Origin: Tritonibacter scottomollicae
GTDB taxonomy: Bacteria; Pseudomonadota; Alphaproteobacteria; Rhodobacterales; Rhodobacteraceae
Assembly: GCF_003003215.1 (NCBI RefSeq)
Contig: NZ_PVUF01000012.1
Location: forward strand, 62,001-126,000
Direction of reading: 5' to 3'
DNA: 64,000 bases
Shown: one piece after another, positions 1 to 64,000 of the stretch
Numbering within the stretch: position 1 is the stretch's first letter
How the letters are laid out: the number at the start of each line of letters is the position of its first letter
The notes under the pieces: generated by a model
What the model saw: the letters and a program-made list of their open reading frames with translations, nothing else
What the model was told of the DNA's origin: nothing
Databases searched by the model: none
Made by a program: the position numbers and the translations under genes

Positions 1-1
1 A

Positions 2-352
2 TACATGGCATCTGGCTTTGGCTGGGCAACGGAGCGACAACGCTTCCCCTATCACGGCATTATCGGCTCAGGCGTGCTGATCGCAGCCGCCACGGGGATT
101 GGCGCCTGGTTCAACGGCCAGCCGTTCCTGACCTCCGCTTTTGGCTATGTGCATCTCCCGCCGTTGAACGAATTCGAGGTCGCCACAGCCGCATTGTTCG
201 ACCTTGGCGTGTTCCTCGCCGTCGTGGGCGCTGTCCTGCTGGCGCTGGAAAGCCTCTCGCGCTTTGCATGGCAGCCGGGCTCTGCATCCGAACATGCCAT
301 GGACATCAACCCTGCCCGCGACGACGCGGAACAAGACATGAAGGAGGCCTGA
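2..352 (+). CDS. mnhB: Mrp Na+/H+ antiporter, MnhB-domain C-terminal end (5' partial)
   Basis: The frame is open to the left window edge, so only the 3' part is present. The product is a membrane segment with the MnhB signature: a glycine/alanine-rich helix, then a pFLT-like stretch, then a FDLGVFLAVVGA helix. It belongs to the multisubunit Mrp (Mnh/Pha) antiporter, which exports Na+ or K+ in exchange for protons at the inner membrane. In many alphaproteobacteria the A and B subunits are one fused protein. The missing start means I cannot tell whether this is the tail of a fused MrpAB or a separate MnhB with the ATG at base 5. It is followed directly by the C, D, E, F and G subunits. Confidence 0.85.
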   Translation, partial: YMASGFGWATERQRFPYHGIIGSGVLIAAATGIGAWFNGQPFLTSAFGYVHLPPLNEFEVATAALFDLGVFLAVVGAVLLALESLSRFAWQPGSASEHAMDINPARDDAEQDMKEA

Positions 353-356
353 GAGC

Positions 357-710
357 ATGGAATTTCTCGTTGCTTCAGCCGTCGGCCTGCTCACCGCTGC
401 GGGGATCTATCTGGTGCTGCGTCGCCGCACGTTCCCGGTGATCCTCGGCACCTCGCTGCTGTCTTATGCAGTGAATGTGTTTCTCTTCGCCTCCGGGCGA
501 TTGGCGAGCAATGCGCCGCCGATCCTCAACAAATACGCCGATGTGGCCTATAGCGATCCCCTGCCGCAAGCGCTGGTGCTGACGGCGATCGTGATTTCCT
601 TCGGCATGACCGCCGTGGTGGTGATGGTGGCCCTCGGGGCCTACCTCAGCGCCCGTAACGACAATATCAACATGGACGACACTGCGCCTGCGCAGGGAGA
701 GGACGCATGA
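357..710 (+). CDS. mnhC: Mrp antiporter subunit C
   Basis: A 117-residue protein with three hydrophobic segments, homologous to MnhC/MrpC and to NuoK of respiratory complex I. The membrane part includes the typical DPLPQALVLTAIVI stretch at about residues 62-75. It is a small core subunit of the Mrp antiporter in the inner membrane. The start lies 4 bases after the stop of the B segment, and its end overlaps the start of subunit D by four bases (ATGA), indicating translational coupling within one operon. Confidence 0.93.
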   Translation: MEFLVASAVGLLTAAGIYLVLRRRTFPVILGTSLLSYAVNVFLFASGRLASNAPPILNKYADVAYSDPLPQALVLTAIVISFGMTAVVVMVALGAYLSARNDNINMDDTAPAQGEDA

Positions 711-2353
711 ACCACCTTCTGATTGCGCCCATCGTGCTGCCTGCTCTGGTGGCACCATTCATCATCATGGCATTGCGCTACCACATTGATCTGCAGCGCA
801 TATTCTCTCTGGCCAGTAACGTGCTGCTGGTCGCGATCGCGATGGCGCTGGCCGTACAGGCCGCCGACGGAACAGTGCAGGTCTACGAGCTGGGCGACTG
901 GCAAGCGCCCTTTGGCATCGTGCTGGTGCTGGACCGTCTCTCGGCCATGATGGTTCTGCTCACCACGGTTCTCGCGCTGGCGGTAAACCTCTATGCGGTG
1001 GGTAGCAAATGGGACGAGCGCGGCGCCAATTTCCATCCGCTGTTCCTGTTTCAGATGATGGGCATCATCGGCGCCTTCCTGACCGGAGATGCGTTCAACC
1101 TGTTCGTGTTCTTCGAGGTGTTGCTGATTGCCTCCTATGGTCTGATGATCCACGGCGGCGGCGCGCGGCGCTTTCAGGCAGGCGTGCAATATGTGGTGTT
1201 CAACCTCCTTGGCTCCACCCTGTTCCTGTTTGCGCTTGGCACCATCTACGGGGTGACCGGCACGCTCAACCTGGCCGATCTTGCGGTGCGTGTTGCAGAA
1301 CTCCCGGCCGAGGACACCGCATTGATCCGTGTTGGCGCGATCATGCTCCTGCTGGTCTTTGCGATCAAAGCGTCGCTGTTGCCGCTGCACTTCTGGTTGC
1401 CTGCCTCCTACGCCAACGCGCCTGCCCCGGTGGCCGCGCTGTTTGCGATCATGACCAAGGTGGGCGCCTATTCCATTCTGCGCATCTATACGCTGGTCTT
1501 TGGCCCCGATGTGGCGGTGGTCGAAGGGTTGGTCGACAGCTGGCTGCTGCCTGCCGCGCTGCTGACCGTCGCCATCGGCGCCATTGGCGTTCTGGGGTCA
1601 AAAGAAATCGGTCGCCTGATGTCCTTTGGCGCGATCACCTCGGTCGGCACGCTCCTGACCGCGATCGCGCTGTTCACGCCCGAGGCCACCGCAGCCGCCC
1701 TCTACTACACCGTACATTCGACACTGGCTGCGGCAGCGCTGTTTTTGGTGGCTGATATGGTCCGTCAGCGTCAGGGGGACGACATCGCGCCAAAACCTGT
1801 GATGGCGCAGAGCGGGCTGATTTCGGTCCTGTTCTTCATCGCAGCAATCGCCACCGCTGGCATGCCTCCGCTGTCCGGTTTCCTAGGCAAGCTGCTGATC
1901 CTGGACGCGGCACGCGACAATACGCTGGCGGTCTGGGTCTGGGCGGTGATCCTTACCAGTTCGCTCATTACCATCATGGGCTTTGCCCGCGCAGGCACGA
2001 TGATCTTCTGGAAAAGCCACGGCCTGCCGCGCGATGACAGCATGGCAGAGCCAGAGATCGAGGTGGAACACCGCCATGGCGGTGACGGAGCGCGAACGGC
2101 ACCTACACCTGCGCTGCCGTTTGTCGCGACCTTCGGGTTGCTGGCCGGGCTGGTTGCGCTGACCCTCTTTGCCGGGCCGATGATGCGCTACACCAGCGCC
2201 ACTGCAAACGACCTCTTTGCGCCACAGGCCTATATTGAGACGGTACTGGCCAACCGCGACCGCCCTGTTTCCGACCCTGACCCCGACGAGGCCGCGGACT
2301 ATAATGCCGGGCAAGACAGCGCGAGTGAAGCCGCCGCCGAGGAGAGCAACTGA
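707..2353 (+). CDS. mnhD: Mrp antiporter subunit D
   Basis: A 548-residue polytopic membrane protein of the NuoL/NuoM/NuoN-like antiporter family (proton-translocating subunit). Visible family features are FNLFVFFEVLLIASYGLM at about residues 130-147 with the conserved membrane glutamate, and the LPLHFWLPASYANAPAPV loop at about 225-242 with the conserved lysine just before it. The C-terminal 100 residues are hydrophilic and acidic (several D/E-rich runs), longer than the family core. It overlaps mnhC by four bases and shares one base with mnhE. Confidence 0.95.
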   Translation: MNHLLIAPIVLPALVAPFIIMALRYHIDLQRIFSLASNVLLVAIAMALAVQAADGTVQVYELGDWQAPFGIVLVLDRLSAMMVLLTTVLALAVNLYAVGSKWDERGANFHPLFLFQMMGIIGAFLTGDAFNLFVFFEVLLIASYGLMIHGGGARRFQAGVQYVVFNLLGSTLFLFALGTIYGVTGTLNLADLAVRVAELPAEDTALIRVGAIMLLLVFAIKASLLPLHFWLPASYANAPAPVAALFAIMTKVGAYSILRIYTLVFGPDVAVVEGLVDSWLLPAALLTVAIGAIGVLGSKEIGRLMSFGAITSVGTLLTAIALFTPEATAAALYYTVHSTLAAAALFLVADMVRQRQGDDIAPKPVMAQSGLISVLFFIAAIATAGMPPLSGFLGKLLILDAARDNTLAVWVWAVILTSSLITIMGFARAGTMIFWKSHGLPRDDSMAEPEIEVEHRHGGDGARTAPTPALPFVATFGLLAGLVALTLFAGPMMRYTSATANDLFAPQAYIETVLANRDRPVSDPDPDEAADYNAGQDSASEAAAEESN

Positions 2354-2850
2354 TGAGGATCTTGAATCGCCTTCTTCCGCACCCGCTGCTGACACTGTTG
2401 CTGACGGTGATCTGGCAGCTGCTGGTCAATCGTTTCTCCCTAAACTCGCTGTTGTTTGGCTTCTTTCTCGGGCTGCTTATTCCATTTGTGACACAGCCTT
2501 ACTGGCCCAACCGCCCCAAGCTAAAGAGCCCGCTGCGGCTGGCAGGATATGTGCTCTTGGTGTTCTGGGACATCGTGGTCGCCAACATGATCGTGGCGCG
2601 CATCATTCTCTTCATGCCCAACAGCAAGCGACAGCCTGCTTGGGTCGAAGTGCCGCTGGACATCCGCACACCAGAGGCCATCGCGATGCTTGGCGGCACC
2701 ATCACCATGACGCCCGGAACGCTCACGGCGGACATTTCGGCTGATGGGCACTACCTGCTGGTCCACTGCCTGCACGCACCGGATACGGCGGCCGTCCGAG
2801 ATGACATCAAATCCCGCTATGAAACCCGCCTGAAGGAGATTTTCGAATGA
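2353..2850 (+). CDS. mnhE: Mrp antiporter subunit E
   Basis: A 165-residue protein with two or three N-terminal membrane helices and a hydrophilic C-terminal half containing the MnhE hallmark TPGTLTADIS at about residues 118-127, followed by YLLVHCL. MnhE has no complex I counterpart and is needed for assembly or stability of the Mrp complex. It begins on the last base of the mnhD stop region and overlaps mnhF by four bases. Confidence 0.94.
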   Translation: MRILNRLLPHPLLTLLLTVIWQLLVNRFSLNSLLFGFFLGLLIPFVTQPYWPNRPKLKSPLRLAGYVLLVFWDIVVANMIVARIILFMPNSKRQPAWVEVPLDIRTPEAIAMLGGTITMTPGTLTADISADGHYLLVHCLHAPDTAAVRDDIKSRYETRLKEIFE

Positions 2851-3116
2851 TCGAATATGCCTATATCTTCGCCTTCGGCTGTTTCGCCGTCGCAATGCTG
2901 ATGAACCTCTGGAAGGTGGTCACAGGCTCGGAAATCACCGACCGCATCCTCGCGCTGGATACCATGTTCATCAATTCCATCGCCTTGGTGGTGTTGTTTG
3001 GTGTCTTCCTGAGCTCGGAAATCTTCTTTGAGGCTTCGCTGATCATGGCAATGCTCGGCTTCATCTCAACCGTGGCCTATGCGCGCTTCCTGCTGCGCGG
3101 CAACATCATCGAGTGA
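2847..3116 (+). CDS. mnhF: Mrp antiporter subunit F
   Basis: An 89-residue protein with three hydrophobic helices and the MnhF signature DRILALDTMFINSIAL at about residues 32-47, where the DR-x-x-x-D arrangement is characteristic. It is a small integral subunit of the Mrp antiporter and belongs to the same overlapping gene chain as mnhE (ATGA overlap) and mnhG (10 bases downstream). Confidence 0.94.
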   Translation: MIEYAYIFAFGCFAVAMLMNLWKVVTGSEITDRILALDTMFINSIALVVLFGVFLSSEIFFEASLIMAMLGFISTVAYARFLLRGNIIE

Positions 3117-3126
3117 GGAGACAAAA

Positions 3127-3507
3127 ATGATCATCGACCTTCTCATCACCGGTTTCATCATCGTGGGGGGCATTTTTGGCTTTGTGGGCTCCTTTGGCCT
3201 TCTGAAGCTCAACGACCCAATGTCGCGCATGCATGCGCCCACCAAGGCCACCACACTTGGGGTCGGTGGCGTGCTGCTTGGCTCCATGCTGCATGCCTGG
3301 GCCTACGAGGGGCGCGTGTCGGCGCATGAGCTGCTGATCACCCTGTTTCTGCTGGTCTCCGCTCCGGTCACGGCAAATTTCCTTGCCAAGGTGTTTATCA
3401 ACCAGCAGACAAAGCCCAAGGATCTGCCGACACCCGGCACATGCAAGCTCTGGGCGACGCATAACAAGCCCGAGCACCACCCGGCGTCTGAACAGACCGG
3501 GGCCTGA
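3127..3507 (+). CDS. mnhG: Mrp antiporter subunit G
   Basis: A 126-residue membrane protein with the MnhG pattern: G-x-F-G-x-x-G-x-x-G-L-L-K-L at about residues 16-33, then DPMSRMHAPTKATTLGVG at about 36-53. The ATG at 3127 is preferred over an in-frame ATG 48 bases upstream, because it follows a GAGGAG ribosome site and gives the normal family length. It is the last gene of the antiporter operon. The 42-base gap to selD shows no terminator. Confidence 0.94.
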   Translation: MIIDLLITGFIIVGGIFGFVGSFGLLKLNDPMSRMHAPTKATTLGVGGVLLGSMLHAWAYEGRVSAHELLITLFLLVSAPVTANFLAKVFINQQTKPKDLPTPGTCKLWATHNKPEHHPASEQTGA

Positions 3508-3549
3508 GCGGCCTCTCTGGCGGTCGCATGCGACAATGAGGCCGATACA

Positions 3550-5712
3550 ATGCACAGTTCCCGCCTTCCGCTGACCCGCGATCTGGTCCTTGTGGGAGGC
3601 GGGCACACCCATGCGCTTCTGCTGCGGATGTGGGGAATGAATCCCCTGCCGGGCGTGCGCCTCACCCTCATCAATCCCGGCCCAACCGCCCCTTACTCCG
3701 GCATGTTGCCGGGCTTCGTGGCCGGGCACTACACGCGCGAGGCGCTGGATATCGACCTTGTGAAGCTGGCGCGCTTTGCCGGCGCGCGCCTGATCCTTGG
3801 CGCTGCCGAACAGATCGACCCGGCCAACAAGCGTATCGCCGTCCCAGGACGGCCCGAGATCGCGTATGACGTCGCCTCCATCGACATCGGCATCACCTCT
3901 GCGATGCCGGACCTCCCCGGTTTCGCCGATCACGCCATCCCCGCAAAACCACTCGGCATGTTAGCTTCCGCATGGGAGGCATTTCGCGCCGACAGTTCTG
4001 CCGCACGTATCGCCTGCATCGGTGGAGGTGTCGCCGGGGCGGAGCTGATCCTCGCCATGTCTCACGCGCTGCGCCAGCACAATCGCCTGACGCAGGCCAC
4101 GCTGATCGACAGCGATAGGGCCCTGTCCGCTTTGGGAGAGCAAAGCCGGTCCCGCCTGCGCGCCGCACTTGAAACCCATGGCGTCACCTTGCTGGAGCAG
4201 ACCAGGATTGATCGGCTGACGGAGGGCGAAATCCACCTTGAGGACGGCCATGTCCTTCTTAGCGATTTCACTGTCGGGGCCGCCGGTGCGCGTGCCTATG
4301 GCTGGCTTGGCTCCTCCGGCCTCGAACAACACGATGGCGCGCTTGTGGTGGATTCAAACCTGCAAACCTCTGACGCTCATGTCTTTGCCACCGGCGATTG
4401 CGCCCATATGGCCCAGACCCCACGCCCAAAGGCCGGGGTTTACGCGGTGCGACAGGCGCCAATTCTCTTTCACAACCTCAGAGCCATGCTGAGCGTTGGC
4501 CCCCTGAAAGACTATCATCCGCAAAAAGACTACCTGAAGCTAATCTCCATGGGCGGCAAGACAGCGCTCGCGGATCGCAACGGGCGCAGTTTTTCCGGCG
4601 CATTGCTGTGGCGGTGGAAGGATCACATCGACCGCAAGTTCATGGCGAAATTCGACGATCTGCCGGTCATGGCACCGCCCCCTTTACCCCGCCTTCGCGC
4701 GTCAGGACTGGAGGAGGCGCTCGGTGCAAAACCGATGTGTGGCGGTTGTGGCTCAAAGGTCGGACGCGACAGCCTGCACCGGGGGCTTGGCAGCTATACG
4801 GGCGCAGCAAGAGCCGACGTGACACCCCTGCCCGGCGATGACGCGGCGCAGCTGCTGACCGGGGGCGCGATCCAGGTGATCAGTACCGATCACCTACGCG
4901 CCTTCACCGAAGATCCGGTGACCATGACCCGCATCACCGCGCAGCACGCGCTGAACGACATCTGGGCCATGGGGGCCCGCCCGCAAGCGGCGACTGTCAC
5001 CCTGATCCTGCCGCGCCAGACACCGGACTTGCAGGAGCGCCTTCTCGGCGAGATCATGAGTGCCGCGGATCAGGAGATGACATTCGCGGGCGTGGCCATC
5101 GTTGGTGGACATACCTCGCTCGGTGAGGAACTGACGCTTGGCTTTACCATCACTGGTCTATGCGCTTCCGCCCCACTCACACTGGCAGGCGCGCAGGAGG
5201 GGGATCACCTGATCCTGACCAAGCCACTGGGATCCGGCACTATTCTTGCCGCAGAAATGACAGGTCAGGCGCGGGGGCTCTGGGTTGCCGACGCGCTTGA
5301 CCTGATGTGTCAGAGCCAACGCAAGGCCGCCGAGGTATTGTGTGCACAGGCCCATGCCATGACCGATGTGACCGGCTTTGGCCTGCTGGGGCATCTGCAG
5401 GGAATGTGCGAGGCCTCTCATCTGGGGGCCGAAATCCGCTTTGACGCGATCCCCACGATGTGCGGCGCCCCGGAATTGGCAGAGGCCGGGGTGCGTTCAA
5501 CCATATTCGACGACAACGCCGCCTTGTTGCCCGGCATTGGCACTGCCGGCGCACGCGCGCTGCTGTTCGACCCGCAAACCTCAGGCGGGTTGCTGGCCGC
5601 AGTGCCCTCGGATCAATCAGAGCGGCTCTTGGACCAATTGCGAAACCAAGGCTATTGCGCGGCTGAGATCGGCGTCATGCGTGGTGCGGGCGAAGGGATC
5701 GTGCTGAGATAA
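3550..5712 (+). CDS. selD: Selenophosphate synthase SelD fused to an N-terminal FAD/NAD oxidoreductase domain
   Basis: A 720-residue fusion. Residues 10-370 form a pyridine-nucleotide-disulfide oxidoreductase/NDH-2-like domain with a GGGHTHAL dinucleotide-binding start (about 16-23), a second nucleotide fold (IGGGVAGAELIL, about 157-168) and FATGDCAHM (about 278-286). Residues 390-720 are the ATP-dependent selenide,water dikinase that makes selenophosphate. The catalytic loop reads C-G-G-C-G-S-K; by alignment C400 corresponds to E. coli Cys17 and K403 to Lys20, while the non-essential Cys19 position is Ser. The fusion is known in several bacteria and its oxidoreductase role is unproven. The opposite-strand neighbour mnmH uses the product. 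Confidence 0.95.
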   Translation: MHSSRLPLTRDLVLVGGGHTHALLLRMWGMNPLPGVRLTLINPGPTAPYSGMLPGFVAGHYTREALDIDLVKLARFAGARLILGAAEQIDPANKRIAVPGRPEIAYDVASIDIGITSAMPDLPGFADHAIPAKPLGMLASAWEAFRADSSAARIACIGGGVAGAELILAMSHALRQHNRLTQATLIDSDRALSALGEQSRSRLRAALETHGVTLLEQTRIDRLTEGEIHLEDGHVLLSDFTVGAAGARAYGWLGSSGLEQHDGALVVDSNLQTSDAHVFATGDCAHMAQTPRPKAGVYAVRQAPILFHNLRAMLSVGPLKDYHPQKDYLKLISMGGKTALADRNGRSFSGALLWRWKDHIDRKFMAKFDDLPVMAPPPLPRLRASGLEEALGAKPMCGGCGSKVGRDSLHRGLGSYTGAARADVTPLPGDDAAQLLTGGAIQVISTDHLRAFTEDPVTMTRITAQHALNDIWAMGARPQAATVTLILPRQTPDLQERLLGEIMSAADQEMTFAGVAIVGGHTSLGEELTLGFTITGLCASAPLTLAGAQEGDHLILTKPLGSGTILAAEMTGQARGLWVADALDLMCQSQRKAAEVLCAQAHAMTDVTGFGLLGHLQGMCEASHLGAEIRFDAIPTMCGAPELAEAGVRSTIFDDNAALLPGIGTAGARALLFDPQTSGGLLAAVPSDQSERLLDQLRNQGYCAAEIGVMRGAGEGIVLR

Positions 5713-5854
5713 AGGCGTAAGCTAGGCTGCAGTTTGATGGGTCTTTCCCCGCAAGGACGTCAAAGATGTAGAACACACCATGCCCCCTCAAAGATGTCTC
5801 ATCGTCAGACAGCAAACCGAAATACCGGTGACTCAGGATCAATCGACCCTGCCC

Positions 5855-6913
5855 CTAGCGGCCAAACCTCTGCAGAAGAGTCATGATCTGCTCTGCAGCA
5901 GCAAGCCGATCCTGCGGTGCGAGCCCCTTTAGCGACAGACGCCCCAGCCCGTCCACTTCATAGCGCGCGCGTGCCTTGCGATAGGCAGGATCATAGTGGT
6001 CAGCCATCAGCCGCGCCGTCAGCCCCCGTTTATCTCCGGCCTCGATCAGCGAGATCCAACCATCCACAACCGCATGAGAGCGGTGCGTCCGCAACGGATC
6101 GAGCTGCGCCCGCAAACGTTCCGCATCCGAGAGGATGTCGTCATAGGCCTCGACCAGATAGTCGCAGCGGGCCTCAAACGGGGCCTCCACATCTATGCGG
6201 GGCGCGGTCTTCATCGCCTCCCACAGGCTGGGTGGCAGGATGCGCGCGCCGATCTTGCTGGCCTCCGCTTCCACAAGAACCGGACGCGTCGGGTCCATGT
6301 CTGCAAGAGCGCAGGCGATATAGCTCTCGAACCGTTTCTGGCTGGGTTGCCCACCGGGCCGCGCACCAAGCAGAGAGCCCCGATGCCGCGCCAATCCCTC
6401 CAGATCGAGCACCTGTCCGCCAAGGCGTTCAACCGCCTGCAAGATCTCGGTCTTGGCGGTCCCGGTCAGCCCGTCCAGCAGCACCAACTGATGCGGCAGT
6501 GATGTCTCATAGAGGGCCGCATGCACCAACCGGCGATAACTCTGATAGCCGCCTTGAACCACCTCGGCGCGCCAGCCAATCTGGCTCAGCATCCAGGTAA
6601 AGCTGCCGGATCGCTGCCCGCCGCGCCAGCAATAGACCAGAGGACGCCATCCCCCCTCATAGGCGCTCAGACTGTGCTCTATGTGGTTGGCCGCGTTGCG
6701 AAACACCATCGCAGCACCAATCTTGCGCGCGCGAAAGGAACTCTCCTGCACATATATCGTGCCGACCTCGGCGCGTTCATCATTGTCCAGCACCGGCAGG
6801 TTGATGGCGCCGGGCACATGGTCCTCGGCATATTCAGCAGGGCTGCGCACATCGATCACGGTGTCGTGCCCATGCGCAAGAAAATCGGAAAGTGTTTGAA
6901 AGGTCAGAGCCAT
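5855..6913 (-). CDS. mnmH: tRNA 2-selenouridine synthase
   Basis: A 352-residue protein with an N-terminal rhodanese domain (about 1-125) carrying the catalytic Cys95 in VYCWRGGQRS, and a C-terminal P-loop domain with GLTGTAKT at about 148-155. The Walker A lysine and threonine are kept, but the usual glycine before the lysine is alanine. MnmH (SelU/YbbB) geranylates 2-thiouridine at wobble position 34 of tRNA Lys/Glu/Gln and replaces sulfur with selenium from selenophosphate. It is convergent with selD, with 142 bases between the two stop codons. No selA or selB is seen here, so tRNA modification is the one selenium sink visible. Confidence 0.95.
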   Translation of the reverse strand: MALTFQTLSDFLAHGHDTVIDVRSPAEYAEDHVPGAINLPVLDNDERAEVGTIYVQESSFRARKIGAAMVFRNAANHIEHSLSAYEGGWRPLVYCWRGGQRSGSFTWMLSQIGWRAEVVQGGYQSYRRLVHAALYETSLPHQLVLLDGLTGTAKTEILQAVERLGGQVLDLEGLARHRGSLLGARPGGQPSQKRFESYIACALADMDPTRPVLVEAEASKIGARILPPSLWEAMKTAPRIDVEAPFEARCDYLVEAYDDILSDAERLRAQLDPLRTHRSHAVVDGWISLIEAGDKRGLTARLMADHYDPAYRKARARYEVDGLGRLSLKGLAPQDRLAAAEQIMTLLQRFGR

Positions 6914-7032
6914 GCCCCATCTCTACTCTCACAGCCGGGGCAACAAAACAGAAATTCGCCGGACTGACGCCGCCACCCGACTGATTTTGCCGAGATAGGG
7001 ACCCGACCCAGAGCCGCGAACGGAACACTCAG

Positions 7033-7506
7033 ATGCCCGATCCCGAATTGGAAATCGCCACCCTGCCTGCCACGCTGATCCGACGCCTGCATCAGATCTC
7101 GGTGGCGCGGTTTGCGACGGTCATGAGCGCCGCCGGGCTCGATCTGACGCCGGTGCAATACACCGCGATCGCCGCATTGGATGCAAGGCCCGGCATAGAT
7201 CAGGCGACCCTCTCCGGATTGATCGGATATGACAGGGCAACTCTGGGCAAGGTCGTGGAGCGGCTGGAAATCAAACAGCTCGTGCAGCGTGAAATCTGCC
7301 CCGAGGACCGCCGCGCGCGCCGCCTGCGCTTGACGGAACTGGGGCAGTCCCTGTTTGCCGAAGCCCGTCCCAATGTGGAGGCCATCCAGCCGGAGATCCT
7401 GTCTAGCCTGACGCCAGAAGAGCGTGAGGCGTTGGTGCGGCTCCTGACCAAGGCGACGGATGTGGACGCACGCGGCGCTCCTTATGATGCGGATCGCCCA
7501 AGCTGA
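7033..7506 (+). CDS. MarR family transcriptional regulator
   Basis: A 157-residue winged-helix protein of the MarR family. The DNA-binding part spans about residues 35-100, including GIDQATLSGLIGYDRATLGKV (recognition region) and the wing with CPEDRRARRLRLTELG, the family's D-R-R-x-R-x-x-x-L-T signature. MarR proteins are dimeric repressors that respond to small ligands. The gene is divergent from mnmH, sharing a 119-base promoter region, but the ligand and target are not evident. Confidence 0.9.
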   Translation: MPDPELEIATLPATLIRRLHQISVARFATVMSAAGLDLTPVQYTAIAALDARPGIDQATLSGLIGYDRATLGKVVERLEIKQLVQREICPEDRRARRLRLTELGQSLFAEARPNVEAIQPEILSSLTPEEREALVRLLTKATDVDARGAPYDADRPS

Positions 7507-7605
7507 CGCCGCATCACAGGCCGGCGTTCAAGAGGCTGCGCCGCACGTCCATTGATGTCGCATACTTCGTCACGTGATCACCCGGCCTTCAGACAGATAT
7601 TCTTA

Positions 7606-7908
7606 TCAACCGCGCTTGCGCGCAATTTCGATCCGCGCCTCCATCATGGACATATCCGCAATGATCTGACGACGTTTGCTGCGATCCCCGGTGTCGCGCA
7701 GCTCTTCTCGCAGGCGTGCCAATTCTCGGCTCAGGGAGACCACTTCCGGAACCGCTCCATTCTCTTTCATGATCCGGTTCATCACCGCGTTCTCCGGGTC
7801 CTCGCACTCCGGCAGCGGTCTGCCTGCCCCGTCAAGGTTGTCGAAGGCCCCGTCCCGCTCAGCAGCTTCAATCCGGGCATTGATAAGGTCGATCAGCGGA
7901 TGGTCCAT
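7606..7908 (-). CDS. DUF1992 (DnaJ homolog subfamily C member 28-like) protein
   Basis: A 100-residue soluble protein that matches the DUF1992/DNAJC28 conserved domain: an N-terminal I-x-x-R-I-x-x-A-x-x-x-G-x-F-D-N-L-x-G-x-G-R-P-L block (about residues 8-32), then a long charged helix. No J-domain is present, as usual for bacterial members. The function is not known. It is convergent with the marR gene, with about 100 bases between the stops. Confidence 0.85.
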   Translation of the reverse strand: MDHPLIDLINARIEAAERDGAFDNLDGAGRPLPECEDPENAVMNRIMKENGAVPEVVSLSRELARLREELRDTGDRSKRRQIIADMSMMEARIEIARKRG

Positions 7909-8100
7909 AGGGGCAAGATAGACGGAGGACCGCCGGCAGGCAACGCCATACCCAAGGCACCCTCACGTGGAGGTCCCACGTTAAGGAGCCGTTCGGCGAC
8001 ATGCGATGCACAGTCACGTCTCTGTCATCCATGCAACCGAATGTGTTGTGATAACTGCATATCCGCTACGTTGCCGCGATCAACATTCACAGCGACCAAA

Positions 8101-8574
8101 ATGAAACATCAAATCACCTTCGCCCGCCTACCTGACATAGAACCCGATGAGATCATTGCTCACATGTCCGACCCACGCGTCGCCGAGCACATGCCTCTCC
8201 TGACATTCAAGTGGGACAAGTCTGCGGTGGCCAAATTTGTCGCAGCAAAGGAAGAAAGCTGGAGCCGTGATGGGCTCGGCCACTGGGCCATATTGTCGGA
8301 TAAGACATATGTTGGATGGGGGGGATTTCAGAAGGAAGGGGACGAGTGGGATTTCGGCTTGGTTCTCACGCCACAATCTTTCGGGCTTGGCGCGCGCATT
8401 TCAAAGCAGGCTATCGACTTCGCCCGTGCCGACGAACGCATTCCTTTTGTGACGTTTCTCCTGCCTCCGTCGCGTCGGAACCTCGGTGCGCTCGACCGGC
8501 TTGGAGCCGTGTTCGTCGCTGAGCAGGAGTATGACGGTGAAACATTCCTTAAATTTCGGCTAGAAACCGAGTGA
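8101..8574 (+). CDS. GNAT family N-acetyltransferase
   Basis: A 157-residue protein with the RimJ/RimL-like GNAT layout: WAILSDKTYVGWGGF strand pair at about residues 60-74, then a P-loop-like GLGARISKQAIDFA at about 98-111 for acetyl-CoA binding. The open frame continues 549 bases upstream, but the ATG at 8101 starts the domain-consistent protein and the upstream part resembles no protein. The substrate is unknown. Confidence 0.75.
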   Translation: MKHQITFARLPDIEPDEIIAHMSDPRVAEHMPLLTFKWDKSAVAKFVAAKEESWSRDGLGHWAILSDKTYVGWGGFQKEGDEWDFGLVLTPQSFGLGARISKQAIDFARADERIPFVTFLLPPSRRNLGALDRLGAVFVAEQEYDGETFLKFRLETE

Positions 8575-8605
8575 CGGCTTCGCCCCGCGCCGCGGTCAAT
8601 AAAAA

Positions 8606-8640
8606 CCCCCGCCGGATCTCTCCGACGGGGGCTGAAAACG
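8606..8640 (-). terminator. Rho-independent terminator of the 5'-nucleotidase gene
   Basis: Inverted repeat CCCCCGCCGGA / TCCGACGGGGG (8606-8616 and 8621-8631, one mismatch, 4-base loop). Read on the minus strand the hairpin is followed directly by TTTTTATT, so it terminates the leftward gene. It may also stop the rightward GNAT gene. Confidence 0.85.
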
Positions 8641-8655
8641 CACCGTTAAACGGGC

Positions 8656-10236
8656 TTATTTCTTGGTGATGCGGCCATCGGTATAGGCGCTGTAGGGGCC
8701 GACTTCGGCGAGGTATTCGGCAACCACATCGGCAAGGTCGGGGCCGTAGTCGTAGGCGTTCTTGTCGTCGCCTGCGAACATCTTGTAGCCGTCGCCACCG
8801 TTGCGCACGTAGTTGTTGGACACCACGCCGTAGGTTTTGGCAGGATCAATCGCGACCCAAGACTCTCCGTCCATGACCATTACCTCAGAGATACGCGCGC
8901 CCGGCTCTTTGGACGCGTCAAAGGCGAATTTCATCCCGGCAACTTGCGGGAAGCGACCCGCGCCCTCTTCGATCTGACCAACACCGTTTTCCAGCGCGTC
9001 GATCATCGCCTGACCGGAGACCTCAAAGGTAGACAGTGTGTTCTGGAACGGCAGCACGCTCAAGACTTCGCCCATGGTGACTTCGCCCGCGTCGATGGAG
9101 GAGCGCAGACCGCCGCCATTCTGAATTGCCATGCTCACGCCCTGATCTTTCACCCGCGCAAGCATCGCATCGGCAACCAGATTGCCCATGGAGCACTCAC
9201 CTGCCCGGCAGACATCGCGCGAGCCATCAACGATATCCTTGGTTTCCGCAACGATCCGGGTTTTCATTTCCTCGATCGGCGCGCCCATTTCCTTGATGCG
9301 TGCCGTCATCTCCGCATCCGGGGTTACCGATGCATCCAGAAGGATCGGCTCACCCTCAGCTGAGACGACATTGCCCTCATCGTCAAAGGTCACGGTCAAC
9401 TCACCGAGGTATTTGGAATAGGCATAGGCCTGCACCACCGGCACGTCGCCAACCATGGTGGGGTACGGACCAGCGGCGCGATCAGAGGTGTTGGACAGCA
9501 GCGTGTGCGAATGGCCGCCCACCACCAGATCCAGCCCCGGAACCTGCTCGGCAATCTCCATATCCTTGGCGAGCCCCACATGGGTCAGCGCGATGATCTT
9601 GTTCACACCTTCCGCTTGCAGCGCTTCGACATCGGCGGCCAAGCTGTCGATTTCATCCTGAAACACAACATTCGGCCCTGGCGAGGAGGTCTCGACCGTA
9701 TCGGTCGCAAGTGCGGAGATGATGCCGATCTTCTCGCCTCCGACCTCAAGCACCACATGATTGCCGACCTTGCCCTTCAAGAGCGGCTCGGAGGTCAGGT
9801 CAAGATTGCCTGAGATCACCGGAAAGGACACGGTGTCGACGAATTTCTCAAGACCAGCCGGGCCATCGTCGAATTCATGATTGCCAACGGCCATCACATC
9901 ATAGCCGATGTCTTCCATGAACTCAGCCTCGGCCGCGCCTTTGTAGGTTGTGTAGAAGAGCGACCCTTGAAACGGATCGCCTGCATCCAGAAGAACGACG
10001 TTCTGACCTTCCAGCGCACCGCGCATCTCGTCCACCTTGGCCTTCACGCGCGCGATGCCGCCAAAGCACTTGCCCTCGGCCTCATCGTCTGCGCCGCAGG
10101 TGGAATCATACTTGTTGATCGACTCGATGCGGCTGTGAATGTCGTTGGTGTGCAGAATGGTCAGCTTATAGTCCGCTGCGGCCATGCCCGCGGTCAGACC
10201 CAGCGCTGCTGCCGACGTCAGTAAACGTGAAATCAT
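8656..10236 (-). CDS. Periplasmic bifunctional metallophosphatase/5'-nucleotidase
   Basis: A 526-residue secreted enzyme of the UshA/5'-nucleotidase family. The N-terminal signal peptide covers about 20 residues ending in an AAA cleavage region. The calcineurin-like metal motifs are present: HTNDIHS, LLDAGDPFQGS, GNHEFD and GGHSH. The C-terminal 5'-nucleotidase domain includes QNGGGLRSSI and the substrate-stacking YGVVSNNYVRNGGDGY region. It should release phosphate and nucleosides from nucleotides or nucleotide sugars in the periplasm. The ATG at 10236 is chosen because it gives a clean signal peptide; a GTG five codons upstream is possible. Confidence 0.93.
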   Translation of the reverse strand: MISRLLTSAAALGLTAGMAAADYKLTILHTNDIHSRIESINKYDSTCGADDEAEGKCFGGIARVKAKVDEMRGALEGQNVVLLDAGDPFQGSLFYTTYKGAAEAEFMEDIGYDVMAVGNHEFDDGPAGLEKFVDTVSFPVISGNLDLTSEPLLKGKVGNHVVLEVGGEKIGIISALATDTVETSSPGPNVVFQDEIDSLAADVEALQAEGVNKIIALTHVGLAKDMEIAEQVPGLDLVVGGHSHTLLSNTSDRAAGPYPTMVGDVPVVQAYAYSKYLGELTVTFDDEGNVVSAEGEPILLDASVTPDAEMTARIKEMGAPIEEMKTRIVAETKDIVDGSRDVCRAGECSMGNLVADAMLARVKDQGVSMAIQNGGGLRSSIDAGEVTMGEVLSVLPFQNTLSTFEVSGQAMIDALENGVGQIEEGAGRFPQVAGMKFAFDASKEPGARISEVMVMDGESWVAIDPAKTYGVVSNNYVRNGGDGYKMFAGDDKNAYDYGPDLADVVAEYLAEVGPYSAYTDGRITKK

Positions 10237-10424
10237 AGGATAAACCCTCACCTTGTTATGCCACCTCTACCGGCGGTTGTTATGGTCTCAGTATTCGTGA
10301 TCTTTGCCCAAACAGTCAAAAACAAACTTACGTGACACCGCGATGTAGACGCAGGGGAAACTTTGCGCTGCCCTTCGCACAAGCACTCTTGCGCAAAGGG
10401 GGCGTCTGAGGGCATGAGGTGGCC

Positions 10425-10763
10425 ATGCTGATTTACAAGATTTTCCGTGACGACGAATGGCGCGCCTTTGAGGCCGCCGGTGAAACCGATGGCGCGCCCG
10501 TGGACCTTGCGGACGGCTTTATCCACTTCTCGACCGCCCCGCAGGCGGCAGAAACCGCAGCCAAGCATTTCGCGGATGCCGAGGGGCTGTGGCTTCTGGC
10601 GTTTGAGGCGGATCAGATGGGCGATGCGCTCAAATGGGAGCCATCACGCGGTGGCGCACTGTTCCCGCATCTCTATCGCCGGCTGCAACATGCGGAACTG
10701 ATCTGGGCCAAACCGCTGCCGCTGGTTGAAGGCGTTCACCGTTTTCCCGCAGAAATGGTCTGA
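10425..10763 (+). CDS. DUF952 domain-containing protein
   Basis: A 112-residue protein that fits DUF952: MLIYKI at the start, then DGFIHFST (about residues 31-38), and a C-terminal FPHLYRRL block. The family resembles ADP-ribosyltransferase folds, but its function is not established. The ATG at 10425 follows GAGGT; a GTG two codons upstream also exists. The gene lies 33 bases before pyrD and may be cotranscribed with it. Confidence 0.85.
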   Translation: MLIYKIFRDDEWRAFEAAGETDGAPVDLADGFIHFSTAPQAAETAAKHFADAEGLWLLAFEADQMGDALKWEPSRGGALFPHLYRRLQHAELIWAKPLPLVEGVHRFPAEMV

Positions 10764-10796
10764 GCGCGCCGACGCGCAACAAAGGAGGCACGGCCG

Positions 10797-11855
10797 ATGA
10801 AGCTGTCCGAAAAACTGGCGCTGGCCGTGATGCACCGCCTTGATCCCGAAACCGCGCATGGGCTGTCCATCAAGGCTCTGAAATCCGGTCTCACACCCTG
10901 CCCCGGCCCGGTAACATCGCCGCGCCTGAAGACAGAAATTGCCGGTCTGAGCCTGCCCAATCCGGTCGGGCTGGCCGCAGGGTTTGACAAGAACGCCGAG
11001 GCGCTCAGCGCGCTCACGCAGGCCGGTTTCGGGTTTATTGAGGTGGGGGCCGCAACCCCGCGCCCACAACCGGGCAATCCCAAACCGCGCCTGTTTCGCC
11101 TGAGCGAAGATCGCGCGGCGATCAATCGTTTCGGCTTTAACAACGAGGGCATGGAGGCGGTTGGCGCACGCCTTGCTCAGCGACCCAAGGATGGTGTGAT
11201 CGGCCTCAACCTCGGCGCCAACAAAGACAGCGATGACCGCGCGCAGGATTTTGCCCGCGTCCTGAGCCATTGCGGCGCGCATCTGGACTTTGCCACCGTC
11301 AATGTCTCCTCTCCCAACACCGAAAAGCTGCGTGATCTGCAGGGCAAAGCTGCCCTTTCGGCGCTATTGGCAGGGGTCATGGAGGCACGAGAGGGCCTGG
11401 ATCGCCCGATCCCGGTGTTCCTCAAAATTGCACCCGACCTGGATGAGGCAGGTCTTGACGATATCGCTGATGTCGCGCGCGAAAGCGGGATTGATGCGGT
11501 GATTGCAACCAATACGACGCTTGCCCGCGATGGTCTGAAAAGCGCGCAGCGCGATGAAATGGGCGGGCTCTCCGGCGCACCATTGTTTGAAAAATCCACC
11601 CGGGTGCTGGCACAGCTCTCCTCCCGGCTTGACGGTGCCGTGCCGATCATCGGTGTGGGCGGAATTTCCTCGGCTGAGGACGCCTATGCCAAGATCCGCG
11701 CGGGTGCATCAGCGGTGCAGTTCTATACCGCGCTGGTCTATGGCGGCCTGTCACTTGCAGCAGAGATCGCCAATGGCCTTGATGCGCTTCTGGCGCGCGA
11801 CGGACATGACAGTGTCGCGCAAGCGGTTGGCACAGATCGCGCAACTTGGCTCTAG
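10797..11855 (+). CDS. pyrD: Dihydroorotate dehydrogenase (quinone), class 2
   Basis: A 352-residue FMN enzyme catalysing the fourth step of pyrimidine synthesis, oxidation of dihydroorotate to orotate with electrons passed to ubiquinone at the inner membrane. The N-terminal helical extension (about 40 residues) and the catalytic serine in VNVSSPNTE mark class 2. NRFGFNNEG and the C-terminal [15 protein letters not shown] phosphate-binding motif are also present. It starts after a strong AAAGGAGG ribosome site. Confidence 0.96.
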
Positions 11856-11927
11856 TCATCCAAGGAAGCCGGGGGAGCTCCCGCCCGTCAGGGATGCTTT
11901 AAAAAGCCCCCCTTCCCGTTGGGCCCG

Positions 11928-11956
11928 GCAGGCCGCGCCAAAGGCGCGGCCTGCCC
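11928..11956. terminator. Strong hairpin between convergent pyrD and the MATE gene
   Basis: A perfect 13-bp inverted repeat with an AAA loop: GGCAGGCCGCGCC at 11928-11940 and GGCGCGGCCTGCC at 11944-11956. It has no flanking T-run. It sits in the 199-base gap between two convergent genes and could act as a bidirectional transcription barrier. A second smaller hairpin, GATTTGC-GATA-GCAAATC, lies at 11995-12012. Confidence 0.5.
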
Positions 11957-12054
11957 CCGGCGATTTGCAAACAAAGCGCAAAACCTCACCAGTGATTTGC
12001 GATAGCAAATCTCCGCTTGGTATCAGGCGCCTCGCAAAGCGTCAGCGCAGCACT

Positions 12055-13380
12055 TCATACGGCAGACGCAATCGACGCCTCCAGCCGAGGGTAGCGGGCC
12101 GCCAGCGTCGCCGCGCGGGCGAGGTTCAGCACCATCAGCGCCAGCCACAGTCCGTGATTTCCCAGCACCGGGACACAGACCACAAGCGCGATCACGTAGA
12201 TCCCCACCGCCTGGATCATCGCGATCCGCATGTCGCGGGTCCAGGTGGCACCGATGTAGATGCCGTCGAACATGTAGCTTGCCACGCTGATCAGCGGTGC
12301 CAGTGCCACCCAGATCAGATAGCTCCGCGCGGTTTCACGCACCTCCGGCGCCGTGGCCATCAGATCGATCAGCGCAGGTCCGCCGCACCAGAAGGCCAGC
12401 GCCAGAGCCACCGCGAAGCACACACCCCAGTGTGACGACACAAGCGCTGCCCGGCGCAGGCGCACAGGGTCCCGCGCGCCCACTGCCCCGCCCACCAGCG
12501 CCTCGGCGCTGAAGGCGAACCCATCCAATGCAAAGGCGGTGATCTCGATAAACTGGATCAGCACCTGATTGGACGCCAAGGTCACATCGCCCAGATCCGC
12601 GCCAAGGAACAGGAAGGTTGTGAACGACAGCGTCAGCAGCACCGACCGCACCATGATGTCGCCATTGACCTGCATCATCCGCTTCAGCCGCGCACGGTCG
12701 AAAATCCGCGCCCAATCGTACCACTGGTCGCCCGCAAAGGCCGATCTGCACAGCCAGAGGCCAAAGGCCAGCCCCGTCCACTCGGCGATCAGCGTCGCGA
12801 TGGCGACCCCTTCGACGCCCCAGCCGAGCCCCAGCACGAACCACAGGTCCAGCGCGATATTGAGCCCGTTCATCCAGATCTGCAGCAGGAAGACCCCCCG
12901 CGTGCGCTCGATCGCGATCAGCCAGCCCGTCACGGCATATAGCCCGATGGTCGCAGGCGCGCCCCAGATGCGGATCTGCAGATATTGCCGCGCCAGGCCC
13001 TCCACCTCGGCACTGGCGGGCGCCAGCGCGAATGCCCCCCAGAACACCGCCACCTGCGCCAGGATAAAGAACAGCCCCGCGCCGCCTGCAAGGATCAGCC
13101 CCCGCATCAGCAGCGCGCCGGTCTCGGCCTCATCTCCGGCGCCGCGCGCCTGTGCCGCCAGACCGGTGGTGCCCATGCGCAGAAAACCGAACACCCAGTA
13201 GATGGTCGACAGGATCACCGCGCCGATGCCAACGGCGCCGATTGGGGCCGCCTCGCCCAGCTGCCCCACCACGCCCGTATCCACCGCACCCAGGATCGGC
13301 ACGGTGGCATTGGACAGAACGATGGGCAGCGCGATTTTCAACACCCGGCTGTGGGTGATCGGTCCGGAGGCCTCCGACAT
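12055..13380 (-). CDS. MATE family efflux transporter
   Basis: A 441-residue protein with about twelve membrane helices, typical of the DinF branch of MATE antiporters. The N-terminal ALPIVLSNATVPILGAVDTGVVGQLG matches the family start, and a repeat of this pattern appears in the second half (residues about 235-260). It should export organic cations or toxic metabolites with a Na+ or H+ gradient. Its start lies 18 bases after the stop of a thioesterase gene on the same strand, so the three leftward genes may form one operon. Confidence 0.92.
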   Translation of the reverse strand: MSEASGPITHSRVLKIALPIVLSNATVPILGAVDTGVVGQLGEAAPIGAVGIGAVILSTIYWVFGFLRMGTTGLAAQARGAGDEAETGALLMRGLILAGGAGLFFILAQVAVFWGAFALAPASAEVEGLARQYLQIRIWGAPATIGLYAVTGWLIAIERTRGVFLLQIWMNGLNIALDLWFVLGLGWGVEGVAIATLIAEWTGLAFGLWLCRSAFAGDQWYDWARIFDRARLKRMMQVNGDIMVRSVLLTLSFTTFLFLGADLGDVTLASNQVLIQFIEITAFALDGFAFSAEALVGGAVGARDPVRLRRAALVSSHWGVCFAVALALAFWCGGPALIDLMATAPEVRETARSYLIWVALAPLISVASYMFDGIYIGATWTRDMRIAMIQAVGIYVIALVVCVPVLGNHGLWLALMVLNLARAATLAARYPRLEASIASAV

Positions 13381-13398
13381 GAAATTGGTCCTTCGTGA

Positions 13399-13917
13399 TC
13401 AGCCCTCGGACGGGCGCTCCTGCGGCATCAGGAAATGCCCGGTCGCCTGGGCAAACAGCTTGTCCTTGTGGTCCTGCCAGGCCGCCACATGCACCGAGGC
13501 ATAGCGCCGTCCGGAGCGGTTCACGGTGGCGCGCGCGTAGGAATCACGCGGCAGGCCGGAGCGCAGGTAATCCACCGTGAAATCAATGGTCTTGGGCAGG
13601 CGCGGCATCTGCCCCGCCGCCATCGTTTCCACATCCAGATCACCGCTTTCGAACTGTGGCCAGAGGTGGAACCACTGCAGAGTGATCACCGAGGTCACCT
13701 CGAGAAACGCTGCCGTGGCCCCGCCGTGGATCGCCGGCAGCATCGGGTTGCCAATCAGATTGTTATGGAAATGCATGGTCGAGGTCAGCTCATCGCCGCG
13801 ACGCTCGAAGGTGATGCCAAGAAAGCCGATGTAAGGCACCGATTCCACCAGCGCCGCAAGGGCCGCATCACGGCGTTGCTTGATCACCTGCACGGGTTCA
13901 GGACGCGGGCGGCTCAT
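13399..13917 (-). CDS. PaaI family thioesterase (first of a pair)
   Basis: A 172-residue hot-dog-fold protein. The family signature is seen at about residues 60-72 (LPAIHGGATAAFLE) and in the strand IDFTVDYLRSGLPRDSYARATV. It should hydrolyse acyl-CoA or acyl-ACP; the substrate is not evident. Its start overlaps the stop of the next thioesterase by four bases, indicating coupled translation. Confidence 0.85.
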   Translation of the reverse strand: MSRPRPEPVQVIKQRRDAALAALVESVPYIGFLGITFERRGDELTSTMHFHNNLIGNPMLPAIHGGATAAFLEVTSVITLQWFHLWPQFESGDLDVETMAAGQMPRLPKTIDFTVDYLRSGLPRDSYARATVNRSGRRYASVHVAAWQDHKDKLFAQATGHFLMPQERPSEG

Positions 13918-14336
13918 GATTTCATCTCCACTGTGAAAGCGCCGGAGGCGGTGGCCACGGGTGTCTCGCTCTGCTCATCCGTCGCCACCGCGCGCACAAA
14001 GGCGACATTGCGGGTCACGTGGTGACATGTGGCGGTGGTGGTGATGGTCTGACCCGGCGTTGCGCCACGCATATAGTCGATGCGCAGGTCGATGGTGGCA
14101 GTGCTGGAGGGCGCGCTCGGGTGGCTCATCACCGCCGCACCACAGCAGGTGTCCATCAGCGCCGAGACCGCGCCGCCATGGATGACGCCGGTGTCCGGAT
14201 CCCCGATCAGCTTCTTATCGTAGGGCATCACGATCACCGCGCGCCCCTCGCCGATCTCTGTCAGCTCCATTCCCAGCGCACGCGAATGCGGGATCGCCTC
14301 GATGAACTGGCGCGCCAGTTGCGTCTTGTCTGCCAT
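13914..14336 (-). CDS. PaaI family thioesterase (second of a pair)
   Basis: A 140-residue hot-dog-fold thioesterase with TGVIHGGAVSALMDTCCGAAV at about residues 48-68 and IDLRIDYMRGATPGQTI. It is shorter than, and clearly paralogous to, the downstream neighbour. The pair might act as a heteromer, but that is inference. It is the first gene of the leftward unit thioesterase-thioesterase-MATE and is divergent from a MerR regulator (124-base gap). Confidence 0.87.
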   Translation of the reverse strand: MADKTQLARQFIEAIPHSRALGMELTEIGEGRAVIVMPYDKKLIGDPDTGVIHGGAVSALMDTCCGAAVMSHPSAPSSTATIDLRIDYMRGATPGQTITTTATCHHVTRNVAFVRAVATDEQSETPVATASGAFTVEMKS

Positions 14337-14460
14337 GGGGAGCTCCTTGTCGCTGTTGCCTCATTTATCAGGTCCCGCTCTCCAAAGCGCAAGGCTTGCA
14401 AAACTCCCAGTTGCACCGCTCGGTTCACTTCCTTAGGTTGCCCCACAAGGGAGGACGTGG

Positions 14461-14832
14461 ATGACCGAAACAAAACTGTCATTCAAGGAGATGTGCGCCG
14501 AGTTCGAAGTGACTCCGCGCACCCTGCGCTATTACGAATACATCGAACTGCTGCAACCAGAGCGGCAGGGGCGGTCCCGCTTCTATGGGCCCCGCGATGT
14601 GGCGCGGATGAAGCTGATCCTGCGTGGGCGCAAGTTCGGCTTCCAGCTGGAAGAGATCCGCCAGTGGCTCCTGATCTATGACAAGGAAGGCGACGCGGCC
14701 CAAAACCGTGCCTTCATCGAAATGGCCGACCGCCAACTGAAGGAGCTGGAACATCAGCGCCAGCAGATCGACGAGGCGATGGAAGAGCTGACCGACCTGC
14801 GCAAGGTGACCCTGAACCTGCTGGATGGCTGA
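14461..14832 (+). CDS. MerR family transcriptional regulator (first of two)
   Basis: A 123-residue protein. Residues about 8-75 form the MerR winged helix (EVTPRTLRYYEYIELL, then a G-R-x-R-x-Y-x-x-x-D-V-A-R-x-K wing), followed by a C-terminal coiled coil from about residue 80. There is no metal-binding cysteine set, so an organic effector is likely. It is a close paralogue of the regulator at 15551, and both are followed by fatty-acid degradation genes. Confidence 0.88.
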   Translation: MTETKLSFKEMCAEFEVTPRTLRYYEYIELLQPERQGRSRFYGPRDVARMKLILRGRKFGFQLEEIRQWLLIYDKEGDAAQNRAFIEMADRQLKELEHQRQQIDEAMEELTDLRKVTLNLLDG

Positions 14833-14946
14833 TCTGCTCTTGTGAGGCGCAAGACCCGGCTTGGGTTTTGGATCGGTGCCAATATCTCAACTGCGGTCGC
14901 ACCCTAGTCGTGATGCACGCTTGGACCTTTCAGCCATGAAACATCT

Positions 14947-15210
14947 ATGAAGAACTTTCGCTGGCAAGTCGCCGGAAACGTCCAAGGCAATTGTTTGTCA
15001 GTAGAGCTGATCGATGAATACGGAGATGTATTTGCGGACATATCTCGCTGCGATGGCCCCAATGCACTCACACTCAACACCTATGGCAACGACATTGATC
15101 TCGGCATCGTGGAGGCATTCATCCGCGTCGCCCGCGAAAGATTGGAGTGTTTTGAAGACGGTTCGTCGCTGACAAAGGCCCGAACCAACCAGAGATTTAC
15201 AACAGAGTGA
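14947..15210 (+). CDS. Small hypothetical protein
   Basis: An 87-residue protein I do not recognise. The sequence is regular and soluble, with the N-terminal half likely beta-stranded (FRWQVAGNVQGNCLSVELID) and an amphipathic helix at about residues 55-70. No signal peptide or cysteine cluster is present. It lies between two MerR paralogues on the same strand. Confidence 0.55.
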   Translation: MKNFRWQVAGNVQGNCLSVELIDEYGDVFADISRCDGPNALTLNTYGNDIDLGIVEAFIRVARERLECFEDGSSLTKARTNQRFTTE

Positions 15211-15550
15211 GAGGCCGTGTAGACCCGCTCTTTCAACTTCGCTGACAGTCACACCAGAATTTCCAGTGCAGACAGCCCCGTCACGCCAACGGGCACGACA
15301 AAGCCCCGACCTGCACAGAAAACCCCTTATTTTACGCTTGTTTTCCGGTCGTTGCGCCGGAGAGCTTCGGCAGTTTTCTGCCCTTCCAGCTCACGACGTC
15401 ACGTCAAACCGCCCTGCCACCACGTCACCCTTTGAAGTGACGCGGCGTCGAAGTTACGTAAACGTCAAGTTCATGTTGTAACTCTCGACAAGAGCCGCCA
15501 AGGTTTACGCAGACGACGCCAACGTAAAGCAACATCTGAGTGACGCCCCC
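15211..15550. other. Intergenic region holding the promoter of the second MerR gene
   Basis: A 340-base stretch without a convincing gene. Its right half carries several inverted repeats: CGTCAC/GTGACG at 15423-15442, a LiuR-like palindrome at 15454-15468 and TTTACG/CGTAAA at 15504-15528. The left half shows nothing clear. Confidence 0.5.
15454..15468 (+). promoter_or_regulatory. Probable MerR (LiuR/AcuR-type) operator
   Basis: TTACGTAAACGTCAA resembles the TTTACGTAAACGTAAA-type site described for LiuR, the MerR regulator of branched-chain amino acid and fatty acid degradation in proteobacteria. It lies 83 bases before the MerR gene at 15551. A related TTTACG...CGTAAA pair lies at 15504-15528. 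Autoregulation is inferred from position. Confidence 0.55.
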
Positions 15551-15952
15551 ATGACTGAAGACACCAAATCCATTCGCGATATGTGTGACGAGTTCGGAGT
15601 GACTCCGCGCACGTTGCGATTTTACGAAGCCAAGGAATTGCTGTTCCCAGTCCGGGACGGGCAAAAACGCTTGTTCACCAAACGCGACCGGGCGCGGCTG
15701 AAACTCATCCTGCGTGGCAAGCGATTTGGCTTTAGCCTTGAAGAAATCCGCCAGCTTCTGGACCTCTATCACATGGGTGACCAGCAACTGACGCAGCTGA
15801 GCCGCACCTATGACATTGCCCAGGACCGTCTGGCCGACATGGAACGCCAGCGCGACGAGCTGACCGAGGCAATTGATGACCTGAAGGATCAGCTGAAATG
15901 GGGCGAGAAAGTCATCGCCTCGATGAAAACAAACGCCAAGGCGGCCGAGTAA
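15551..15952 (+). CDS. MerR family transcriptional regulator (LiuR-like) of the fatty-acid unit
   Basis: A 133-residue MerR protein. The winged helix at about residues 10-75 contains GVTPRTLRFYEAKELLFPVR and KLILRGKRFGFSLEEIRQLL. The C-terminal coiled coil lacks metal-binding cysteines, as in acyl-CoA-responsive members such as LiuR. It lies 65 bases upstream of an acyl-CoA dehydrogenase and probably controls the acdC-fadA-fadJ unit and itself through the upstream palindrome. Confidence 0.88.
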   Translation: MTEDTKSIRDMCDEFGVTPRTLRFYEAKELLFPVRDGQKRLFTKRDRARLKLILRGKRFGFSLEEIRQLLDLYHMGDQQLTQLSRTYDIAQDRLADMERQRDELTEAIDDLKDQLKWGEKVIASMKTNAKAAE

Positions 15953-16017
15953 CCCTCACCGCCCTGTCCGCCTGATTGAATCCGCAAACCGCACCACTCC
16001 AACCAACGAGGACCGCG

Positions 16018-17799
16018 ATGCCGAGCTATACCGCCCCCACCAAGGACACACAATTTGTCCTGCATGACGTGCTGAACATCAAGGAGTCGGGCATCCCCGG
16101 CTACGACGAACTGGAACGCGACTTCACCGGCGCCGTGCTGGAAGAAGCAGGCAAGATCGCCCGTGACGTGCTGCACCCGCTGAACGTGGTGGGCGACACC
16201 GAAGGCTGCCGACTGGAAAACGGTGTGGTCTACACCCCGACCGGTTTTAAGGCCGCATTCGAGCAAGTAAAGGAAGGCGGCTGGCCCGGTCTCGACATGC
16301 CGGAGCAATACGGTGGTCAGAACATGCCCTATGTGATGGGCACCGCCGTGGGTGAGTTCTTCTCCGCTGCCAACCAGGCCTTCACCATGTATCAGGGCCT
16401 GACCCATGGCGCGGCCTCGGCGATTTTGGTGCATGGCACCGATGAGCAGAAGGACAAGTATCTGCCCAAAATGGTCTCCTGCGAATGGACCGGCACCATG
16501 AACCTTACGGAGCCCCATTGCGGCACCGACCTCGGGCTGATGCGTACCAAGGCAGAGCCGCAGGACGATGGCTCCTACGCGATCTCCGGCCAGAAGATCT
16601 TCATCTCCGCCGGCGATCACGACATGTCCGACAACGTGATCCATCTGGTGCTGGCCAAGATCCCGGGCGGCCCCGAGGGCATCAAGGGCGTTTCGCTGTT
16701 CATCGTGCCGAAATTCCTGGTTAAAGACGACGGCTCCGTTGGCGAACGCAACGGTGTCTCGGTCGGCAACATCGAAGAGAAGATGGGCATCCACGGCAAC
16801 TCCACCTGCGTCATGAACTACGACGGCGCCAAAGGCTGGCTGCTCGGTGACATGCATAAAGGCATGCGCGCCATGTTCACCATGATGAACGAGGCCCGTC
16901 TGGGCGTCGGCATGCAAGGTGTGGCGCAGGCCGAAGCCGCCTATCAAAACGCGGTGGACTACGCCAAGGACCGCCTGCAGGGCCGTGATGTGACCGGTGC
17001 AAAAAATCCCGACGGCCCCGCCGATCCGCTGATCGTGCACCCGGACATCCGCCGCAGCCTGATGGATCAGAAAAGCTTTGCCGAGGGCGCACGCGCGTTC
17101 CTTCTGTGGGGCGCCACGCAGATCGACAAGGCCCACCGCGGCGAGGACAAGGATGCCGACGGCCTGATCTCGCTGATGACTCCGGTCATCAAGGGGTTCC
17201 TGACCGACCAAGGTTACGACATGACCGTGAAGGCGCAGCAGGTCTATGGCGGCCATGGCTACATCGAGGAATGGGGCATGTCGCAATACACCCGCGACGC
17301 CCGCATCGCGATGATCTATGAGGGCGCAAACGGCGTGCAGGCGCTGGATCTGGTGGGCCGCAAGCTGGCGCAGGACGGCGGCAAGCATGTGATGGCTTTC
17401 TTTGATCTCGTCAAAGGGTTCTGCAAGGAAAACGCCGAACTTTCCGACGATTACGCAAAGGACTTCATCGAACCCCTGAAGGCGGCATCGAAGGATTTGC
17501 AGGCGGCGGGGATGTATTTCATGCAAAACGGCATGAAGAATCCCAACCACGCGCTCGCAGGTTCCAACGACTTCATGCACATGTTCGGCCACGTCTGCCT
17601 CGGCTTGATGTGGGCGATGATGGGCAAGGCGGCCAAATCGGCGCTTGACGCCGGGGCCTCTGACGCGGCGTTCTACGAGACAAAGCTCGCCACCGGCCGC
17701 TACTACATGGCACGTCAGCTGCCCGCGACCAAACTGCACCTTGCCCGCATCGAGACCGGCGCCGACACGGTGATGGCGCTCGACGCCGCGCAGTTCTAA
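16018..17799 (+). CDS. Acyl-CoA dehydrogenase, long form with extended C-terminal domain
   Basis: A 593-residue FAD enzyme of the group that carries an extra C-terminal domain, as in DmdC (methylthiopropanoyl-CoA dehydrogenase) and AidB-like enzymes. It contains [15 protein letters not shown] (FAD/substrate loop, about residues 160-174), the acyl-CoA dehydrogenase signature near [20 protein letters not shown], and the catalytic glutamate in [14 protein letters not shown]. The ATG at 16018 follows AACGAGGA; an in-frame ATG-less extension upstream is not needed. It may act on straight-chain or sulfur-containing acyl-CoAs; the exact substrate cannot be read from sequence. Confidence 0.92.
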
Positions 17800-17892
17800 T
17801 CGCGATCTGCGACATGACAGCGGATGTGCCCTTCAGGGCGCATCCGGTCCCTTCTGCAGCCGGGGCGCATTTGGAAAAGAGAGGATCCGAAT

Positions 17893-18105
17893 ATGCCCAA
17901 ACGTTTTCGCCTGACCCGCCGCTTTCCCGTCGCCATGACGGAGGACGGATTTCGCAGGCTCAAGCGCTTTGCCCAAGAGGCCGGACTGGACGAGGGAGAG
18001 GCGCTGTCCTTTCTGTTCGAGAATTTCGACAGCGTGATCAATGAGGACAATCTGACCCACCGCATGCGGCTGTTCAACGCCGAGCTGGAGGATCGAAAAC
18101 GCTGA
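17893..18105 (+). CDS. Small hypothetical protein between acyl-CoA dehydrogenases
   Basis: A 70-residue basic/acidic protein with no membrane segment (MPKRFRLTRRFPVAMTEDGF at the start). The ATG at 17893 follows a GAGAGGATC ribosome site. The N-terminal 15 residues are strongly basic and the rest is helical and acidic, resembling a small ribbon-helix-helix-like protein. No function is assigned. It is cotranscribed with its neighbours judging by 45-90-base gaps. Confidence 0.65.
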   Translation: MPKRFRLTRRFPVAMTEDGFRRLKRFAQEAGLDEGEALSFLFENFDSVINEDNLTHRMRLFNAELEDRKR

Positions 18106-18149
18106 CGCCCGGACCCGAATCCTGAACCGGGGCGTCAAAGGGGAGAGAG

Positions 18150-19313
18150 ATGAGCGCAGAGCTGGATTTCCGGACCTCATCCGCATGGATGAGCGACGAG
18201 CACAAGATGCTTGCCGACATGACACAGAGCTTCATCACCAACGAATGGGCACCGAAGTTCGAGCGCTGGCGCAAACAGGGCGAAATGGATCGGACCACCT
18301 GGGCCGAGGCCGGTGAGCTGGGCCTGCTCTGCCCCTCCATCCCGGAAGAATATGGCGGCGTCGGCGGTGATTTCGGACATGAGGCCGCGATCCTGATCGA
18401 GACCAGCCGCGCCAATCTGGCCAGCTGGGGCCATGGCATCCACTCCGGCATCGTGGCGCATTACATCCTCTCCTATGGCACCGAAGAGCAAAAACAGCGT
18501 TGGCTACCCAAAATGATTTCGGGCGAGCTGGTTGGCGCACTGGCGATGACGGAACCCTCCACCGGCTCAGACGTGCAGGCGATCAAGACCAGGGCCGTGC
18601 GCGATGGCAATGTCTACCGGCTATCGGGGCAGAAAACCTTCATCACCAACGGCCAGCACGCCAACCTGATTCTGGTTGCGTCCAAGACCGACCCCGCGCT
18701 GGGCTCCAAGGGGGTCTCCCTTGTGGCCTTGGAAACCGATGGTGCCGAGGGCTTTACCCGTGGTCGCAATCTGGACAAGGTGGGACTTCATGCCGCCGAT
18801 ACCTCTGAGCTGTTCTTTGACGACATCGCCATCCCGCCAGAGAACATCCTGGGCGGCAGTGAGGGCCAGGGCTTTTACCAGATGATGCAGCAGCTGCCAC
18901 AGGAGCGGCTGATCATTGCCTGCGGGGCGGTTGGTGCGATGCAGGGCGCGGTAGAGCGCACCATCGCCTATTGCAAGGAACGCGAGGCCTTTGGCGGCCC
19001 GCTGACCCAATTCCAGAACACCCGCTTCAAGCTCGCCGAATGCCTGACCAAGAGTAAGGTTGCCCGCGCCTTCCTTGATGAATGCATGGTGGAACACCTA
19101 CGTGGAGAGTTGAGCGTCGAGAAAGCCGCAATGGCGAAATACTGGATCACCGATACCCAAGGCGAAGTGCTCGACGAATGTGTGCAACTGCACGGAGGAT
19201 ACGGGTTCATGCAGGAATACGCCGTGGCTGAGATGTGGGCGGATGCACGTGTGCAACGGATCTATGGCGGCACCAATGAGATCATGAAAGAGCTGATTGC
19301 GAGGTCGATGTGA
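18150..19313 (+). CDS. Acyl-CoA dehydrogenase (standard length)
   Basis: A 387-residue FAD-dependent enzyme for the first step of beta-oxidation. It contains [17 protein letters not shown] (about residues 131-147), [13 protein letters not shown], the [23 protein letters not shown] signature and [18 protein letters not shown] at the C-terminus. In this last segment the MCAD catalytic-glutamate position is glycine (YGGTNEI), so the base must be elsewhere, as in long-chain or isovaleryl enzymes. The start follows GGGGAGAG. Confidence 0.93.
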
Positions 19314-19359
19314 CAGATCTGACGCTTTGCCTTGACGGATCTGACGGGAGCCTCCGGCG

Positions 19360-19382
19360 GAGGTATTTGAGAAAAGATGAAG
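19360..19382 (+). repeat. Intergenic repeat, copy 1
   Basis: GAGGTATTTGAGAAAAGATGAAG, preceded by the short palindrome GCCTCCGGCGGAGG at 19350-19363. The same 23-base word, with two or three changes, occurs in three other gaps of this window. Confidence 0.7.
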
Positions 19383-19514
19383 TCATGGGGCGCGCCCGCC
19401 CCCGGGCTCTCCGCCTAATGGGCAAGCGCGCCTTCACCTTTTGCAGTCATCGGCTCCTCAGCCTGTGCCGCATCGCCATATTGCTGCCTTCTTGGTTAAC
19501 GGACCCTCAAAGGT

Positions 19515-19537
19515 CTTCATCTTTTTCCAAATACCTC
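19515..19537 (-). repeat. Intergenic repeat, copy 2 (inverted)
   Basis: On the minus strand it reads GAGGTATTTG then GAAAAAGATGAAG, differing from copy 1 at two adjacent bases. It faces copy 1 across 132 bases. A C/G-rich tract follows it. Confidence 0.7.
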
Positions 19538-19598
19538 ACGGGGGTGCGGGGGTGTGAACCCCCCGCCGCGACATCGCCACTGGGAGGGGCGGTCTGAC

Positions 19599-20231
19599 AT
19601 GAAACTCCATTGTTTTGGCGAATCCGGCCATTCCTACAAGGCCGCTCTCGCGCTTGAACTGGCAGGGCTCGACTGGGAGCCGGTGTTTGTGGACTTCTTC
19701 AGCGGCACGACCCGCGGCTCAGAGTTCCGCAGTGACATCAATGAGATGGGCGAATGCCCTGTGCTTGTGGACGGCGAAGTGTCGCTCAGCCAATCCGGCG
19801 TGATCCAGCAGTATCTTTCGGACACATACGGAGAATTTGGCGGCAACACCCCGGAGCAGAAGCGCGAGATCCTGCGGTGGCAGCTGTGGGATAATCACAA
19901 GCTGTCCTCCAATGCAGGGCTTTGCCGATTTTTGATGAATTTTCTCCCCCAGGAGAAGCGCCCCGCCGAGGTGATCGCCTTCCTGCAAGGACGCTTAAAG
20001 GCCACCTATGCGGTTTTGGAGAAACACCTGGAAGGCCGTGACTGGATCGTGGGGGACGCAGTGACCAACGCCGACCTCACCTGCTGCAGTTATCTCTACT
20101 ATCCGGAGCCCTTCGGCTTTGACCGCGAAGAGCACCCCAATATCGACGCCTGGCTGTCGCGCATCTCTGCGCTGCCTGGCTGGAAACACCCCTATGATCT
20201 GATGCCCGGCAACCCGTCGGATCGAGCTTGA
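19599..20231 (+). CDS. Glutathione S-transferase family protein
   Basis: A 210-residue protein with an N-terminal thioredoxin-like domain (MKLHCFGESGHSYKAALALE; the S/H-S-Y-K region replaces the usual catalytic serine/tyrosine area), the cis-proline region in MGECPVLVDG and a G-x-x-L-x-x-Q/S-x-x-I helix. The C-terminal helical domain contains GDAVTNADLTC, the GST N-capping box. It lies directly upstream of fadA in a fatty-acid operon; a role in thiol-linked detoxification is inferred. The start at 19599 follows the MKL pattern typical of the family. Confidence 0.88.
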   Translation: MKLHCFGESGHSYKAALALELAGLDWEPVFVDFFSGTTRGSEFRSDINEMGECPVLVDGEVSLSQSGVIQQYLSDTYGEFGGNTPEQKREILRWQLWDNHKLSSNAGLCRFLMNFLPQEKRPAEVIAFLQGRLKATYAVLEKHLEGRDWIVGDAVTNADLTCCSYLYYPEPFGFDREEHPNIDAWLSRISALPGWKHPYDLMPGNPSDRA

Positions 20232-20241
20232 GGAGACCAAT

Positions 20242-21453
20242 ATGACCGAAGCTTACATCTACGACACCGTCCGCACCCCACGCGGCAAGGGCCGCAAGGA
20301 CGGCGCCTTGCACGAGGTGACCTCTGTGCGGTTGTCCGCCCTCACCCTCAATGCACTGAAAGAGCGCAACAGCCTCGAAGGCCATGCGGTCGAGGATGTG
20401 ATCTGGGGCAATGTCACCCAGGTGATGGAACAGGGCGGCTGCCTGGCACGCTCTGCCGTGCTGGCCTCGGACCTTGACGAGTCCATCCCGGGCTTGGCGA
20501 TCAACCGCTTCTGCGCGTCTGGCATGGAGGCCGTGAACCTGGCCGCGAACCAGATCCGTGGCGGCGCCGGACAGGCTTATATCGCAGGCGGCGTGGAGAT
20601 GATGGGGCGCGTGGCCATGGGCTCCGACGGGGCGGCGATCGCCGTGGACCCGACGCTTGCCATGGACAGCTATTTCGTACCGCAGGGGATCTCGGCGGAC
20701 ATCATCGCCACCGAATATGGCTTCAGCCGCGATCAGGCGGATGCCTTTGCGGTGGAATCCCAACGCCGCGCCAAGGCCGCATGGGACGACAACCGTTTTG
20801 CCAGGTCCATCATCACCGTACGGGACCAGAACGGCTTGCCGATCCTCGATCACGATGAATACATGCGTCCCGGCACCGACATGCAGGCACTCGGCGCGCT
20901 CAACGCATCCTTCCAGATGATGGGCGAAGTGATGCCCGGGTTTGATGCGGTGGCAAAGCTCAAATACCCGCATCTGGAGAAGATCAACCACATTCACCAC
21001 GCCGGCAACTCCTCCGGCATCGTGGACGGCGCGGCTGCCGTGTTGATCGGCAACAAGGAATTCGGCGAACGCCATGGGCTGAAGCCGCGCGCGCGCATCC
21101 GGGCCACCGCCAAGATCGGCACAGATCCCACCATCATGCTGACCGGCCCGGTTCCGGTGACCGAAAAGATCCTCGCAGAGACCGGCATGAAGATCTCCGA
21201 TCTGGATCTGTTTGAGGTCAACGAGGCCTTTGCCTCGGTGGTGCTGCGCTTCATGCAGGCCTTTGACGTGGACCCGGGGCTTGTGAACCCCAACGGCGGC
21301 TCCATCGCCATGGGTCACCCGCTCGGCGCGACTGGCGCGATCATCATCGGCACGCTTCTGGACGAGCTGGAACGCCAGGACAAGGAATGCGGTCTCGCGA
21401 CGCTCTGCATTGCCTCCGGCATGGGGGCCGCCACTATCATCGAGCGCGTCTGA
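20242..21453 (+). CDS. fadA: Acetyl-CoA C-acyltransferase (thiolase, FadA-like)
   Basis: A 403-residue thiolase that cleaves 3-ketoacyl-CoA with CoA in the last step of beta-oxidation. The catalytic Cys91 sits in [14 protein letters not shown], the active-site histidine is in [15 protein letters not shown], and the second cysteine is in [10 protein letters not shown] near the C-terminus. GAGGAGACC lies before the start. Its stop overlaps the cupin start by one base (TGATG). Confidence 0.95.
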
Positions 21454-21938
21454 TGCCCAAGCTCGACCTGTCACAGATCGCCACCAAGGGCGGCTCCACC
21501 TATCCCGGCAAGTTGGCCGGGAGCGTGGAGGGGCGCACGTCACAGCGTCTGGGCGATGCCGCAGGGATCAGCCAGTTTGGCGTCAACCTCGTGCATCTGG
21601 AACCCGGCGCGCTGTCCTCCCTGCGCCACTACCACATGGAGCAGGACGAGTTTGTCATGGTCACCGCCGGTGCGCTGGTGCTGGTGGATGACGCGGGCGA
21701 ACATGAAATGAACCCTGGCGATTGCGCCGCCTTCCCGAAAGGCGATGCAAACGGCCACCACCTTATCAACAAGAGCGATGCGCTGGCCTCCTTTCTTGTC
21801 ATCGGCACCCGCACCGAGAGCGAGACGGCCTTCTACAGCGACCTCGACATGATGGTGAAAGTTGCAAACGGCGCCTTCACCTTCACCCGTAAAGACGGCA
21901 GCCCGCTGACGGCTGACCAGATCGGAGACGACACATGA
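21453..21938 (+). CDS. Cupin domain-containing protein
   Basis: A 161-residue single-domain cupin. The metal-binding motif H-x-H-x(4)-E appears as [14 protein letters not shown] (about residues 57-70), and the second cupin motif [15 protein letters not shown] follows at about 89-103. It may be a metal-dependent isomerase, decarboxylase or binding protein. It is translationally coupled to fadA and fadJ by short overlaps, so an accessory role in acyl-CoA catabolism is likely but unproven. Confidence 0.85.
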
Positions 21939-24136
21939 GCGATTTCACATATGACGTAGACGCCGATGGCATCGCCATCATCACCTGGGACGCGGTGGAC
22001 AAGTCCATGAACGTCCTCACCCGCGAGGCCTTTGGTCTTGTCGAGGAGTTCATCGACCGCGCGCTGGCGGATGACGCTGTCAAAGGCGTGGTGATCACCT
22101 CGGGCAAGAAAGACTTTGCCGGCGGCATGGATCTGAACGTGCTGGCCTCTATCCGCGAAGAATCCGGTGAGAACGCTGCACAGGGCCTGTTCGACTTCAC
22201 CATGAACGGCCACCGCATCCTGCGAAAACTGGAACGCGCCGGCATGGAGGCCAAGACCAACAAGGGCGGCAAGCCGATTGCCTGCGCCATCAATGGCACC
22301 TGTGCGGGCATCGGCACCGAGATCGCGTTGGCCTGCCACTACCGCAGCATGACCGACAATCCGAAGGCCAAGATCGGCCTGCCGGAAATCCTGCTGGGTA
22401 TCTTCCCCGGCGGCGGCGGCACCATCCGCTATTCCAAGATGGTTGGTGCTGTGAATGCCGCACCGGTGCTGCTGGAAGGCAAGATGCTGGACCCCAAGAA
22501 GGCGAAATCTGCCAGCCTTGTGGATGAGGTTGCCGCCGATCCGCTGGAGGCCGCCCGTCAATGGGTGCTGAACGCCAAGCCTGCGGATATCGTCAAACCC
22601 TGGGACGCCAAGGGCTACAAGATGCCCGGCGGCGCGCCCTATCACCCGGCCGGTTTCATGAACTATGTCGGCGCATCGGCGATGGTGCATGGCAAGACCC
22701 AAGGCGCCTTCCCGGCGGCCAAGGCGCTGTTGTCGGCGGTCTATGAGGGCGCTCTGGTCGATTTCGACACCGCCCTGCGCATCGAGGCGCGCTGGTTCAC
22801 CCATGTTCTGATGAACCCATCCTCCTCGGCGATGATCCGGTCTCTGTTCATCAACAAGCAGGCGCTGGAAAAAGGCGCGGTGCGGCCCAAGGGCATCGAT
22901 GATCAGACCGTCAAAAAGATCGGCGTTCTGGGCGCGGGCATGATGGGGGCCGGCATCGCGCTGGTCTCGGCGCAGGCCGGCATGGACGTCGTTTTGATCG
23001 ACCGCGACCAGGAGGCTGCCGACAAGGGCAAGGCCTATGCCGCCAATTACATGGATCAGGGCATCAAGCGCGGCAAGGCGACGGCAGAGAAGAAAGAGGC
23101 TCTGCTGGGGCAGATCACCGCGACGCCGGATCTGGAGCACCTCAAGGGCTGTGACCTGATCATCGAAGCGGTGTTCGAGGACCCAAGCGTGAAGGCCGAG
23201 ATGACAAAGAAGGTCGAGGCGATCATCCCCGATGACTGCATCTTTGCCTCCAACACCTCCACCCTGCCGATCACCAGCCTGGCAGAGGCCTCGGTCCGGC
23301 CCGAGCAGTTCATCGGCATCCACTTCTTCTCGCCCGTCGAGAAGATGTTCCTGGTGGAGATCATCAAGGGCGAGAAGACCGGCGACCGCGCGGTGGCCAA
23401 GGCGCTGGACTATGTGCGCCAGATCAGAAAGACGCCGATCGTGGTCAATGACGCGCGGTTCTTCTACTGCAACCGCTGCATCATCCCCTATCTGAACGAA
23501 GGTCTGCGGATGATCACCGAAGGCGTTTCGCCGGTGCTGATCGACAATGCCGCGCGCCAGCTGGGCTTCCCGGTGGGGCCAGTACAGCTGACGGACGAGA
23601 CGTCGGTCGATCTCGGCGCCAAGATCGCGCGGGCGACCAAGGCGGCGATGGGCGATGCCTATCCCGAAAGCCCCGCGGATGATCTGATCTTCTGGATGGA
23701 AGATCAGGGCCGTCTGGGCCGCAAGGCCAACGCGGGCTTCTTCGACTACGATGAGAAGGGCAAGCGGGTGGAATACTGGACCGGCCTTGCGGACAAGTAC
23801 CCGCAGGCGTCGGAGCAGCCAGATCTGATCGAGGTGCAGGAACGGCTGATGTTCGCGCAGGTTCTGGAAGCGGTGCGTGCTCTGGAAGAGAACGTGCTGA
23901 TGGACATCCGCGAAGGCGACGTTGGCGCGATCCTCGCCTGGGGCTTTGCCCCCTGGTCCGGCGGTCCGCTCTCCTGGCTCGATATCATCGGCACGCCCTA
24001 TGCGGCCGAACGCTGCGACCAGCTGGCAGAGGCTTACGGCGACCGTTTTGCCTGCCCGCCGCTCTTGCGGGAGATGGCCGAGAAGGGCCAGACCTTCTAT
24101 GGCCGTTTTGCCCCCGCCAAGGACGAGGCTGCCTGA
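21935..24136 (+). CDS. fadJ: Multifunctional fatty acid oxidation protein (enoyl-CoA hydratase / 3-hydroxyacyl-CoA dehydrogenase)
   Basis: A 733-residue fusion. The N-terminal crotonase domain (about 1-300) includes the oxyanion-hole FAGGMDLN region, GTCAGIGTEIALACH and GLPEILLGIFPGGGGT. The C-terminal dehydrogenase domain starts at IGVLGAGMMGAGIA (about residue 328, NAD motif GxGxxG), with the catalytic histidine in GIHFFSPVEKMFLVEII. It performs the hydration and oxidation steps of beta-oxidation and normally partners a FadA/FadI thiolase; the adjacent fadA fits that. It overlaps the cupin by four bases. Confidence 0.95.
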   Translation: MSDFTYDVDADGIAIITWDAVDKSMNVLTREAFGLVEEFIDRALADDAVKGVVITSGKKDFAGGMDLNVLASIREESGENAAQGLFDFTMNGHRILRKLERAGMEAKTNKGGKPIACAINGTCAGIGTEIALACHYRSMTDNPKAKIGLPEILLGIFPGGGGTIRYSKMVGAVNAAPVLLEGKMLDPKKAKSASLVDEVAADPLEAARQWVLNAKPADIVKPWDAKGYKMPGGAPYHPAGFMNYVGASAMVHGKTQGAFPAAKALLSAVYEGALVDFDTALRIEARWFTHVLMNPSSSAMIRSLFINKQALEKGAVRPKGIDDQTVKKIGVLGAGMMGAGIALVSAQAGMDVVLIDRDQEAADKGKAYAANYMDQGIKRGKATAEKKEALLGQITATPDLEHLKGCDLIIEAVFEDPSVKAEMTKKVEAIIPDDCIFASNTSTLPITSLAEASVRPEQFIGIHFFSPVEKMFLVEIIKGEKTGDRAVAKALDYVRQIRKTPIVVNDARFFYCNRCIIPYLNEGLRMITEGVSPVLIDNAARQLGFPVGPVQLTDETSVDLGAKIARATKAAMGDAYPESPADDLIFWMEDQGRLGRKANAGFFDYDEKGKRVEYWTGLADKYPQASEQPDLIEVQERLMFAQVLEAVRALEENVLMDIREGDVGAILAWGFAPWSGGPLSWLDIIGTPYAAERCDQLAEAYGDRFACPPLLREMAEKGQTFYGRFAPAKDEAA

Positions 24137-24162
24137 GGCGGCATCCATCGAGGCACCACCAC

Positions 24163-24190
24163 AAGGTCGCCCCTTCGGGGCGGCCTTTTT
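24163..24190 (+). terminator. Rho-independent terminator of the beta-oxidation operon
   Basis: Stem AAGGTCGCCCC / GGGGCGGCCTT with a TTC loop (24163-24187), one mismatch, followed by TTTTT. It lies 27 bases after the fadJ stop codon. Confidence 0.9.
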
Positions 24191-24215
24191 AATGCGAGGC
24201 GCTGCCTCGCGCTCC

Positions 24216-24238
24216 GAGATATTTGAGAAAAGCTGAAG
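24216..24238 (+). repeat. Intergenic repeat, copy 3
   Basis: GAGATATTTGAGAAAAGCTG then AAG: two base changes from copy 1 at 19360. It lies just after the operon terminator. Confidence 0.65.
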
Positions 24239-24324
24239 GACAGGGCCACGATGTTGTGCTAGTCTGGTGCAGCACCTGCCGTGGTAGCGGTGTTTCCCCC
24301 CGATCAGAATTCAAGAGGTAGGTC

Positions 24325-24870
24325 ATGTCCGACCAACTGTTTGCCGTGACCGGCGGTCCCGGATCAGGCAAAACGACATTGCTCGAAGCACTGGCACAGC
24401 GCGGGGTCACATGTATGCCGGAAGCCGGACGCGCCATCATACGCGATCAAAGCTTGATCGGCGGGCAGGCCCTGCCTTGGGAGGATCGCAGCCTCTTTGC
24501 CGAAATGATGCTGTCGTGGGATCTGCGCTCCTACCACGAGGCAAGCGCCATGCCGGGCCCTGTGATGATGGATCGTGGCATTCCCGACAGTCTTGGCTAC
24601 CTGCGCCTCTGTGATCTGCCCGTGCCGACGCATATGGCGCAGGCAGCCCAACGGTTCCGATACAACAGAAGGGTGTTCGTCGCCCCGTTCTGGGACGAGA
24701 TCTTCGAACAGGATGAAGAGCGTACACAAGGCAGGGACGAAGCACGGGCGACACTATGCGCCATGGAAGACGTCTACCGCGCGCTTGGATATGAATTGAT
24801 CCCCCTGCCCTTTGCCAGTGTTGCGCAGCGCGTCAGCTTTGTCCTGTCGCACCTGTCAAACGCAGAATGA
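24325..24870 (+). CDS. AAA family ATPase (AAA_28 type)
   Basis: A 181-residue P-loop protein. GGPGSGKTT (residues 10-18) is the Walker A motif, and the order of later blocks (EAGRAIIRDQ, LPWEDR, MMDRGIPDSLGYL, RVFVAPFWDEIFEQDEERTQ) matches the AAA_28 family of predicted nucleotide kinases/ATPases. The substrate is unknown. The start codon follows AAGAGGTAGG. Confidence 0.87.
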   Translation: MSDQLFAVTGGPGSGKTTLLEALAQRGVTCMPEAGRAIIRDQSLIGGQALPWEDRSLFAEMMLSWDLRSYHEASAMPGPVMMDRGIPDSLGYLRLCDLPVPTHMAQAAQRFRYNRRVFVAPFWDEIFEQDEERTQGRDEARATLCAMEDVYRALGYELIPLPFASVAQRVSFVLSHLSNAE

Positions 24871-24904
24871 CCTGCTCCAGGGGGAAGAAGCAGGTCATTC
24901 TTTC
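24865..24904 (+). terminator. Terminator overlapping the ATPase stop codon
   Basis: A perfect 12-bp stem: GAATGACCTGCT at 24865-24876 and AGCAGGTCATTC at 24889-24900, with a 12-base loop, followed by TTTC. The stop codon TGA (24868-24870) lies inside the left arm. The weak T-run makes termination likely rather than certain. Confidence 0.65.
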
Positions 24905-24933
24905 AGGAGGGCGTCTGTGAGAGAGTGTGGAGA

Positions 24934-25626
24934 TCAGGCGAAAGCGGCGTATTGCGGCTCTCCGGTGCCGCCGTTTCCGGCCATTGCGCCGGGGGTCCAG
25001 AAGCTGTCCTCGGTGATCATGTCGATGACCAGTTCACGCGCCTCAGTGGCGGAGAGAATGCTGTAGAGCTCATCGGCCTGTTTCGTCACGCAGTAGTGCA
25101 TCAGGTCATGCTGTGCCGGGCAGAAGGCCAGTACGCCCGCTTCGATGTAGACCACCTCGTCCTCATCAAAGCTCAGCACCACGGTTTCCATGGTCACCTG
25201 CTGCGGGGCGCGGGTGATGCCGCGATATCCTTCGAGAGCGCAAGCCGGAACAACTGCAAACGGATCACCAAGCGCATCTTCGAGCAAGTCATGTTCAATC
25301 ACAACGCCCTGCTCCGGCTTGACCCAAAGGGGGTTGCGGTTGCCCAGTGCGTCACGGGGGATGTAGACCGGCGCCATTTCCTGAGCGGAGGCGGTGTCGC
25401 CCAGAACCAGCGTGCGACGTTCAATGGATTTGATCGGGCGCATGCCGTGATCAAAGGTCAGGACTTCGTCACCTGCGGTGAGCGCGTCAACCGGGCGCCA
25501 ACCCGCTGCCGTGGCAACCATGGTACCGGCCAGAAAACCTGCATGCCCGGTCGCCACCATCGGATATTCAGTGGTGAACGCTTCTGCCATCGGGGAGGCA
25601 TTCCGTTTTGCAAACCAATCCAGCAT
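24934..25626 (-). CDS. Hint domain-containing protein lacking the nucleophile cysteine
   Basis: A 230-residue protein of the Hint_2 type frequent in Rhodobacteraceae. The block GTMVATAAGWRPVDALTAGDEVLTFDHG (about residues 34-61) is clear, and LWVKPEQGVVIEHDLLEDAL holds the block-B histidine region. Typical members begin this domain with CFxxGT; here the sequence is GFLAGT, so the first cysteine that starts the acyl shift is glycine and autoprocessing should be lost. It may therefore be a non-cleaving Hint relative. The 3' part (residues 170-230) has no match I can name. Confidence 0.8.
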   Translation of the reverse strand: MLDWFAKRNASPMAEAFTTEYPMVATGHAGFLAGTMVATAAGWRPVDALTAGDEVLTFDHGMRPIKSIERRTLVLGDTASAQEMAPVYIPRDALGNRNPLWVKPEQGVVIEHDLLEDALGDPFAVVPACALEGYRGITRAPQQVTMETVVLSFDEDEVVYIEAGVLAFCPAQHDLMHYCVTKQADELYSILSATEARELVIDMITEDSFWTPGAMAGNGGTGEPQYAAFA

Positions 25627-25753
25627 GTTCCTGTCCTTTCGACTTCTAAGTTGCTTCGGTCCTCTGGGGCTCGAAGCTCCAATCGCCGTTCCGTGAATTC
25701 GTTATAGCAAACCGGTCGGGCCTGGGCGCGGTCTCTTAGGGAGCCGCTCTCAC

Positions 25754-26419
25754 TCAAAGGGATAGGGTGTAATCGTTAAAAGAGTATTCAAATCGTTCGA
25801 TTTCGGTAGCGCAGCACGTCCTTACGGCAGAAACGGCCGGTGAATCATAGTAAACACGCCAGTCGCGGTCTCGGTGCGACTCATTGATAACGGGCAAATC
25901 GAGCGCGAATCCCAAATGGTCGAACAATGGCTGCGCGTCGGACGAGAAATGTTCGAGACGAATATAGAGGCTGCAATGCTCCCGCCCATCAGATTGGCGC
26001 ATATACGCAGGCGCGGGCTGGGCGGACAGTGCGCGCATCACCAAGGGATCAGTCACAAAGTCCGAAAACACGCGCGTCCTGGCCAGCGGCACCATCGGGT
26101 GGTCAAAGCTCTGCGCTTGTAACCAGTGATAGAGGCTCACCATCCGGTCCCAGGGATTGCGTACCAGCGTGAAGGCAAACATTTGTCGCAACTCTTCGGC
26201 GCTGGCCAATCCTTCGATGTCAGACAGGGTGGAATGCTTCCACAACCGCCCTCGCGTGGTGCTTCCCTGCAGGCGGCGCCGACGCTTTATCGCCTTGGGC
26301 GTGTCACCCAGCATCTCATCCCCGGCCATGGCGCGATCCTCCAGCGCCAGCGCCAATGCGGTGCCACCGGTCTTGGGAATATGGATAAAGACGTAGCTGC
26401 GGCCGCGCGAAAGGATCAT
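25754..26419 (-). CDS. Sulfotransferase family protein
   Basis: A 221-residue protein with HIPKTGGTAL at residues 13-22 (5'-phosphosulfate-binding loop for PAPS) and FTLVRNPWDRMVSLYHW at about 91-107 (3'-phosphate loop). This is the layout of the Sulfotransfer_2 family, which sulfates carbohydrates or proteins. The acceptor is unknown. There are 127 bases between it and the Hint gene, so linkage is uncertain. Confidence 0.88.
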   Translation of the reverse strand: MILSRGRSYVFIHIPKTGGTALALALEDRAMAGDEMLGDTPKAIKRRRRLQGSTTRGRLWKHSTLSDIEGLASAEELRQMFAFTLVRNPWDRMVSLYHWLQAQSFDHPMVPLARTRVFSDFVTDPLVMRALSAQPAPAYMRQSDGREHCSLYIRLEHFSSDAQPLFDHLGFALDLPVINESHRDRDWRVYYDSPAVSAVRTCCATEIERFEYSFNDYTLSL

Positions 26420-26583
26420 GCGCAGAGGCTAACTCATTCAGCCTGCTTAGGAAACACGAGGGTTCGGCGCTCTTGATCGAGATTTTCTCCCTCGATGCAT
26501 TCGATCTCTTTCAATTTCGACATCTCCAGCGCAATATTCCGCCTCAAGGGGAAAAACTCCGGCACGACAGAGGAGGAGGACAC

Positions 26584-28212
26584 ATGGGTTGGCTGGCGGA
26601 TGAAACGGGTCTGGAGCGGACGGCGGCAAACTATGTGCCACTGACGCCCTTGTCGCACCTGCAGCGCGCGGCGCATGTTTTTGCGCAGGACACGGCTGTG
26701 ATCTATGGTGGGGTTCGACATAGCTACAGCGCGTATTACGACAGATGCACCCGACTGGCCGCAGCGTTGGCTGGCATGGGGGTGAAGCCGGGCGATGTGG
26801 TCGCGACATTGCTGCCCAACATCCCGGCGCAAGCAGAGGCGCATTTCGGCGTGCCCGCCTGCGGTGCGGTTCTGAACACCATAAACATCCGGCTCGATGT
26901 GGACACGGTCGCCTATATCTTTGACCACGGTGGCGCAAAGGTGGCTCTGGTCGACAGCGAGGTTCTGGCGCTCGCAGAGGCAGCCAAGGCGCAGATGGAG
27001 GGAGACGGCCCGATCCTGATCGAAGTGCCCGATGCCGAAGCGCGGATCAGCGCCAGCGGACGCCATGTGACCTATGAAGATCTGCTGGCAGAGGCCCCGC
27101 CTGCGTTCGACTGGATCATGCCCGAAGACGAGTGGGAGAGCCTTGCCCTCAATTACACCTCCGGCACCACCGGGCGGCCCAAAGGCGTCGTCTGTCACCA
27201 CCGCGGCGCCTATCTGATGACCATGGGCACGGTGATCTCGTGGCGGCTGCAGATGCGGCCCGTCTATCTGACCATCGTGCCGCTGTTTCACTGCAACGGT
27301 TGGAATCACACCTGGATGATGCCGGTGCTGGGCGGCACGGTGGTCTGCTGCCGCAATATCACGGCGGCTGCGATCTATGACGCCATCGCCGATGAGGGCG
27401 TCAGCCATTTTGGTGGCGCGCCCATTGTTCTGAACATGCTCGTCAATGCCAAACCGCAGGACCGGCGCGCCTTTGATCATACGGTGGAGGTCTTCACCGC
27501 AGGCGCGCCCCCAGCTCCCGCCACCCTGACAAAAATAGAGGCGCTCGGCTTTCACGTCACGCAGGTCTACGGGCTGACCGAAACCTATGGTCATGTCACC
27601 GAATGCCTGTGGAAAGGGGCGGAGTGGAACATGCTCGACACCACAGGGCGCGCCGCCGTCAAGGCACGACAGGGTGTTGCCTTTCCGATGATGGAGGAGG
27701 TGACGGTTCTTGACGACAGCCTTGCACAGGTTGCCAAGGACGGAACGGCGCAGGGTGAAATCGTGATGCGCGGCAACTCGGTCATGAAAGGATATCTGAA
27801 GAACCCGGAGGCCACCGCAGAGGCCTTTGCCGGGGGGTATTTCCACTCGGGCGACATCGCGGTCCAACATCCCGATGGCTATATTCAGATCGCCGACCGC
27901 GCCAAGGACATCATCATCTCTGGGGGCGAAAATATCTCTTCGGTCGAGATCGAGGGCGTCCTGATGGCGCATCCGGATGTGAACCTGGCCGCCGTGGTCG
28001 CCAAGCCGGACGAGAAATGGGGCGAGGTTCCCTGCGCCTTTGTGGAATTGAAGGATGGCGCGACGGTGGATGAGGCCGGATTGATCGACTTTGTGCGACG
28101 CACGCTTGCGGGGTTCAAGGCCCCCAAGGCGGTGATTTTCGAAGAGCTGCCCAAGACCTCCACCGGCAAGATCCAGAAGTTCGAACTGCGCAAGCGCTTC
28201 AAGACCTTCTGA
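26584..28212 (+). CDS. Acyl-CoA synthetase (AMP-forming; DmdB-like)
   Basis: A 542-residue acyl-adenylate-forming enzyme: YTSGTTGRPKGVV (about residues 190-202, P-loop A3 motif), YGLTETYG (A5), HSGDIAVQHPDGYIQIADRAKDII (A7/A8) and the C-terminal catalytic lysine in PKTSTGKIQKFELR. It activates a carboxylic acid with ATP and CoA. Length and motifs resemble DmdB (methylthiopropanoyl-CoA ligase) and medium-chain ligases; the substrate is inferred only. A strong AGGAGGAGG ribosome site precedes the ATG at 26584. Confidence 0.92.
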   Translation: MGWLADETGLERTAANYVPLTPLSHLQRAAHVFAQDTAVIYGGVRHSYSAYYDRCTRLAAALAGMGVKPGDVVATLLPNIPAQAEAHFGVPACGAVLNTINIRLDVDTVAYIFDHGGAKVALVDSEVLALAEAAKAQMEGDGPILIEVPDAEARISASGRHVTYEDLLAEAPPAFDWIMPEDEWESLALNYTSGTTGRPKGVVCHHRGAYLMTMGTVISWRLQMRPVYLTIVPLFHCNGWNHTWMMPVLGGTVVCCRNITAAAIYDAIADEGVSHFGGAPIVLNMLVNAKPQDRRAFDHTVEVFTAGAPPAPATLTKIEALGFHVTQVYGLTETYGHVTECLWKGAEWNMLDTTGRAAVKARQGVAFPMMEEVTVLDDSLAQVAKDGTAQGEIVMRGNSVMKGYLKNPEATAEAFAGGYFHSGDIAVQHPDGYIQIADRAKDIIISGGENISSVEIEGVLMAHPDVNLAAVVAKPDEKWGEVPCAFVELKDGATVDEAGLIDFVRRTLAGFKAPKAVIFEELPKTSTGKIQKFELRKRFKTF

Positions 28213-28326
28213 CATCAGGGAAAAAAGATCCACAAGCCGGGGGTTTCGGTGGCAAAGCGGTTTGCTGCCGACATCCCTTGCATGCTAAAACAACCATAGA
28301 ACAACAGGAGCAGGCATACCCGGTTC

Positions 28327-29337
28327 ATGACGGTACTCCGTGAATTTCAGCGGCTTGAGGCGGTCGGAATCTGGCGCCCGTCGCCAGAAGACCAGCGACG
28401 TGATGTGATCGTCTCGCTCGGGAACGCCACGCTCACCATCACCGACATGCGGGACCGCCCGCTGGCGCATTGGTCTCTGGCTGCGGTGGAACGGGCCAAT
28501 CCCGGTGAATTTCCAGCGCTCTACCATCCCGATGGCGATCCCGGCGAAACGCTTGAGTTGGCCGAGGATGAAAGCACCATGCGCGAGGCCATCGAAACCG
28601 TGCAAAATGCAATCAGCCGCGCCCGCCCTCGCCCCGGTCGGCTGCGCGTCTTTGGTGGCATCGGCGTGGTGGCCTGTGCGTTGGCCCTTTTGGCTTTTGG
28701 CCTGCCTCAGACCATGCGGACACAGACGCTGGCCGCAGTGTCCGAGGTCCACCGAAAGGCAATTGGTCAGGCACTTTTGGGGCGGATCGAACGGGTCTCC
28801 GGCCAAGCCTGCTCCACCCCCGAAGCCGATCCGATCCTGAAGAAACTCGCGGAACGCACCGGTGTACGCCGGGTTGCCGTACTGCGTTCCGGCATTGCAG
28901 AAAGTCTGACCCTGCCGGGGGGAATCGTGTTGATGCACCGATCCTATTTCGAGGACTACGAGGATCCTGCCGTCGCAGCAGGCGCTGTTCTGGTTGAACA
29001 TGTGCGCGCCGATGAACGCGATCCAATGGCAGATATTCTTGATATTGGCGGCATCGGCGCCACCTTCCGCCTGCTGACCACCGGCGAAATCAGGCGCGAT
29101 ACGCTGGATCGTTATTCCGAAACCATGCTGTCCTCACCACGCCCAGATGTGGAGAGCGAAGCCCTTCTGGCCGAATTTGCCCGCGCTGCGATCCCCTCCA
29201 CGCCCTATGCCTATGCCCGTGATGTCACCGGCGAAAGCACCGTCAGCCTGATCGAGGCAGACCCGATGGCGGGACGTGAACTGGCGCCGGTTCTGAATGA
29301 TCGCGACTGGGTGCAGCTGCAGAATATCTGCGGCTGA
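28327..29337 (+). CDS. Membrane protein with a degenerate M48-like peptidase region
   Basis: A 336-residue protein with a hydrophilic N-terminal domain, one membrane helix at about residues 109-126 and a C-terminal domain. The segment LPGGIVLMHRSYFED (196-210) and the following VLVEHVRADE (221-230) align by pattern with the LPGG-x-V/I strand and the HExxH helix of M48 zinc peptidases, but the zinc motif is absent (EHVRA instead of HExxH). It is probably a non-catalytic relative. The start at 28327 is the first ATG after a GAGCAGG site. Confidence 0.65.
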   Translation: MTVLREFQRLEAVGIWRPSPEDQRRDVIVSLGNATLTITDMRDRPLAHWSLAAVERANPGEFPALYHPDGDPGETLELAEDESTMREAIETVQNAISRARPRPGRLRVFGGIGVVACALALLAFGLPQTMRTQTLAAVSEVHRKAIGQALLGRIERVSGQACSTPEADPILKKLAERTGVRRVAVLRSGIAESLTLPGGIVLMHRSYFEDYEDPAVAAGAVLVEHVRADERDPMADILDIGGIGATFRLLTTGEIRRDTLDRYSETMLSSPRPDVESEALLAEFARAAIPSTPYAYARDVTGESTVSLIEADPMAGRELAPVLNDRDWVQLQNICG

Positions 29338-29398
29338 TCCAGCGGACTAAGCAGGCCCTCTGCACCTACGCGAACAAAAGAGACCGGGTAAATTGAAA

Positions 29399-29420
29399 AG
29401 GCCGGGCAATCGCCCGGCCT
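29399..29420 (-). terminator. Rho-independent terminator, mainly for the leftward SPOR gene
   Basis: Perfect 9-bp stem AGGCCGGGC / GCCCGGCCT with an AATC loop. On the minus strand it is followed by TTTTCAATTT. It lies 60 bases after the convergent membrane-protein gene and 48 bases after the stop of the leftward gene. Confidence 0.85.
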
Positions 29421-29467
29421 CTCATCTCACTCTCGGTCCCTCATCTCACCGTCACACGACCAAACAG

Positions 29468-30706
29468 CTACTTGCTGAGCCGTGCACCGCTGAACCCGGC
29501 GGCCCGGATGCGCTGCAGCGCTTGTTCGGCGCCGGCAGTGAATGGGCCAGACAGCACCACCTTGAGCGTCTGCCCATTGCGCGTCACAGAGCCCAGCCGC
29601 ATCTTCAGTCCAGTTGCCGCCGCAAGGTCACGCGCCACCGCGCGGGCCTGCGCCGGATCCGCCAGCGTCGCGGCGCGAATGTACCGTGGCGCCGCTTGGA
29701 CCGAAGATGTGTCGGGCAGCACCGCGTCAGGCGCAGAGCGCGTGGACAACCGCGTCACCACAGCCCCACCGCGACGCGGCGGCACGATCCCGTATTTCGC
29801 CTTCGCATCCCACAGCACGAATGGGGTCTTGTTCAGCGCCCGTTCGACCGGGCGGCGCGGCAGGCTGTCGCTCCAGACCTGCGCCATCTGTGCATCACCT
29901 TGCGGCGTGCGCACGCCACGCAGGCGGTTCATGCGATTGTCGGCCCGGTCCGCAGGTGCGTAGCCTTCAGGGACAACCGCACGATCACTCAAGACCGTTG
30001 GTCGGATGGTCTGTTCCGCACGATGAATATTCAGGCGATCATCTTCCCAGGCCACGCGATAGCCCTCGGGCACCTGCAGATCCTCGCTCTTGCGCCGCTC
30101 CAGGTAAACATGCACGGGCAGAATGCGGGTATTGGGCGTGATCTGAGCCAAGGGGTTATCGGACGTGCGCACGCGCGCAGCGGCAACCGGTACCGTTGTC
30201 GGCGCAACCGGGGCCGGAGCTGCAGCGACCGGCTGCGGCGCGCGTCGCACAGGACGCGCTGGAGCAAGAGTGGCCTCTGCCTGACCGGCTGAGGTCATCT
30301 CGGGTGTGCGTTGGGGTTTGACAGCGGCAACCGGGGGATTACGGACCGGTGTCGGGGTGGCCGTGCGGACCGGCGCGGCCGCGCGGCTCTCCGCTTCGGG
30401 TGCAAGTGTGATGATGTCCGGCTGCGGCCCTGCAGGTTTCTGGCTCGACGTGCCCGCGACCTTGGTCGGCTCCGCCCCGCAGAGCTGCTGACGTGCCCGG
30501 TTTACCCGCGGGATCCAGGCAATATTGCCGTCGACTCCGGCGCGAATGAAGATACAGCCCCGGCTGTCGACATATTGCCGCCCCTGATAGCTTGCCGGGG
30601 GGAACTCCGCAGGCTCGGCGGTGCGTGACGAAATTTGCGCTTCGACACCGCCTGTAAACCCACCTGCCAAGATGATGGACACTGCCGTAACTATAGTGAT
30701 TTTCAT
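29468..30706 (-). CDS. SPOR domain-containing secreted protein
   Basis: A 412-residue protein. A signal peptide (MKITIVTAVSIILAGG, cleavage near GVEA) is followed by a conserved region with two cysteines (RGCIF, QQLC), a long Pro/Ala-rich linker at about residues 95-180 and, at about 340-412, a SPOR-like domain (YIRAATLADPAQARAVARDL ... VVLSGPF). SPOR domains bind denuded peptidoglycan at division sites, so the protein is likely periplasmic and cell-wall associated. The ATG at 30706 is chosen for its signal peptide. Confidence 0.85.
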   Translation of the reverse strand: MKITIVTAVSIILAGGFTGGVEAQISSRTAEPAEFPPASYQGRQYVDSRGCIFIRAGVDGNIAWIPRVNRARQQLCGAEPTKVAGTSSQKPAGPQPDIITLAPEAESRAAAPVRTATPTPVRNPPVAAVKPQRTPEMTSAGQAEATLAPARPVRRAPQPVAAAPAPVAPTTVPVAAARVRTSDNPLAQITPNTRILPVHVYLERRKSEDLQVPEGYRVAWEDDRLNIHRAEQTIRPTVLSDRAVVPEGYAPADRADNRMNRLRGVRTPQGDAQMAQVWSDSLPRRPVERALNKTPFVLWDAKAKYGIVPPRRGGAVVTRLSTRSAPDAVLPDTSSVQAAPRYIRAATLADPAQARAVARDLAAATGLKMRLGSVTRNGQTLKVVLSGPFTAGAEQALQRIRAAGFSGARLSK

Positions 30707-30889
30707 GGCCCCACCCCACAACATATGGGCCCAAGATGACTGAGTTTCCGGTGTGAGTAAAGGTAATGCCCGCAACAATATCGGGTGTTTCGGCCAATCG
30801 TCGCCAGATTGTCGCCGCTCAGCCCAACGTGAGGGGCGAAACGGCTCTTTGCATGATGTGACAGCATTGCTGCCGGGCGATGTGCAGGT

Positions 30890-31522
30890 TTACTTGGTGC
30901 CGAACATGCGGTCGCCAGCGTCGCCGAGACCGGGCATGATATAGCCCTTTTCATTCAAGCCACGATCCAGCGATGCTGTGATGATTTTGACATCCGGATG
31001 CGCCTCTTTCATGCGCGCCACCCCTTCGGGCGAGGCCAGCAGGCACAGGAAACGGATATTGTTGGCACCTGCCTCCTTCAGCAGGTCGATCGCCGCCACC
31101 GAGGAGTTGCCGGTCGCCAGCATCGGATCCACCGCAATCACCATCCGGTCGGAGATCTGCTGCGGCACCTTGAAGTAGTATTGCACCGGCTGCATCGTCT
31201 CTTCATCGCGGTACATGCCGACAAAGCCGACACGCGCCGACGGCACCAGCTCCAGCACACCGTCTAGCATGCCGTTGCCTGCGCGCAGGATCGACACCAG
31301 TGCCAGCTTCTTGCCCGCGAGGATCGGTGCTTCCATATCCTCCATCGGGGTTTCAATGGTGGTGGTGGTCAGCGGCAGCTCGCGGGTGACCTCATAGGCC
31401 AGGAGCTGGGTCAACTCGCGCAAGAGCTGGCGGAATTCCGAGGTGGACGTGGCCTTGTCACGCATGATCGTCAGCTTGTGCTGCACCAGCGGGTGGTCAA
31501 CAACTGTCAGGTGGTCACTCAT
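30890..31522 (-). CDS. upp: Uracil phosphoribosyltransferase
   Basis: A 210-residue enzyme that converts uracil and PRPP to UMP for pyrimidine salvage. The PRPP-binding loop DPMLATGNS (about residues 131-139) and the uracil-binding [17 protein letters not shown] at the C-terminus are present. The ATG at 31522 gives the normal family length. It lies 87 bases downstream of deoB on the same strand and probably belongs to the salvage cluster. Confidence 0.96.
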
Positions 31523-31608
31523 CAGGCACACTCCATTTTGCTTTTCGCTGTCTTAAAACAGCGTGATTGTGAACAAAAGCGCTTTTGCCGCGCATGGCAG
31601 CACGGCAG

Positions 31609-32823
31609 TTACAGAAACGACCGCCCCGGCCCCTGCGCGGCCACGCCGAGATGCGCCGCGACCGAGGCCGCCACATCCGCAAACCGCACCGAACCGATCG
31701 AGCCTGCGCCCGCGCCTGCGATCAGCACCGGCACTTGTTCGCGGGTGTGGTCCGTGCCCGGCCAGCTGGGGTCATTGCCGTGATCGGCGGTCAGGACCAT
31801 CAGATCCCCCGGGCGCAAGCCTTTGATGACGCGCGCGATCTCACCGTCGAACCACTCCAGCGCGCGGGCATAACCGGAGATGTCGCGGCGATGGCCATAA
31901 AGGCTGTCGAATTCGACAAAATTGGCAAATGTCAGGCTGCCGTCCTCGGCGCTCCGCACCGCTTCTGCCAGATGCCCCATCAGCTCGGCATCCGCGCCTT
32001 TCTTCAGCGTATCAATGCCTTGCATGGAGAAGATGTCACCGATCTTGCCGATCCCATGCACACGTCCGCCGCTCTGCTGCACCCAATCGGTGAGGATCGG
32101 CGCAGGCGGAATGATGGCATAGTCACGTCGGTTTGTGGTGCGGGTGAACCCCTCTTCCGGGCTGCCTACGAAGGGGCGTGCAATCACCCGCCCCACTTTC
32201 ATCGCATGCAGATACGGCGCCACATCACTGCAAAGCGCCAACAACCGGTCGAGGCCAAAGCTCTCCTCATGCGCGGCGATCTGGAACACGCTGTCGGCGG
32301 AGGTGTAGCAGATGGGCAGACCGCTCCGCATATGCTCCGCGCCCAGCTCGCCGATGATGGTAGTGCCGGAGGCATGACAATTGCCGAGAATACCCTCGGT
32401 GCCCGCCGCCTGCGCTACGTGAGCCACCAGTGCGGCATCAAACGCATCGCCCTGGTCCGGAAAATAGGTCCAGTCCCAGGGCACCGGCAGCCCGGCCAAT
32501 TCCCAATGCCCCGAAGGCGTATCCTTGCCCGCACTCACCTCCGAGGCCGCGCCCCAGAGCCCCTGCGGCGCAGCGTCCAACCCCGGCACCGGCTGCGATG
32601 ACGCCAGCCGCACCGCCGCCCCCAGCCCCAGCGCATCCAGCGTCGGCAGGCGCAACGGCCCGCTGCGGCCCTCCTCGGCCCGTCCTTCGGCGCAGGCTTG
32701 GGCAATATGGGCCAGCGTATTGGCGCCGAGGTCCGGCAGGTCCTTATTGAAATAACTCGACGCATCCGGCGCGCCGCCGATCCCCACGGAGTCCATTACC
32801 ACCAGAAAAGCACGCGCCATCAT
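31609..32823 (-). CDS. deoB: Phosphopentomutase
   Basis: A 404-residue enzyme of the alkaline-phosphatase superfamily that interconverts ribose/deoxyribose 1-phosphate and 5-phosphate. The metal motifs DSVGIGGAPDA at the N-terminus and DHGNDPSWPGTDHTREQVPVL near the C-terminus are clear. It overlaps deoA by four bases (ATGA), showing coupled translation. Confidence 0.96.
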   Translation of the reverse strand: MMARAFLVVMDSVGIGGAPDASSYFNKDLPDLGANTLAHIAQACAEGRAEEGRSGPLRLPTLDALGLGAAVRLASSQPVPGLDAAPQGLWGAASEVSAGKDTPSGHWELAGLPVPWDWTYFPDQGDAFDAALVAHVAQAAGTEGILGNCHASGTTIIGELGAEHMRSGLPICYTSADSVFQIAAHEESFGLDRLLALCSDVAPYLHAMKVGRVIARPFVGSPEEGFTRTTNRRDYAIIPPAPILTDWVQQSGGRVHGIGKIGDIFSMQGIDTLKKGADAELMGHLAEAVRSAEDGSLTFANFVEFDSLYGHRRDISGYARALEWFDGEIARVIKGLRPGDLMVLTADHGNDPSWPGTDHTREQVPVLIAGAGAGSIGSVRFADVAASVAAHLGVAAQGPGRSFL

Positions 32824-34124
32824 GTGATCCTTTCATGCACCAGCGGCGGCAACTCGGGGGCAGCGGGCGCTATGCTCACCGCCGCCCGCAAGGCCGACGT
32901 CGCCTCTTCCGCGGCGTCCATGTGGGCGGCATGCACCCGCGCGATCACATCGCCTCGGGTCAGGTTTGCCCCCAGCGGCACAAGATCAGAAATCCCCACC
33001 GCCGGGTCCACCCTGTCGCTCTCCACCATGCGCCCGCCGCCCAGCCGCACCACCGCAAGGCCAAGCGCCTCGCCGTTGATTGCGGCAACATGGCCGGCAC
33101 TCTCGGCTGTCACCTCAAGGATCACCGGCGCTTTGGGCAGGATCGTCTCCCAGCTCTCGGCAAAGCCCATCGGCCCGCCCTGTGCCGCAACCATGCGGGC
33201 AAAGCGGTCCGCAGCCCGGCCATCCGCCAGAACGGCTGCAATCTCCGCCTCGCCATCTGCAATACTCTCCGCCAGCCCCGCCTGAACCAGCAGCCCGCCG
33301 CCCAAGGCCACTGTGATGTCGAGGATTGGCCCTGCCGCCTGCCCCGTCAGCGCCCGCATCACCTCAGCGACTTCCAACGCATTGCCCAATGCGGGCACCA
33401 GCGGCTGGTTCATATCAGTGATCAGCGCCTGTGTCGGGCAGCCGGCGGCATTGGCCGTCTCCACCAGCGAAGTTGCCAGCGCGCAAGCCTCCTCCAACGT
33501 TTTCATAAACGCGCCGGAGCCGATCTTCACGTCCAGCACCAGGGCCTGCGGGCTGGCCGCCAGTTTCTTCGACAGAATCGAGGCGGTGATCAGGTCGAGG
33601 CTTTCGACCGTCGCGGTCACATCCCGCACCGCGTAAAGCCGCTTGTCCGCCGGTGCGATCCGCGCAGTGGCGCCCACGACGGCACAGCCCACGTCGCCCA
33701 CGATGCTGCTCAGCTGGTCCTGCGACACCTGCGTGCTAAGGCCGGGAATGGCCTCCAGCTTGTCCAGCGTGCCGCCGGTATGGCCCAGCCCGCGCCCGGA
33801 GATCATCGGCACATAGGCGCCGCATTCCGCCAGCGCCGGCGCCAGCAGCAGCGAGACACAATCGCCCACGCCGCCAGTGGAATGCTTGTCCACCACCGGC
33901 CCCGGCAGATCCCAGGTCAGCACGTCGCCGCTGTCCCGCATCGCCAGCGTCAGGGCGCTACGCGCTGCAGGCGGCAAGCCGTTGAGACAGACCGCCATGG
34001 CAAAGGCACCGGCCTGCGCATCAGAGACCTCGCCACCAGCCAGCCCTTGGGCAAACCACGTCAGGTCCTCGGCGGACGGCACCTGCTTTTGTCGCAACTT
34101 CGCAATGACCGCACGCGCATCCAT
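32820..34124 (-). CDS. deoA: Thymidine phosphorylase
   Basis: A 434-residue enzyme that splits thymidine to thymine and deoxyribose 1-phosphate. It shows DKHSTGGVGDCVSLLLAP (about residues 80-97, phosphate-binding), GRGLGHTGGTLDKLEAIPG and ILSKKLAASPQALVLDVK, all typical of the family. The ATG at 34124 gives the standard N-terminus. It lies four bases after cdd and overlaps deoB. Confidence 0.96.
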   Translation of the reverse strand: MDARAVIAKLRQKQVPSAEDLTWFAQGLAGGEVSDAQAGAFAMAVCLNGLPPAARSALTLAMRDSGDVLTWDLPGPVVDKHSTGGVGDCVSLLLAPALAECGAYVPMISGRGLGHTGGTLDKLEAIPGLSTQVSQDQLSSIVGDVGCAVVGATARIAPADKRLYAVRDVTATVESLDLITASILSKKLAASPQALVLDVKIGSGAFMKTLEEACALATSLVETANAAGCPTQALITDMNQPLVPALGNALEVAEVMRALTGQAAGPILDITVALGGGLLVQAGLAESIADGEAEIAAVLADGRAADRFARMVAAQGGPMGFAESWETILPKAPVILEVTAESAGHVAAINGEALGLAVVRLGGGRMVESDRVDPAVGISDLVPLGANLTRGDVIARVHAAHMDAAEEATSALRAAVSIAPAAPELPPLVHERIT

Positions 34125-34128
34125 GATG

Positions 34129-34548
34129 TCAGCTCCGCTCCATGTGGCCCGCGTCAAAGGCACCGGGCAGAAGATCGCCGATAGTGGTCTTCATCTCGAC
34201 CCCATCCGTGGTTGCCAGGGTCACGGAGACATCCGCCGCCCCGAATTCCTTCAGCTTCTGACGGCAGCCACCACAGGGCGGGACCGGGCTCGGGCAATCT
34301 GCAATCACGTAGACCTCCGCCAGTTCGGTCTCACCAGAAGCGACCATTGCGGCAATGGCGCCCGCTTCCGCGCAGGTGCCCTCGGGATAGGCGACATTCT
34401 CGACATTGCAGCCGACATAAACGCTGCCGGAGGCCGCCCGGATGGCCGCGCCCACCTTGAAGTTGGAATAGGGCGCATGGGCGTTTTCACGCACGGCGGC
34501 GGCCGGAGCGCGCAGCGACGGGCCGGAGGGTGCATCAGATGCGGGCAT
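34129..34548 (-). CDS. cdd: Cytidine deaminase
   Basis: A 139-residue zinc enzyme that converts (deoxy)cytidine to (deoxy)uridine. Zinc ligands and the catalytic glutamate are in TCAEAGAI (C-x-E) and PCGGCRQ (PCxxC). NAHAPYSNFKVGAA matches the family N-terminus. It is the first gene of the leftward salvage operon cdd-deoA-deoB(-upp). Confidence 0.95.
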   Translation of the reverse strand: MPASDAPSGPSLRAPAAAVRENAHAPYSNFKVGAAIRAASGSVYVGCNVENVAYPEGTCAEAGAIAAMVASGETELAEVYVIADCPSPVPPCGGCRQKLKEFGAADVSVTLATTDGVEMKTTIGDLLPGAFDAGHMERS

Positions 34549-34858
34549 GGGGGTACTCCATCCTGAGCCCCCGGCGCGGCATCCGCATGGGATCCAAAGC
34601 CGGTTGGGCCGTAGTGTTCCTGTTCACCGCCAGTCTTTGCCGGTTTTGATCGGATGGTCAAACGCGATCTCTGCGCCTGATGTGCGATCCACCCGGTTCT
34701 GCGGTTTGCTGAGGCCTGCCGTCCTGCGGCTTGTCTGGTGCGATGTGATGATGTCAGATGTGCATATTCCGCCGAGAGGAGATCGTACGACAAAACGCGG
34801 TTCCCCTCGATGAAAAAATAGTTTAACGCTAAACTATCACCATCAGGAGCGCTTATTC
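34549..34858. other. Divergent promoter region between cdd and maeB
   Basis: A 310-base gene-free gap. The maeB-proximal end carries an 8-bp palindrome at 34818-34837. The rest shows no recognised element. Confidence 0.5.
34818..34837 (+). promoter_or_regulatory. Palindromic operator candidate before maeB
   Basis: ATAGTTTA-ACGC-TAAACTAT is a perfect inverted repeat with 8-base arms and a 4-base spacer, 21 bases upstream of the maeB start. Its size and A/T-rich arms suit a dimeric winged-helix regulator such as a MarR, GntR or IclR protein. The regulator is unknown. Confidence 0.6.
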
Positions 34859-37138
34859 ATGCCCGACAAGACATCGGAATCCCTGCGCGACGCGGCCCTT
34901 CGTTACCACGAGTTCCCGCGCCCCGGTAAACTGGAAATCCGCGCCACAAAGCCGCTGGCCACCGGCAATGACCTCGCCCGCGCCTATTCGCCCGGCGTCG
35001 CCGAAGCCTGCCTCGAGATCAAGGAAGACGAGGTCAACGCCGCGCGCTTCACCGCCCGTGGCAATTTGGTTGCGGTGGTCTCCAATGGCTCCGCCGTGCT
35101 CGGCCTCGGCAATATCGGCGCGCTGGCCTCCAAGCCGGTGATGGAAGGCAAGGCGGTCCTGTTCAAGAACTTCGCCAATATCGACTGCTTCGATATCGAG
35201 GTGAACGAGAACGATCCGGAAAAGCTGGCCGATATCGTCTGCGCGCTGGAGCCGACCTTTGGTGCCATCAACCTTGAAGACATCAAGGCGCCGGATTGTT
35301 TCATCGTCGAAAAGCTCTGCCGTGAGCGGATGAACATCCCGGTCTTTCACGACGACCAGCATGGCACCGCCATCGTCGTCGGCGCTGCGGCCACCAACGC
35401 GCTGCACGTGGCGAACAAGGCCTTCGAGGACATCAAGATTGTCTCCACCGGCGGTGGTGCGGCGGGGATTGCCTGCCTCAACATGTTGCTGAAACTGGGG
35501 GTGAAGCGCGAGAACATCTGGCTCTGCGACATCCACGGTCTGGTCTACGAGGGCCGCGAAGAGGACATGAACCCGCATAAGGCCGCCTTTGCGCAGGCCT
35601 CGGACAAGCGCAGCCTGGACGAGGTGATCGACGGCGCGGATCTGTTCCTCGGCCTCTCCGGCCCCAATGTGCTGAAGCCCGAGATGGTCGCCAAGATGGC
35701 GCGCCGTCCGATCATCTTTGCGCTGGCCAACCCGACGCCGGAAATCATGCCCGACGCGGCACGCAAGGTGGCCCCGGACGCGATCATCGCCACCGGGCGC
35801 AGCGATTTTCCCAATCAGGTCAACAACGTCCTGTGTTTCCCGTTCATCTTCCGCGGCGCGCTCGATGTCGGCGCGACGGAGATCAACGACGAAATGCAGA
35901 TCGCCTGCGTCGACGGCATCGCAGAGTTGGCGCGCACCACCACCTCGGCCGAGGCCGCTGCCGCCTATAAGGGCGAACAGCTGACGTTCGGCGCCGACTA
36001 CCTGATCCCGAAACCCTTCGACCCACGCCTGGTGGCTGTGGTTTCCTCTGCCGTGGCCAGCGCGGCCATGAAGAGCGGCGTGGCGAAACGTCCGATAGAC
36101 GACCTCGGGGCCTATCGCGCCAAGCTGAACCAGAGCGTGTTCAAATCCGCCCTCCTGATGAAGCCGGTGTTCGAGGCCGCCCGCGCCGCGGCCCGTCGCA
36201 TCGTCTTTGCCGAGGGCGAGGATGAACGGGTGCTGCGTGCGGCTCAGGAAATCCTGCGTGAAACCACCGAGACCCCGATCCTGATCGGTCGTCCCGAGGT
36301 GATCGAGAGCCGCGCCGAACGGCTGGGCCTGTCGATCCGCCCCGGTCAGGACGTGCAGATCGTGAACCCGGAAAACGACCCGCGCTACCGCGACTACTGG
36401 TCGAGCTATCACCGCATCATGGAGCGCCAGGGGGTCACGCCGGATCTCGCGAAGGCGATCCTGCGCACCAACACCACCGCCATCGGTGCCATCATGGTAC
36501 ATCGCGGCGAAGCGGACAGCCTGATCTGCGGCACCTTCGGCGAGTATCGCTGGCACCTGAACTACGTGCAACAGATCCTCGGCGGCGGCACCTATGCCCC
36601 CCATGGTGCGCTGTCGATGATGATCCTCGAAGATGGGCCCCTGTTCATCGCGGACACGCAGGTGCGCATTGAACCCACCCCGGAAGAAATTGCCGAGACC
36701 GTGATCGGCGCCGCCCGCCATGTGCGCCGCTTTGGCCTGACACCGCAGATTGCGCTGTGTTCACAAAGCCAGTTCGGCAACATTCCATGCGATACCGGAG
36801 CGCGTCTGCGCGCCGCACTGGAAATCCTCGACGACAAGCGCCGCGACTTTGTCTACGAGGGCGAGATGAACATCGACACCGCGCTCGACCCGGAGCTTCG
36901 CGAACGGATCTTCCCCAACTCCCGCCTTGAGGGAGCCGCGAATGTACTGGTCTTTGCCCATGCGGATGCCGCATCCGGCGTGCGCAACATCCTGAAGATG
37001 CGCTCCGGCGGGCTGGAGGTCGGTCCGATCCTGATGGGCATGGGTAACCGCGCTCATATCGTGTCGCCTTCGATCACCGCGCGCGGATTGCTGAACATGG
37101 CTGCCATCGCAGGCACGCCCGTAGCCCACTACGGCTGA
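34859..37138 (+). CDS. maeB: NADP-dependent malic enzyme with C-terminal phosphotransacetylase-like domain
   Basis: A 759-residue protein. The malic enzyme part (about 1-430) includes the [10 protein letters not shown] region, [18 protein letters not shown] and a nucleotide-binding [11 protein letters not shown]. The C-terminal part (about 435-759) resembles phosphate acetyltransferase but in MaeB acts in regulation rather than catalysis. It decarboxylates malate to pyruvate and makes NADPH, important for growth on organic acids and C2/C3 compounds. It is followed by a hairpin at 37163. Confidence 0.95.
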
Positions 37139-37162
37139 CGCCCAGCGCGCAAAGCAGACAGC

Positions 37163-37194
37163 AAAGGCGGGCCGCAATCTGCGCCCGCCTTTGT
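37163..37194 (+). terminator. Terminator after maeB
   Basis: Perfect 10-bp stem AAAGGCGGGC / GCCCGCCTTT (37163-37172 and 37183-37192) with a 10-base loop, then only TGTCC. The T-run is weak but part of the stem supplies three T residues. Confidence 0.75.
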
Positions 37195-37266
37195 CCGGAT
37201 TGGGGGTCGTCGGATTCCAGCCCCTGAGGCAGGCATAGCCTCATCCCACCACCCCTGCGCTGACCG

Positions 37267-37389
37267 TTTGCGCAAACTGAGTCGCAACTGTCTGCGCAAT
37301 ATCTGCAAGAGTTAGCTTTGCAACTTTGCAGACTTCAGAATTTTCTTCACCGAAATGTCGGCCATGTCATGGTTTGCAAACTTTGCAAT
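37267..37389 (+). promoter_or_regulatory. Tandem TTTGCAA operators upstream of prpE
   Basis: Three related sites occur in 123 bases: TTTGCGCAAA at 37267-37276, TTTGCAACTTTGCA at 37317-37330, and TTTGCAAACTTTGCAA at 37373-37388. The last two are TTTGCAA words in tandem with one base between. This resembles the TTTGCAAA-type motif of PccR/ScfR short-chain fatty acyl regulators described in Rhodobacter. Control of prpE by such a regulator is inferred. Confidence 0.65.
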
Positions 37390-37512
37390 CCGAATTGGCA
37401 AATTCATCCACAAATCTGATCCGATCTGACGCAGGGTCGCCCAGCGCGCTTGCGAGGGTTTGAGCCTTGCGCCTAGGCTCTGTCGCAAGAGGAGACAGTG
37501 AGGAGGATCCCC

Positions 37513-39402
37513 ATGACCTATTCTGAGGTGTATGCACATTGGAAGGCTGACCCGGAAGGGTTCTGGATGGAGGCCGCCACGGCCATCAGCTGGGACCAGG
37601 CGCCGACGCGGGCGCTGAGCGATCTTGGCGACGGGCTTTATGAATGGTTCGCCGACGCCAAGGTAAACACCTGCTACAACGCTGTTGACCGCCATGTGGA
37701 GGCCGGGCGCGGTGAGCAGACCGCGATCATCTACGACAGCCCCGTCACCCACACAAAGCGCGAGATCTCCTATGTGGAATTGCGCAACCGGGTGGCGACG
37801 CTGGCCGGGGCGCTGCGGGCCAAGGGGATCGAGAAAGGCGACCGCGTCATCATTTACATGCCGATGATCCCCGAGGCCATCGAAGCGATGCTGGCCTGCG
37901 CCCGCATTGGCGCGGTACATTCCGTGGTCTTTGGGGGCTTTGCGTCCAATGAACTGGCGGTGCGTATTGATGACGCCACCCCCAAGGCGATCATCGCCGC
38001 CTCCTGCGGCATCGAACCGGGGCGCACGGTGCATTACAAGCCTCTGCTGGACGGCGCCATCGAACAGGCCAGCCATAAGCCCGACTTCTGCGTCATCTTC
38101 CAGCGCGAACAGGAAGTGGCAGAGCTGATCGAGGGGCGTGACGTGAACTGGCACGGGTTCCAGTATGGCGTGGAGCCTGCAGATTGCGTGCCGGTAGAAG
38201 GCAACCACCCCTCTTATATCCTCTATACCTCTGGCACGACTGGGCAACCCAAGGGGGTGATCCGCCATACCGCCGGCCAGCTGGTGGCGCTGAACTGGAC
38301 AATGAAGAACATCTTCAACGTCGATCCCGGTGATGTGTTCTGGGCCGCCTCCGATGTGGGCTGGGTGGTGGGTCACAGCTATATTGCCTATGCGCCGCTG
38401 ATCCATGGCAACACCACCATCGTGTTTGAGGGCAAGCCTATCGGCACTCCCGATGCGGGCACCTTCTGGCGGATCATCTCGGAACATAAGGTCAAGACCT
38501 TCTTCACCGCCCCCACCGCCTTTCGCGCCGTCAAACGCGAGGACTCCAAGGGCGAATACGTGGCGAAATATGATCTCTCCTGTCTCGGTCAGGTCTATCT
38601 GGCGGGCGAACGGGCCGATCCCGACACGATCACCTGGGCGCAAGATCAACTGAAGGTGCCGGTGATCGACCACTGGTGGCAGACAGAGACCGGCTGGCCG
38701 ATTGCCGCAAACCCATTGGGGATAGAGACACTGCCGGTGAAACTAGGCTCTCCCGCAGTGCCGATGCCGGGCTATGACGTGCAGATCCTCGATGAAGGTG
38801 GCCACCCGATGCCTGCGGGCGAACTGGGCGCCATTGCCATCAAACTCCCCCTGCCCCCGGGCACGCTGCCAAACCTGTGGAATGCCGAGGATCGCTTCCG
38901 CAAAAGCTATCTCACCACCTTCCCCGGCTACTACGAGACCGGCGATGCAGGGATGATGGACGAGGACGGCTACCTCTACATCATGGCGCGCACCGATGAT
39001 GTCATCAATGTCGCCGGACACCGTCTGTCTACTGGCGCGATGGAGGAGGTACTGTCGGGCCACCCGGATGTCGCGGAATGCGCCGTCATCGGTGTAGCGG
39101 ATAGCCTGAAGGGTCAGGTGCCTCTTGGCTTTCTCTGCCTGAATGCCGGATGCAGCCGCAGTCATGCGGAGATCAACGCCGAAGTCGTCAAGCTGGTGCG
39201 CGACAAGATCGGCCCGGTCGCCGCTTTCAAGCTTTCCTGCGTGGTGGACCGACTGCCCAAGACGCGTTCGGGCAAGATCCTGCGCGGCACCATGGTCTCG
39301 ATCGCCGATGGCACGGAGTGGAAACAACCGGCCACCATCGACGATCCGACGGTTCTGGAGGAGATCACCGTCGCTCTGAGGGCGCTCGGCTACGCGATGT
39401 GA
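37513..39402 (+). CDS. prpE: Propionyl-CoA synthetase
   Basis: A 629-residue acyl-CoA synthetase of the acetyl/propionyl-CoA group that activates propionate with ATP and CoA. Motifs: YILYTSGTTGQPKGVIRH (P-loop), WWQTETGWPIAANPLG, YYETGDAGMMDEDGYLYIMARTDDVINVAGHRLSTG, and the catalytic lysine in PKTRSGKILRGT. The Q-T-E-T-G-W-P-I form and length fit PrpE better than Acs. The ATG at 37513 follows GAGGAGGAT. Tandem operators lie 125-250 bases upstream. Confidence 0.93.
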   Translation: MTYSEVYAHWKADPEGFWMEAATAISWDQAPTRALSDLGDGLYEWFADAKVNTCYNAVDRHVEAGRGEQTAIIYDSPVTHTKREISYVELRNRVATLAGALRAKGIEKGDRVIIYMPMIPEAIEAMLACARIGAVHSVVFGGFASNELAVRIDDATPKAIIAASCGIEPGRTVHYKPLLDGAIEQASHKPDFCVIFQREQEVAELIEGRDVNWHGFQYGVEPADCVPVEGNHPSYILYTSGTTGQPKGVIRHTAGQLVALNWTMKNIFNVDPGDVFWAASDVGWVVGHSYIAYAPLIHGNTTIVFEGKPIGTPDAGTFWRIISEHKVKTFFTAPTAFRAVKREDSKGEYVAKYDLSCLGQVYLAGERADPDTITWAQDQLKVPVIDHWWQTETGWPIAANPLGIETLPVKLGSPAVPMPGYDVQILDEGGHPMPAGELGAIAIKLPLPPGTLPNLWNAEDRFRKSYLTTFPGYYETGDAGMMDEDGYLYIMARTDDVINVAGHRLSTGAMEEVLSGHPDVAECAVIGVADSLKGQVPLGFLCLNAGCSRSHAEINAEVVKLVRDKIGPVAAFKLSCVVDRLPKTRSGKILRGTMVSIADGTEWKQPATIDDPTVLEEITVALRALGYAM

Positions 39403-39416
39403 CCCCGCAAAGACGA

Positions 39417-39445
39417 CAAAGCGGCCCCCGACGGGGACCGCTTTG
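39417..39445 (+). terminator. Terminator after prpE
   Basis: Stem CAAAGCGGCCCCC / CGGGGACCGCTTTG (39417-39445) with a two-base loop and one mismatch. It lies 15 bases after the prpE stop. Mixed bases follow (CTTCATC), so termination relies on the stem. Confidence 0.7.
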
Positions 39446-39479
39446 CTTCATCGAATGCCGCTTGCTCTACGGCAAATGG

Positions 39480-39677
39480 TCACTGACGCGCCGCGAAATC
39501 ATCGACCTGACGTTCAGCTTCGTCCTTGGCCACGCCGTAACGCTCCTGAACCAGACCCACCAGCTTTTCACGGTTGCCGGCCACCTGATCGATCTCATCT
39601 TCAGTCAGCTTGCCCCACTGGTTCTGTGCGGAACCTTTGAGTTGCTTCCATTTGCCTTCGATAATATCCCAGTTCAT
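39480..39677 (-). CDS. CsbD family stress protein
   Basis: A 65-residue hydrophilic protein with the CsbD pattern: MNWDIIEGKWKQLKGSAQNQ, then LTEDEIDQVAGNREKLVGLVQERYG. Family members accumulate under general or envelope stress, with unknown mechanism. The ATG at 39677 starts exactly at the family N-terminus; upstream in-frame sequence is not conserved-looking. Confidence 0.92.
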   Translation of the reverse strand: MNWDIIEGKWKQLKGSAQNQWGKLTEDEIDQVAGNREKLVGLVQERYGVAKDEAERQVDDFAARQ

Positions 39678-39802
39678 CGTCAATACTCCTGTCTGTTTAG
39701 CTTCGCTCACACTGCATAAACTGCGATGCGTGCTGCTTGACCTGACAACGTGGATGCACCGGGATTGTTCCAAATTTTCTGACAACCGCGCGCCCGTATC
39801 TC

Positions 39803-40348
39803 TCAGGGGCGCACGGTTTTTGGCTCCGCGAAAAACTGCACCCTGATGCTGGCCTGGTCTGCCAACTCTCCGTTGCGATGGCGAAACTCGACCACATACT
39901 GGCGTGGTCCTGCCGGGTAGTAACCCGCACAAGGCGCAAACGGGTCAAAGCTCGCCGCGACCTGCGCCTCGATCTGCTCTGCGTATTGCGCGCCCAACTC
40001 AGGGGTTCCACCCGACTTGTAGCTAATGCCCGCGCCCTGCCCCTGGCTCGGCGGGCATCCCCAGCCGAACAGGAACTCATACTCAGAAAAGGCCTCGAAC
40101 ACCCAAGGGTCACCATTTGCATCAGGAAGCGCAAACCATGCAGCATTGTAGATGATGCCCTCCTCCGAATACATCAGCGACACGCCGGAACAGCTGTCCG
40201 TCAAAGGGTCGTAGTCGGCGCATTCATAGGGCGTGTCGATCATGTCATCCATCACTTGCAGGACAGACACGAATCCCTGTGCGTGTCCCATTGAGCTGAC
40301 CAACACACCGGCGGTGGCCAGCAAAGCGCACCGAATATTCTTCATCAT
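39803..40348 (-). CDS. Hypothetical secreted protein
   Basis: A 181-residue protein with a signal peptide (MMKNIRCALLATAGVLVSSMGHAQ, cleavage near HAQ). The mature part holds four cysteines (YECADY, DSCSG, WGCPP, PFAPCAG) that could form disulfides in the periplasm. I do not recognise the family. No operon partner is evident. Confidence 0.65.
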   Translation of the reverse strand: MMKNIRCALLATAGVLVSSMGHAQGFVSVLQVMDDMIDTPYECADYDPLTDSCSGVSLMYSEEGIIYNAAWFALPDANGDPWVFEAFSEYEFLFGWGCPPSQGQGAGISYKSGGTPELGAQYAEQIEAQVAASFDPFAPCAGYYPAGPRQYVVEFRHRNGELADQASIRVQFFAEPKTVRP

Positions 40349-40499
40349 CTGATTTTGAGCTCTCGTATCAAAGGACGCAGGATCTCCCTCCTGCACTGGC
40401 ACGACACTGTTGTGACCGGCCTGAACATATCCTTAACAGGATTGGCCCTTCCCAGCCCAGAGGACGCGCACTAGTCTCTCGATCAAGGAGATTGTTAAC

Positions 40500-41933
40500 A
40501 TGTCAAATCAAGACCTTTGGCGCCTGAGCGCAACCGAATTGTCCACCCTGACCACAGCCGGTGACATCACGCCCACAGCCGCCGTGCAGAACGCCATCGC
40601 CCGTCTGGATGCAGTGAACCCGGCCCTGAACGCCGTCGTGGAGGATCTCCGGGACGAAGCCCTGGCCCGCGCAGAGGCTCTCGACGGCACCCCAGCACAT
40701 CTGCGTGGCCCGCTGCATGGCGTGCCGGTGACCATCAAGATCAACGTGGACCAGACCGGCCATGCCACCTCCAACGGCATTCCCGCACTCAAGGACCTGA
40801 TTGCCCCGGACGACGCGCCGGTGGTGCAGAACCTCGAACGCGCAGGCGCAGTGGTAATCGGGCGCACCAACACACCGGAATTCTCCTTTCGCACCGACAC
40901 CGACAATCCGCTCTACGGGCGGACGCATAACCCCTGGGGGCGGCATATCTCGCCCGGTGGCTCCTCCGGTGGCGGCGGAGCTGCGGTCATGGCCGGCATC
41001 GGCCCGCTGGCCCATGGCAACGACATTGGCGGCTCCCTGCGTTTTCCCGCTGCCGCCAATGGCGCGGTGACGGTGAAGCCCGGCCTCGGCCGCGTGCCGG
41101 CCTGGAACCCCTCCCAGACGGCAGAACGTGGGCTGCTGGCCCAGTTGATGAGCGTGCAGGGCCTGATGACCCGCTCCGCCCGTGACCTGCATCTGGCCAT
41201 GCCCGCAATGATCGCACCGGATGTGCGCGACCCCTTTCACGCACCGGTGCCCTGGCAGGGTCCCAGTGTCTCAGGCCCGACAAAGGTCGCCTTCACCCGC
41301 AACCCGCACGGCTATGATCTGCACCCGGAGGTCGAGGCCGCATTGCTCTCGGCCCGCGACGCCCTTACCGATGCGGGCTACATCGTCGAAGAGATCGAGC
41401 CCCCCAATGTGTTCGAGGCCGGACGCACCGGCTACCGCGCCTTGATGGGTGAGATACACGCGCTGATGAAGCCGGATCTGGATGCCGTCGGCTCAGACGT
41501 CATCCGCACCATGTTCGACACCTATTTTCAGGAGTTCCCGCCCTATCAGGGTGACGAGCTGCTGAAGATGTACGCCAAGCGCAGCCACTACGCCCGCCAA
41601 TGGGCGCTGTTCATGGCGGATTACCCGCTGGTGCTGACGCCGTTCCTGCCACAGCCCTTCTTTGCCCCCGACCGGGACCGCGAAGGGGTCGAAGGCGCCC
41701 ATGACGTGCTGGGCTGCGCGGTCTATTCCTACGCGATGAACTACATGGGGCTGCCCGCCGCCTGCGTGCCCTCCCGCCTGGCGCAATTGCCCAAAGGGCC
41801 GCAGCCCATCAACGTACAGATCGTGGCGCAGCGCTGGCGCGAGGACATGGCCGTGGATGCCGCCATCGCCATCGAGGACCGTCTCGGCCAGATGGCACCT
41901 CCCCTTTGGGACCACATGGCCGCACAGGTCTGA
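40500..41933 (+). CDS. Amidase (amidase signature family)
   Basis: A 477-residue hydrolase with the Ser-cisSer-Lys triad: lysine in PVTIKINVDQ (about residue 80), SPGGSSGGGGAAVMAG (about 157-172, cis-Ser) and the nucleophile serine in GNDIGGSLRFPAA. It should hydrolyse an amide bond; similarity to a fatty-acid amide or indoleacetamide type cannot be separated here. It is not the GatA subunit, because no gatB or gatC is nearby and the C-terminal part differs. Confidence 0.9.
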   Translation: MSNQDLWRLSATELSTLTTAGDITPTAAVQNAIARLDAVNPALNAVVEDLRDEALARAEALDGTPAHLRGPLHGVPVTIKINVDQTGHATSNGIPALKDLIAPDDAPVVQNLERAGAVVIGRTNTPEFSFRTDTDNPLYGRTHNPWGRHISPGGSSGGGGAAVMAGIGPLAHGNDIGGSLRFPAAANGAVTVKPGLGRVPAWNPSQTAERGLLAQLMSVQGLMTRSARDLHLAMPAMIAPDVRDPFHAPVPWQGPSVSGPTKVAFTRNPHGYDLHPEVEAALLSARDALTDAGYIVEEIEPPNVFEAGRTGYRALMGEIHALMKPDLDAVGSDVIRTMFDTYFQEFPPYQGDELLKMYAKRSHYARQWALFMADYPLVLTPFLPQPFFAPDRDREGVEGAHDVLGCAVYSYAMNYMGLPAACVPSRLAQLPKGPQPINVQIVAQRWREDMAVDAAIAIEDRLGQMAPPLWDHMAAQV

Positions 41934-41973
41934 GCTCTACCATTGGGGCCGCCTCATGATCCCCGCGGCCTCG

Positions 41974-41996
41974 TTTCATCTTTTTTGAAATACCTC
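41974..41996 (-). repeat. Intergenic repeat, copy 4
   Basis: On the minus strand it reads GAGGTATTTCAAAAAAGATG then AAA, three to four changes from copy 1. It is followed on the right by the hairpin at 42013. Confidence 0.6.
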
Positions 41997-42012
41997 CCGC
42001 CGGGAGGCAACG

Positions 42013-42037
42013 GCCCCGTGCCCCTCGGGCACGGGGC
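42013..42037. terminator. Hairpin between convergent amidase and nadK
   Basis: A perfect 11-bp stem, GCCCCGTGCCC and GGGCACGGGGC, with a CTC loop and no T-run. It lies in the 144-base gap between convergent genes and may be a bidirectional transcription barrier. Confidence 0.5.
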
Positions 42038-42077
42038 TCACCCTGTCGCGCGTAAGCGCGTCCGCTGGGGTCAGGGG

Positions 42078-42833
42078 TTAGTTGAACTGCTCAGAGATCA
42101 ACCGTTCCTCCAGCCCGTGGCCGGGATCAAACAGGATCTTGTGGCTGATGCTGCGCTCGCTCTGGATCTCCACCCAGTCGATATCCTTGAATGACACCGA
42201 ATCTGCCTCCGCCATCACTGGCCGCTTTGCCGCGTCGATCACGTCGAACCGCACCGTCGCACCGCTCGGCAACAGTGCCCCGCGCCAGCGCCGGGGTCGG
42301 AACGCCGCGATCGCCGTCAGCGCCAGCACATCCGCCCCGATCGGCAGGATCGGACCATGGGCAGAGAAATTATAGGCGGTGGAGCCCGCCGGCGTCGACA
42401 CCAGCGCCCCGTCGCAGACCAGCTCCGCCATGCGTTGCCGCCCATCGACCGAGATCTGCAGCTTGGCCGCCTGCGGCCCCTGACGCAGCAGCGACACCTC
42501 GTTGATTGCCATCGCTTCATGCATCTGCCCGTTGCGATCCCTTGCATGCATGCGCAGCGGGTGGATGGTCTCTTCCTGCGCGTCGGCCAGACGCTCCATC
42601 AGATCGCCCTCACCATAGCTGTTCATCAAAAAGCCGACGGTGCCGCGGTTCATGCCATAGATCGGCACGTTCAGATCCACCGTCTCGCGCAGGGTGTGCA
42701 GCATGAACCCGTCGCCGCCAAGCGCCACGATCACATCTGCCTCGCTCATCTCGACGCTGCCGTAGCGACTGACCAATACGCCACGCGCGGTTTGCGCCAG
42801 CGGGGCCGTACTGGCCAGAAATGCGATTCTCAT
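42078..42833 (-). CDS. nadK: NAD kinase
   Basis: A 251-residue enzyme that phosphorylates NAD to [19 protein letters not shown] carries the GGDG motif (about residues 39-42) and [12 protein letters not shown] follows. The C-terminal [15 protein letters not shown] block (glycine-rich, Ser/Thr) is also typical. The shorter N-terminus than E. coli NadK is normal in alphaproteobacteria. It is divergent from glyA. Confidence 0.94.
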
Positions 42834-43008
42834 GGAACGTGATCCTGTTTCCGGAAGGGTCCAAACGGTTCCGAAACAAGCACAGGTTTTCCCCGATGAC
42901 CAGACTTGCCGTTCAGCTGACCCGTTTCGTCGCTTTACAGTCTTTCAGATCCGTGAAGTTTCCGATAGGAAATCTCGCAAAGACCACACCCAACCAGACG
43001 GAGCCAGC

Positions 43009-44304
43009 ATGACTGAGACCCCCCGTGACACCGGTTTCTTCACCCAGAGCCTTTCCGAGCGTGACCCGGAGCTGTTCGGCGCAATCACCGACGAGCTTGG
43101 CCGTCAGCGCGACGAGATCGAGCTGATCGCCTCGGAGAACATCGTCTCCGCCGCCGTTATGGAAGCACAGGGTTCCGTGCTGACCAACAAATACGCCGAA
43201 GGCTATCCGGGCCGCCGCTACTATGGTGGCTGCCAGCATGTGGACGTGGCGGAAAACCTCGCCATCGACCGCGCCAAGCAGCTGTTCAACTGCGAATTCG
43301 CCAATGTGCAGCCGAACTCCGGCAGCCAGGCGAACCAGGGCGTGTTCCAGGCACTGCTGCAGCCCGGCGACACCATCCTCGGCATGGATCTGGCCTCCGG
43401 CGGTCACCTGACCCATGGTGCGGCGCCGAACCAGTCCGGCAAATGGTTCAACGCGGTCCACTACGGTGTGCGCGAAGACGACAACCTGATCGACTATGAC
43501 CAGCTGCAGGCGCTGGCCACCGAGCACCAGCCCAAGCTGATCATCGCCGGCGGCTCCGCTATTCCGCGTCAGATCGACTTTGCCAAGTTCCGCGCCGTGG
43601 CCGACAGCGTCGGCGCCTGGCTGATGGTCGACATGGCGCATTTCGCCGGTCTCGTGGCCGCAGGCGAGCACCCGTCCCCCTTCCCGCATGCGGATGTGGC
43701 CACCACCACCACCCACAAGACTCTGCGCGGTCCGCGTGGCGGCATGATCGTCACCAACAACCCGGATCTGGCGAAGAAGTTCAACTCCGCCATCTTCCCG
43801 GGCATCCAGGGTGGCCCCTTGATGCACGTGATCGCCGGCAAAGCCGCCACCTTTGGCGAAGCGCTGAAGCCCGAGTTCAAATCCTACCAGAAGCAGGTGC
43901 GTGCCAATGCGGTGGCCCTGTCGGATGAGCTGATCAAGGGCGGTCTGGACATCGTCACCGGTGGCACCGACACCCATGTGATGCTGGTGGACCTGCGTCC
44001 CAAGGGCGTGACCGGCAACATCGTCGACAAGGCTCTGGGCCGCGCGCATATCACCACCAACAAGAACGGCATCCCGTTTGACCCGGAAAAGCCCACCGTG
44101 ACCTCCGGCATTCGTCTGGGTACTCCAGCGGGCACCACCCGTGGTTTTGGTGAGGACGAGTTCCGCGAGATTGCCCGCCTGATCGTCGAAGTGGTCGATG
44201 GTCTGGCCGCCAATGGCGAAGACGGCAACGCGGCAGTCGAGGAAACCGTGCGTGGGAAGGTCGCTGCCCTCTGCGCGCGCTTCCCGCTCTACCCGAACCA
44301 CTGA
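43009..44304 (+). CDS. glyA: Serine hydroxymethyltransferase
   Basis: A 431-residue PLP enzyme that makes glycine and 5,10-methylene-THF from serine and THF. The PLP lysine is in [13 protein letters not shown], and [18 protein letters not shown] is the family N-terminal block. The ATG at 43009 is preferred (RBS GACGGAG), giving the standard length; an open frame extends 177 bases upstream without family similarity. No riboswitch was recognised in the leader. A strong terminator follows. Confidence 0.96.
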
Positions 44305-44336
44305 ATTTGATCGCCTTTGAGCGACCATGAACACAT

Positions 44337-44366
44337 AAACCGCCGCGTCTCGGACGCGGCGGTTTT
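44337..44366 (+). terminator. Rho-independent terminator after glyA
   Basis: Stem AAACCGCCGCGTC / GACGCGGCGGTTT with a TCG loop, followed by T. It begins 33 bases after the glyA stop. Confidence 0.92.
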
Positions 44367-44428
44367 ACTGTTTCTATCTGTGGCGACTGACAATGGGAGC
44401 AGGTATTCCCTGCCCCCCGTTTGTTGCA

Positions 44429-44716
44429 TCAGCTCTCGGAAGATGGTTCTTTCAACGCCTCTTCCAGCATGCGCTCGTTGCGGACCTCTTCGATGCGGCG
44501 GATCCGATCCGAGCTCTGACGGATATCAAAGCGGTATTTCACCACGTTGATCAGGCTCAGTGTCAGCAGCAGGATGCCCATGCCCCAATATCCTTTGGTC
44601 GCCAGCGGCACCTCGGTCGACAGCCAGAGCGAAATGCCCAGCATGCCATAGGCGACGACGACGCCGATGATGTTGAGGTTGGTGATCAGGGCGTTCTCAT
44701 TGCGTGCGTCAAACAT
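44429..44716 (-). CDS. YiaAB-like two-helix membrane protein
   Basis: A 95-residue protein with two hydrophobic helices at about residues 15-35 and 43-62, joined by a short loop LATKGYWGMG, the K-G-Y position of the YiaA/YiaB two-helix domain. The C-terminal 30 residues are charged. The ATG at 44716 follows AAGGAT at a normal distance. It lies just downstream of the PspA-like gene on the same strand and could be controlled by the same TetR regulator. Confidence 0.7.
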   Translation of the reverse strand: MFDARNENALITNLNIIGVVVAYGMLGISLWLSTEVPLATKGYWGMGILLLTLSLINVVKYRFDIRQSSDRIRRIEEVRNERMLEEALKEPSSES

Positions 44717-44807
44717 GGTTTTATCCTTCATTTCCAAATAGATTGTCTGCGGAGCCTAGCGCTCCCGGGTTTTCGTCTCAGGGCAGTTCTGCCCTCGCAT
44801 GTCGGGA

Positions 44808-45482
44808 TCAGCGTTCGGTCTTCAGGCGGCTCAGCACATCAGTTGCCGTGCTCTTGAGCGGCGTGCCAAACCCCGCATCCGCCAATTGATCCGCCACCGA
44901 GTGCGGCGCGAGACCGGTTTCAATCTCGCCCAGAATTTCCGAGGCCTCGAAGGGGTCTTCCTGGCCCAGGACCTCCTGGATCAGCTCAGCCGCTTCATCC
45001 ATGGGCTGGCGGTTCAGCGACCGGCCAAGGCTGGCCTGAGCGCGATGCTCGCCCTTGACGGCGCGGGCCGAGATCGCGCCCTGCCTCAAATCAATCAGAC
45101 GACGGTGCGCCGTCTCCACCGATTGACGCAGGCGCATGATACGCGCCTCCAGACGTGACCGCGTGTCCTGACGCAGGCTGCGCTCATTCTCCATTTCGGC
45201 AATCGCTGCGGCAGCGGCTTCGGCCAGATCGTCTCGCCCCTCTGTCAGGGCCGCCCGTGCCCGCGTCGTCAGATCCGCAATCCGCGTATCCAAGGTTGCA
45301 ATCTGGCGCTGCTCGGCCCGTTCTTTCTGGATCAGGCTCACCAGCGTCGACTTTGCCGATTTCAGGTCATCGGTGGCCTGGGCAATTTTCTCCTCGATCA
45401 GTTCGATCGAATACTGCTGGCGGACCTGCGCCTCTGCTCTGCGATTTGCGCCCGTCATCAGGGTCTTGAAAGTTGAGAACAT
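44808..45482 (-). CDS. PspA/IM30 family protein
   Basis: A 224-residue coiled-coil protein. The first 20 residues (MFSTFKTLMTGANRRAEAQ) are an amphipathic helix, followed by continuous alpha-helix to about residue 150. This is the PspA/IM30 layout; these proteins polymerise on and protect stressed inner membranes. The ATG at 45482 follows GGAGGAG. Three matching palindromes lie between this gene and its TetR-type neighbour, so it is most likely repressed by that regulator. Confidence 0.87.
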   Translation of the reverse strand: MFSTFKTLMTGANRRAEAQVRQQYSIELIEEKIAQATDDLKSAKSTLVSLIQKERAEQRQIATLDTRIADLTTRARAALTEGRDDLAEAAAAAIAEMENERSLRQDTRSRLEARIMRLRQSVETAHRRLIDLRQGAISARAVKGEHRAQASLGRSLNRQPMDEAAELIQEVLGQEDPFEASEILGEIETGLAPHSVADQLADAGFGTPLKSTATDVLSRLKTER

Positions 45483-45498
45483 GATCGCTCCTCCATTC

Positions 45499-45513
45499 GT
45501 GAACATCGTTCAC
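45499..45513. promoter_or_regulatory. TetR operator candidate 1
   Basis: GTGAACATCGTTCAC, a GAAC-N3-GTTC palindrome with 6-base arms. It lies 17 bases upstream of the PspA-like gene, between it and the TetR gene. Confidence 0.75.
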
Positions 45514-45531
45514 AAGTGAGGTAGCAAAGTC

Positions 45532-45546
45532 ATGAACGTCGTTCAA
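45532..45546. promoter_or_regulatory. TetR operator candidate 2
   Basis: ATGAACGTCGTTCAA, the same GAAC-N3-GTTC palindrome, 33 bases from site 1. Confidence 0.75.
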
Positions 45547-45554
45547 GATATTTT

Positions 45555-45569
45555 TTGAACAATGTTCAA
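45555..45569. promoter_or_regulatory. TetR operator candidate 3
   Basis: TTGAACAATGTTCAA, a perfect 6-base-arm palindrome, 23 bases from site 2 and 11 bases beyond the TetR stop codon. Confidence 0.75.
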
Positions 45570-45579
45570 AAGGTATGGA

Positions 45580-46176
45580 TTACCTGACCATCAACCGTGA
45601 CAAAACCAATGCGATCATCCGTCGGATGTCCTGTGGCGGCACACCAGAGATCCGGTTTTCAAGCCCGAGGAGCACAATTCCATGAACAGAAGAGAACAAC
45701 GCCCGCACCGTCAGGGCCTGCTCTTCTGGTGGCTGATCAGGAAACAACTCCGCCACCGGGCCCGCGATATGCTGGAACAGCCGATCCAGCGCCGTGCGGT
45801 ACCAGACCGGCACCGCGCCATCCGCAGGCAATTCCAGATCGAACAGGGCGCGCCACAGGCGACTATTGTCACTTGCAAAATCCAGATAGGCCTCACTCAT
45901 CAGGATCAACCGATCCGTGGCAGACGCGCCCCGCGATGCGGTTATGGACGCTTCGACCACCGCGCCCAACCGCTGAAACGTGCGACCGTTCACCGCCATC
46001 ACAAGCGCGGTCATGTCATCGAACGCGTTGTAGATTGCCCCCACCGCACAGCCCGCATCCTTGGCCAGATCGCGTGCGCGCAATGCCGTAACCCCCGTCT
46101 CCCGAATACGCGCTTCCGCCGCAACAACCAGTTTGTCGCGCAGATCCGCTCTGCGTTGCTCTGCTTTTGTCGTCAT
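45580..46176 (-). CDS. TetR family transcriptional regulator
   Basis: A 198-residue repressor. The N-terminal helix-turn-helix at about residues 22-64 contains RDLAKDAGCAVGAIYNAFDDMTALV, as in TetR proteins; the C-terminal ligand domain is of the WHG/TetR_C_33 type, with AYLDFASDNSRLWRALFD. Operator-like palindromes lie upstream of this gene and, in triplicate, upstream of the next gene (PspA-like). It therefore probably regulates both; the ligand is not known. Confidence 0.9.
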   Translation of the reverse strand: MTTKAEQRRADLRDKLVVAAEARIRETGVTALRARDLAKDAGCAVGAIYNAFDDMTALVMAVNGRTFQRLGAVVEASITASRGASATDRLILMSEAYLDFASDNSRLWRALFDLELPADGAVPVWYRTALDRLFQHIAGPVAELFPDQPPEEQALTVRALFSSVHGIVLLGLENRISGVPPQDIRRMIALVLSRLMVR

Positions 46177-46192
46177 GCTTGCCCGCCAATTC

Positions 46193-46207
46193 TTGAACCA
46201 TGTTCAT
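46193..46207. promoter_or_regulatory. TetR operator candidate 4 (autoregulatory)
   Basis: TTGAACCATGTTCAT matches sites 1-3 and lies 17 bases upstream of the TetR gene, which is the right place for autorepression. Confidence 0.75.
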
Positions 46208-46360
46208 GCACCTATAAACCCGCTCAGGCGCGAGATGCAAACCTCTGCATTGCATCTGGGGCTGCACCCTGTCTCGGCAGCAACACTCTGTCAGGGCAGA
46301 CGAAGTCAGGTCAAACAATCAGGATGGACTTTGGAGCGGTTTTCTCGTCATTTGCCCCGC

Positions 46361-47278
46361 ATGATCCAGACTGACCAAAACCCGAACCGCACCCGCCGCC
46401 TTGAACGCACCCTCGGCGACTGGATGCGCGCCCGCCTGCCCTTTGCGGTGGCGGAATTCGTGATGTTCACTCTGAAACAGGGCTGGGCAGCGATATTCGG
46501 CATTCTGCTCCTTGGGGGACTGCTGATTTCGGATCGCATCTGGCAGCCGGATTGGGCGCTGGCGCGCTATGATGCGCTGTTGCTCTATGCGCTGGGGCTG
46601 CAGGTGCTGTTTCTAGCCGCCGGCATGGAAAGCTGGCGCGAGGTGCGGGTGATCCTGCTGTTCCATCTCACCGGCACGGTAATGGAGATCTTCAAGGTTG
46701 ATGCGGGCAGCTGGGCCTATCCCGGCGACGGTCTGGTGAAACTCTGGGGTGTGCCGCTATTTTCCGGCTTCATGTATGCCTCCGTGGGGTCCTACATGGC
46801 GCGGGTGATCCGCCTGTTCGACATGCGCTTTGCCCCCTACCCGCCGCTATGGCTGGCCACCTGCCTCGCGGTTGCGATCTATGTGAATTTCTTCAGCCAC
46901 CATTTCCTGCCGGATATCCGGCTGGCGCTGTTTGTCGCCACGGTGGTGATCTTCATCCGCACCCGGATCTGGTTCTATCTCGGCGGACAAGCCTATTGGA
47001 TGCCGCTGCCGCTGGCGGCCTTCCTGTCCAGCTTCTTCCTCTGGGTGGCGGAAAACGTCGGCACCCGCACCCGCACCTGGCTTTATGCCGGTCAGGACAG
47101 CGACCAATGGGTCAGTATCGCCAAGATGGGCAGCTGGTATCTTCTGCTTTATGTGAGTTTTGTCACCGTGACATTGGTGGTGCGCGATGCGCTCTCACAC
47201 ACGCCTTACCGACCGGTCACGCCAACCGATGTCAGACAAAGCCCCGCCAGCGCAACACCACCACCAGAAGTGCAATGA
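46361..47278 (+). CDS. DUF817 family membrane protein
   Basis: A 305-residue protein with about eight membrane helices. Conserved DUF817 patterns are TGTVMEIFKVDAGSWAYPG (about residues 105-123) and PLFSGFMYASVGSYMARV. The family is related to permease-like integral proteins of unknown substrate. The ATG at 46361 is used because the upstream extension is not hydrophobic and reads across the TetR promoter. Confidence 0.82.
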   Translation: MIQTDQNPNRTRRLERTLGDWMRARLPFAVAEFVMFTLKQGWAAIFGILLLGGLLISDRIWQPDWALARYDALLLYALGLQVLFLAAGMESWREVRVILLFHLTGTVMEIFKVDAGSWAYPGDGLVKLWGVPLFSGFMYASVGSYMARVIRLFDMRFAPYPPLWLATCLAVAIYVNFFSHHFLPDIRLALFVATVVIFIRTRIWFYLGGQAYWMPLPLAAFLSSFFLWVAENVGTRTRTWLYAGQDSDQWVSIAKMGSWYLLLYVSFVTVTLVVRDALSHTPYRPVTPTDVRQSPASATPPPEVQ

Positions 47279-47597
47279 CACAGATCAGCGCAAAGCCAAC
47301 AGTGGCCGCGATATCCAGCAGCCGCCCCTTGCGCCGGTCCTTCAGGTCCAGCTCTGCCAGATAGGCCCGAAGCCGCCGCGCTTTTCGGAGCAGACCGTCC
47401 TGATCCAGCGTTGCAGCGATGCGCGGATGGGCAAAGCTTGCATCCGCTGCCACCAGATCATCCGCCGCCCGGCGCATCCGGTGCGGCAGGTGACGCCGGG
47501 CGCGGCGCAGGCTGTCAGCCAGCTCGCCGGAGAGTTTCAGTCGTTTTTCCAACAGCGTTTGGATCTGGTCCAGCTCACTCTGTAACGTCTCGCTCAT
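47232..47597 (-). CDS. Hypothetical tail-anchored membrane protein
   Basis: A 121-residue protein with a charged coiled-coil N-terminal region (MSETLQSELDQIQTLLEKRLKLS) and one C-terminal membrane helix at about residues 95-117. The 3' end overlaps the DUF817 gene end by 47 bases on the opposite strand. I do not recognise the family. Confidence 0.65.
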   Translation of the reverse strand: MSETLQSELDQIQTLLEKRLKLSGELADSLRRARRHLPHRMRRAADDLVAADASFAHPRIAATLDQDGLLRKARRLRAYLAELDLKDRRKGRLLDIAATVGFALICVIALLVVVLRWRGFV

Positions 47598-47724
47598 GGC
47601 GCGGGGATCCTCGGGCTGCGCGTGTAACAAGCTGGACCATACCCACCGCGGCTGTGGATCTCAATGCCGCGTACGCGCAAGGTTGGGGGCTGACAGTCGG
47701 GCGGGTTGCGGCTATCACCGCCCT

Positions 47725-48483
47725 ATGCTGAACACGATCATACATGGCCACCCGACCGACCAACCACCCCTGCTGATTGCCCATGGCCTCTACGGCTCCG
47801 GGCGCAACTGGGGCGTGATTGCAAAGCGCCTGTCTGATGAGCGGCAGGTGATTGCGGTGGATATGCGCAACCACGGCAACAGTCCGCAGACCCAGACCCA
47901 CAGCTATGCCGATCTGGCCGAGGATCTGGCCGAGGTGATCGCCGCCCATGGCGGGCGCATGGATGTGGTGGGGCACTCAATGGGTGGCAAGGCGGCGATG
48001 ATGCTGGCGCTCACCCACCCCGACGCGGTCAACAGGCTGCTGGTCGCCGATATTGCCCCGGTCAGCTATGAGCACACACAGGCGCATTTCATCACCGCCA
48101 TGCGCAGCGTCGACCTCGCGCGGGTGAGCCGCCGGTCCGACGCACAGGAGCAACTGGCAGAGGCCGGCGTGGATGCGATGCTGCAGAGCTTTTTCACCCA
48201 ATCGCTGGATGTGGAGAACAAGCGCTGGCGATTAAACCTCGACACATTGGAGCGCGAGATGCCGCATATCCTGTCGTTTCCGGAGGTTGAAACCCAGTGG
48301 GACGGAGCAGCGCTGTTCCTGACAGGCGCCAACTCCGAGTATGTGCAGGCGGAGCATCGCAGCCGCATCAAATCGCTGTTTCCCGGTGCCCGCTTTGCCA
48401 AGATCCCCGGCGCAGGCCATTGGCTGCACGCGGAAAAGCCGCGCGAATTCGAGGCCACGGTGCGCGCGTTTCTGAACGCCTGA
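47725..48483 (+). CDS. Alpha/beta hydrolase (YbfF-like esterase)
   Basis: A 252-residue hydrolase with the nucleophile elbow VGHSMGGKAAMM (Ser-94 region), an oxyanion HGLYGSGRNWG, and a C-terminal histidine in GAGHWLHAEKP. LAVDMRNHGNS matches the YbfF/esterase subgroup. It likely cleaves acyl-CoA or ester bonds; the substrate is unknown. It is the rightward neighbour of the small membrane protein gene. Confidence 0.9.
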   Translation: MLNTIIHGHPTDQPPLLIAHGLYGSGRNWGVIAKRLSDERQVIAVDMRNHGNSPQTQTHSYADLAEDLAEVIAAHGGRMDVVGHSMGGKAAMMLALTHPDAVNRLLVADIAPVSYEHTQAHFITAMRSVDLARVSRRSDAQEQLAEAGVDAMLQSFFTQSLDVENKRWRLNLDTLEREMPHILSFPEVETQWDGAALFLTGANSEYVQAEHRSRIKSLFPGARFAKIPGAGHWLHAEKPREFEATVRAFLNA

Positions 48484-48563
48484 CGGCAGCGCATGTATTT
48501 GGGGCTCTGCCCCCGGCCCTCACGGGCCTCTCCCAGGATTTTTTGGCTTAGAGGAAGCGGCGG

Positions 48564-49439
48564 TCAGTAGGTCAACAACAACCGATCCCGGACCGCCTCT
48601 GTCTGCATCCGCTGGCCACCCATCTGGAACCGCTTCAGCATGGATTGCCCCATATTGACGAGGATCTCGCGCTGAAACAGCCCGTGCGGGATCTCGATGT
48701 CACAATAGACATCGCCGGATTTCTTGGTGCCGTCGATCGACATGGCCACCCGCACCCCGCGCGCCTTGCAGGCGGCGATGCTGGCGAATAGCTCCTCCAG
48801 CCGGAACGCCTGCGCGCCATACAGAATGGTCTGCGAATGCGCATAGGGCGGGTCGCAATAGACCACATCCCCTGCTCGCGCCTGTGCCATGGCGGCGCGA
48901 TAATCCAGACAGGCAAAGCGCGCGCCCGCCATCCGGGTGCGCCACATGTCGACCCGCTCGGCAAACTTATGCGGCTTCATCACCGGGTGGCTGCCGCAGG
49001 GCGTCGACATATAGCCATCCTTGCGGCGAAACCGCACCACGCCGCCGTAGCAGGCCCGGCACAGGAACAGGAAATCCGCCCCATTGGGCGTGGCATTGTA
49101 ACGGGCCTTGATCGCCTCGTAGACCGCCACACGGTCGCCCGCCATGAAGGCCTCATAGCGCGCCTGATACCAATGGTTCAGCAACTCGGGGTCATCCTGC
49201 AACGCCTGCCAGATCTCAACCAGCGGCGGGTAGATGTCGGAGCCCACGGCGCGTGTGGGCCGCAAGTTGGCCATCACACCGCCCGCGCCCAGAAAGGGTT
49301 CGAAATAGGTGCCATAATCCTTGGGCAGATGGGCGACGATCTCATGGGCAAAGCGTTGCTTGTTGCCGACCCATTTCAACAGCTGGGTCTTGAACGGAGG
49401 AGCCGGTGCCTCGCCCGCCACGGGCAACAGCGCGTCCAT
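48564..49439 (-). CDS. DNA adenine methylase (D12 class, Dam-like)
   Basis: A 291-residue N6-adenine methyltransferase. The SAM-binding FEPFLGAGGVM (about residues 47-57) and the catalytic DPPY tetrad in VVYCDPPYAHSQT (about 190-203) are present. QLLKWVGNKQRFA at the N-terminus is the class signature. GATC methylation is the usual activity of this class, but the recognition site cannot be read. It is the last gene of a leftward operon with a predicted endonuclease and an m5C methylase. Confidence 0.92.
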   Translation of the reverse strand: MDALLPVAGEAPAPPFKTQLLKWVGNKQRFAHEIVAHLPKDYGTYFEPFLGAGGVMANLRPTRAVGSDIYPPLVEIWQALQDDPELLNHWYQARYEAFMAGDRVAVYEAIKARYNATPNGADFLFLCRACYGGVVRFRRKDGYMSTPCGSHPVMKPHKFAERVDMWRTRMAGARFACLDYRAAMAQARAGDVVYCDPPYAHSQTILYGAQAFRLEELFASIAACKARGVRVAMSIDGTKKSGDVYCDIEIPHGLFQREILVNMGQSMLKRFQMGGQRMQTEAVRDRLLLTY

Positions 49440-49443
49440 CCCC

Positions 49444-50238
49444 TCAGACCTCGTCCCGATAGGCGATCCGCCGCGTGTAGCTCAGCGCATTGGCGGCCAC
49501 GAGGCGATAGTGACGCTCCTGCAGCACCTGGATCTCGTCGCCCTGCACCGCCAGTTCGAACAACGCCACGATGCTGTCATCCATGAACTGCGCGGCGATC
49601 GCACGGCAGCGCATGCCGGGAAACTTGGCGTCGGCATAGCGGATGTCCTGACTGACCTGCACGATTCCGATCTGATCCTTGCCGCCCTTGGCCTGCACCG
49701 GAATGATGGTATGGCAGCCGTACCGGTCGAGGCCGATATACAGCTCGTCGATCTCGATCTGGCCCATGCCCTTCACCGTGGTGCGCAGGTGGTTTTGCAG
49801 ACTGTAGGTGGTGAGGCCCAGAAACGTGTCGATCAGCCGGTTGTAGCGCACCACCGCCAACAGCGCCTGCTCGTCATCCAGCGCATAGGCGCGGATGATG
49901 GCGGGGGTGGCGTCGGGGATGTCGATGACCTCCAGATCCTGCTGCGGCAGGATACGGTTGATCTTCACCAGGCTGAATTTATAGACCGCTCGCCCGGCCA
50001 GTTCGATCACCCATTCGCGCCCCTCGGGCTGGGTGGCCACGATGGCTTCGGGCAGCACATTGCGAAAGCGAAAGGAATAGAGCACATCGCCCAGGTTCTT
50101 GGGCAGTTTGATCGCCAGCTCCTGTGCGGCCTGCTCCAGCTCCTCGCGGGTGAAGCCAAACTCGGTCGCGCCTTCGCTGTAACGTTCGACAAAGATCTTC
50201 TCGATCAGGGCGCTGTAGCGGTTCTGCTGCTTAGCCAT
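49444..50238 (-). CDS. Predicted restriction endonuclease
   Basis: A 264-residue protein between two DNA methylase genes. The segment ELYIGLDRYGCHTIIPVQAKGGKDQ (about residues 165-189) has the spacing of a PD-(D/E)xK nuclease core: D171, then Q182-A-K184 in a beta strand. No recognition family is identified. It overlaps the m5C methylase stop by eight bases and ends four bases before the adenine methylase start, so all three are one transcription unit. Confidence 0.72.
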   Translation of the reverse strand: MAKQQNRYSALIEKIFVERYSEGATEFGFTREELEQAAQELAIKLPKNLGDVLYSFRFRNVLPEAIVATQPEGREWVIELAGRAVYKFSLVKINRILPQQDLEVIDIPDATPAIIRAYALDDEQALLAVVRYNRLIDTFLGLTTYSLQNHLRTTVKGMGQIEIDELYIGLDRYGCHTIIPVQAKGGKDQIGIVQVSQDIRYADAKFPGMRCRAIAAQFMDDSIVALFELAVQGDEIQVLQERHYRLVAANALSYTRRIAYRDEV

Positions 50239-51589
50239 TGGCGGTCTTGGGCGCGGTCTCTGCGCGTTCCAGCTCGATATCCGCCTGCCGCCGCTTGGTC
50301 GCGCCGCTCTTGCGGTCCCGGCGCGCGGGCATGGCGTCCACCTCGAAATGGGCAGCGGCGCGGGTCAGGTCGAACTGCAGCAGCTTGGGATCCCCCAGCG
50401 CCAGCGTACCCTCCGGGCGTTCGGGCTGATAGCCAAGTGCTGCCATCATCTGAGCCGCCACGGCGCGGGCCAGCGGCGGGGGCACCGAATTGCCGATCTG
50501 ACGCGCACCATGCCATTTGGTGGCGTTGAAACGGAACCAGTCGGGGAACCCGTGCAACCGCGCCATCTCGCGCACGGTGACGCAGCGGTCGTATTTGTAG
50601 TGGATCGGGCGCGGACTGGTGAAGGCACCGCGCGCGCCATCGGTCCCCGCCCGCAACGTGTTGGAGACACCTCCCCGGGCCAGCTTGAAGAACCGGCTGA
50701 TCGGCTCCACCGCGCCCTCGGCAGTTTCGCCAAAGCGACGGCGGGTGATCTCGGTGTGACCGGTCCGCGCGCTCGACGTTAGAAGCGAGGGCTGCCAGTC
50801 GCGGATATAGCCGTGGTGCCAGGCATCATTGGTCAGCCCGCGCAGTTCTGCCGCGTAGTCCGACGGTTTGCCAAACCGCACACCGCGCGTGGCATCGCTG
50901 TCCAGCAGCGCGTCAAAGCGTTCCGCATCTGGCAGATCCCCCAGCGCCTCGCGGCAGCTGGGCCCGTCAGGCAGCCCTTCGAAGGTCTTGGGCTTGCCGC
51001 TGATATTGGTCTGCGGCGCGGGGTATTCGGGCAGCGGCAGGCCTTTCTTGACCCCCATCAGGATCAGTCTCTCACGCGATTGCGGCGTGCCGAAATGGGC
51101 GGCGTTCAGCACCTTCCACGGCGTGCGACAGACATATCCAGCCGCATCAAAGGCCGCCACCAGCTCCTCAAGGAACTGCTTGTGCTTGCCCACCGTCAGC
51201 CCCTTGACGTTCTCGAACACAAAGGACTTGGCGTCCAATTCCTTGACAATGCGCAGGAAATCCATCGCCAGCCGGTTGCGCGGATCGTCCAGCACCCGCT
51301 TGCCGATCATCGAGAACCCCTGACAGGGCGCACCACCCGACACACAGTCGATTTCCGCATCGCCCAGGCCTGCCGCCGCGCGGATCTGCTCGCCGCTCAG
51401 CCCCTCGACAGAGCGCGCCAGAACCGCCGTATGGGGGAAGTTGAACTTGTGAACGGCGCAATGGACCGGGTCGATTTCCACCGCGGCCCGGACGTCAAAC
51501 CCCGCCTGCTCGAACCCGAGGCTAAGGCCACCTGCGCCCGCAAACAATTCGACTGCGATCGGTCTCAACTTTCGGCGCCCTTCGTTCAC
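50231..51589 (-). CDS. DNA cytosine-5 methyltransferase
   Basis: A 452-residue m5C methylase with ordered motifs: ELFAGAGGLSLG (I), the catalytic Cys89 in GGAPCQGFS (IV), FVFENVKGL (VI), FGTPQSRERLILMG (VIII) and RQIGNSVPPPLA (X). The region between motifs VIII and X (target recognition) is long. It begins the leftward restriction-modification operon. A palindrome lies 30 bases upstream of its start. Confidence 0.94.
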   Translation of the reverse strand: MNEGRRKLRPIAVELFAGAGGLSLGFEQAGFDVRAAVEIDPVHCAVHKFNFPHTAVLARSVEGLSGEQIRAAAGLGDAEIDCVSGGAPCQGFSMIGKRVLDDPRNRLAMDFLRIVKELDAKSFVFENVKGLTVGKHKQFLEELVAAFDAAGYVCRTPWKVLNAAHFGTPQSRERLILMGVKKGLPLPEYPAPQTNISGKPKTFEGLPDGPSCREALGDLPDAERFDALLDSDATRGVRFGKPSDYAAELRGLTNDAWHHGYIRDWQPSLLTSSARTGHTEITRRRFGETAEGAVEPISRFFKLARGGVSNTLRAGTDGARGAFTSPRPIHYKYDRCVTVREMARLHGFPDWFRFNATKWHGARQIGNSVPPPLARAVAAQMMAALGYQPERPEGTLALGDPKLLQFDLTRAAAHFEVDAMPARRDRKSGATKRRQADIELERAETAPKTANG

Positions 51590-51618
51590 GTTTGATTCTC
51601 ATATTCTAGCATGGGAGA

Positions 51619-51638
51619 GACGCGATGTCGATCGCGTC
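51619..51638. promoter_or_regulatory. Palindrome before the restriction-modification operon
   Basis: GACGCGAT-GTCG-ATCGCGTC is a perfect 8-base inverted repeat with a 4-base spacer. The right arm contains GATC (at 51630-51633), a typical Dam substrate. Position next to the m5C methylase start suits an operator, but a chance hairpin is possible. Confidence 0.5.
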
Positions 51639-51858
51639 TGTACCTCTTACACAAGCTGCAGATCGAATGCCAGAACGTCTCAAAGCCGACAGAAATAACG
51701 CCAAGTCCGCAGGAGCGGCGGCGCGGACGATGATGGCAGTTTCGGGCAGCTCTCACGTCCCAGGCATTGCGACGAACGCCGTCATTTCAGCTTTAGATCC
51801 AGTGGCGTGATGACTATAGTGAGCGCCGGAGCTTCTAACTGGAAAGGCTGTGCTGGCC

Positions 51859-53007
51859 GTGACTTCGAACAAAGTCCCATTCAACCGCCCCTCATTCGTC
51901 GGACAGGAACTGCGCTGGGTCACCGATGCCATCGAGCGGGGTCAGCTCTCCGGGGATGGTCACTTCACCCATCTGTGCAACGAACAGATCCGAACCGCTA
52001 CAGGTGCCGCTGCGGCCTTGCTGACGCATTCCTGTACTGCCGCTCTGGAAATGGCGGCGATCCTGTGTGACCTTGAGGCCGGTGACGAGGTCATCATGCC
52101 GTCGTTCACCTTTGTCTCGACGGCCAATGCTGTCGTTTTGCGCGGTGCAGTTCCGGTATTTGTCGACATCGACCCGAACACCCTGAACATTGATCCCAAA
52201 CGGGTTAAAGCGGCGGTTACATCCCGCACCCGTGCGATCATCGCGGTCCACTACGCTGGTTTCCCTGCCGATATGGATGCGCTGGCAGAGATCGCGAGGA
52301 CGCATGACCTGGTGCTGATCGAGGATGCCGCTCAGGCCTATGGATCCACTTACAAGGGACGGCCCGCAGGATCGCTTGCGGATATGGCCGCCTTCAGTTT
52401 TCATGAGACCAAGAACATCATCAGCGGTGAGGGCGGTGCGCTGACTCTGACACGGCCCGATCTGGTCGAACGTGCGGAGATTATTCGCGAGAAGGGAACA
52501 AACCGGTCTCGTTTCTTCCGTGGTCAGGTTGATAAATACACTTGGGTTGATCTGGGATCGTCCTTCCTGCCCGGAGAATTGATTGCCGCCTTCCTGCATG
52601 GTCAGCTGGAAATGGAGGCCGAGATCCGCAGCCGCCGTTGCGGTCAATTTGATCGCTACATGGCGGCGTTTGCCGATCTCGAAGCCGAAGGGCGGCTCAG
52701 ACGGCCGATCATCCCGGAGCAGACCACAGGCAACGGCCATATGTTCTATTTGCTTTTGCCGGATCAGGACACGCGCGACGATCTGATCGCATTTTTAAAA
52801 GAGCGCGGCATTGGCGCCCCCTTCCACTACGTGCCTTTACATTCCTCCCCCGCCGGTCAGAAATTTGGTCGCGCCGACGAGGAACTGCCTGTGACCCAGG
52901 ACACATCGGATCGCCTCCTGCGGCTGCCCATGTTTTTCTCTCTCGGCGCTGATATAGAGGGCGTGATTGATGCGACCGCCGCGTTCTTCAAGCGCGGTGG
53001 GCACTGA
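51859..53007 (+). CDS. DegT/DnrJ/EryC1-type sugar aminotransferase (RffA-like)
   Basis: A PLP aminotransferase of about 382 residues that makes an amino sugar nucleotide, similar to dTDP-4-amino-4,6-dideoxygalactose transaminase. FNRPSFVGQEL is the family N-terminal block, LIEDAAQAYGSTYKG carries the PLP-aspartate region, and SFHETKNIISGEGGAL the PLP lysine (HETKN). I take the GTG at 51859, about 11 bases after GGAAAGG; a GTG nine bases earlier is possible. It is followed 2 bases downstream by a hexapeptide acetyltransferase gene. Confidence 0.88.
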   Translation: MTSNKVPFNRPSFVGQELRWVTDAIERGQLSGDGHFTHLCNEQIRTATGAAAALLTHSCTAALEMAAILCDLEAGDEVIMPSFTFVSTANAVVLRGAVPVFVDIDPNTLNIDPKRVKAAVTSRTRAIIAVHYAGFPADMDALAEIARTHDLVLIEDAAQAYGSTYKGRPAGSLADMAAFSFHETKNIISGEGGALTLTRPDLVERAEIIREKGTNRSRFFRGQVDKYTWVDLGSSFLPGELIAAFLHGQLEMEAEIRSRRCGQFDRYMAAFADLEAEGRLRRPIIPEQTTGNGHMFYLLLPDQDTRDDLIAFLKERGIGAPFHYVPLHSSPAGQKFGRADEELPVTQDTSDRLLRLPMFFSLGADIEGVIDATAAFFKRGGH

Positions 53008-53008
53008 C

Positions 53009-53572
53009 ATGGCCTATCTCACTCAGGCACAACTCGACACCATGGGCTTTGCCAGCCTTGGCCACGATGTGAAGATCAGTGACAAGGCCTCCATCTACAA
53101 CGCCGAGCAGATGACCCTCGGGGATCATACCAGGATCGACGATTTCTGTGTCGTGTCTGGCTGTGTGACCACGGGCCGTAACGTCCATATCGCGCCATTG
53201 TGTCTGGTTGCAGGCGGAACCCCGGGGATTGAATTCTCCGATTTTTCCGGCCTGGCCTATGGCGTTAAGATCTTTGCGCAATCTGACGATTACTCCGGCG
53301 CCACCATGACAAACCCAACCGTGCCAGCCGCATTCAAATCGGAAACCAAGGCGCGTGTCTCTCTCGGTCGCCATGTGATCGTCGGCGCAAATGCGGTTGT
53401 CGCCCCCGGTGTTTCACTCGCGGACGGGACAGCCGTTGGTGCAGGATCGGTTGTATTGGCATCAAGTGCGCCGTGGTCGATCATGGCAGGCGTTCCGGCC
53501 AAACATATCAAGACCCGGTCTTCCGACCTGCTGGCCCTCGAAGATGAGCTTCTGCAGGCGGAATCGCATTGA
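53009..53572 (+). CDS. Left-handed beta-helix (hexapeptide) acyltransferase
   Basis: A 187-residue protein with several hexapeptide repeats, for example GHDVKISDKASIYN and VSLGRHVIVGANAVVAPGVSL, and a C-terminal AGVPAKHIK. It resembles galactoside O-acetyltransferase and sugar N-acetyltransferases. Sitting directly after the sugar aminotransferase, it probably N-acylates that amino sugar. The ATG at 53009 is the first clear start. Confidence 0.85.
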   Translation: MAYLTQAQLDTMGFASLGHDVKISDKASIYNAEQMTLGDHTRIDDFCVVSGCVTTGRNVHIAPLCLVAGGTPGIEFSDFSGLAYGVKIFAQSDDYSGATMTNPTVPAAFKSETKARVSLGRHVIVGANAVVAPGVSLADGTAVGAGSVVLASSAPWSIMAGVPAKHIKTRSSDLLALEDELLQAESH

Positions 53573-54489
53573 CCAAATCCAGACACCCTAACTACGTGAT
53601 ATATGCCCCCGATTTCGATCCAGATAGCGGCGGCGCGATATTCCTGCACCAGCTGGCTCATGCATTGGGTCAGCTGGGCGAAGACGCTTCGCTGTGGCCC
53701 TGGAATGTGCCGAGCCGGAGCGACACCAGAAAACATCTGCGACGCATCATCCGAAACCCAGGCCTGCTCTGGCAAACGCCCGTCGGAAAACTGCTGCGCG
53801 ACCCGGCCATGCAAACCCGAATAGCGACCCACAAGGATCTGCGCTCCGACACGATTGTGGTCTATCCGGAGGTCACACTCGGCAATCCGCTGCAGGCCCG
53901 CAAGATCGCCCGCTGGCTGCTCTACAAGCCCGGACTGAAGGACCCGTTCCAGTTCACCGAGAATGAAATGTTCTTTCGCGCCGGGGAGATGTCCGATCTG
54001 CCTGAGATGACAGGCGGCGCCGAAGACCTGTTTCTATGGCGCCGCAATCCGGTCTATCGCAATGAGAACAGACCAGAGCGAAAGGGCGTTTGCTATATGG
54101 TCCGCAAGGGGCATGAGAAAGAGCGGATCCCGGAAACCGAGGATCCCGCAGCCATCTGCATCGACGGCCTGTCCCATGAAGAGGCTGCCGAGGTCTTCAA
54201 TACGTGCCAGATCTTCTACAGCTACGATGAGGCCACTCTCTACTCTCAATATGCTGCCATCTGCGGCTGCACGAGCGTCATTATCCCCGGGTTCTTTCGA
54301 GATCGGAGCGAATGGGTCGCGTCACATCCGCTTGGTCGGGTTGGCGTTGCATATGGGCTCGACGATTTGGATCATGCCCGCCAAACCCGTAGCCAGGTGC
54401 AGGGCGTCCTAGACGCGCAGGAACAAGCCGGGCTGGACACAGTCAGGCGTTTCATTTCCACGACACAAGCCGGTTTCTCCGTAGCGTAG
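53569..54489 (+). CDS. Glycosyltransferase-like protein of unknown family
   Basis: A 306-residue protein with a TTG start overlapping the previous stop (ATTGA). YVIYAPDFDPDSGGAIFLHQLAHALGQLG (about residues 9-37) looks like the glycine-rich N-terminal loop of GT-B glycosyltransferases, and EEAAEVFNTCQIFYSYDEATLYSQYAAICGC (about 204-234) is the second domain's donor-binding pattern. I cannot name a family. It is the last gene of a three-gene surface-glycan cluster and ends 190 bases before the tRNA fragment. Confidence 0.65.
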   Translation: MTKSRHPNYVIYAPDFDPDSGGAIFLHQLAHALGQLGEDASLWPWNVPSRSDTRKHLRRIIRNPGLLWQTPVGKLLRDPAMQTRIATHKDLRSDTIVVYPEVTLGNPLQARKIARWLLYKPGLKDPFQFTENEMFFRAGEMSDLPEMTGGAEDLFLWRRNPVYRNENRPERKGVCYMVRKGHEKERIPETEDPAAICIDGLSHEEAAEVFNTCQIFYSYDEATLYSQYAAICGCTSVIIPGFFRDRSEWVASHPLGRVGVAYGLDDLDHARQTRSQVQGVLDAQEQAGLDTVRRFISTTQAGFSVA

Positions 54490-54675
54490 TCACAGCTGCG
54501 GTTGCGAACCCAGAATTGGACGCCTCTCCAGTCGTGAACTGAACTGTCGGGAGCAGGTAAGTCACAAACAGCTGATGGGCCTCCATGTTGAGTGAGGCGG
54601 CCTACCTGAGTAGGTACAAACAATGCCGAAGCAGAGCCCAAGGCGTTGATGTGAAACTCTCCAGCATTTTCAAAG
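54490..54675. other. Non-coding stretch before the tRNA fragment
   Basis: 186 bases with no convincing gene. It is the last chromosomal-type DNA before the tRNA-Leu fragment. Confidence 0.4.
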
Positions 54676-54728
54676 TGGTACGGGCGGCGGGACTCGAACC
54701 CGCACGGCTAAAGCCTGGGGATTTTAAG
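54676..54728 (-). repeat. tRNA-Leu(UAA) 3'-half fragment (probable att site)
   Basis: On the minus strand the sequence contains CTTAAAA (anticodon loop with TAA anticodon), TCCCC (3' half of the anticodon stem), a variable arm GGC-TTTA-GCC, the T arm GCGGG-TTCGAGT-CCCGC, CGCCCGT, A and the encoded CCA. The D arm and 5' acceptor strand are absent: the bases just before CTTAAAA (GCAAT) cannot pair with TCCCC. This is the expected scar of site-specific integration into a tRNA 3' end. The element should lie on the right, with the intact gene at its far end. Confidence 0.85.
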
Positions 54729-54777
54729 ATTGCGCCTTTTCCTTTGTTTTCAACAAGTCGGTTACACAAAAACAAAG

Positions 54778-54804
54778 CCCCGCACCGCAAATAGCGGTCC
54801 GGGG
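54778..54804 (-). terminator. Leftward terminator inside the island
   Basis: Stem CCCCGCACCGC / GCGGTCCGGGG with an AAATA loop and one mismatch. On the minus strand it is followed by CTTTGTTTTTGTG, so it ends leftward transcription, for example from the reverse transcriptase gene. Confidence 0.75.
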
Positions 54805-55134
54805 TTGCGTAGCTGGGGGAGACGATTTGCGTCGACTTAAAGCACTTCTGTCTCCAAATGTTCCCGTGCCTCTTTGAATGTCTCCGACCGACCGTGTTTG
54901 GCTGGGAATCGATCAAGCGAGTCAAAGCTGATCTTCATCCGCCATCCTGTCGACGATCACTTTGCGAATAAGCCTGCTGCACGCTGTGCATAAACTGATT
55001 AAGGAAGCCAGCCCGGAGCGGTGATTGGTCCAGGGCACAGCGTGAAACCAAGCGTGACGCCAAGGGCGGGAAGCTGTCATTAGCTGCGGTCGCGAAATCT
55101 GTAATCGGATTAGCAAAAGCGGACAAAGACTTGA
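54805..55134. other. Region downstream of the reverse transcriptase gene
   Basis: 330 bases at the 3' side of the reverse transcriptase. A minus-strand frame of 64-99 codons (54922-55234) overlaps the reverse transcriptase end, but has no clear ribosome site. I do not call it a gene. It could be the untranslated part of the transcript. Confidence 0.35.
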
Positions 55135-56463
55135 CTAGTGATGTTCCCCAATTGGCATGTGTTCCGTCTGCGGAACGCCGAAAACAACCATTCTCACATC
55201 TACGGGTGCAGATTTGCTCTTCTTGTGAACCCAATTTCTGTAGTCAGATACTTTTGTCTGGATATCTGCATCCACACTCGCAAAGACTGAAGTCTCGGAG
55301 CAAAATGCGAATGATTTTTGCCACCCATAGACCTTTTTCCCGATAGCTTGAATAACGAAGCTCTCCGACTGGCTCGGCGGCAGTTTCTTACCCTGTGTTA
55401 TCGAGGCATTGATCGCGGCCTTTGATTTCGAAATCATGTCGGAGACGTCTCTGTTCAGTCTTTCAACTGATTTCGCGCTTGGCACGCAGCGCTTTGGTTG
55501 TAACATGCAGCCCAAGAAGTTGATGCTTTGCGGACCACACTCGCCTTCAGCCGCCTTGTCTGAGCCAGGTGAAGGTTTGTACAGTTGAAAGTCAAATGCC
55601 TCTAACCGTTCTTTTGCATGGGCAATGGCTTTTTCTAGTGCCTCCCTATCGGGGGCGACCATTAAGAGGTCGTCAATATACCGTACGGCAGTAACACCTC
55701 CTTGATTCAGTTCCTGGTCTAGTTCGTAGAGCAGTACGTTTCCCGCAAAAGCTGAGAGTGAAGACCCTTGTGCGACACCAATCCCACCGGATGGGAATAG
55801 CTTAGCATATGTTGCCAATTCGTCCTTGTTGGCGAGGTTGACCTCCAATCCGCGAGCAAAAAGTTCTGATAATTTTTCATCACACGTCTCCCTGCGAACA
55901 AAATCGACAACTTGTCCTGTCGGTATCTTGGTAAAGAAGGCCTTGATGTCGGACTGAAAGAAGAAGCGTGAACCATTGTCGACCGCATCATTGATTAGCT
56001 CAATAGCGGGTCTTACTCCGCCATATGGCTTGATCAGACCTCCAACGCCATACTTGGATACGTTGATTTGGTTGATCTTTCCAAGTCGCTCGTCCCGAAG
56101 CGTTTCGTACCTTGTATCGATGTCGCGGGTGTCGCGAGCTCTGCGCGGCTGGAGAACTTGCAAGATCGCTCTTTGAACCACGCGATTTCGAAGCGACGCA
56201 ACGGCAATTGGACGAGGGTTCTTCTTTTGCGCCAGGCGCATTCTCTTGTCTTTGAGCACGCCTGTTACGCCATCGAACACAAATCGGCTTTCTCGCAGCT
56301 GTCGTCCAATCGTCTTAAGGTGGGTTTGGTGGCGGTGCTCGAATTCAGCAGCCTGACCTGCTATTTCACTGTTCGCAGACTTGAGCGCGCTCCTTTTGAC
56401 GTGCCGCCAAGCCGCGAACAGATTTTGTTCGCTGCGCATCTCATCAAAGAGTGTTTTCGTCAT
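55135..56463 (-). CDS. Reverse transcriptase of an unassigned group
   Basis: A 442-residue RNA-directed DNA polymerase. Ordered RT motifs: RPIAVASLRNRVVQRAI (about 84-100), SDIKAFFTKIP with catalytic D172, GIGVAQGSSLSAFAGNVLL (228-245, motif B) and RYIDDLLMV with YIDD at 262-265. The N-terminal 80 residues are helical; residues 340-442 form a thumb/C-terminal region without a maturase, endonuclease or integrase domain. The S-S-L-S-A-F-A-G-N form of motif B differs from the T-P-Q-G-G of group II introns. It may be a defence RT (DRT/UG) or a retron-like RT. The ATG at 56463 follows GGAG. Codon use and G+C differ from the chromosome. Confidence 0.88.
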   Translation of the reverse strand: MTKTLFDEMRSEQNLFAAWRHVKRSALKSANSEIAGQAAEFEHRHQTHLKTIGRQLRESRFVFDGVTGVLKDKRMRLAQKKNPRPIAVASLRNRVVQRAILQVLQPRRARDTRDIDTRYETLRDERLGKINQINVSKYGVGGLIKPYGGVRPAIELINDAVDNGSRFFFQSDIKAFFTKIPTGQVVDFVRRETCDEKLSELFARGLEVNLANKDELATYAKLFPSGGIGVAQGSSLSAFAGNVLLYELDQELNQGGVTAVRYIDDLLMVAPDREALEKAIAHAKERLEAFDFQLYKPSPGSDKAAEGECGPQSINFLGCMLQPKRCVPSAKSVERLNRDVSDMISKSKAAINASITQGKKLPPSQSESFVIQAIGKKVYGWQKSFAFCSETSVFASVDADIQTKVSDYRNWVHKKSKSAPVDVRMVVFGVPQTEHMPIGEHH

Positions 56464-56507
56464 TTCTCCGCTCGGCTCCCCTAGCTCATACAATCGCCGA
56501 CCGTTGA

Positions 56508-56651
56508 CGGGCTTCGACCATCCACTGCGCACGGCATTGCCGCGTACACAGACACCTTGGCAGCAAACGCCACCTTGGCGAGATCGCCTCGGCTTTCGAT
56601 CCGCATCGATGCTTCGAGCTTCACGTCAGACGCCAAGACAATCATGGACGC
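56508..56651. repeat. 144-bp direct repeat, copy A
   Basis: By base-by-base comparison this copy is identical to 56863-57006 over all 144 bases. It begins 44 bases upstream of the reverse transcriptase start. Both copies are open in the same minus-strand frame of 48 codons (MIVLASDVKL...), and copy A also has an upstream extension SWRTGLLACVLAAAS that looks like a hydrophobic signal or membrane segment. Confidence 0.85.
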
Positions 56652-56862
56652 TGCGGCCAGCACGCAAGCGAGCAAGCCGGTACGCCAGCTCAATCGAGCC
56701 GGTTTTTGGGGTTCAGATCACACATTTCCGCGCCTTTCATCTTAACAGGTTTTTGGCCACGTCAAGCGCTTTCCGCCCCGGCCTCGCCCACCACGTAGAA
56801 TGCTTATCAGCCGCCTTGGGGCCACCATGAGATGGTGCATTTACAGCCTCAGAAGCAACGGT
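56652..56862. other. Spacer between the two direct repeats
   Basis: 211 bases. On the minus strand it holds the C-terminal extension after copy B (ends 56737) and the hydrophobic N-terminal extension of copy A. No independent gene is evident. Confidence 0.4.
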
Positions 56863-57006
56863 CGGGCTTCGACCATCCACTGCGCACGGCATTGCCGCGT
56901 ACACAGACACCTTGGCAGCAAACGCCACCTTGGCGAGATCGCCTCGGCTTTCGATCCGCATCGATGCTTCGAGCTTCACGTCAGACGCCAAGACAATCAT
57001 GGACGC
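56863..57006. repeat. 144-bp direct repeat, copy B
   Basis: Exact duplicate of 56508-56651. On the minus strand it continues downstream into a 40-codon extension (to 56737), while its upstream flank differs from that of copy A. This suggests duplication of part of a small gene, or of an RNA leader, next to the reverse transcriptase. Confidence 0.85.
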
Positions 57007-57180
57007 GATATATAGTGGATATGAGCGGAACGAACTTCAAGTGGTTGGGCATGCACTTTTCATCTTTTCATCGCCATAAAGTTGTGGATTGATGAGTGTC
57101 AATTGAAACATACGCGACCAAAGCCTTTGAACTGAGAGGTAAGGGAAGCGACTCTAACCCGCCAGACGAGGGACGCTTTC
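57007..57180. other. Promoter region of the DUF4238 gene
   Basis: A 174-base, A/T-rich gap between repeat copy B and the rightward DUF4238 gene. It probably contains the promoter for that gene and possibly the divergent promoter of the reverse transcriptase leader. No palindrome stands out. Confidence 0.4.
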
Positions 57181-58257
57181 GTGGCCGAAAAGAAAAATCA
57201 ACACTTTGTCCCCAAGGTTCATCTCAGGTATTTTGCGAGGGACGATAAAGGACGGCAAATAGACGTCTGGCTCCCCAAGCAAGACAAGGTTGTTAAGGGT
57301 GCGTCGATCAAAAATCAGTGCTCTAAGAGCTACTTTTATGGCAAAGACCTGAAGATCGAGAACTTCTTGAACTCACCGGAAGCGATGTTTGGAAGAACTG
57401 TTGATCAATTGATTGAGTGTGAAAGTGGCGATGACGAGGCGCTTGAGGCTCTTCTTTTTCTATGGCTTCTGCAACACACTCGAGCTGAGAGAACGATCAC
57501 CGAACAATTGTTGGTAATGTCCGCCATGCGCGATAAAGTTTCGCTTGGTCAGGAAGATAACGAAGACCTGCGGGATTGGCTCGGACCGCCTATCGGCGCT
57601 CCAGAAGCAATGCAAATGACGCTGGATAGTGCAAAAGAGTATTTTGACATCATATCTGATCTACGCTGCGTATTGCTAACAAACCAAACAAAGACAGAAT
57701 TTGTGTTGTCTGACTGCCCTGCCGTGTCTTCCAATAAATTGATCTTGAAGCGATATATGAAATACCGCAATTGGGGACTTGGTGGTGCCGGTTTGTACTT
57801 ATACATGCCGCTTACGCCAAAACTTGGCTTCTTTGCTTTTGACAGGCATGCCTATGAACTTGTTTCGAGGAGAGGAAGCACGTGCAATCTGAATGAGCAG
57901 GATGTCGTCGCGTTGAATCAGCTCGTTTATTTGTTCTGCAACGACTTAGTCGTGCTGCCTCCGAACTGCGACACCAATAGTGCAATTAGCCAATTGAAAG
58001 AAGTTGAGGAAGCGAAGCCAGAAAGAACCATGCGGGTAAACATCGCCACAGAAGACGAAGATCAAGCCCGAGAAGGCAGCAAACGGTTTTCTGTCGCATC
58101 TGACGAGGAATTTGCTATCTCGCCCAGAGGAGGCTTGATTCACGTCGAGAGTGTTCCGCCAATAGTGCCCCGTCACTTTCCAAAACTTCGCATTCGGCAG
58201 AACCCGAAATTCATAGACACTCAGTCCGCAGCGGGCCTCAAGCGCTATAGGGCTTGA
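57181..58257 (+). CDS. DUF4238 domain-containing protein
   Basis: A 358-residue soluble protein. The N-terminal KNQHFVPKVHLRYFARDDKG is the hallmark of DUF4238, a family found repeatedly in accessory and defence regions; the biochemical activity is unknown. The internal FVLSDCPAVSSN and LYLYMPLTPKLGFFAFD blocks also match the family pattern. A GTG start is used, after GAGGGACG. The gene is divergent from the reverse transcriptase, with the 144-bp repeats between them. Confidence 0.82.
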   Translation: MAEKKNQHFVPKVHLRYFARDDKGRQIDVWLPKQDKVVKGASIKNQCSKSYFYGKDLKIENFLNSPEAMFGRTVDQLIECESGDDEALEALLFLWLLQHTRAERTITEQLLVMSAMRDKVSLGQEDNEDLRDWLGPPIGAPEAMQMTLDSAKEYFDIISDLRCVLLTNQTKTEFVLSDCPAVSSNKLILKRYMKYRNWGLGGAGLYLYMPLTPKLGFFAFDRHAYELVSRRGSTCNLNEQDVVALNQLVYLFCNDLVVLPPNCDTNSAISQLKEVEEAKPERTMRVNIATEDEDQAREGSKRFSVASDEEFAISPRGGLIHVESVPPIVPRHFPKLRIRQNPKFIDTQSAAGLKRYRA

Positions 58258-58354
58258 GCCCAACTTGATACCGAGAGAGAAGGCTCTGCCTGGCGAAAGC
58301 AGGAAATACCGGCGCTTACATCGCTAGTTATCAGGGGCATTTGAAGAAGTGCAA

Positions 58355-58738
58355 ATGTCTTCTATTTCTGGCCGCACCGCAGCATCGCCATGGGATGGTC
58401 AACTTCCGGTTAGGGCCGGATGTAGCTTGCATCGGGAAGGCGATTTCCCAGTTCGCAAGGTCGACGCTCTTGACTTGCCGAAAGCAGCGTCTTTCATGCC
58501 GAGCATGAATGATCTCTCAACACATTCGCTGGATGAACTAACAATTGACGAGTCCTCGCGGCCCAAAGCTCCGAAGGCTCCAGCAGCGACAGACATGCAC
58601 CGCCGCCGAGGTCGACAGCTGGCCGCCATCCACCGTCACTATCTGATGGAGATGCCCCAAATTGGAGCGGTGTTGGCGCGGATCGAGGCGGCTGGTGGAG
58701 GGATGTTGAGAGGTCGTACGCTCCCATTTTGGCTATGA
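58355..58738 (+). CDS. Hypothetical protein, possibly a remnant
   Basis: An open frame of 127 codons. Only the segment MHRRRGRQLAAIHRHYLMEM (about residues 81-100) looks like conserved protein sequence, reminiscent of small accessory-plasmid proteins of roseobacters. The tail is abrupt. It may be a decayed gene. Confidence 0.35.
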   Translation: MSSISGRTAASPWDGQLPVRAGCSLHREGDFPVRKVDALDLPKAASFMPSMNDLSTHSLDELTIDESSRPKAPKAPAATDMHRRRGRQLAAIHRHYLMEMPQIGAVLARIEAAGGGMLRGRTLPFWL

Positions 58739-58871
58739 GGAGACTGAAATGGCAGAGGCCATCGGATATTCCCTCGGATCGATTTGAAACCGCATCCGGA
58801 TCAGCTAAGCATCGCCTGAAGTAAATGCAGTGTCGGAGCGCGTTCGTCCGCGCTGCAGCCGTTCGCCGGTC

Positions 58872-58912
58872 AAGAGCCTGGAACTTTGTTCCGGGCTCTT
58901 CCGCTTTCTTCA
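58872..58912. terminator. Hairpin terminator candidate
   Basis: Near-perfect stem AAGAGCCTGGAAC / GTTCCGGGCTCTT with a TTT loop (58872-58900, one mismatch), followed by CCGCTTTCTT. It suggests that the remnant gene to the left was once transcribed. Confidence 0.7.
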
Positions 58913-58962
58913 GGTGGATGAACTCTCAGTCCTATCATAGTTATAGATAGTAACTTCGGAGA

Positions 58963-59568
58963 CTAGAACTTTCTACATCCGCTTGAAGCAATCTCACCAG
59001 GTTCGACAGGGTGCCCAGGCTGAGGGTTGAGAATAACTGGCTGGATACCGGTAATGTGTCGCATGCAGGCGTCGACAGAAGCCTCTGCCATCCTTCGTCC
59101 ACCAACGTAGATGTCGATCCAATCGTGTCCTCGGTGCCCGGAATGGCAGGGGCCATCCTGCGGTCGATGCCCATCTCCGCAAAGATCTTCTACGATGGCG
59201 TACTTTCGCAATCTTTTAATGTAGAAGCGAGTTCCGGCTGGATAATCCATGATACTACGCCCACCCTTTTTTACGTGTCCAACGGCGAGAGTAACTGGAT
59301 CGGAATAGGTTCCGGCTCCTCCTGCTGAACGGTGTATCACCGGACGAGCGATCTGGGCCGAACCGCGTGGCGTGTTGTCCCAGTAGCTGTAGCCCGTCAG
59401 ATAGGCGTTCATCGGCGTCTCCACAGGAAGCCTTGATATGTCTCGATACCCGAGAGATGTGCTCGCTCGATTAACAACATCGAGACCGTGGGAGCGAGGT
59501 GTGCCGCAAGCAGCCAAAAGCGCCAAGCTCAAGACCGGTGCAAATTTTAATTTACGAAATGTGTTCAT
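58963..59568 (-). CDS. Lipoprotein with a double-psi beta-barrel-like domain
   Basis: A 201-residue protein. The N-terminus has a lipobox (LLAAC, Cys21), so it should be acylated and exported. The mature part shows ARPVIHRSAGGAGTYSDPVTLA (about residues 73-94), IMDYPAGTRFYIKRLRKYAIVEDLC (about 106-130) and HDWIDIYVGG, consistent with the RlpA/3D double-psi barrel fold. The C-terminal part holds one more cysteine pair. It may act on peptidoglycan or as a structural cell-surface protein. No neighbour hints at its role. Confidence 0.68.
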   Translation of the reverse strand: MNTFRKLKFAPVLSLALLAACGTPRSHGLDVVNRASTSLGYRDISRLPVETPMNAYLTGYSYWDNTPRGSAQIARPVIHRSAGGAGTYSDPVTLAVGHVKKGGRSIMDYPAGTRFYIKRLRKYAIVEDLCGDGHRPQDGPCHSGHRGHDWIDIYVGGRRMAEASVDACMRHITGIQPVILNPQPGHPVEPGEIASSGCRKF

Positions 59569-60015
59569 TGTTTACTCCTAACCGGAAGGAATGGAACTTG
59601 TGCCGTTAGCTTGATGAAGACTGCAGGCACCTCTATCGGTAAACATTCCGGGTTTCTGAGGAGCTAAGTTTCCAAATTAGATACAATGCAATTAATTTAA
59701 ATTATTGAATTCGTGCATTCCATCGACTTAGCAGGAGCGGTGGCCGATGAGTTATTAGAGTTATTGAATGCGTGAAAAAAACAAAAATTCAAAATCTGGA
59801 ACAATTAAAGAAGCTTGAACACATATTGCGCCACCAGCAACAGCGCACCCCAAATGTAGATTCACTCCATCGGTAGTATCGGTATTTGGAATGGTGATCT
59901 GATAGATAACGTACCCATTCCACGCAATACGTGTTCATGCGTGGCATTGGTTATTGTTTTATTTACCAGTTTCTCAAATCCTAGGCTGTGCGCTTACAGA
60001 CCTGGGGACATTGAT
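59569..60015. other. A/T-rich gap
   Basis: A 447-base stretch, strongly A/T-rich, without a supported gene. It separates a leftward lipoprotein gene from rightward small genes and probably contains divergent promoters. Confidence 0.45.
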
Positions 60016-60414
60016 ATGTGTGCAAAAACTGCCTCTGAAACCGCGAAAAAATTCTTTAGAAAAATTCTTTGGACGGGGTCTAGTAGGCCTATATCCGAGA
60101 GAAGTAGGCACCCTCCTCACAGAATGCGAGATCGGCGAACACTGTTCACACTAAAGTCCGAAACACTGCAAGATCCCGAAGCCGCCAGTTCTACAAGCTC
60201 GGCTATTCTGAACTATGAGCAAGTGCTCGCTTACACTTTTCTTTACGCATCAGAACAGCTTACAGACTTTGACAAGCGAGATGACCTCTCGAATGCCGTG
60301 GCCAGAGCGGACAGGCAGTCAGTGCTTCATGCTCTACTTGAAGCTTCCCTGCACATGGGAAGCACGCCAGATCAGCAAGCCTTGTTTAATCAAGGGGTCC
60401 ATTGCGATGTATAA
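60016..60414 (+). CDS. Hypothetical protein
   Basis: A 132-residue protein I do not recognise. The C-terminal half (about 65-130) looks helical and soluble (EQVLAYTFLYASEQLTDFDKRDDL). The ATG at 60016 lies after GGGGACA. Its end overlaps the next start by eight bases, suggesting a two-gene operon. Confidence 0.45.
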   Translation: MCAKTASETAKKFFRKILWTGSSRPISERSRHPPHRMRDRRTLFTLKSETLQDPEAASSTSSAILNYEQVLAYTFLYASEQLTDFDKRDDLSNAVARADRQSVLHALLEASLHMGSTPDQQALFNQGVHCDV

Positions 60415-60640
60415 GTTCTATTCTGCGAGCGGAGTGATTGGCCTTTCTCGCTACGAGGATGGCCGGGATCTTCCTGAACGCTTCAATGATGGCAGTCGTG
60501 AAACCATACCTTCTGGAGGCTGGTCTTCGGAAGAATGGTTGGCAACCATGCTCACACAGCTAGTAGAAGAAGAGAATATGAACCTTGAGCAACTCATGTC
60601 ACATCTAGCGACTATGGGTGTAGCCGATGATCGAGGTTAG
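60407..60640 (+). CDS. Small hypothetical protein
   Basis: A 77-residue protein with MYKFYSASGVIGLSRYEDG at the start and a negatively charged helix at the end. The overlap with the previous gene supports its reality. No family recognised. Confidence 0.5.
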   Translation: MYKFYSASGVIGLSRYEDGRDLPERFNDGSRETIPSGGWSSEEWLATMLTQLVEEENMNLEQLMSHLATMGVADDRG

Positions 60641-60667
60641 CGGTAGCGTCGAACCTATTGAGTCCTA

Positions 60668-62416
60668 CTAAAGCAGTAGCGCCAACAATGGCAGCAAGCC
60701 CAAAGCGATTGCCGCGATGCCCAAGCCACCATCATCATCAAAATCCTCATCTGGTTCGGGTGATGGCTCATCCACAGGTGGTACATCACCAGGACCAGAC
60801 GTTAACGACTCAATGAGTGCTTCTGCGTCGTAGACCCCGTCAATCTCCCCAACCTCGTCTTCGACTATACCTACGGCTTCCCAGTAGACCTCCATCTCTT
60901 CAGTCCAGGTAGGTTGAGAGACCACCACGCGCATGACTTCTAAGCTATCGAGATCGGCGTGAAGAATACCATTATTGAATATTTCGTTCTCAATCTCTTC
61001 AGAGGTCGCCTCTTCAACGTTCGCGTTTGCATTTCTACTACCGGGTGAATCTCCCTCGTCAACTCCGAGGTAGGTTACTGAAATGTTCTCGCCACCGCTC
61101 AACAACCCCGAAAGATCGAAGTCGTTTGACGTAACCTCTTCAGATTTCGAAGTTAAGAAGAGCACGAGTTCGTCTGGGTTTCCGAATGCGTGCACATCGA
61201 TTGTAGGGGAAGAGTATTCGGTTTCTGAGTTTTCCGAACCCACTAGGTCTATGGATCGATTTCCGGGCAAGCTCTCTTCCATCATCCGAAACATCTCACC
61301 GCCGACGGTGAGCTCATCGTGTTCGAACCCGGAACTTAATGCGTTTCGAGTGTTTTGAAGTAGAGGCCAAGCGTGAGCAGTGTCGACACCATGCTCAGGG
61401 AACTGCTCTAGGATTTCCAGCATTTCATGCGCTTGTCGCAAGCCATAGTCGGAGTCAGGGTCAAGTGAAGGAGTGGATTTCAAATTCCACTCAGTGACAT
61501 ATGTGTCGAGGTCTTCGTTCCTCTCAAGCCACGTACTTTCCACGAGCCTGGTAGAAAAGTCACGCATCTCGGGGTTGAGTTCGCCTCTTGTGTAGATATG
61601 GGACGATACTCCGTCGATCTGGTCAATTTCCTGATCGTCGAACTCATTCATGATGAGCGCATTGTTAACCTTTGACCAGTTGATCTCACCGCTTGAAAAA
61701 GTGAAGCCCTCGCTAAAGTCTTGACTGTATTCTTCAGACAACGCGCTCAAGACTGCCTCAGGTGTATCTAAATCGTCGTAGGAACTATCCAATCTTGCAA
61801 AGTCGAAGTTAGTTCCTGCCTGTACGACAACATCTATGTCTCCTGTGTCGAAACCCATGTCTTGAGAGTCTGACAAAGCTTGATCAATAACCGAAGACAT
61901 CTCGCTAGACAGCCGGCCATACTCGACGGATGACATTTGTCCCGATCCCCAGTACTCGTTGCCGATCTCGAACGCTGCAATTTCACCGTTGCCGTGCACT
62001 CCACGTACGACATCGCGAACAAAACCATAGAGCTCCTCATGATCAAAATCTGGTTCTCGGTCCCCATTTTCGTCAGTGGCTTCAGATAGATAAGTTCTTG
62101 TCGGGATGACAACAGTCGTCGATATTCCGAGTTCCCCTGCAGTGGTTAGCCAATCATTGAGTGGGATCAGATTCACCGGTTCGCCGTTCTCAGGATCTAT
62201 GCCAGAGGAGCTATTGGGGTTCGAGATATCGAAGTACTCTTCAGTAACTGACCCTCCAGGAAAACGTACCGTTTCCACCCCCAAATCCTGGACTAACTGC
62301 CGATAAGACTGATCACCGTCTAAGGTATCCCTATGGAACAGAAAATTCCCACCAAAATTATCTTGTGTGAAATTTGATCGAAATTCTGGGTTTGCATCAA
62401 GGGCAGTCGACATCAC
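60668..62416 (-). CDS. Glycoside hydrolase-like protein with C-terminal hydrophobic tail
   Basis: A 582-residue acidic protein. FEIGNEYW (E154) and VTEWN (E309) are in the order and spacing of the acid/base and nucleophile glutamates of clan GH-A enzymes of the arabinofuranosidase/GH39/GH79 style, and FPGGSVTEEYFD is the family strand. No N-terminal signal peptide is visible. The C-terminus is P/E/D-rich, then a hydrophobic helix GLGIAAIALGLLPLLALLL ending the protein, like a sorting or membrane tail without an arginine cluster. It may process an exopolysaccharide. G+C is lower than in the chromosome. Confidence 0.72.
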   Translation of the reverse strand: MMSTALDANPEFRSNFTQDNFGGNFLFHRDTLDGDQSYRQLVQDLGVETVRFPGGSVTEEYFDISNPNSSSGIDPENGEPVNLIPLNDWLTTAGELGISTTVVIPTRTYLSEATDENGDREPDFDHEELYGFVRDVVRGVHGNGEIAAFEIGNEYWGSGQMSSVEYGRLSSEMSSVIDQALSDSQDMGFDTGDIDVVVQAGTNFDFARLDSSYDDLDTPEAVLSALSEEYSQDFSEGFTFSSGEINWSKVNNALIMNEFDDQEIDQIDGVSSHIYTRGELNPEMRDFSTRLVESTWLERNEDLDTYVTEWNLKSTPSLDPDSDYGLRQAHEMLEILEQFPEHGVDTAHAWPLLQNTRNALSSGFEHDELTVGGEMFRMMEESLPGNRSIDLVGSENSETEYSSPTIDVHAFGNPDELVLFLTSKSEEVTSNDFDLSGLLSGGENISVTYLGVDEGDSPGSRNANANVEEATSEEIENEIFNNGILHADLDSLEVMRVVVSQPTWTEEMEVYWEAVGIVEDEVGEIDGVYDAEALIESLTSGPGDVPPVDEPSPEPDEDFDDDGGLGIAAIALGLLPLLALLL

Positions 62417-62649
62417 AGTTCTCCAAGTGTGGGCATTGCTGAACCTGCGCCAAAATTGCCAACAAAATGGAAACGATAAAACTTTACTGTAATTCGGCTG
62501 CTTTAGGTTAATTAACCAGGCCTGAGGAGGTTTTTTTGTTTTTATTTGACGAGATTCGCACTCTTGAAATATAGTCGGGTTGGAAAATCTTGCCCTGACA
62601 CCTGATACAATGGATATCTGAGATCAAAGGATCGCTGAAGATAAACTCA
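62417..62649. other. A/T-rich promoter region of the hydrolase gene
   Basis: 233 A/T-rich bases with short poly-T runs. Probably holds the leftward hydrolase promoter; no motif is claimed. Confidence 0.35.
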
Positions 62650-62880
62650 ATGGAGAGTGCTCCGTACGATGGAACTGAGATACTCATCTATGTGCACAGC
62701 ACCTTCAGGAGAGCCAAGTTCTTCGGTATTGGTTCCTCCAGCTCGGTTAGCATAGGGGTCCAGCATCTGACTCAATTCAATGAGGGATGCTGGGTTCTAA
62801 TTGATGACACAGGCAACGTGATTGCGGGTTGCACTGTATCCAAACAGGAGCCTAGCGGATGGTTACCCTGGACAGACTGA
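62650..62880 (+). CDS. Small DUF551-like protein
   Basis: A 76-residue protein starting MESAPYDGTEILIYV and ending GWLPWTD, which fits small phage- and island-borne proteins of the type W-x-P-I-E-S-A-P-K-D-G-T. Function unknown. Ribosome site is weak. Confidence 0.6.
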   Translation: MESAPYDGTEILIYVHSTFRRAKFFGIGSSSSVSIGVQHLTQFNEGCWVLIDDTGNVIAGCTVSKQEPSGWLPWTD

Positions 62881-63264
62881 CAACTTTCGGGTGTTTTGCG
62901 ATATAGAATAGTGAAGCGAGCATGTCGCGTATTTGCTGCGCGGTGTGCAGCATTGCTATGGCAGAACTTGCAGTCTTGAATGTCCGTACTTGGGAGATCT
63001 GCTGATTTCCTTCACGCTTGCAGCGAAGGCTTCACTGCGCCTTGTCTGAATGTCGAGTTGGAGCTGCGGACCGGTCATCCCGCTGGCCGGACTGAAGCCT
63101 GAAAGCTCAAGTTTCCGGTGGCCGCACCGCCGCAAGTCCGGTTTGAGCCCTTATCAGCCCCCGTAGATGCCGACACTGACGATAGGAGTGCGCCGCTGGC
63201 GACTAAAGAGTATGCATTCTAAGCTGCCTGGGCAGCCTGATCATGCGCAATGAAGGAGAGCATC
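62881..63264. other. Gap with decayed sequence
   Basis: 384 bases between two small genes. No frame looks like a protein; the sequence resembles eroded coding DNA with scattered stops. No element identified. Confidence 0.4.
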
Positions 63265-63558
63265 GTGACAGCATACATCATTGGCCAGATGGAGATTCAC
63301 AGTCGGGATTGGATGGATGAATATTTTGCGAAGATGCCTGACCTGGTGAAACGTCACAACGGAGCTTTCAAGGTCCGTGGCGGCAAGCCGGAGCAACTTG
63401 AAGGGGAGGGCAAGATGCCTGATGCTGCTTTCGTCATCGAGTTTCCAGACCGCAGTCATGCTACATCATTCTGGAATTCCGACGAGTTCCAGTCTCTTGC
63501 GGTTCTGCGACGCACTGGCTCCACACTGAACGCAATCCTCACTGATGCGGTGGAGTGA
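63265..63558 (+). CDS. DUF1330 domain-containing protein
   Basis: A 97-residue dimeric alpha-beta barrel protein. MTAYIIGQMEIHSRDWMDEY and FPDRSHATSFWNSDEFQSL (about residues 65-83) are the DUF1330 blocks. The GTG at 63265 follows AAGGAGAG at good spacing and is preferred over the ATG at 63250. A strong hairpin follows at 63616. Confidence 0.85.
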   Translation: MTAYIIGQMEIHSRDWMDEYFAKMPDLVKRHNGAFKVRGGKPEQLEGEGKMPDAAFVIEFPDRSHATSFWNSDEFQSLAVLRRTGSTLNAILTDAVE

Positions 63559-63615
63559 TCGCGTTTCGGCTTCGCCCCGCCTCTCCGCCGCTCAGCGCGC
63601 TGTCGGCTCAAGTAC

Positions 63616-63650
63616 CGAGGGCCCCGCGCTACATGGCAGGGCCCTCGTTT
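63616..63650 (+). terminator. Terminator after the DUF1330 gene
   Basis: Perfect 9-bp stem CGAGGGCCC / GGGCCCTCG (63616-63624 and 63639-63647), then TTTCGT. Confidence 0.75.
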
Positions 63651-63783
63651 CGTGGGTGTATGAAGTCCACGCATGGTCCGGGAGGGTATAAGTCCCGTAG
63701 CTTCAGCTTGCACGCCGCAACCTTTTGGCACCAGTTAATAAACCGCAAACAAAAACAGACAGCGATACAGACCGGCCCGGCAA

Positions 63784-63996
63784 TCAGTGAGGATCAATCA
63801 GGCCCGTGCCCTTCAGAACGGGTTCCTGTTTTCGAAGGACTCCCCAGCCGTTGCAGGCGCAGCATTCGTGTACCACGCCGCTCCGGCTGGTCTCCTTCCC
63901 ATGCCCATGGCAGGCCGGGCAGACCTTCGCAGAGGCGCGAACACCCCGCCGACTGAGCGAAGGCGGGGTGGCAGCGGGTGTCGACCGCTTAGTCAA
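63784..63996 (-). CDS. Small DnaJ-type zinc-ribbon protein
   Basis: A 70-residue protein with two CxxCxG-like pairs: CPACHGHG (about residues 26-33) and CCACNGWG (about 45-52). This matches a minimal DnaJ-central-domain zinc ribbon, usually seen in phage or plasmid proteins. The function is not known. The 5' part is basic and Ser/Pro-rich. A start further right cannot be excluded, since the window ends at 64000. Confidence 0.55.
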   Translation of the reverse strand: MTKRSTPAATPPSLSRRGVRASAKVCPACHGHGKETSRSGVVHECCACNGWGVLRKQEPVLKGTGLIDPH

Positions 63997-64000
63997 TGTA

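Follow-up and report, generated by a model that had tools for sequence, protein, structure and literature searches.

A reverse transcriptase (RT) of Tritonibacter scottomollicae, which we treat as a G2L4-type enzyme, is preceded by two identical direct repeats (R) that bracket a spacer (S). We consider it likely that this RT has the repeat-spacer-repeat (R-S-R) as its own template and copies it, slipping by +1, into tandem or circular DNA, yielding a never-ending open reading frame (ORF). The locus lies in a 64,000-nt stretch of contig NZ_PVUF01000012.1 (here called the window; coordinates are positions within it), and the RT and the features assigned to its module are on the minus strand.

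The locus and the identity of its RT

The RT ORF occupies positions 55135 to 56463 (ATG start, 442 amino acids [aa]; an alternative GTG start is possible at 56532). The 44 bp between its ATG and the proximal repeat copy, R_A (56508 to 56651), form a leader that links the two (TL; 56464 to 56507). R_A and the distal copy, R_B (56863 to 57006), are 144 bp each, are 100% identical, and are separated by the 211 bp of S (56652 to 56862), just as an earlier note on this DNA had described. An exact repeat of 144 nt is not chance, and the T. scottomollicae genome (4.68 Mb) contains no copies of it beyond R_A and R_B. A DUF4238 gene (PF14022, 6e-28) lies at 57181 to 58257 on the plus strand, divergent and 174 bp from R_B. 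Other RTs of the clade to which the window RT belongs do not have this gene beside them, and no neighbor other than the R-S-R module recurs near them. At the edge of the RT region, positions 54687 to 54703 (minus strand) match the 3′ end of tmRNA over 17 nt (14.5 bits, under the family cutoff). This match was the only one found in an Rfam search for known RNAs, and it could possibly be an integration scar; the 64-kb window contains no tRNA or tmRNA gene that we could find.

The motifs SDI (D172), AQGSSLSAFAGN, and YIDD were all found in the window RT, which confirms the catalytic motifs D172 and YIDD reported in the earlier note. That note had left the RT unassigned; it instead groups with G2L4 RTs. 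The closest solved structures are G2L4 entries 9d5x and 9d4s (1.7e-47), compared with ~1e-6 for group II intron RTs. YIDD, a distinctive feature of G2L4 RTs (PMC4244168), is present in RT5 of the window RT and of every intact clade RT; the more distant L008 and L015 have FIDD and YLDD, respectively. The G2L4 structure paper further describes AQG, a glycine in RT2a, and FF in RT3 (PMC12337344), and alignment with 9d5x places AQG in RT4, the glycine at 117, and FF at 149/150 of the window RT. The RT3a plug (a 9-aa insertion, R190, R191, and D182) has no counterpart, as the window RT has A, T, and N and two residues fewer, and of the RT0 serines, it keeps S24 and S28 and has A for S29 and N for S30. 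S28 is invariant across seven RTs, and the plug arginines R190 and R191 are retained in L005 of Pseudomonas aeruginosa, which aligns end to end with the solved G2L4 enzyme (2e-119). In a maximum-likelihood tree in which L005 represented the solved enzyme, itself absent from the tree, the window clade, L005/L014, L007, L008, and L015 split from 16 other RTs, including a true UG17 RT (L070), with support of 97/99. Because the plug arginines and two of the four RT0 serines are missing in the window RT, we treat its clade as G2L4-type and sister to the core rather than as a core member.

The window RT fits no named DRT type in PADLOC. It scores 103 bits with the PADLOC UG17 profile, compared with 106 to 132 bits for G2L4-type RTs and 460 bits for L070; since scores with UG17 and UG4 are common to all G2L4-type RTs, they indicate kinship only. 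Scores with Drt2 models were 37 bits (NCBIfam; cutoff, 390) and 36 bits (PADLOC). A retron was ruled out by a score of 37 bits with the St85 model (cutoff, 235) and by the lack of any match to Rfam retron RNAs. The group_II_RT_mat model gave 109 bits (cutoff, 300), no GIIM domain was matched in the window RT, and no Rfam intron RNA was matched nearby; a group II intron, which would have intron RNA and a maturase or endonuclease domain, was thus ruled out, and the statement in the earlier note that such domains are lacking was borne out. A diversity-generating retroelement was also ruled out, as the repeats are identical and show no template/variable-repeat difference at A positions.

Distribution of the R-S-R module

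The repeats are not peculiar to the window but nearly universal in the group, contrary to the refuting condition of the earlier note that all homologous RTs would lack them. In each of the six families sampled, G2L4-type RTs had an R-S-R ahead of them, with R measuring 120 to 144 bp and being 95.6 to 100% identical within a locus. No near-identical upstream repeat was found at any of 23 other RTs (group II, UG17, and others), for some of which only 400 to 800 nt of upstream sequence was available; one of them has a 73% repeat, far upstream. Locus scans yielded 24 genome loci and four viral loci. Among the clade loci with enough upstream sequence (n = 24, including the window), 19 have the pair, one of these with three copies (R-S-R-S-R), and five have a single R. 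Clade R copies are 98.5 to 100% identical within a locus and 74 to 86% identical to the window copy. Five loci farther from the clade (L005, L014, L007, L008, and L015) have pairs of their own, different in sequence, 95.6 to 100% identical, and 346 to 384 nt apart from start to start, and the divergent L092 also carries a pair. A relative at 71% (L006) has a single R copy that is 86% identical to that of the window, and another at 53% (L013) has two copies. Assembly does not account for the pairs, some of which are found on single-contig genomes or in the record of a complete plasmid. L008 (1495 to 3198) combines its repeat pair and FIDD active site with a C-terminal RNase H domain (PF00075, 3.5e-22).

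The RT is intact in two of the five single-R loci; that is, it is broken in 3/5 of these versus 1/20 otherwise (P = 0.016). In L035 (8001 to 12031), the RT frame is broken by insertions of ~1.6 and 1.1 kb, and the repeat pair is retained. A survey of the class (385 genomes) found the RT or a relative in five, scattered over families. Some module loci are on prophage-like contigs, and the RT module of L015 (560 to 6274) sits within an apparent phage structural cluster, with terminase-, portal-, and capsid-like ORFs recognized by eye. Scans of viral contigs with the window RT or L005 as a single query gave no match. Repeat matches in other genomes were discarded as resembling an arsC coding sequence (L010 and L011) or as chance or unclear (L061 and L069).

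Coding constraint, the frame rule, and stray copies

In R_B, S, and R_A, variation among 19 aligned loci is highest at third codon positions. Sliding pN/pS was 0.4 to 0.7 in frame 0 over the interval that begins with R_B and reaches about +280; from about +340 onward and across R_A, a different frame gave 0.4 to 0.6. TL, the stretch after R_A, is noncoding (pN/pS, 1.25), yet it has a mean nucleotide identity of 0.87. The codon-position constraint rules out a purely noncoding RNA, and conservation adjoining the RT in other families rules out a decayed gene fragment. A segment that we call the C-part follows R_B, and another, the N-part, which includes a hydrophobic segment, precedes R_A; the two constraint frames (R_B/C-part and N-part/R_A) lead us to read R and S as one circularly permuted gene. 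The earlier note had offered an RT-linked RNA or remnants of a small gene, and both suggestions were near the mark, since the repeats appear to be pieces of a small gene on a probable template RNA; the coding constraint on repeats and spacer, like the promoter-like sites ahead of the repeat pair and in the spacer, had gone unseen. Only in a tandem (R-S)n or a circle do N-part, R, and C-part join without interruption, and the n = 2 locus L019 carries the contiguous N-R-C frame in its DNA. The product is probably a small secreted or membrane protein. Its predicted structure is a helix and three strands (mean pLDDT, 49), and searches of the composite protein against Pfam and PHROGs found nothing credible.

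A promoter-like site of the TTG-N17 type ends 3 to 12 nt ahead of R_B in most loci, the match being weak in some; in the window, this is P1 (57012 to 57040; TTGAAG, 17 nt, CACTAT), ending 5 nt ahead of R_B. Its position suggests that transcripts may begin at the repeat, much like those of long terminal repeat (LTR) elements. S contains, in order, the C-part, a second promoter-like site, P2 (56739 to 56765; TTGACG, 15 nt, TAAGAT), a conserved ATG (56723 to 56725) that is likely the start codon of the hidden gene, and the N-part. There are two runs of five A residues (A5): A-run 1 (56750 to 56754) lies within the P2 spacer, and A-run 2 (56703 to 56707) lies on the way from the start codon to the N-part. 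Each is kept in 20/20 clade units (S plus R), where they are 47 nt apart with no other A-runs of five or more. RNAalifold predicted many GC pairs across the module, with covariation confounded by coding and repeats, and was relied on solely for a hairpin in S, located after A-run 2 in the clade.

All 20 clade units have an encoded length of 1 mod 3, and none of them (0/20), nor any of the units overall (0/28), is readable all the way round as encoded. With one A added at both A5 runs, 19 of the 20 clade units become divisible by three and stop-free around the circle; the other two frames of the corrected units contain a mean of 6.8 stops. The exception is the R_A of Rhizobium, which has one TAG. 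This in-frame TAG is in the proximal but not the distal R of Rhizobium sp. 2MFCol3.1 (L058), and the same TAG occurs in a decayed copy in R. johnstonii (L012, 5001 to 5118). The rule of one added A per A5 run is obeyed with two runs and a length of 1 mod 3 (L005, L014, and L008), with three runs and 0 mod 3 (L015), and with one run and 2 mod 3 (L092), as well as in two new clade members with two runs (L104 and L097). Overall, 26/28 units conform; L007, with one A5 run, 1 mod 3, and no P2, violates the rule. Two bases placed at random succeeded in 1 to 11% of trials, and shuffled units succeeded in 0.5 to 4% even when their length fit. One added base would also bring the P2 spacing to 16 nt in the window and, across loci, from 15 nt (16 nt in L005) to 16 to 17 nt. 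Since no stop is conserved beyond the C-part, the design resembles a never-ending ORF and not a plain gene.

The start of S (CCGACCGTTG; 56856 to 56865) can pair with CAACGGTCGG in TL (56497 to 56506), and 9 to 13 contiguous pairs can form between these regions in each of six families with differing sequences. In a contiguous-helix test, devised after the pairing had been noticed, the cognate partner was best or tied in every row (combined P = 5e-6); single-family tests were modest (P = 0.004 to 0.07). A duplex energy test of the same regions was mostly not significant, long loops letting shuffled sequences score well. Stray copies of the module bear on both the pairing and the A5 runs. Rhizobium sp. 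2MFCol3.1 has three partial copies (L054, L055, and L056) at unrelated sites, 98.9 to 99.4% identical to its own module and with no target duplications seen, and R. johnstonii has one decayed copy (L012). L054, L056, and L012 all terminate at module base 577/578, where the predicted S/TL pairing has its edge; this edge and the stray-copy ends together predict a cDNA start at about 56507 in the window. L054 and L055 span both A5 runs, and each has A6 at both, compared with A5 at the Rhizobium locus; these two copies come from one strain, have a common 5′ end, and are possibly not independent, and their ends at 291/292 omit half of the C-part. We read the stray copies as putative captured cDNA.

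Proposed mechanism, its rivals, and known systems

We propose that transcription from P1, ahead of the distal repeat, would produce an RNA with the order R_B-S-R_A-TL-RT. Pairing of the start of S with TL would bring the 3′ ends of the two R copies together and have cDNA synthesis begin at the 3′ boundary of R_A, and the RT would then copy R_A, S, and R_B into cDNA. The cDNA end complementary to R could re-anneal to the other R in a strand transfer, or the ends could anneal to give a circle; either would generate (R-S)n. During copying, the RT would add one base per A5 run, which would make the unit divisible by three, put the C-part, start codon, and N-part in a single stop-free frame that continues across all repeats, and shift the internal promoter spacing from 15 to 16 nt to 16 to 17 nt. 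Second-strand synthesis would make the never-ending ORF expressible. Strand annealing and terminal transferase activities have been published for a G2L4 RT (PMC12337344 and PMC13015716), and such an enzyme would be suited to R-to-R strand transfer. We also count the RNase H domain on one relative (L008) in favor of the model. Counting against it are the five single-R clade loci, the departure of L007 from the frame rule, the stop in the Rhizobium R_A, and the break-repair role published for a G2L4 RT. A precedent for a +1 slip comes from potyviruses, in which polymerase slippage inserts an A at a conserved A-run (PMC7618844). By analogy with DRT2, the product of the never-ending ORF would probably be toxic and, given a presumed trigger, would act in abortive phage defense; we put the chance that phage defense is the role of the locus at about even.

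The same protein could formally be made if everything but the agent of the slip were as proposed, with the frame mended at A5 by a slipping RNA polymerase or by ribosomes shifting −1, rather than by the RT. A −1 shift at each A5 run would suffice, A-runs are slippery, and the clade has its hairpin after A-run 2. However, the heptamers (C, T, or G followed by AAA AAC or AAA AAG) are nonclassical, the A6 runs in stray DNA copies could not result from ribosomal shifting, and +1 additionally corrects the promoter spacing; we regard this explanation as unlikely. A slightly less likely one posits two separate small proteins that share R, P1 leading to R_B plus the C-part and P2 to the N-part plus R_A, with gene conversion keeping the repeats alike. 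It would account for coding constraint on both halves in the expected frames and for the ATG codons near the start of R_B in most loci, but the C-part has no conserved stop, the N-R_A frame enters a noncoding, unconserved tail (L018 stops immediately), and the Kordiimonas R_B has no ATG. Two proteins would also leave unexplained why the A5 runs are conserved, why units have the lengths they do, and why the rule holds across families with one, two, or three runs.

More doubtful still is phase variation, in which homologous recombination would alter (R-S)n, the gene would be complete at n = 2, and the RT would be uninvolved. States with n = 0 (L027/L037), n = 1 (most loci), and n = 2 (L019) do occur, and direct repeats of 133 bp readily recombine. 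Even at n = 2, though, the A5 runs disrupt the frame near the start codon and the promoter; moreover, the module is confined to this RT group, and the loci left with a single R are those that tend to have a broken RT. Least probable of all is a role in DNA repair for the RT, like that published for a G2L4 RT, with an unrelated or regulatory module: biochemistry, structures (PMC12337344 and PMC13015716), and sequence kinship speak for it, but the module is present in all six sampled families, including that of L005, close to the studied enzyme (E = 2e-119), and strand annealing and terminal transferase activities fit cDNA joining equally well.

The reading that we prefer, in which the RT makes the gene from its own R-S-R template, has its nearest parallel in DRT2 (UG2) and neo. 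There, too, an RT with an upstream template yields a stop-free ORF through tandem repeat units (PMC12039810 and PMC11100668), each unit has an internal promoter and start codon, and the gene is unreadable in the chromosome. However, DRT2 belongs to another RT group, and its template of 120 nt involves jumps between ACA motifs, whereas direct repeats of 120 to 144 bp bracket a window-type unit of 351 to 384 nt. DRT2 units already have, as encoded, a length that is a multiple of three and no stops (PMC12039810), whereas window-type units need +1 at the A5 runs; in DRT2, the noncoding RNA and the neo mRNA are of opposite strands, whereas window-type coding and template RNAs would have the same sense. 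The P. aeruginosa G2L4 RT (9d4s and 9d5x) shares YIDD, AQG, the RT2a glycine, and the lack of a DNA-binding/endonuclease domain with the window RT (PMC12337344) but differs in having the plug arginines and the two RT0 serines that the latter lacks. Its published role is double-strand break repair (PMC12337344), and a literature search, outside which the 2022 G2L4 break-repair paper fell, found no mention of repeats, a template, or a hidden gene at G2L4 loci.

DRT10 (UG17) gave the best, albeit weak, DRT-type PADLOC profile match, and it synthesizes repetitive cDNA (PMC12632851); in contrast, its 9-nt repeats are made from a short template (PMC12632851), and the true UG17 RT L070 (460 bits) falls outside the G2L4-type group and has no upstream repeats. 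The module resembles LTR retroelements in an RNA that probably starts at R, in having R at both template ends, in the proposed strand transfer via R, and in the RT-RNase H fusion of one relative, but it has no integrase, gag, or transposition, its RT is outside the repeats, and the G2L4 group descends from group II introns. The S/TL pairing is like the a1/a2 stem of retrons in position only.

We found one gene, that of DRT2, that comes into existence solely by reverse transcription, and this locus would provide a second. If the model is correct, the second case would belong to another RT group and have another architecture and an added decoding step, programmed slippage, whose need leaves the chromosome with no readable gene and in which a reverse transcriptase itself performs a coding step. 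The model predicts that unit length plus the number of A5 runs is divisible by three, that the cDNA has six A residues per run, and that cDNA starts at the S/TL pairing; the frames offer a route to finding more hidden genes. We lean toward extending the model to G2L4-type RTs as a family, as gene-making enzymes that, through R-to-R transfer and a programmed +1 slip, would decode a gene stored in circularly permuted form between long direct repeats, its reading frame broken and its promoter incorrectly spaced, the stored repetitive gene being probably toxic. An RT family now filed under DNA repair would then be a maker of hidden genes, and it would gain both a template and a probable effector.
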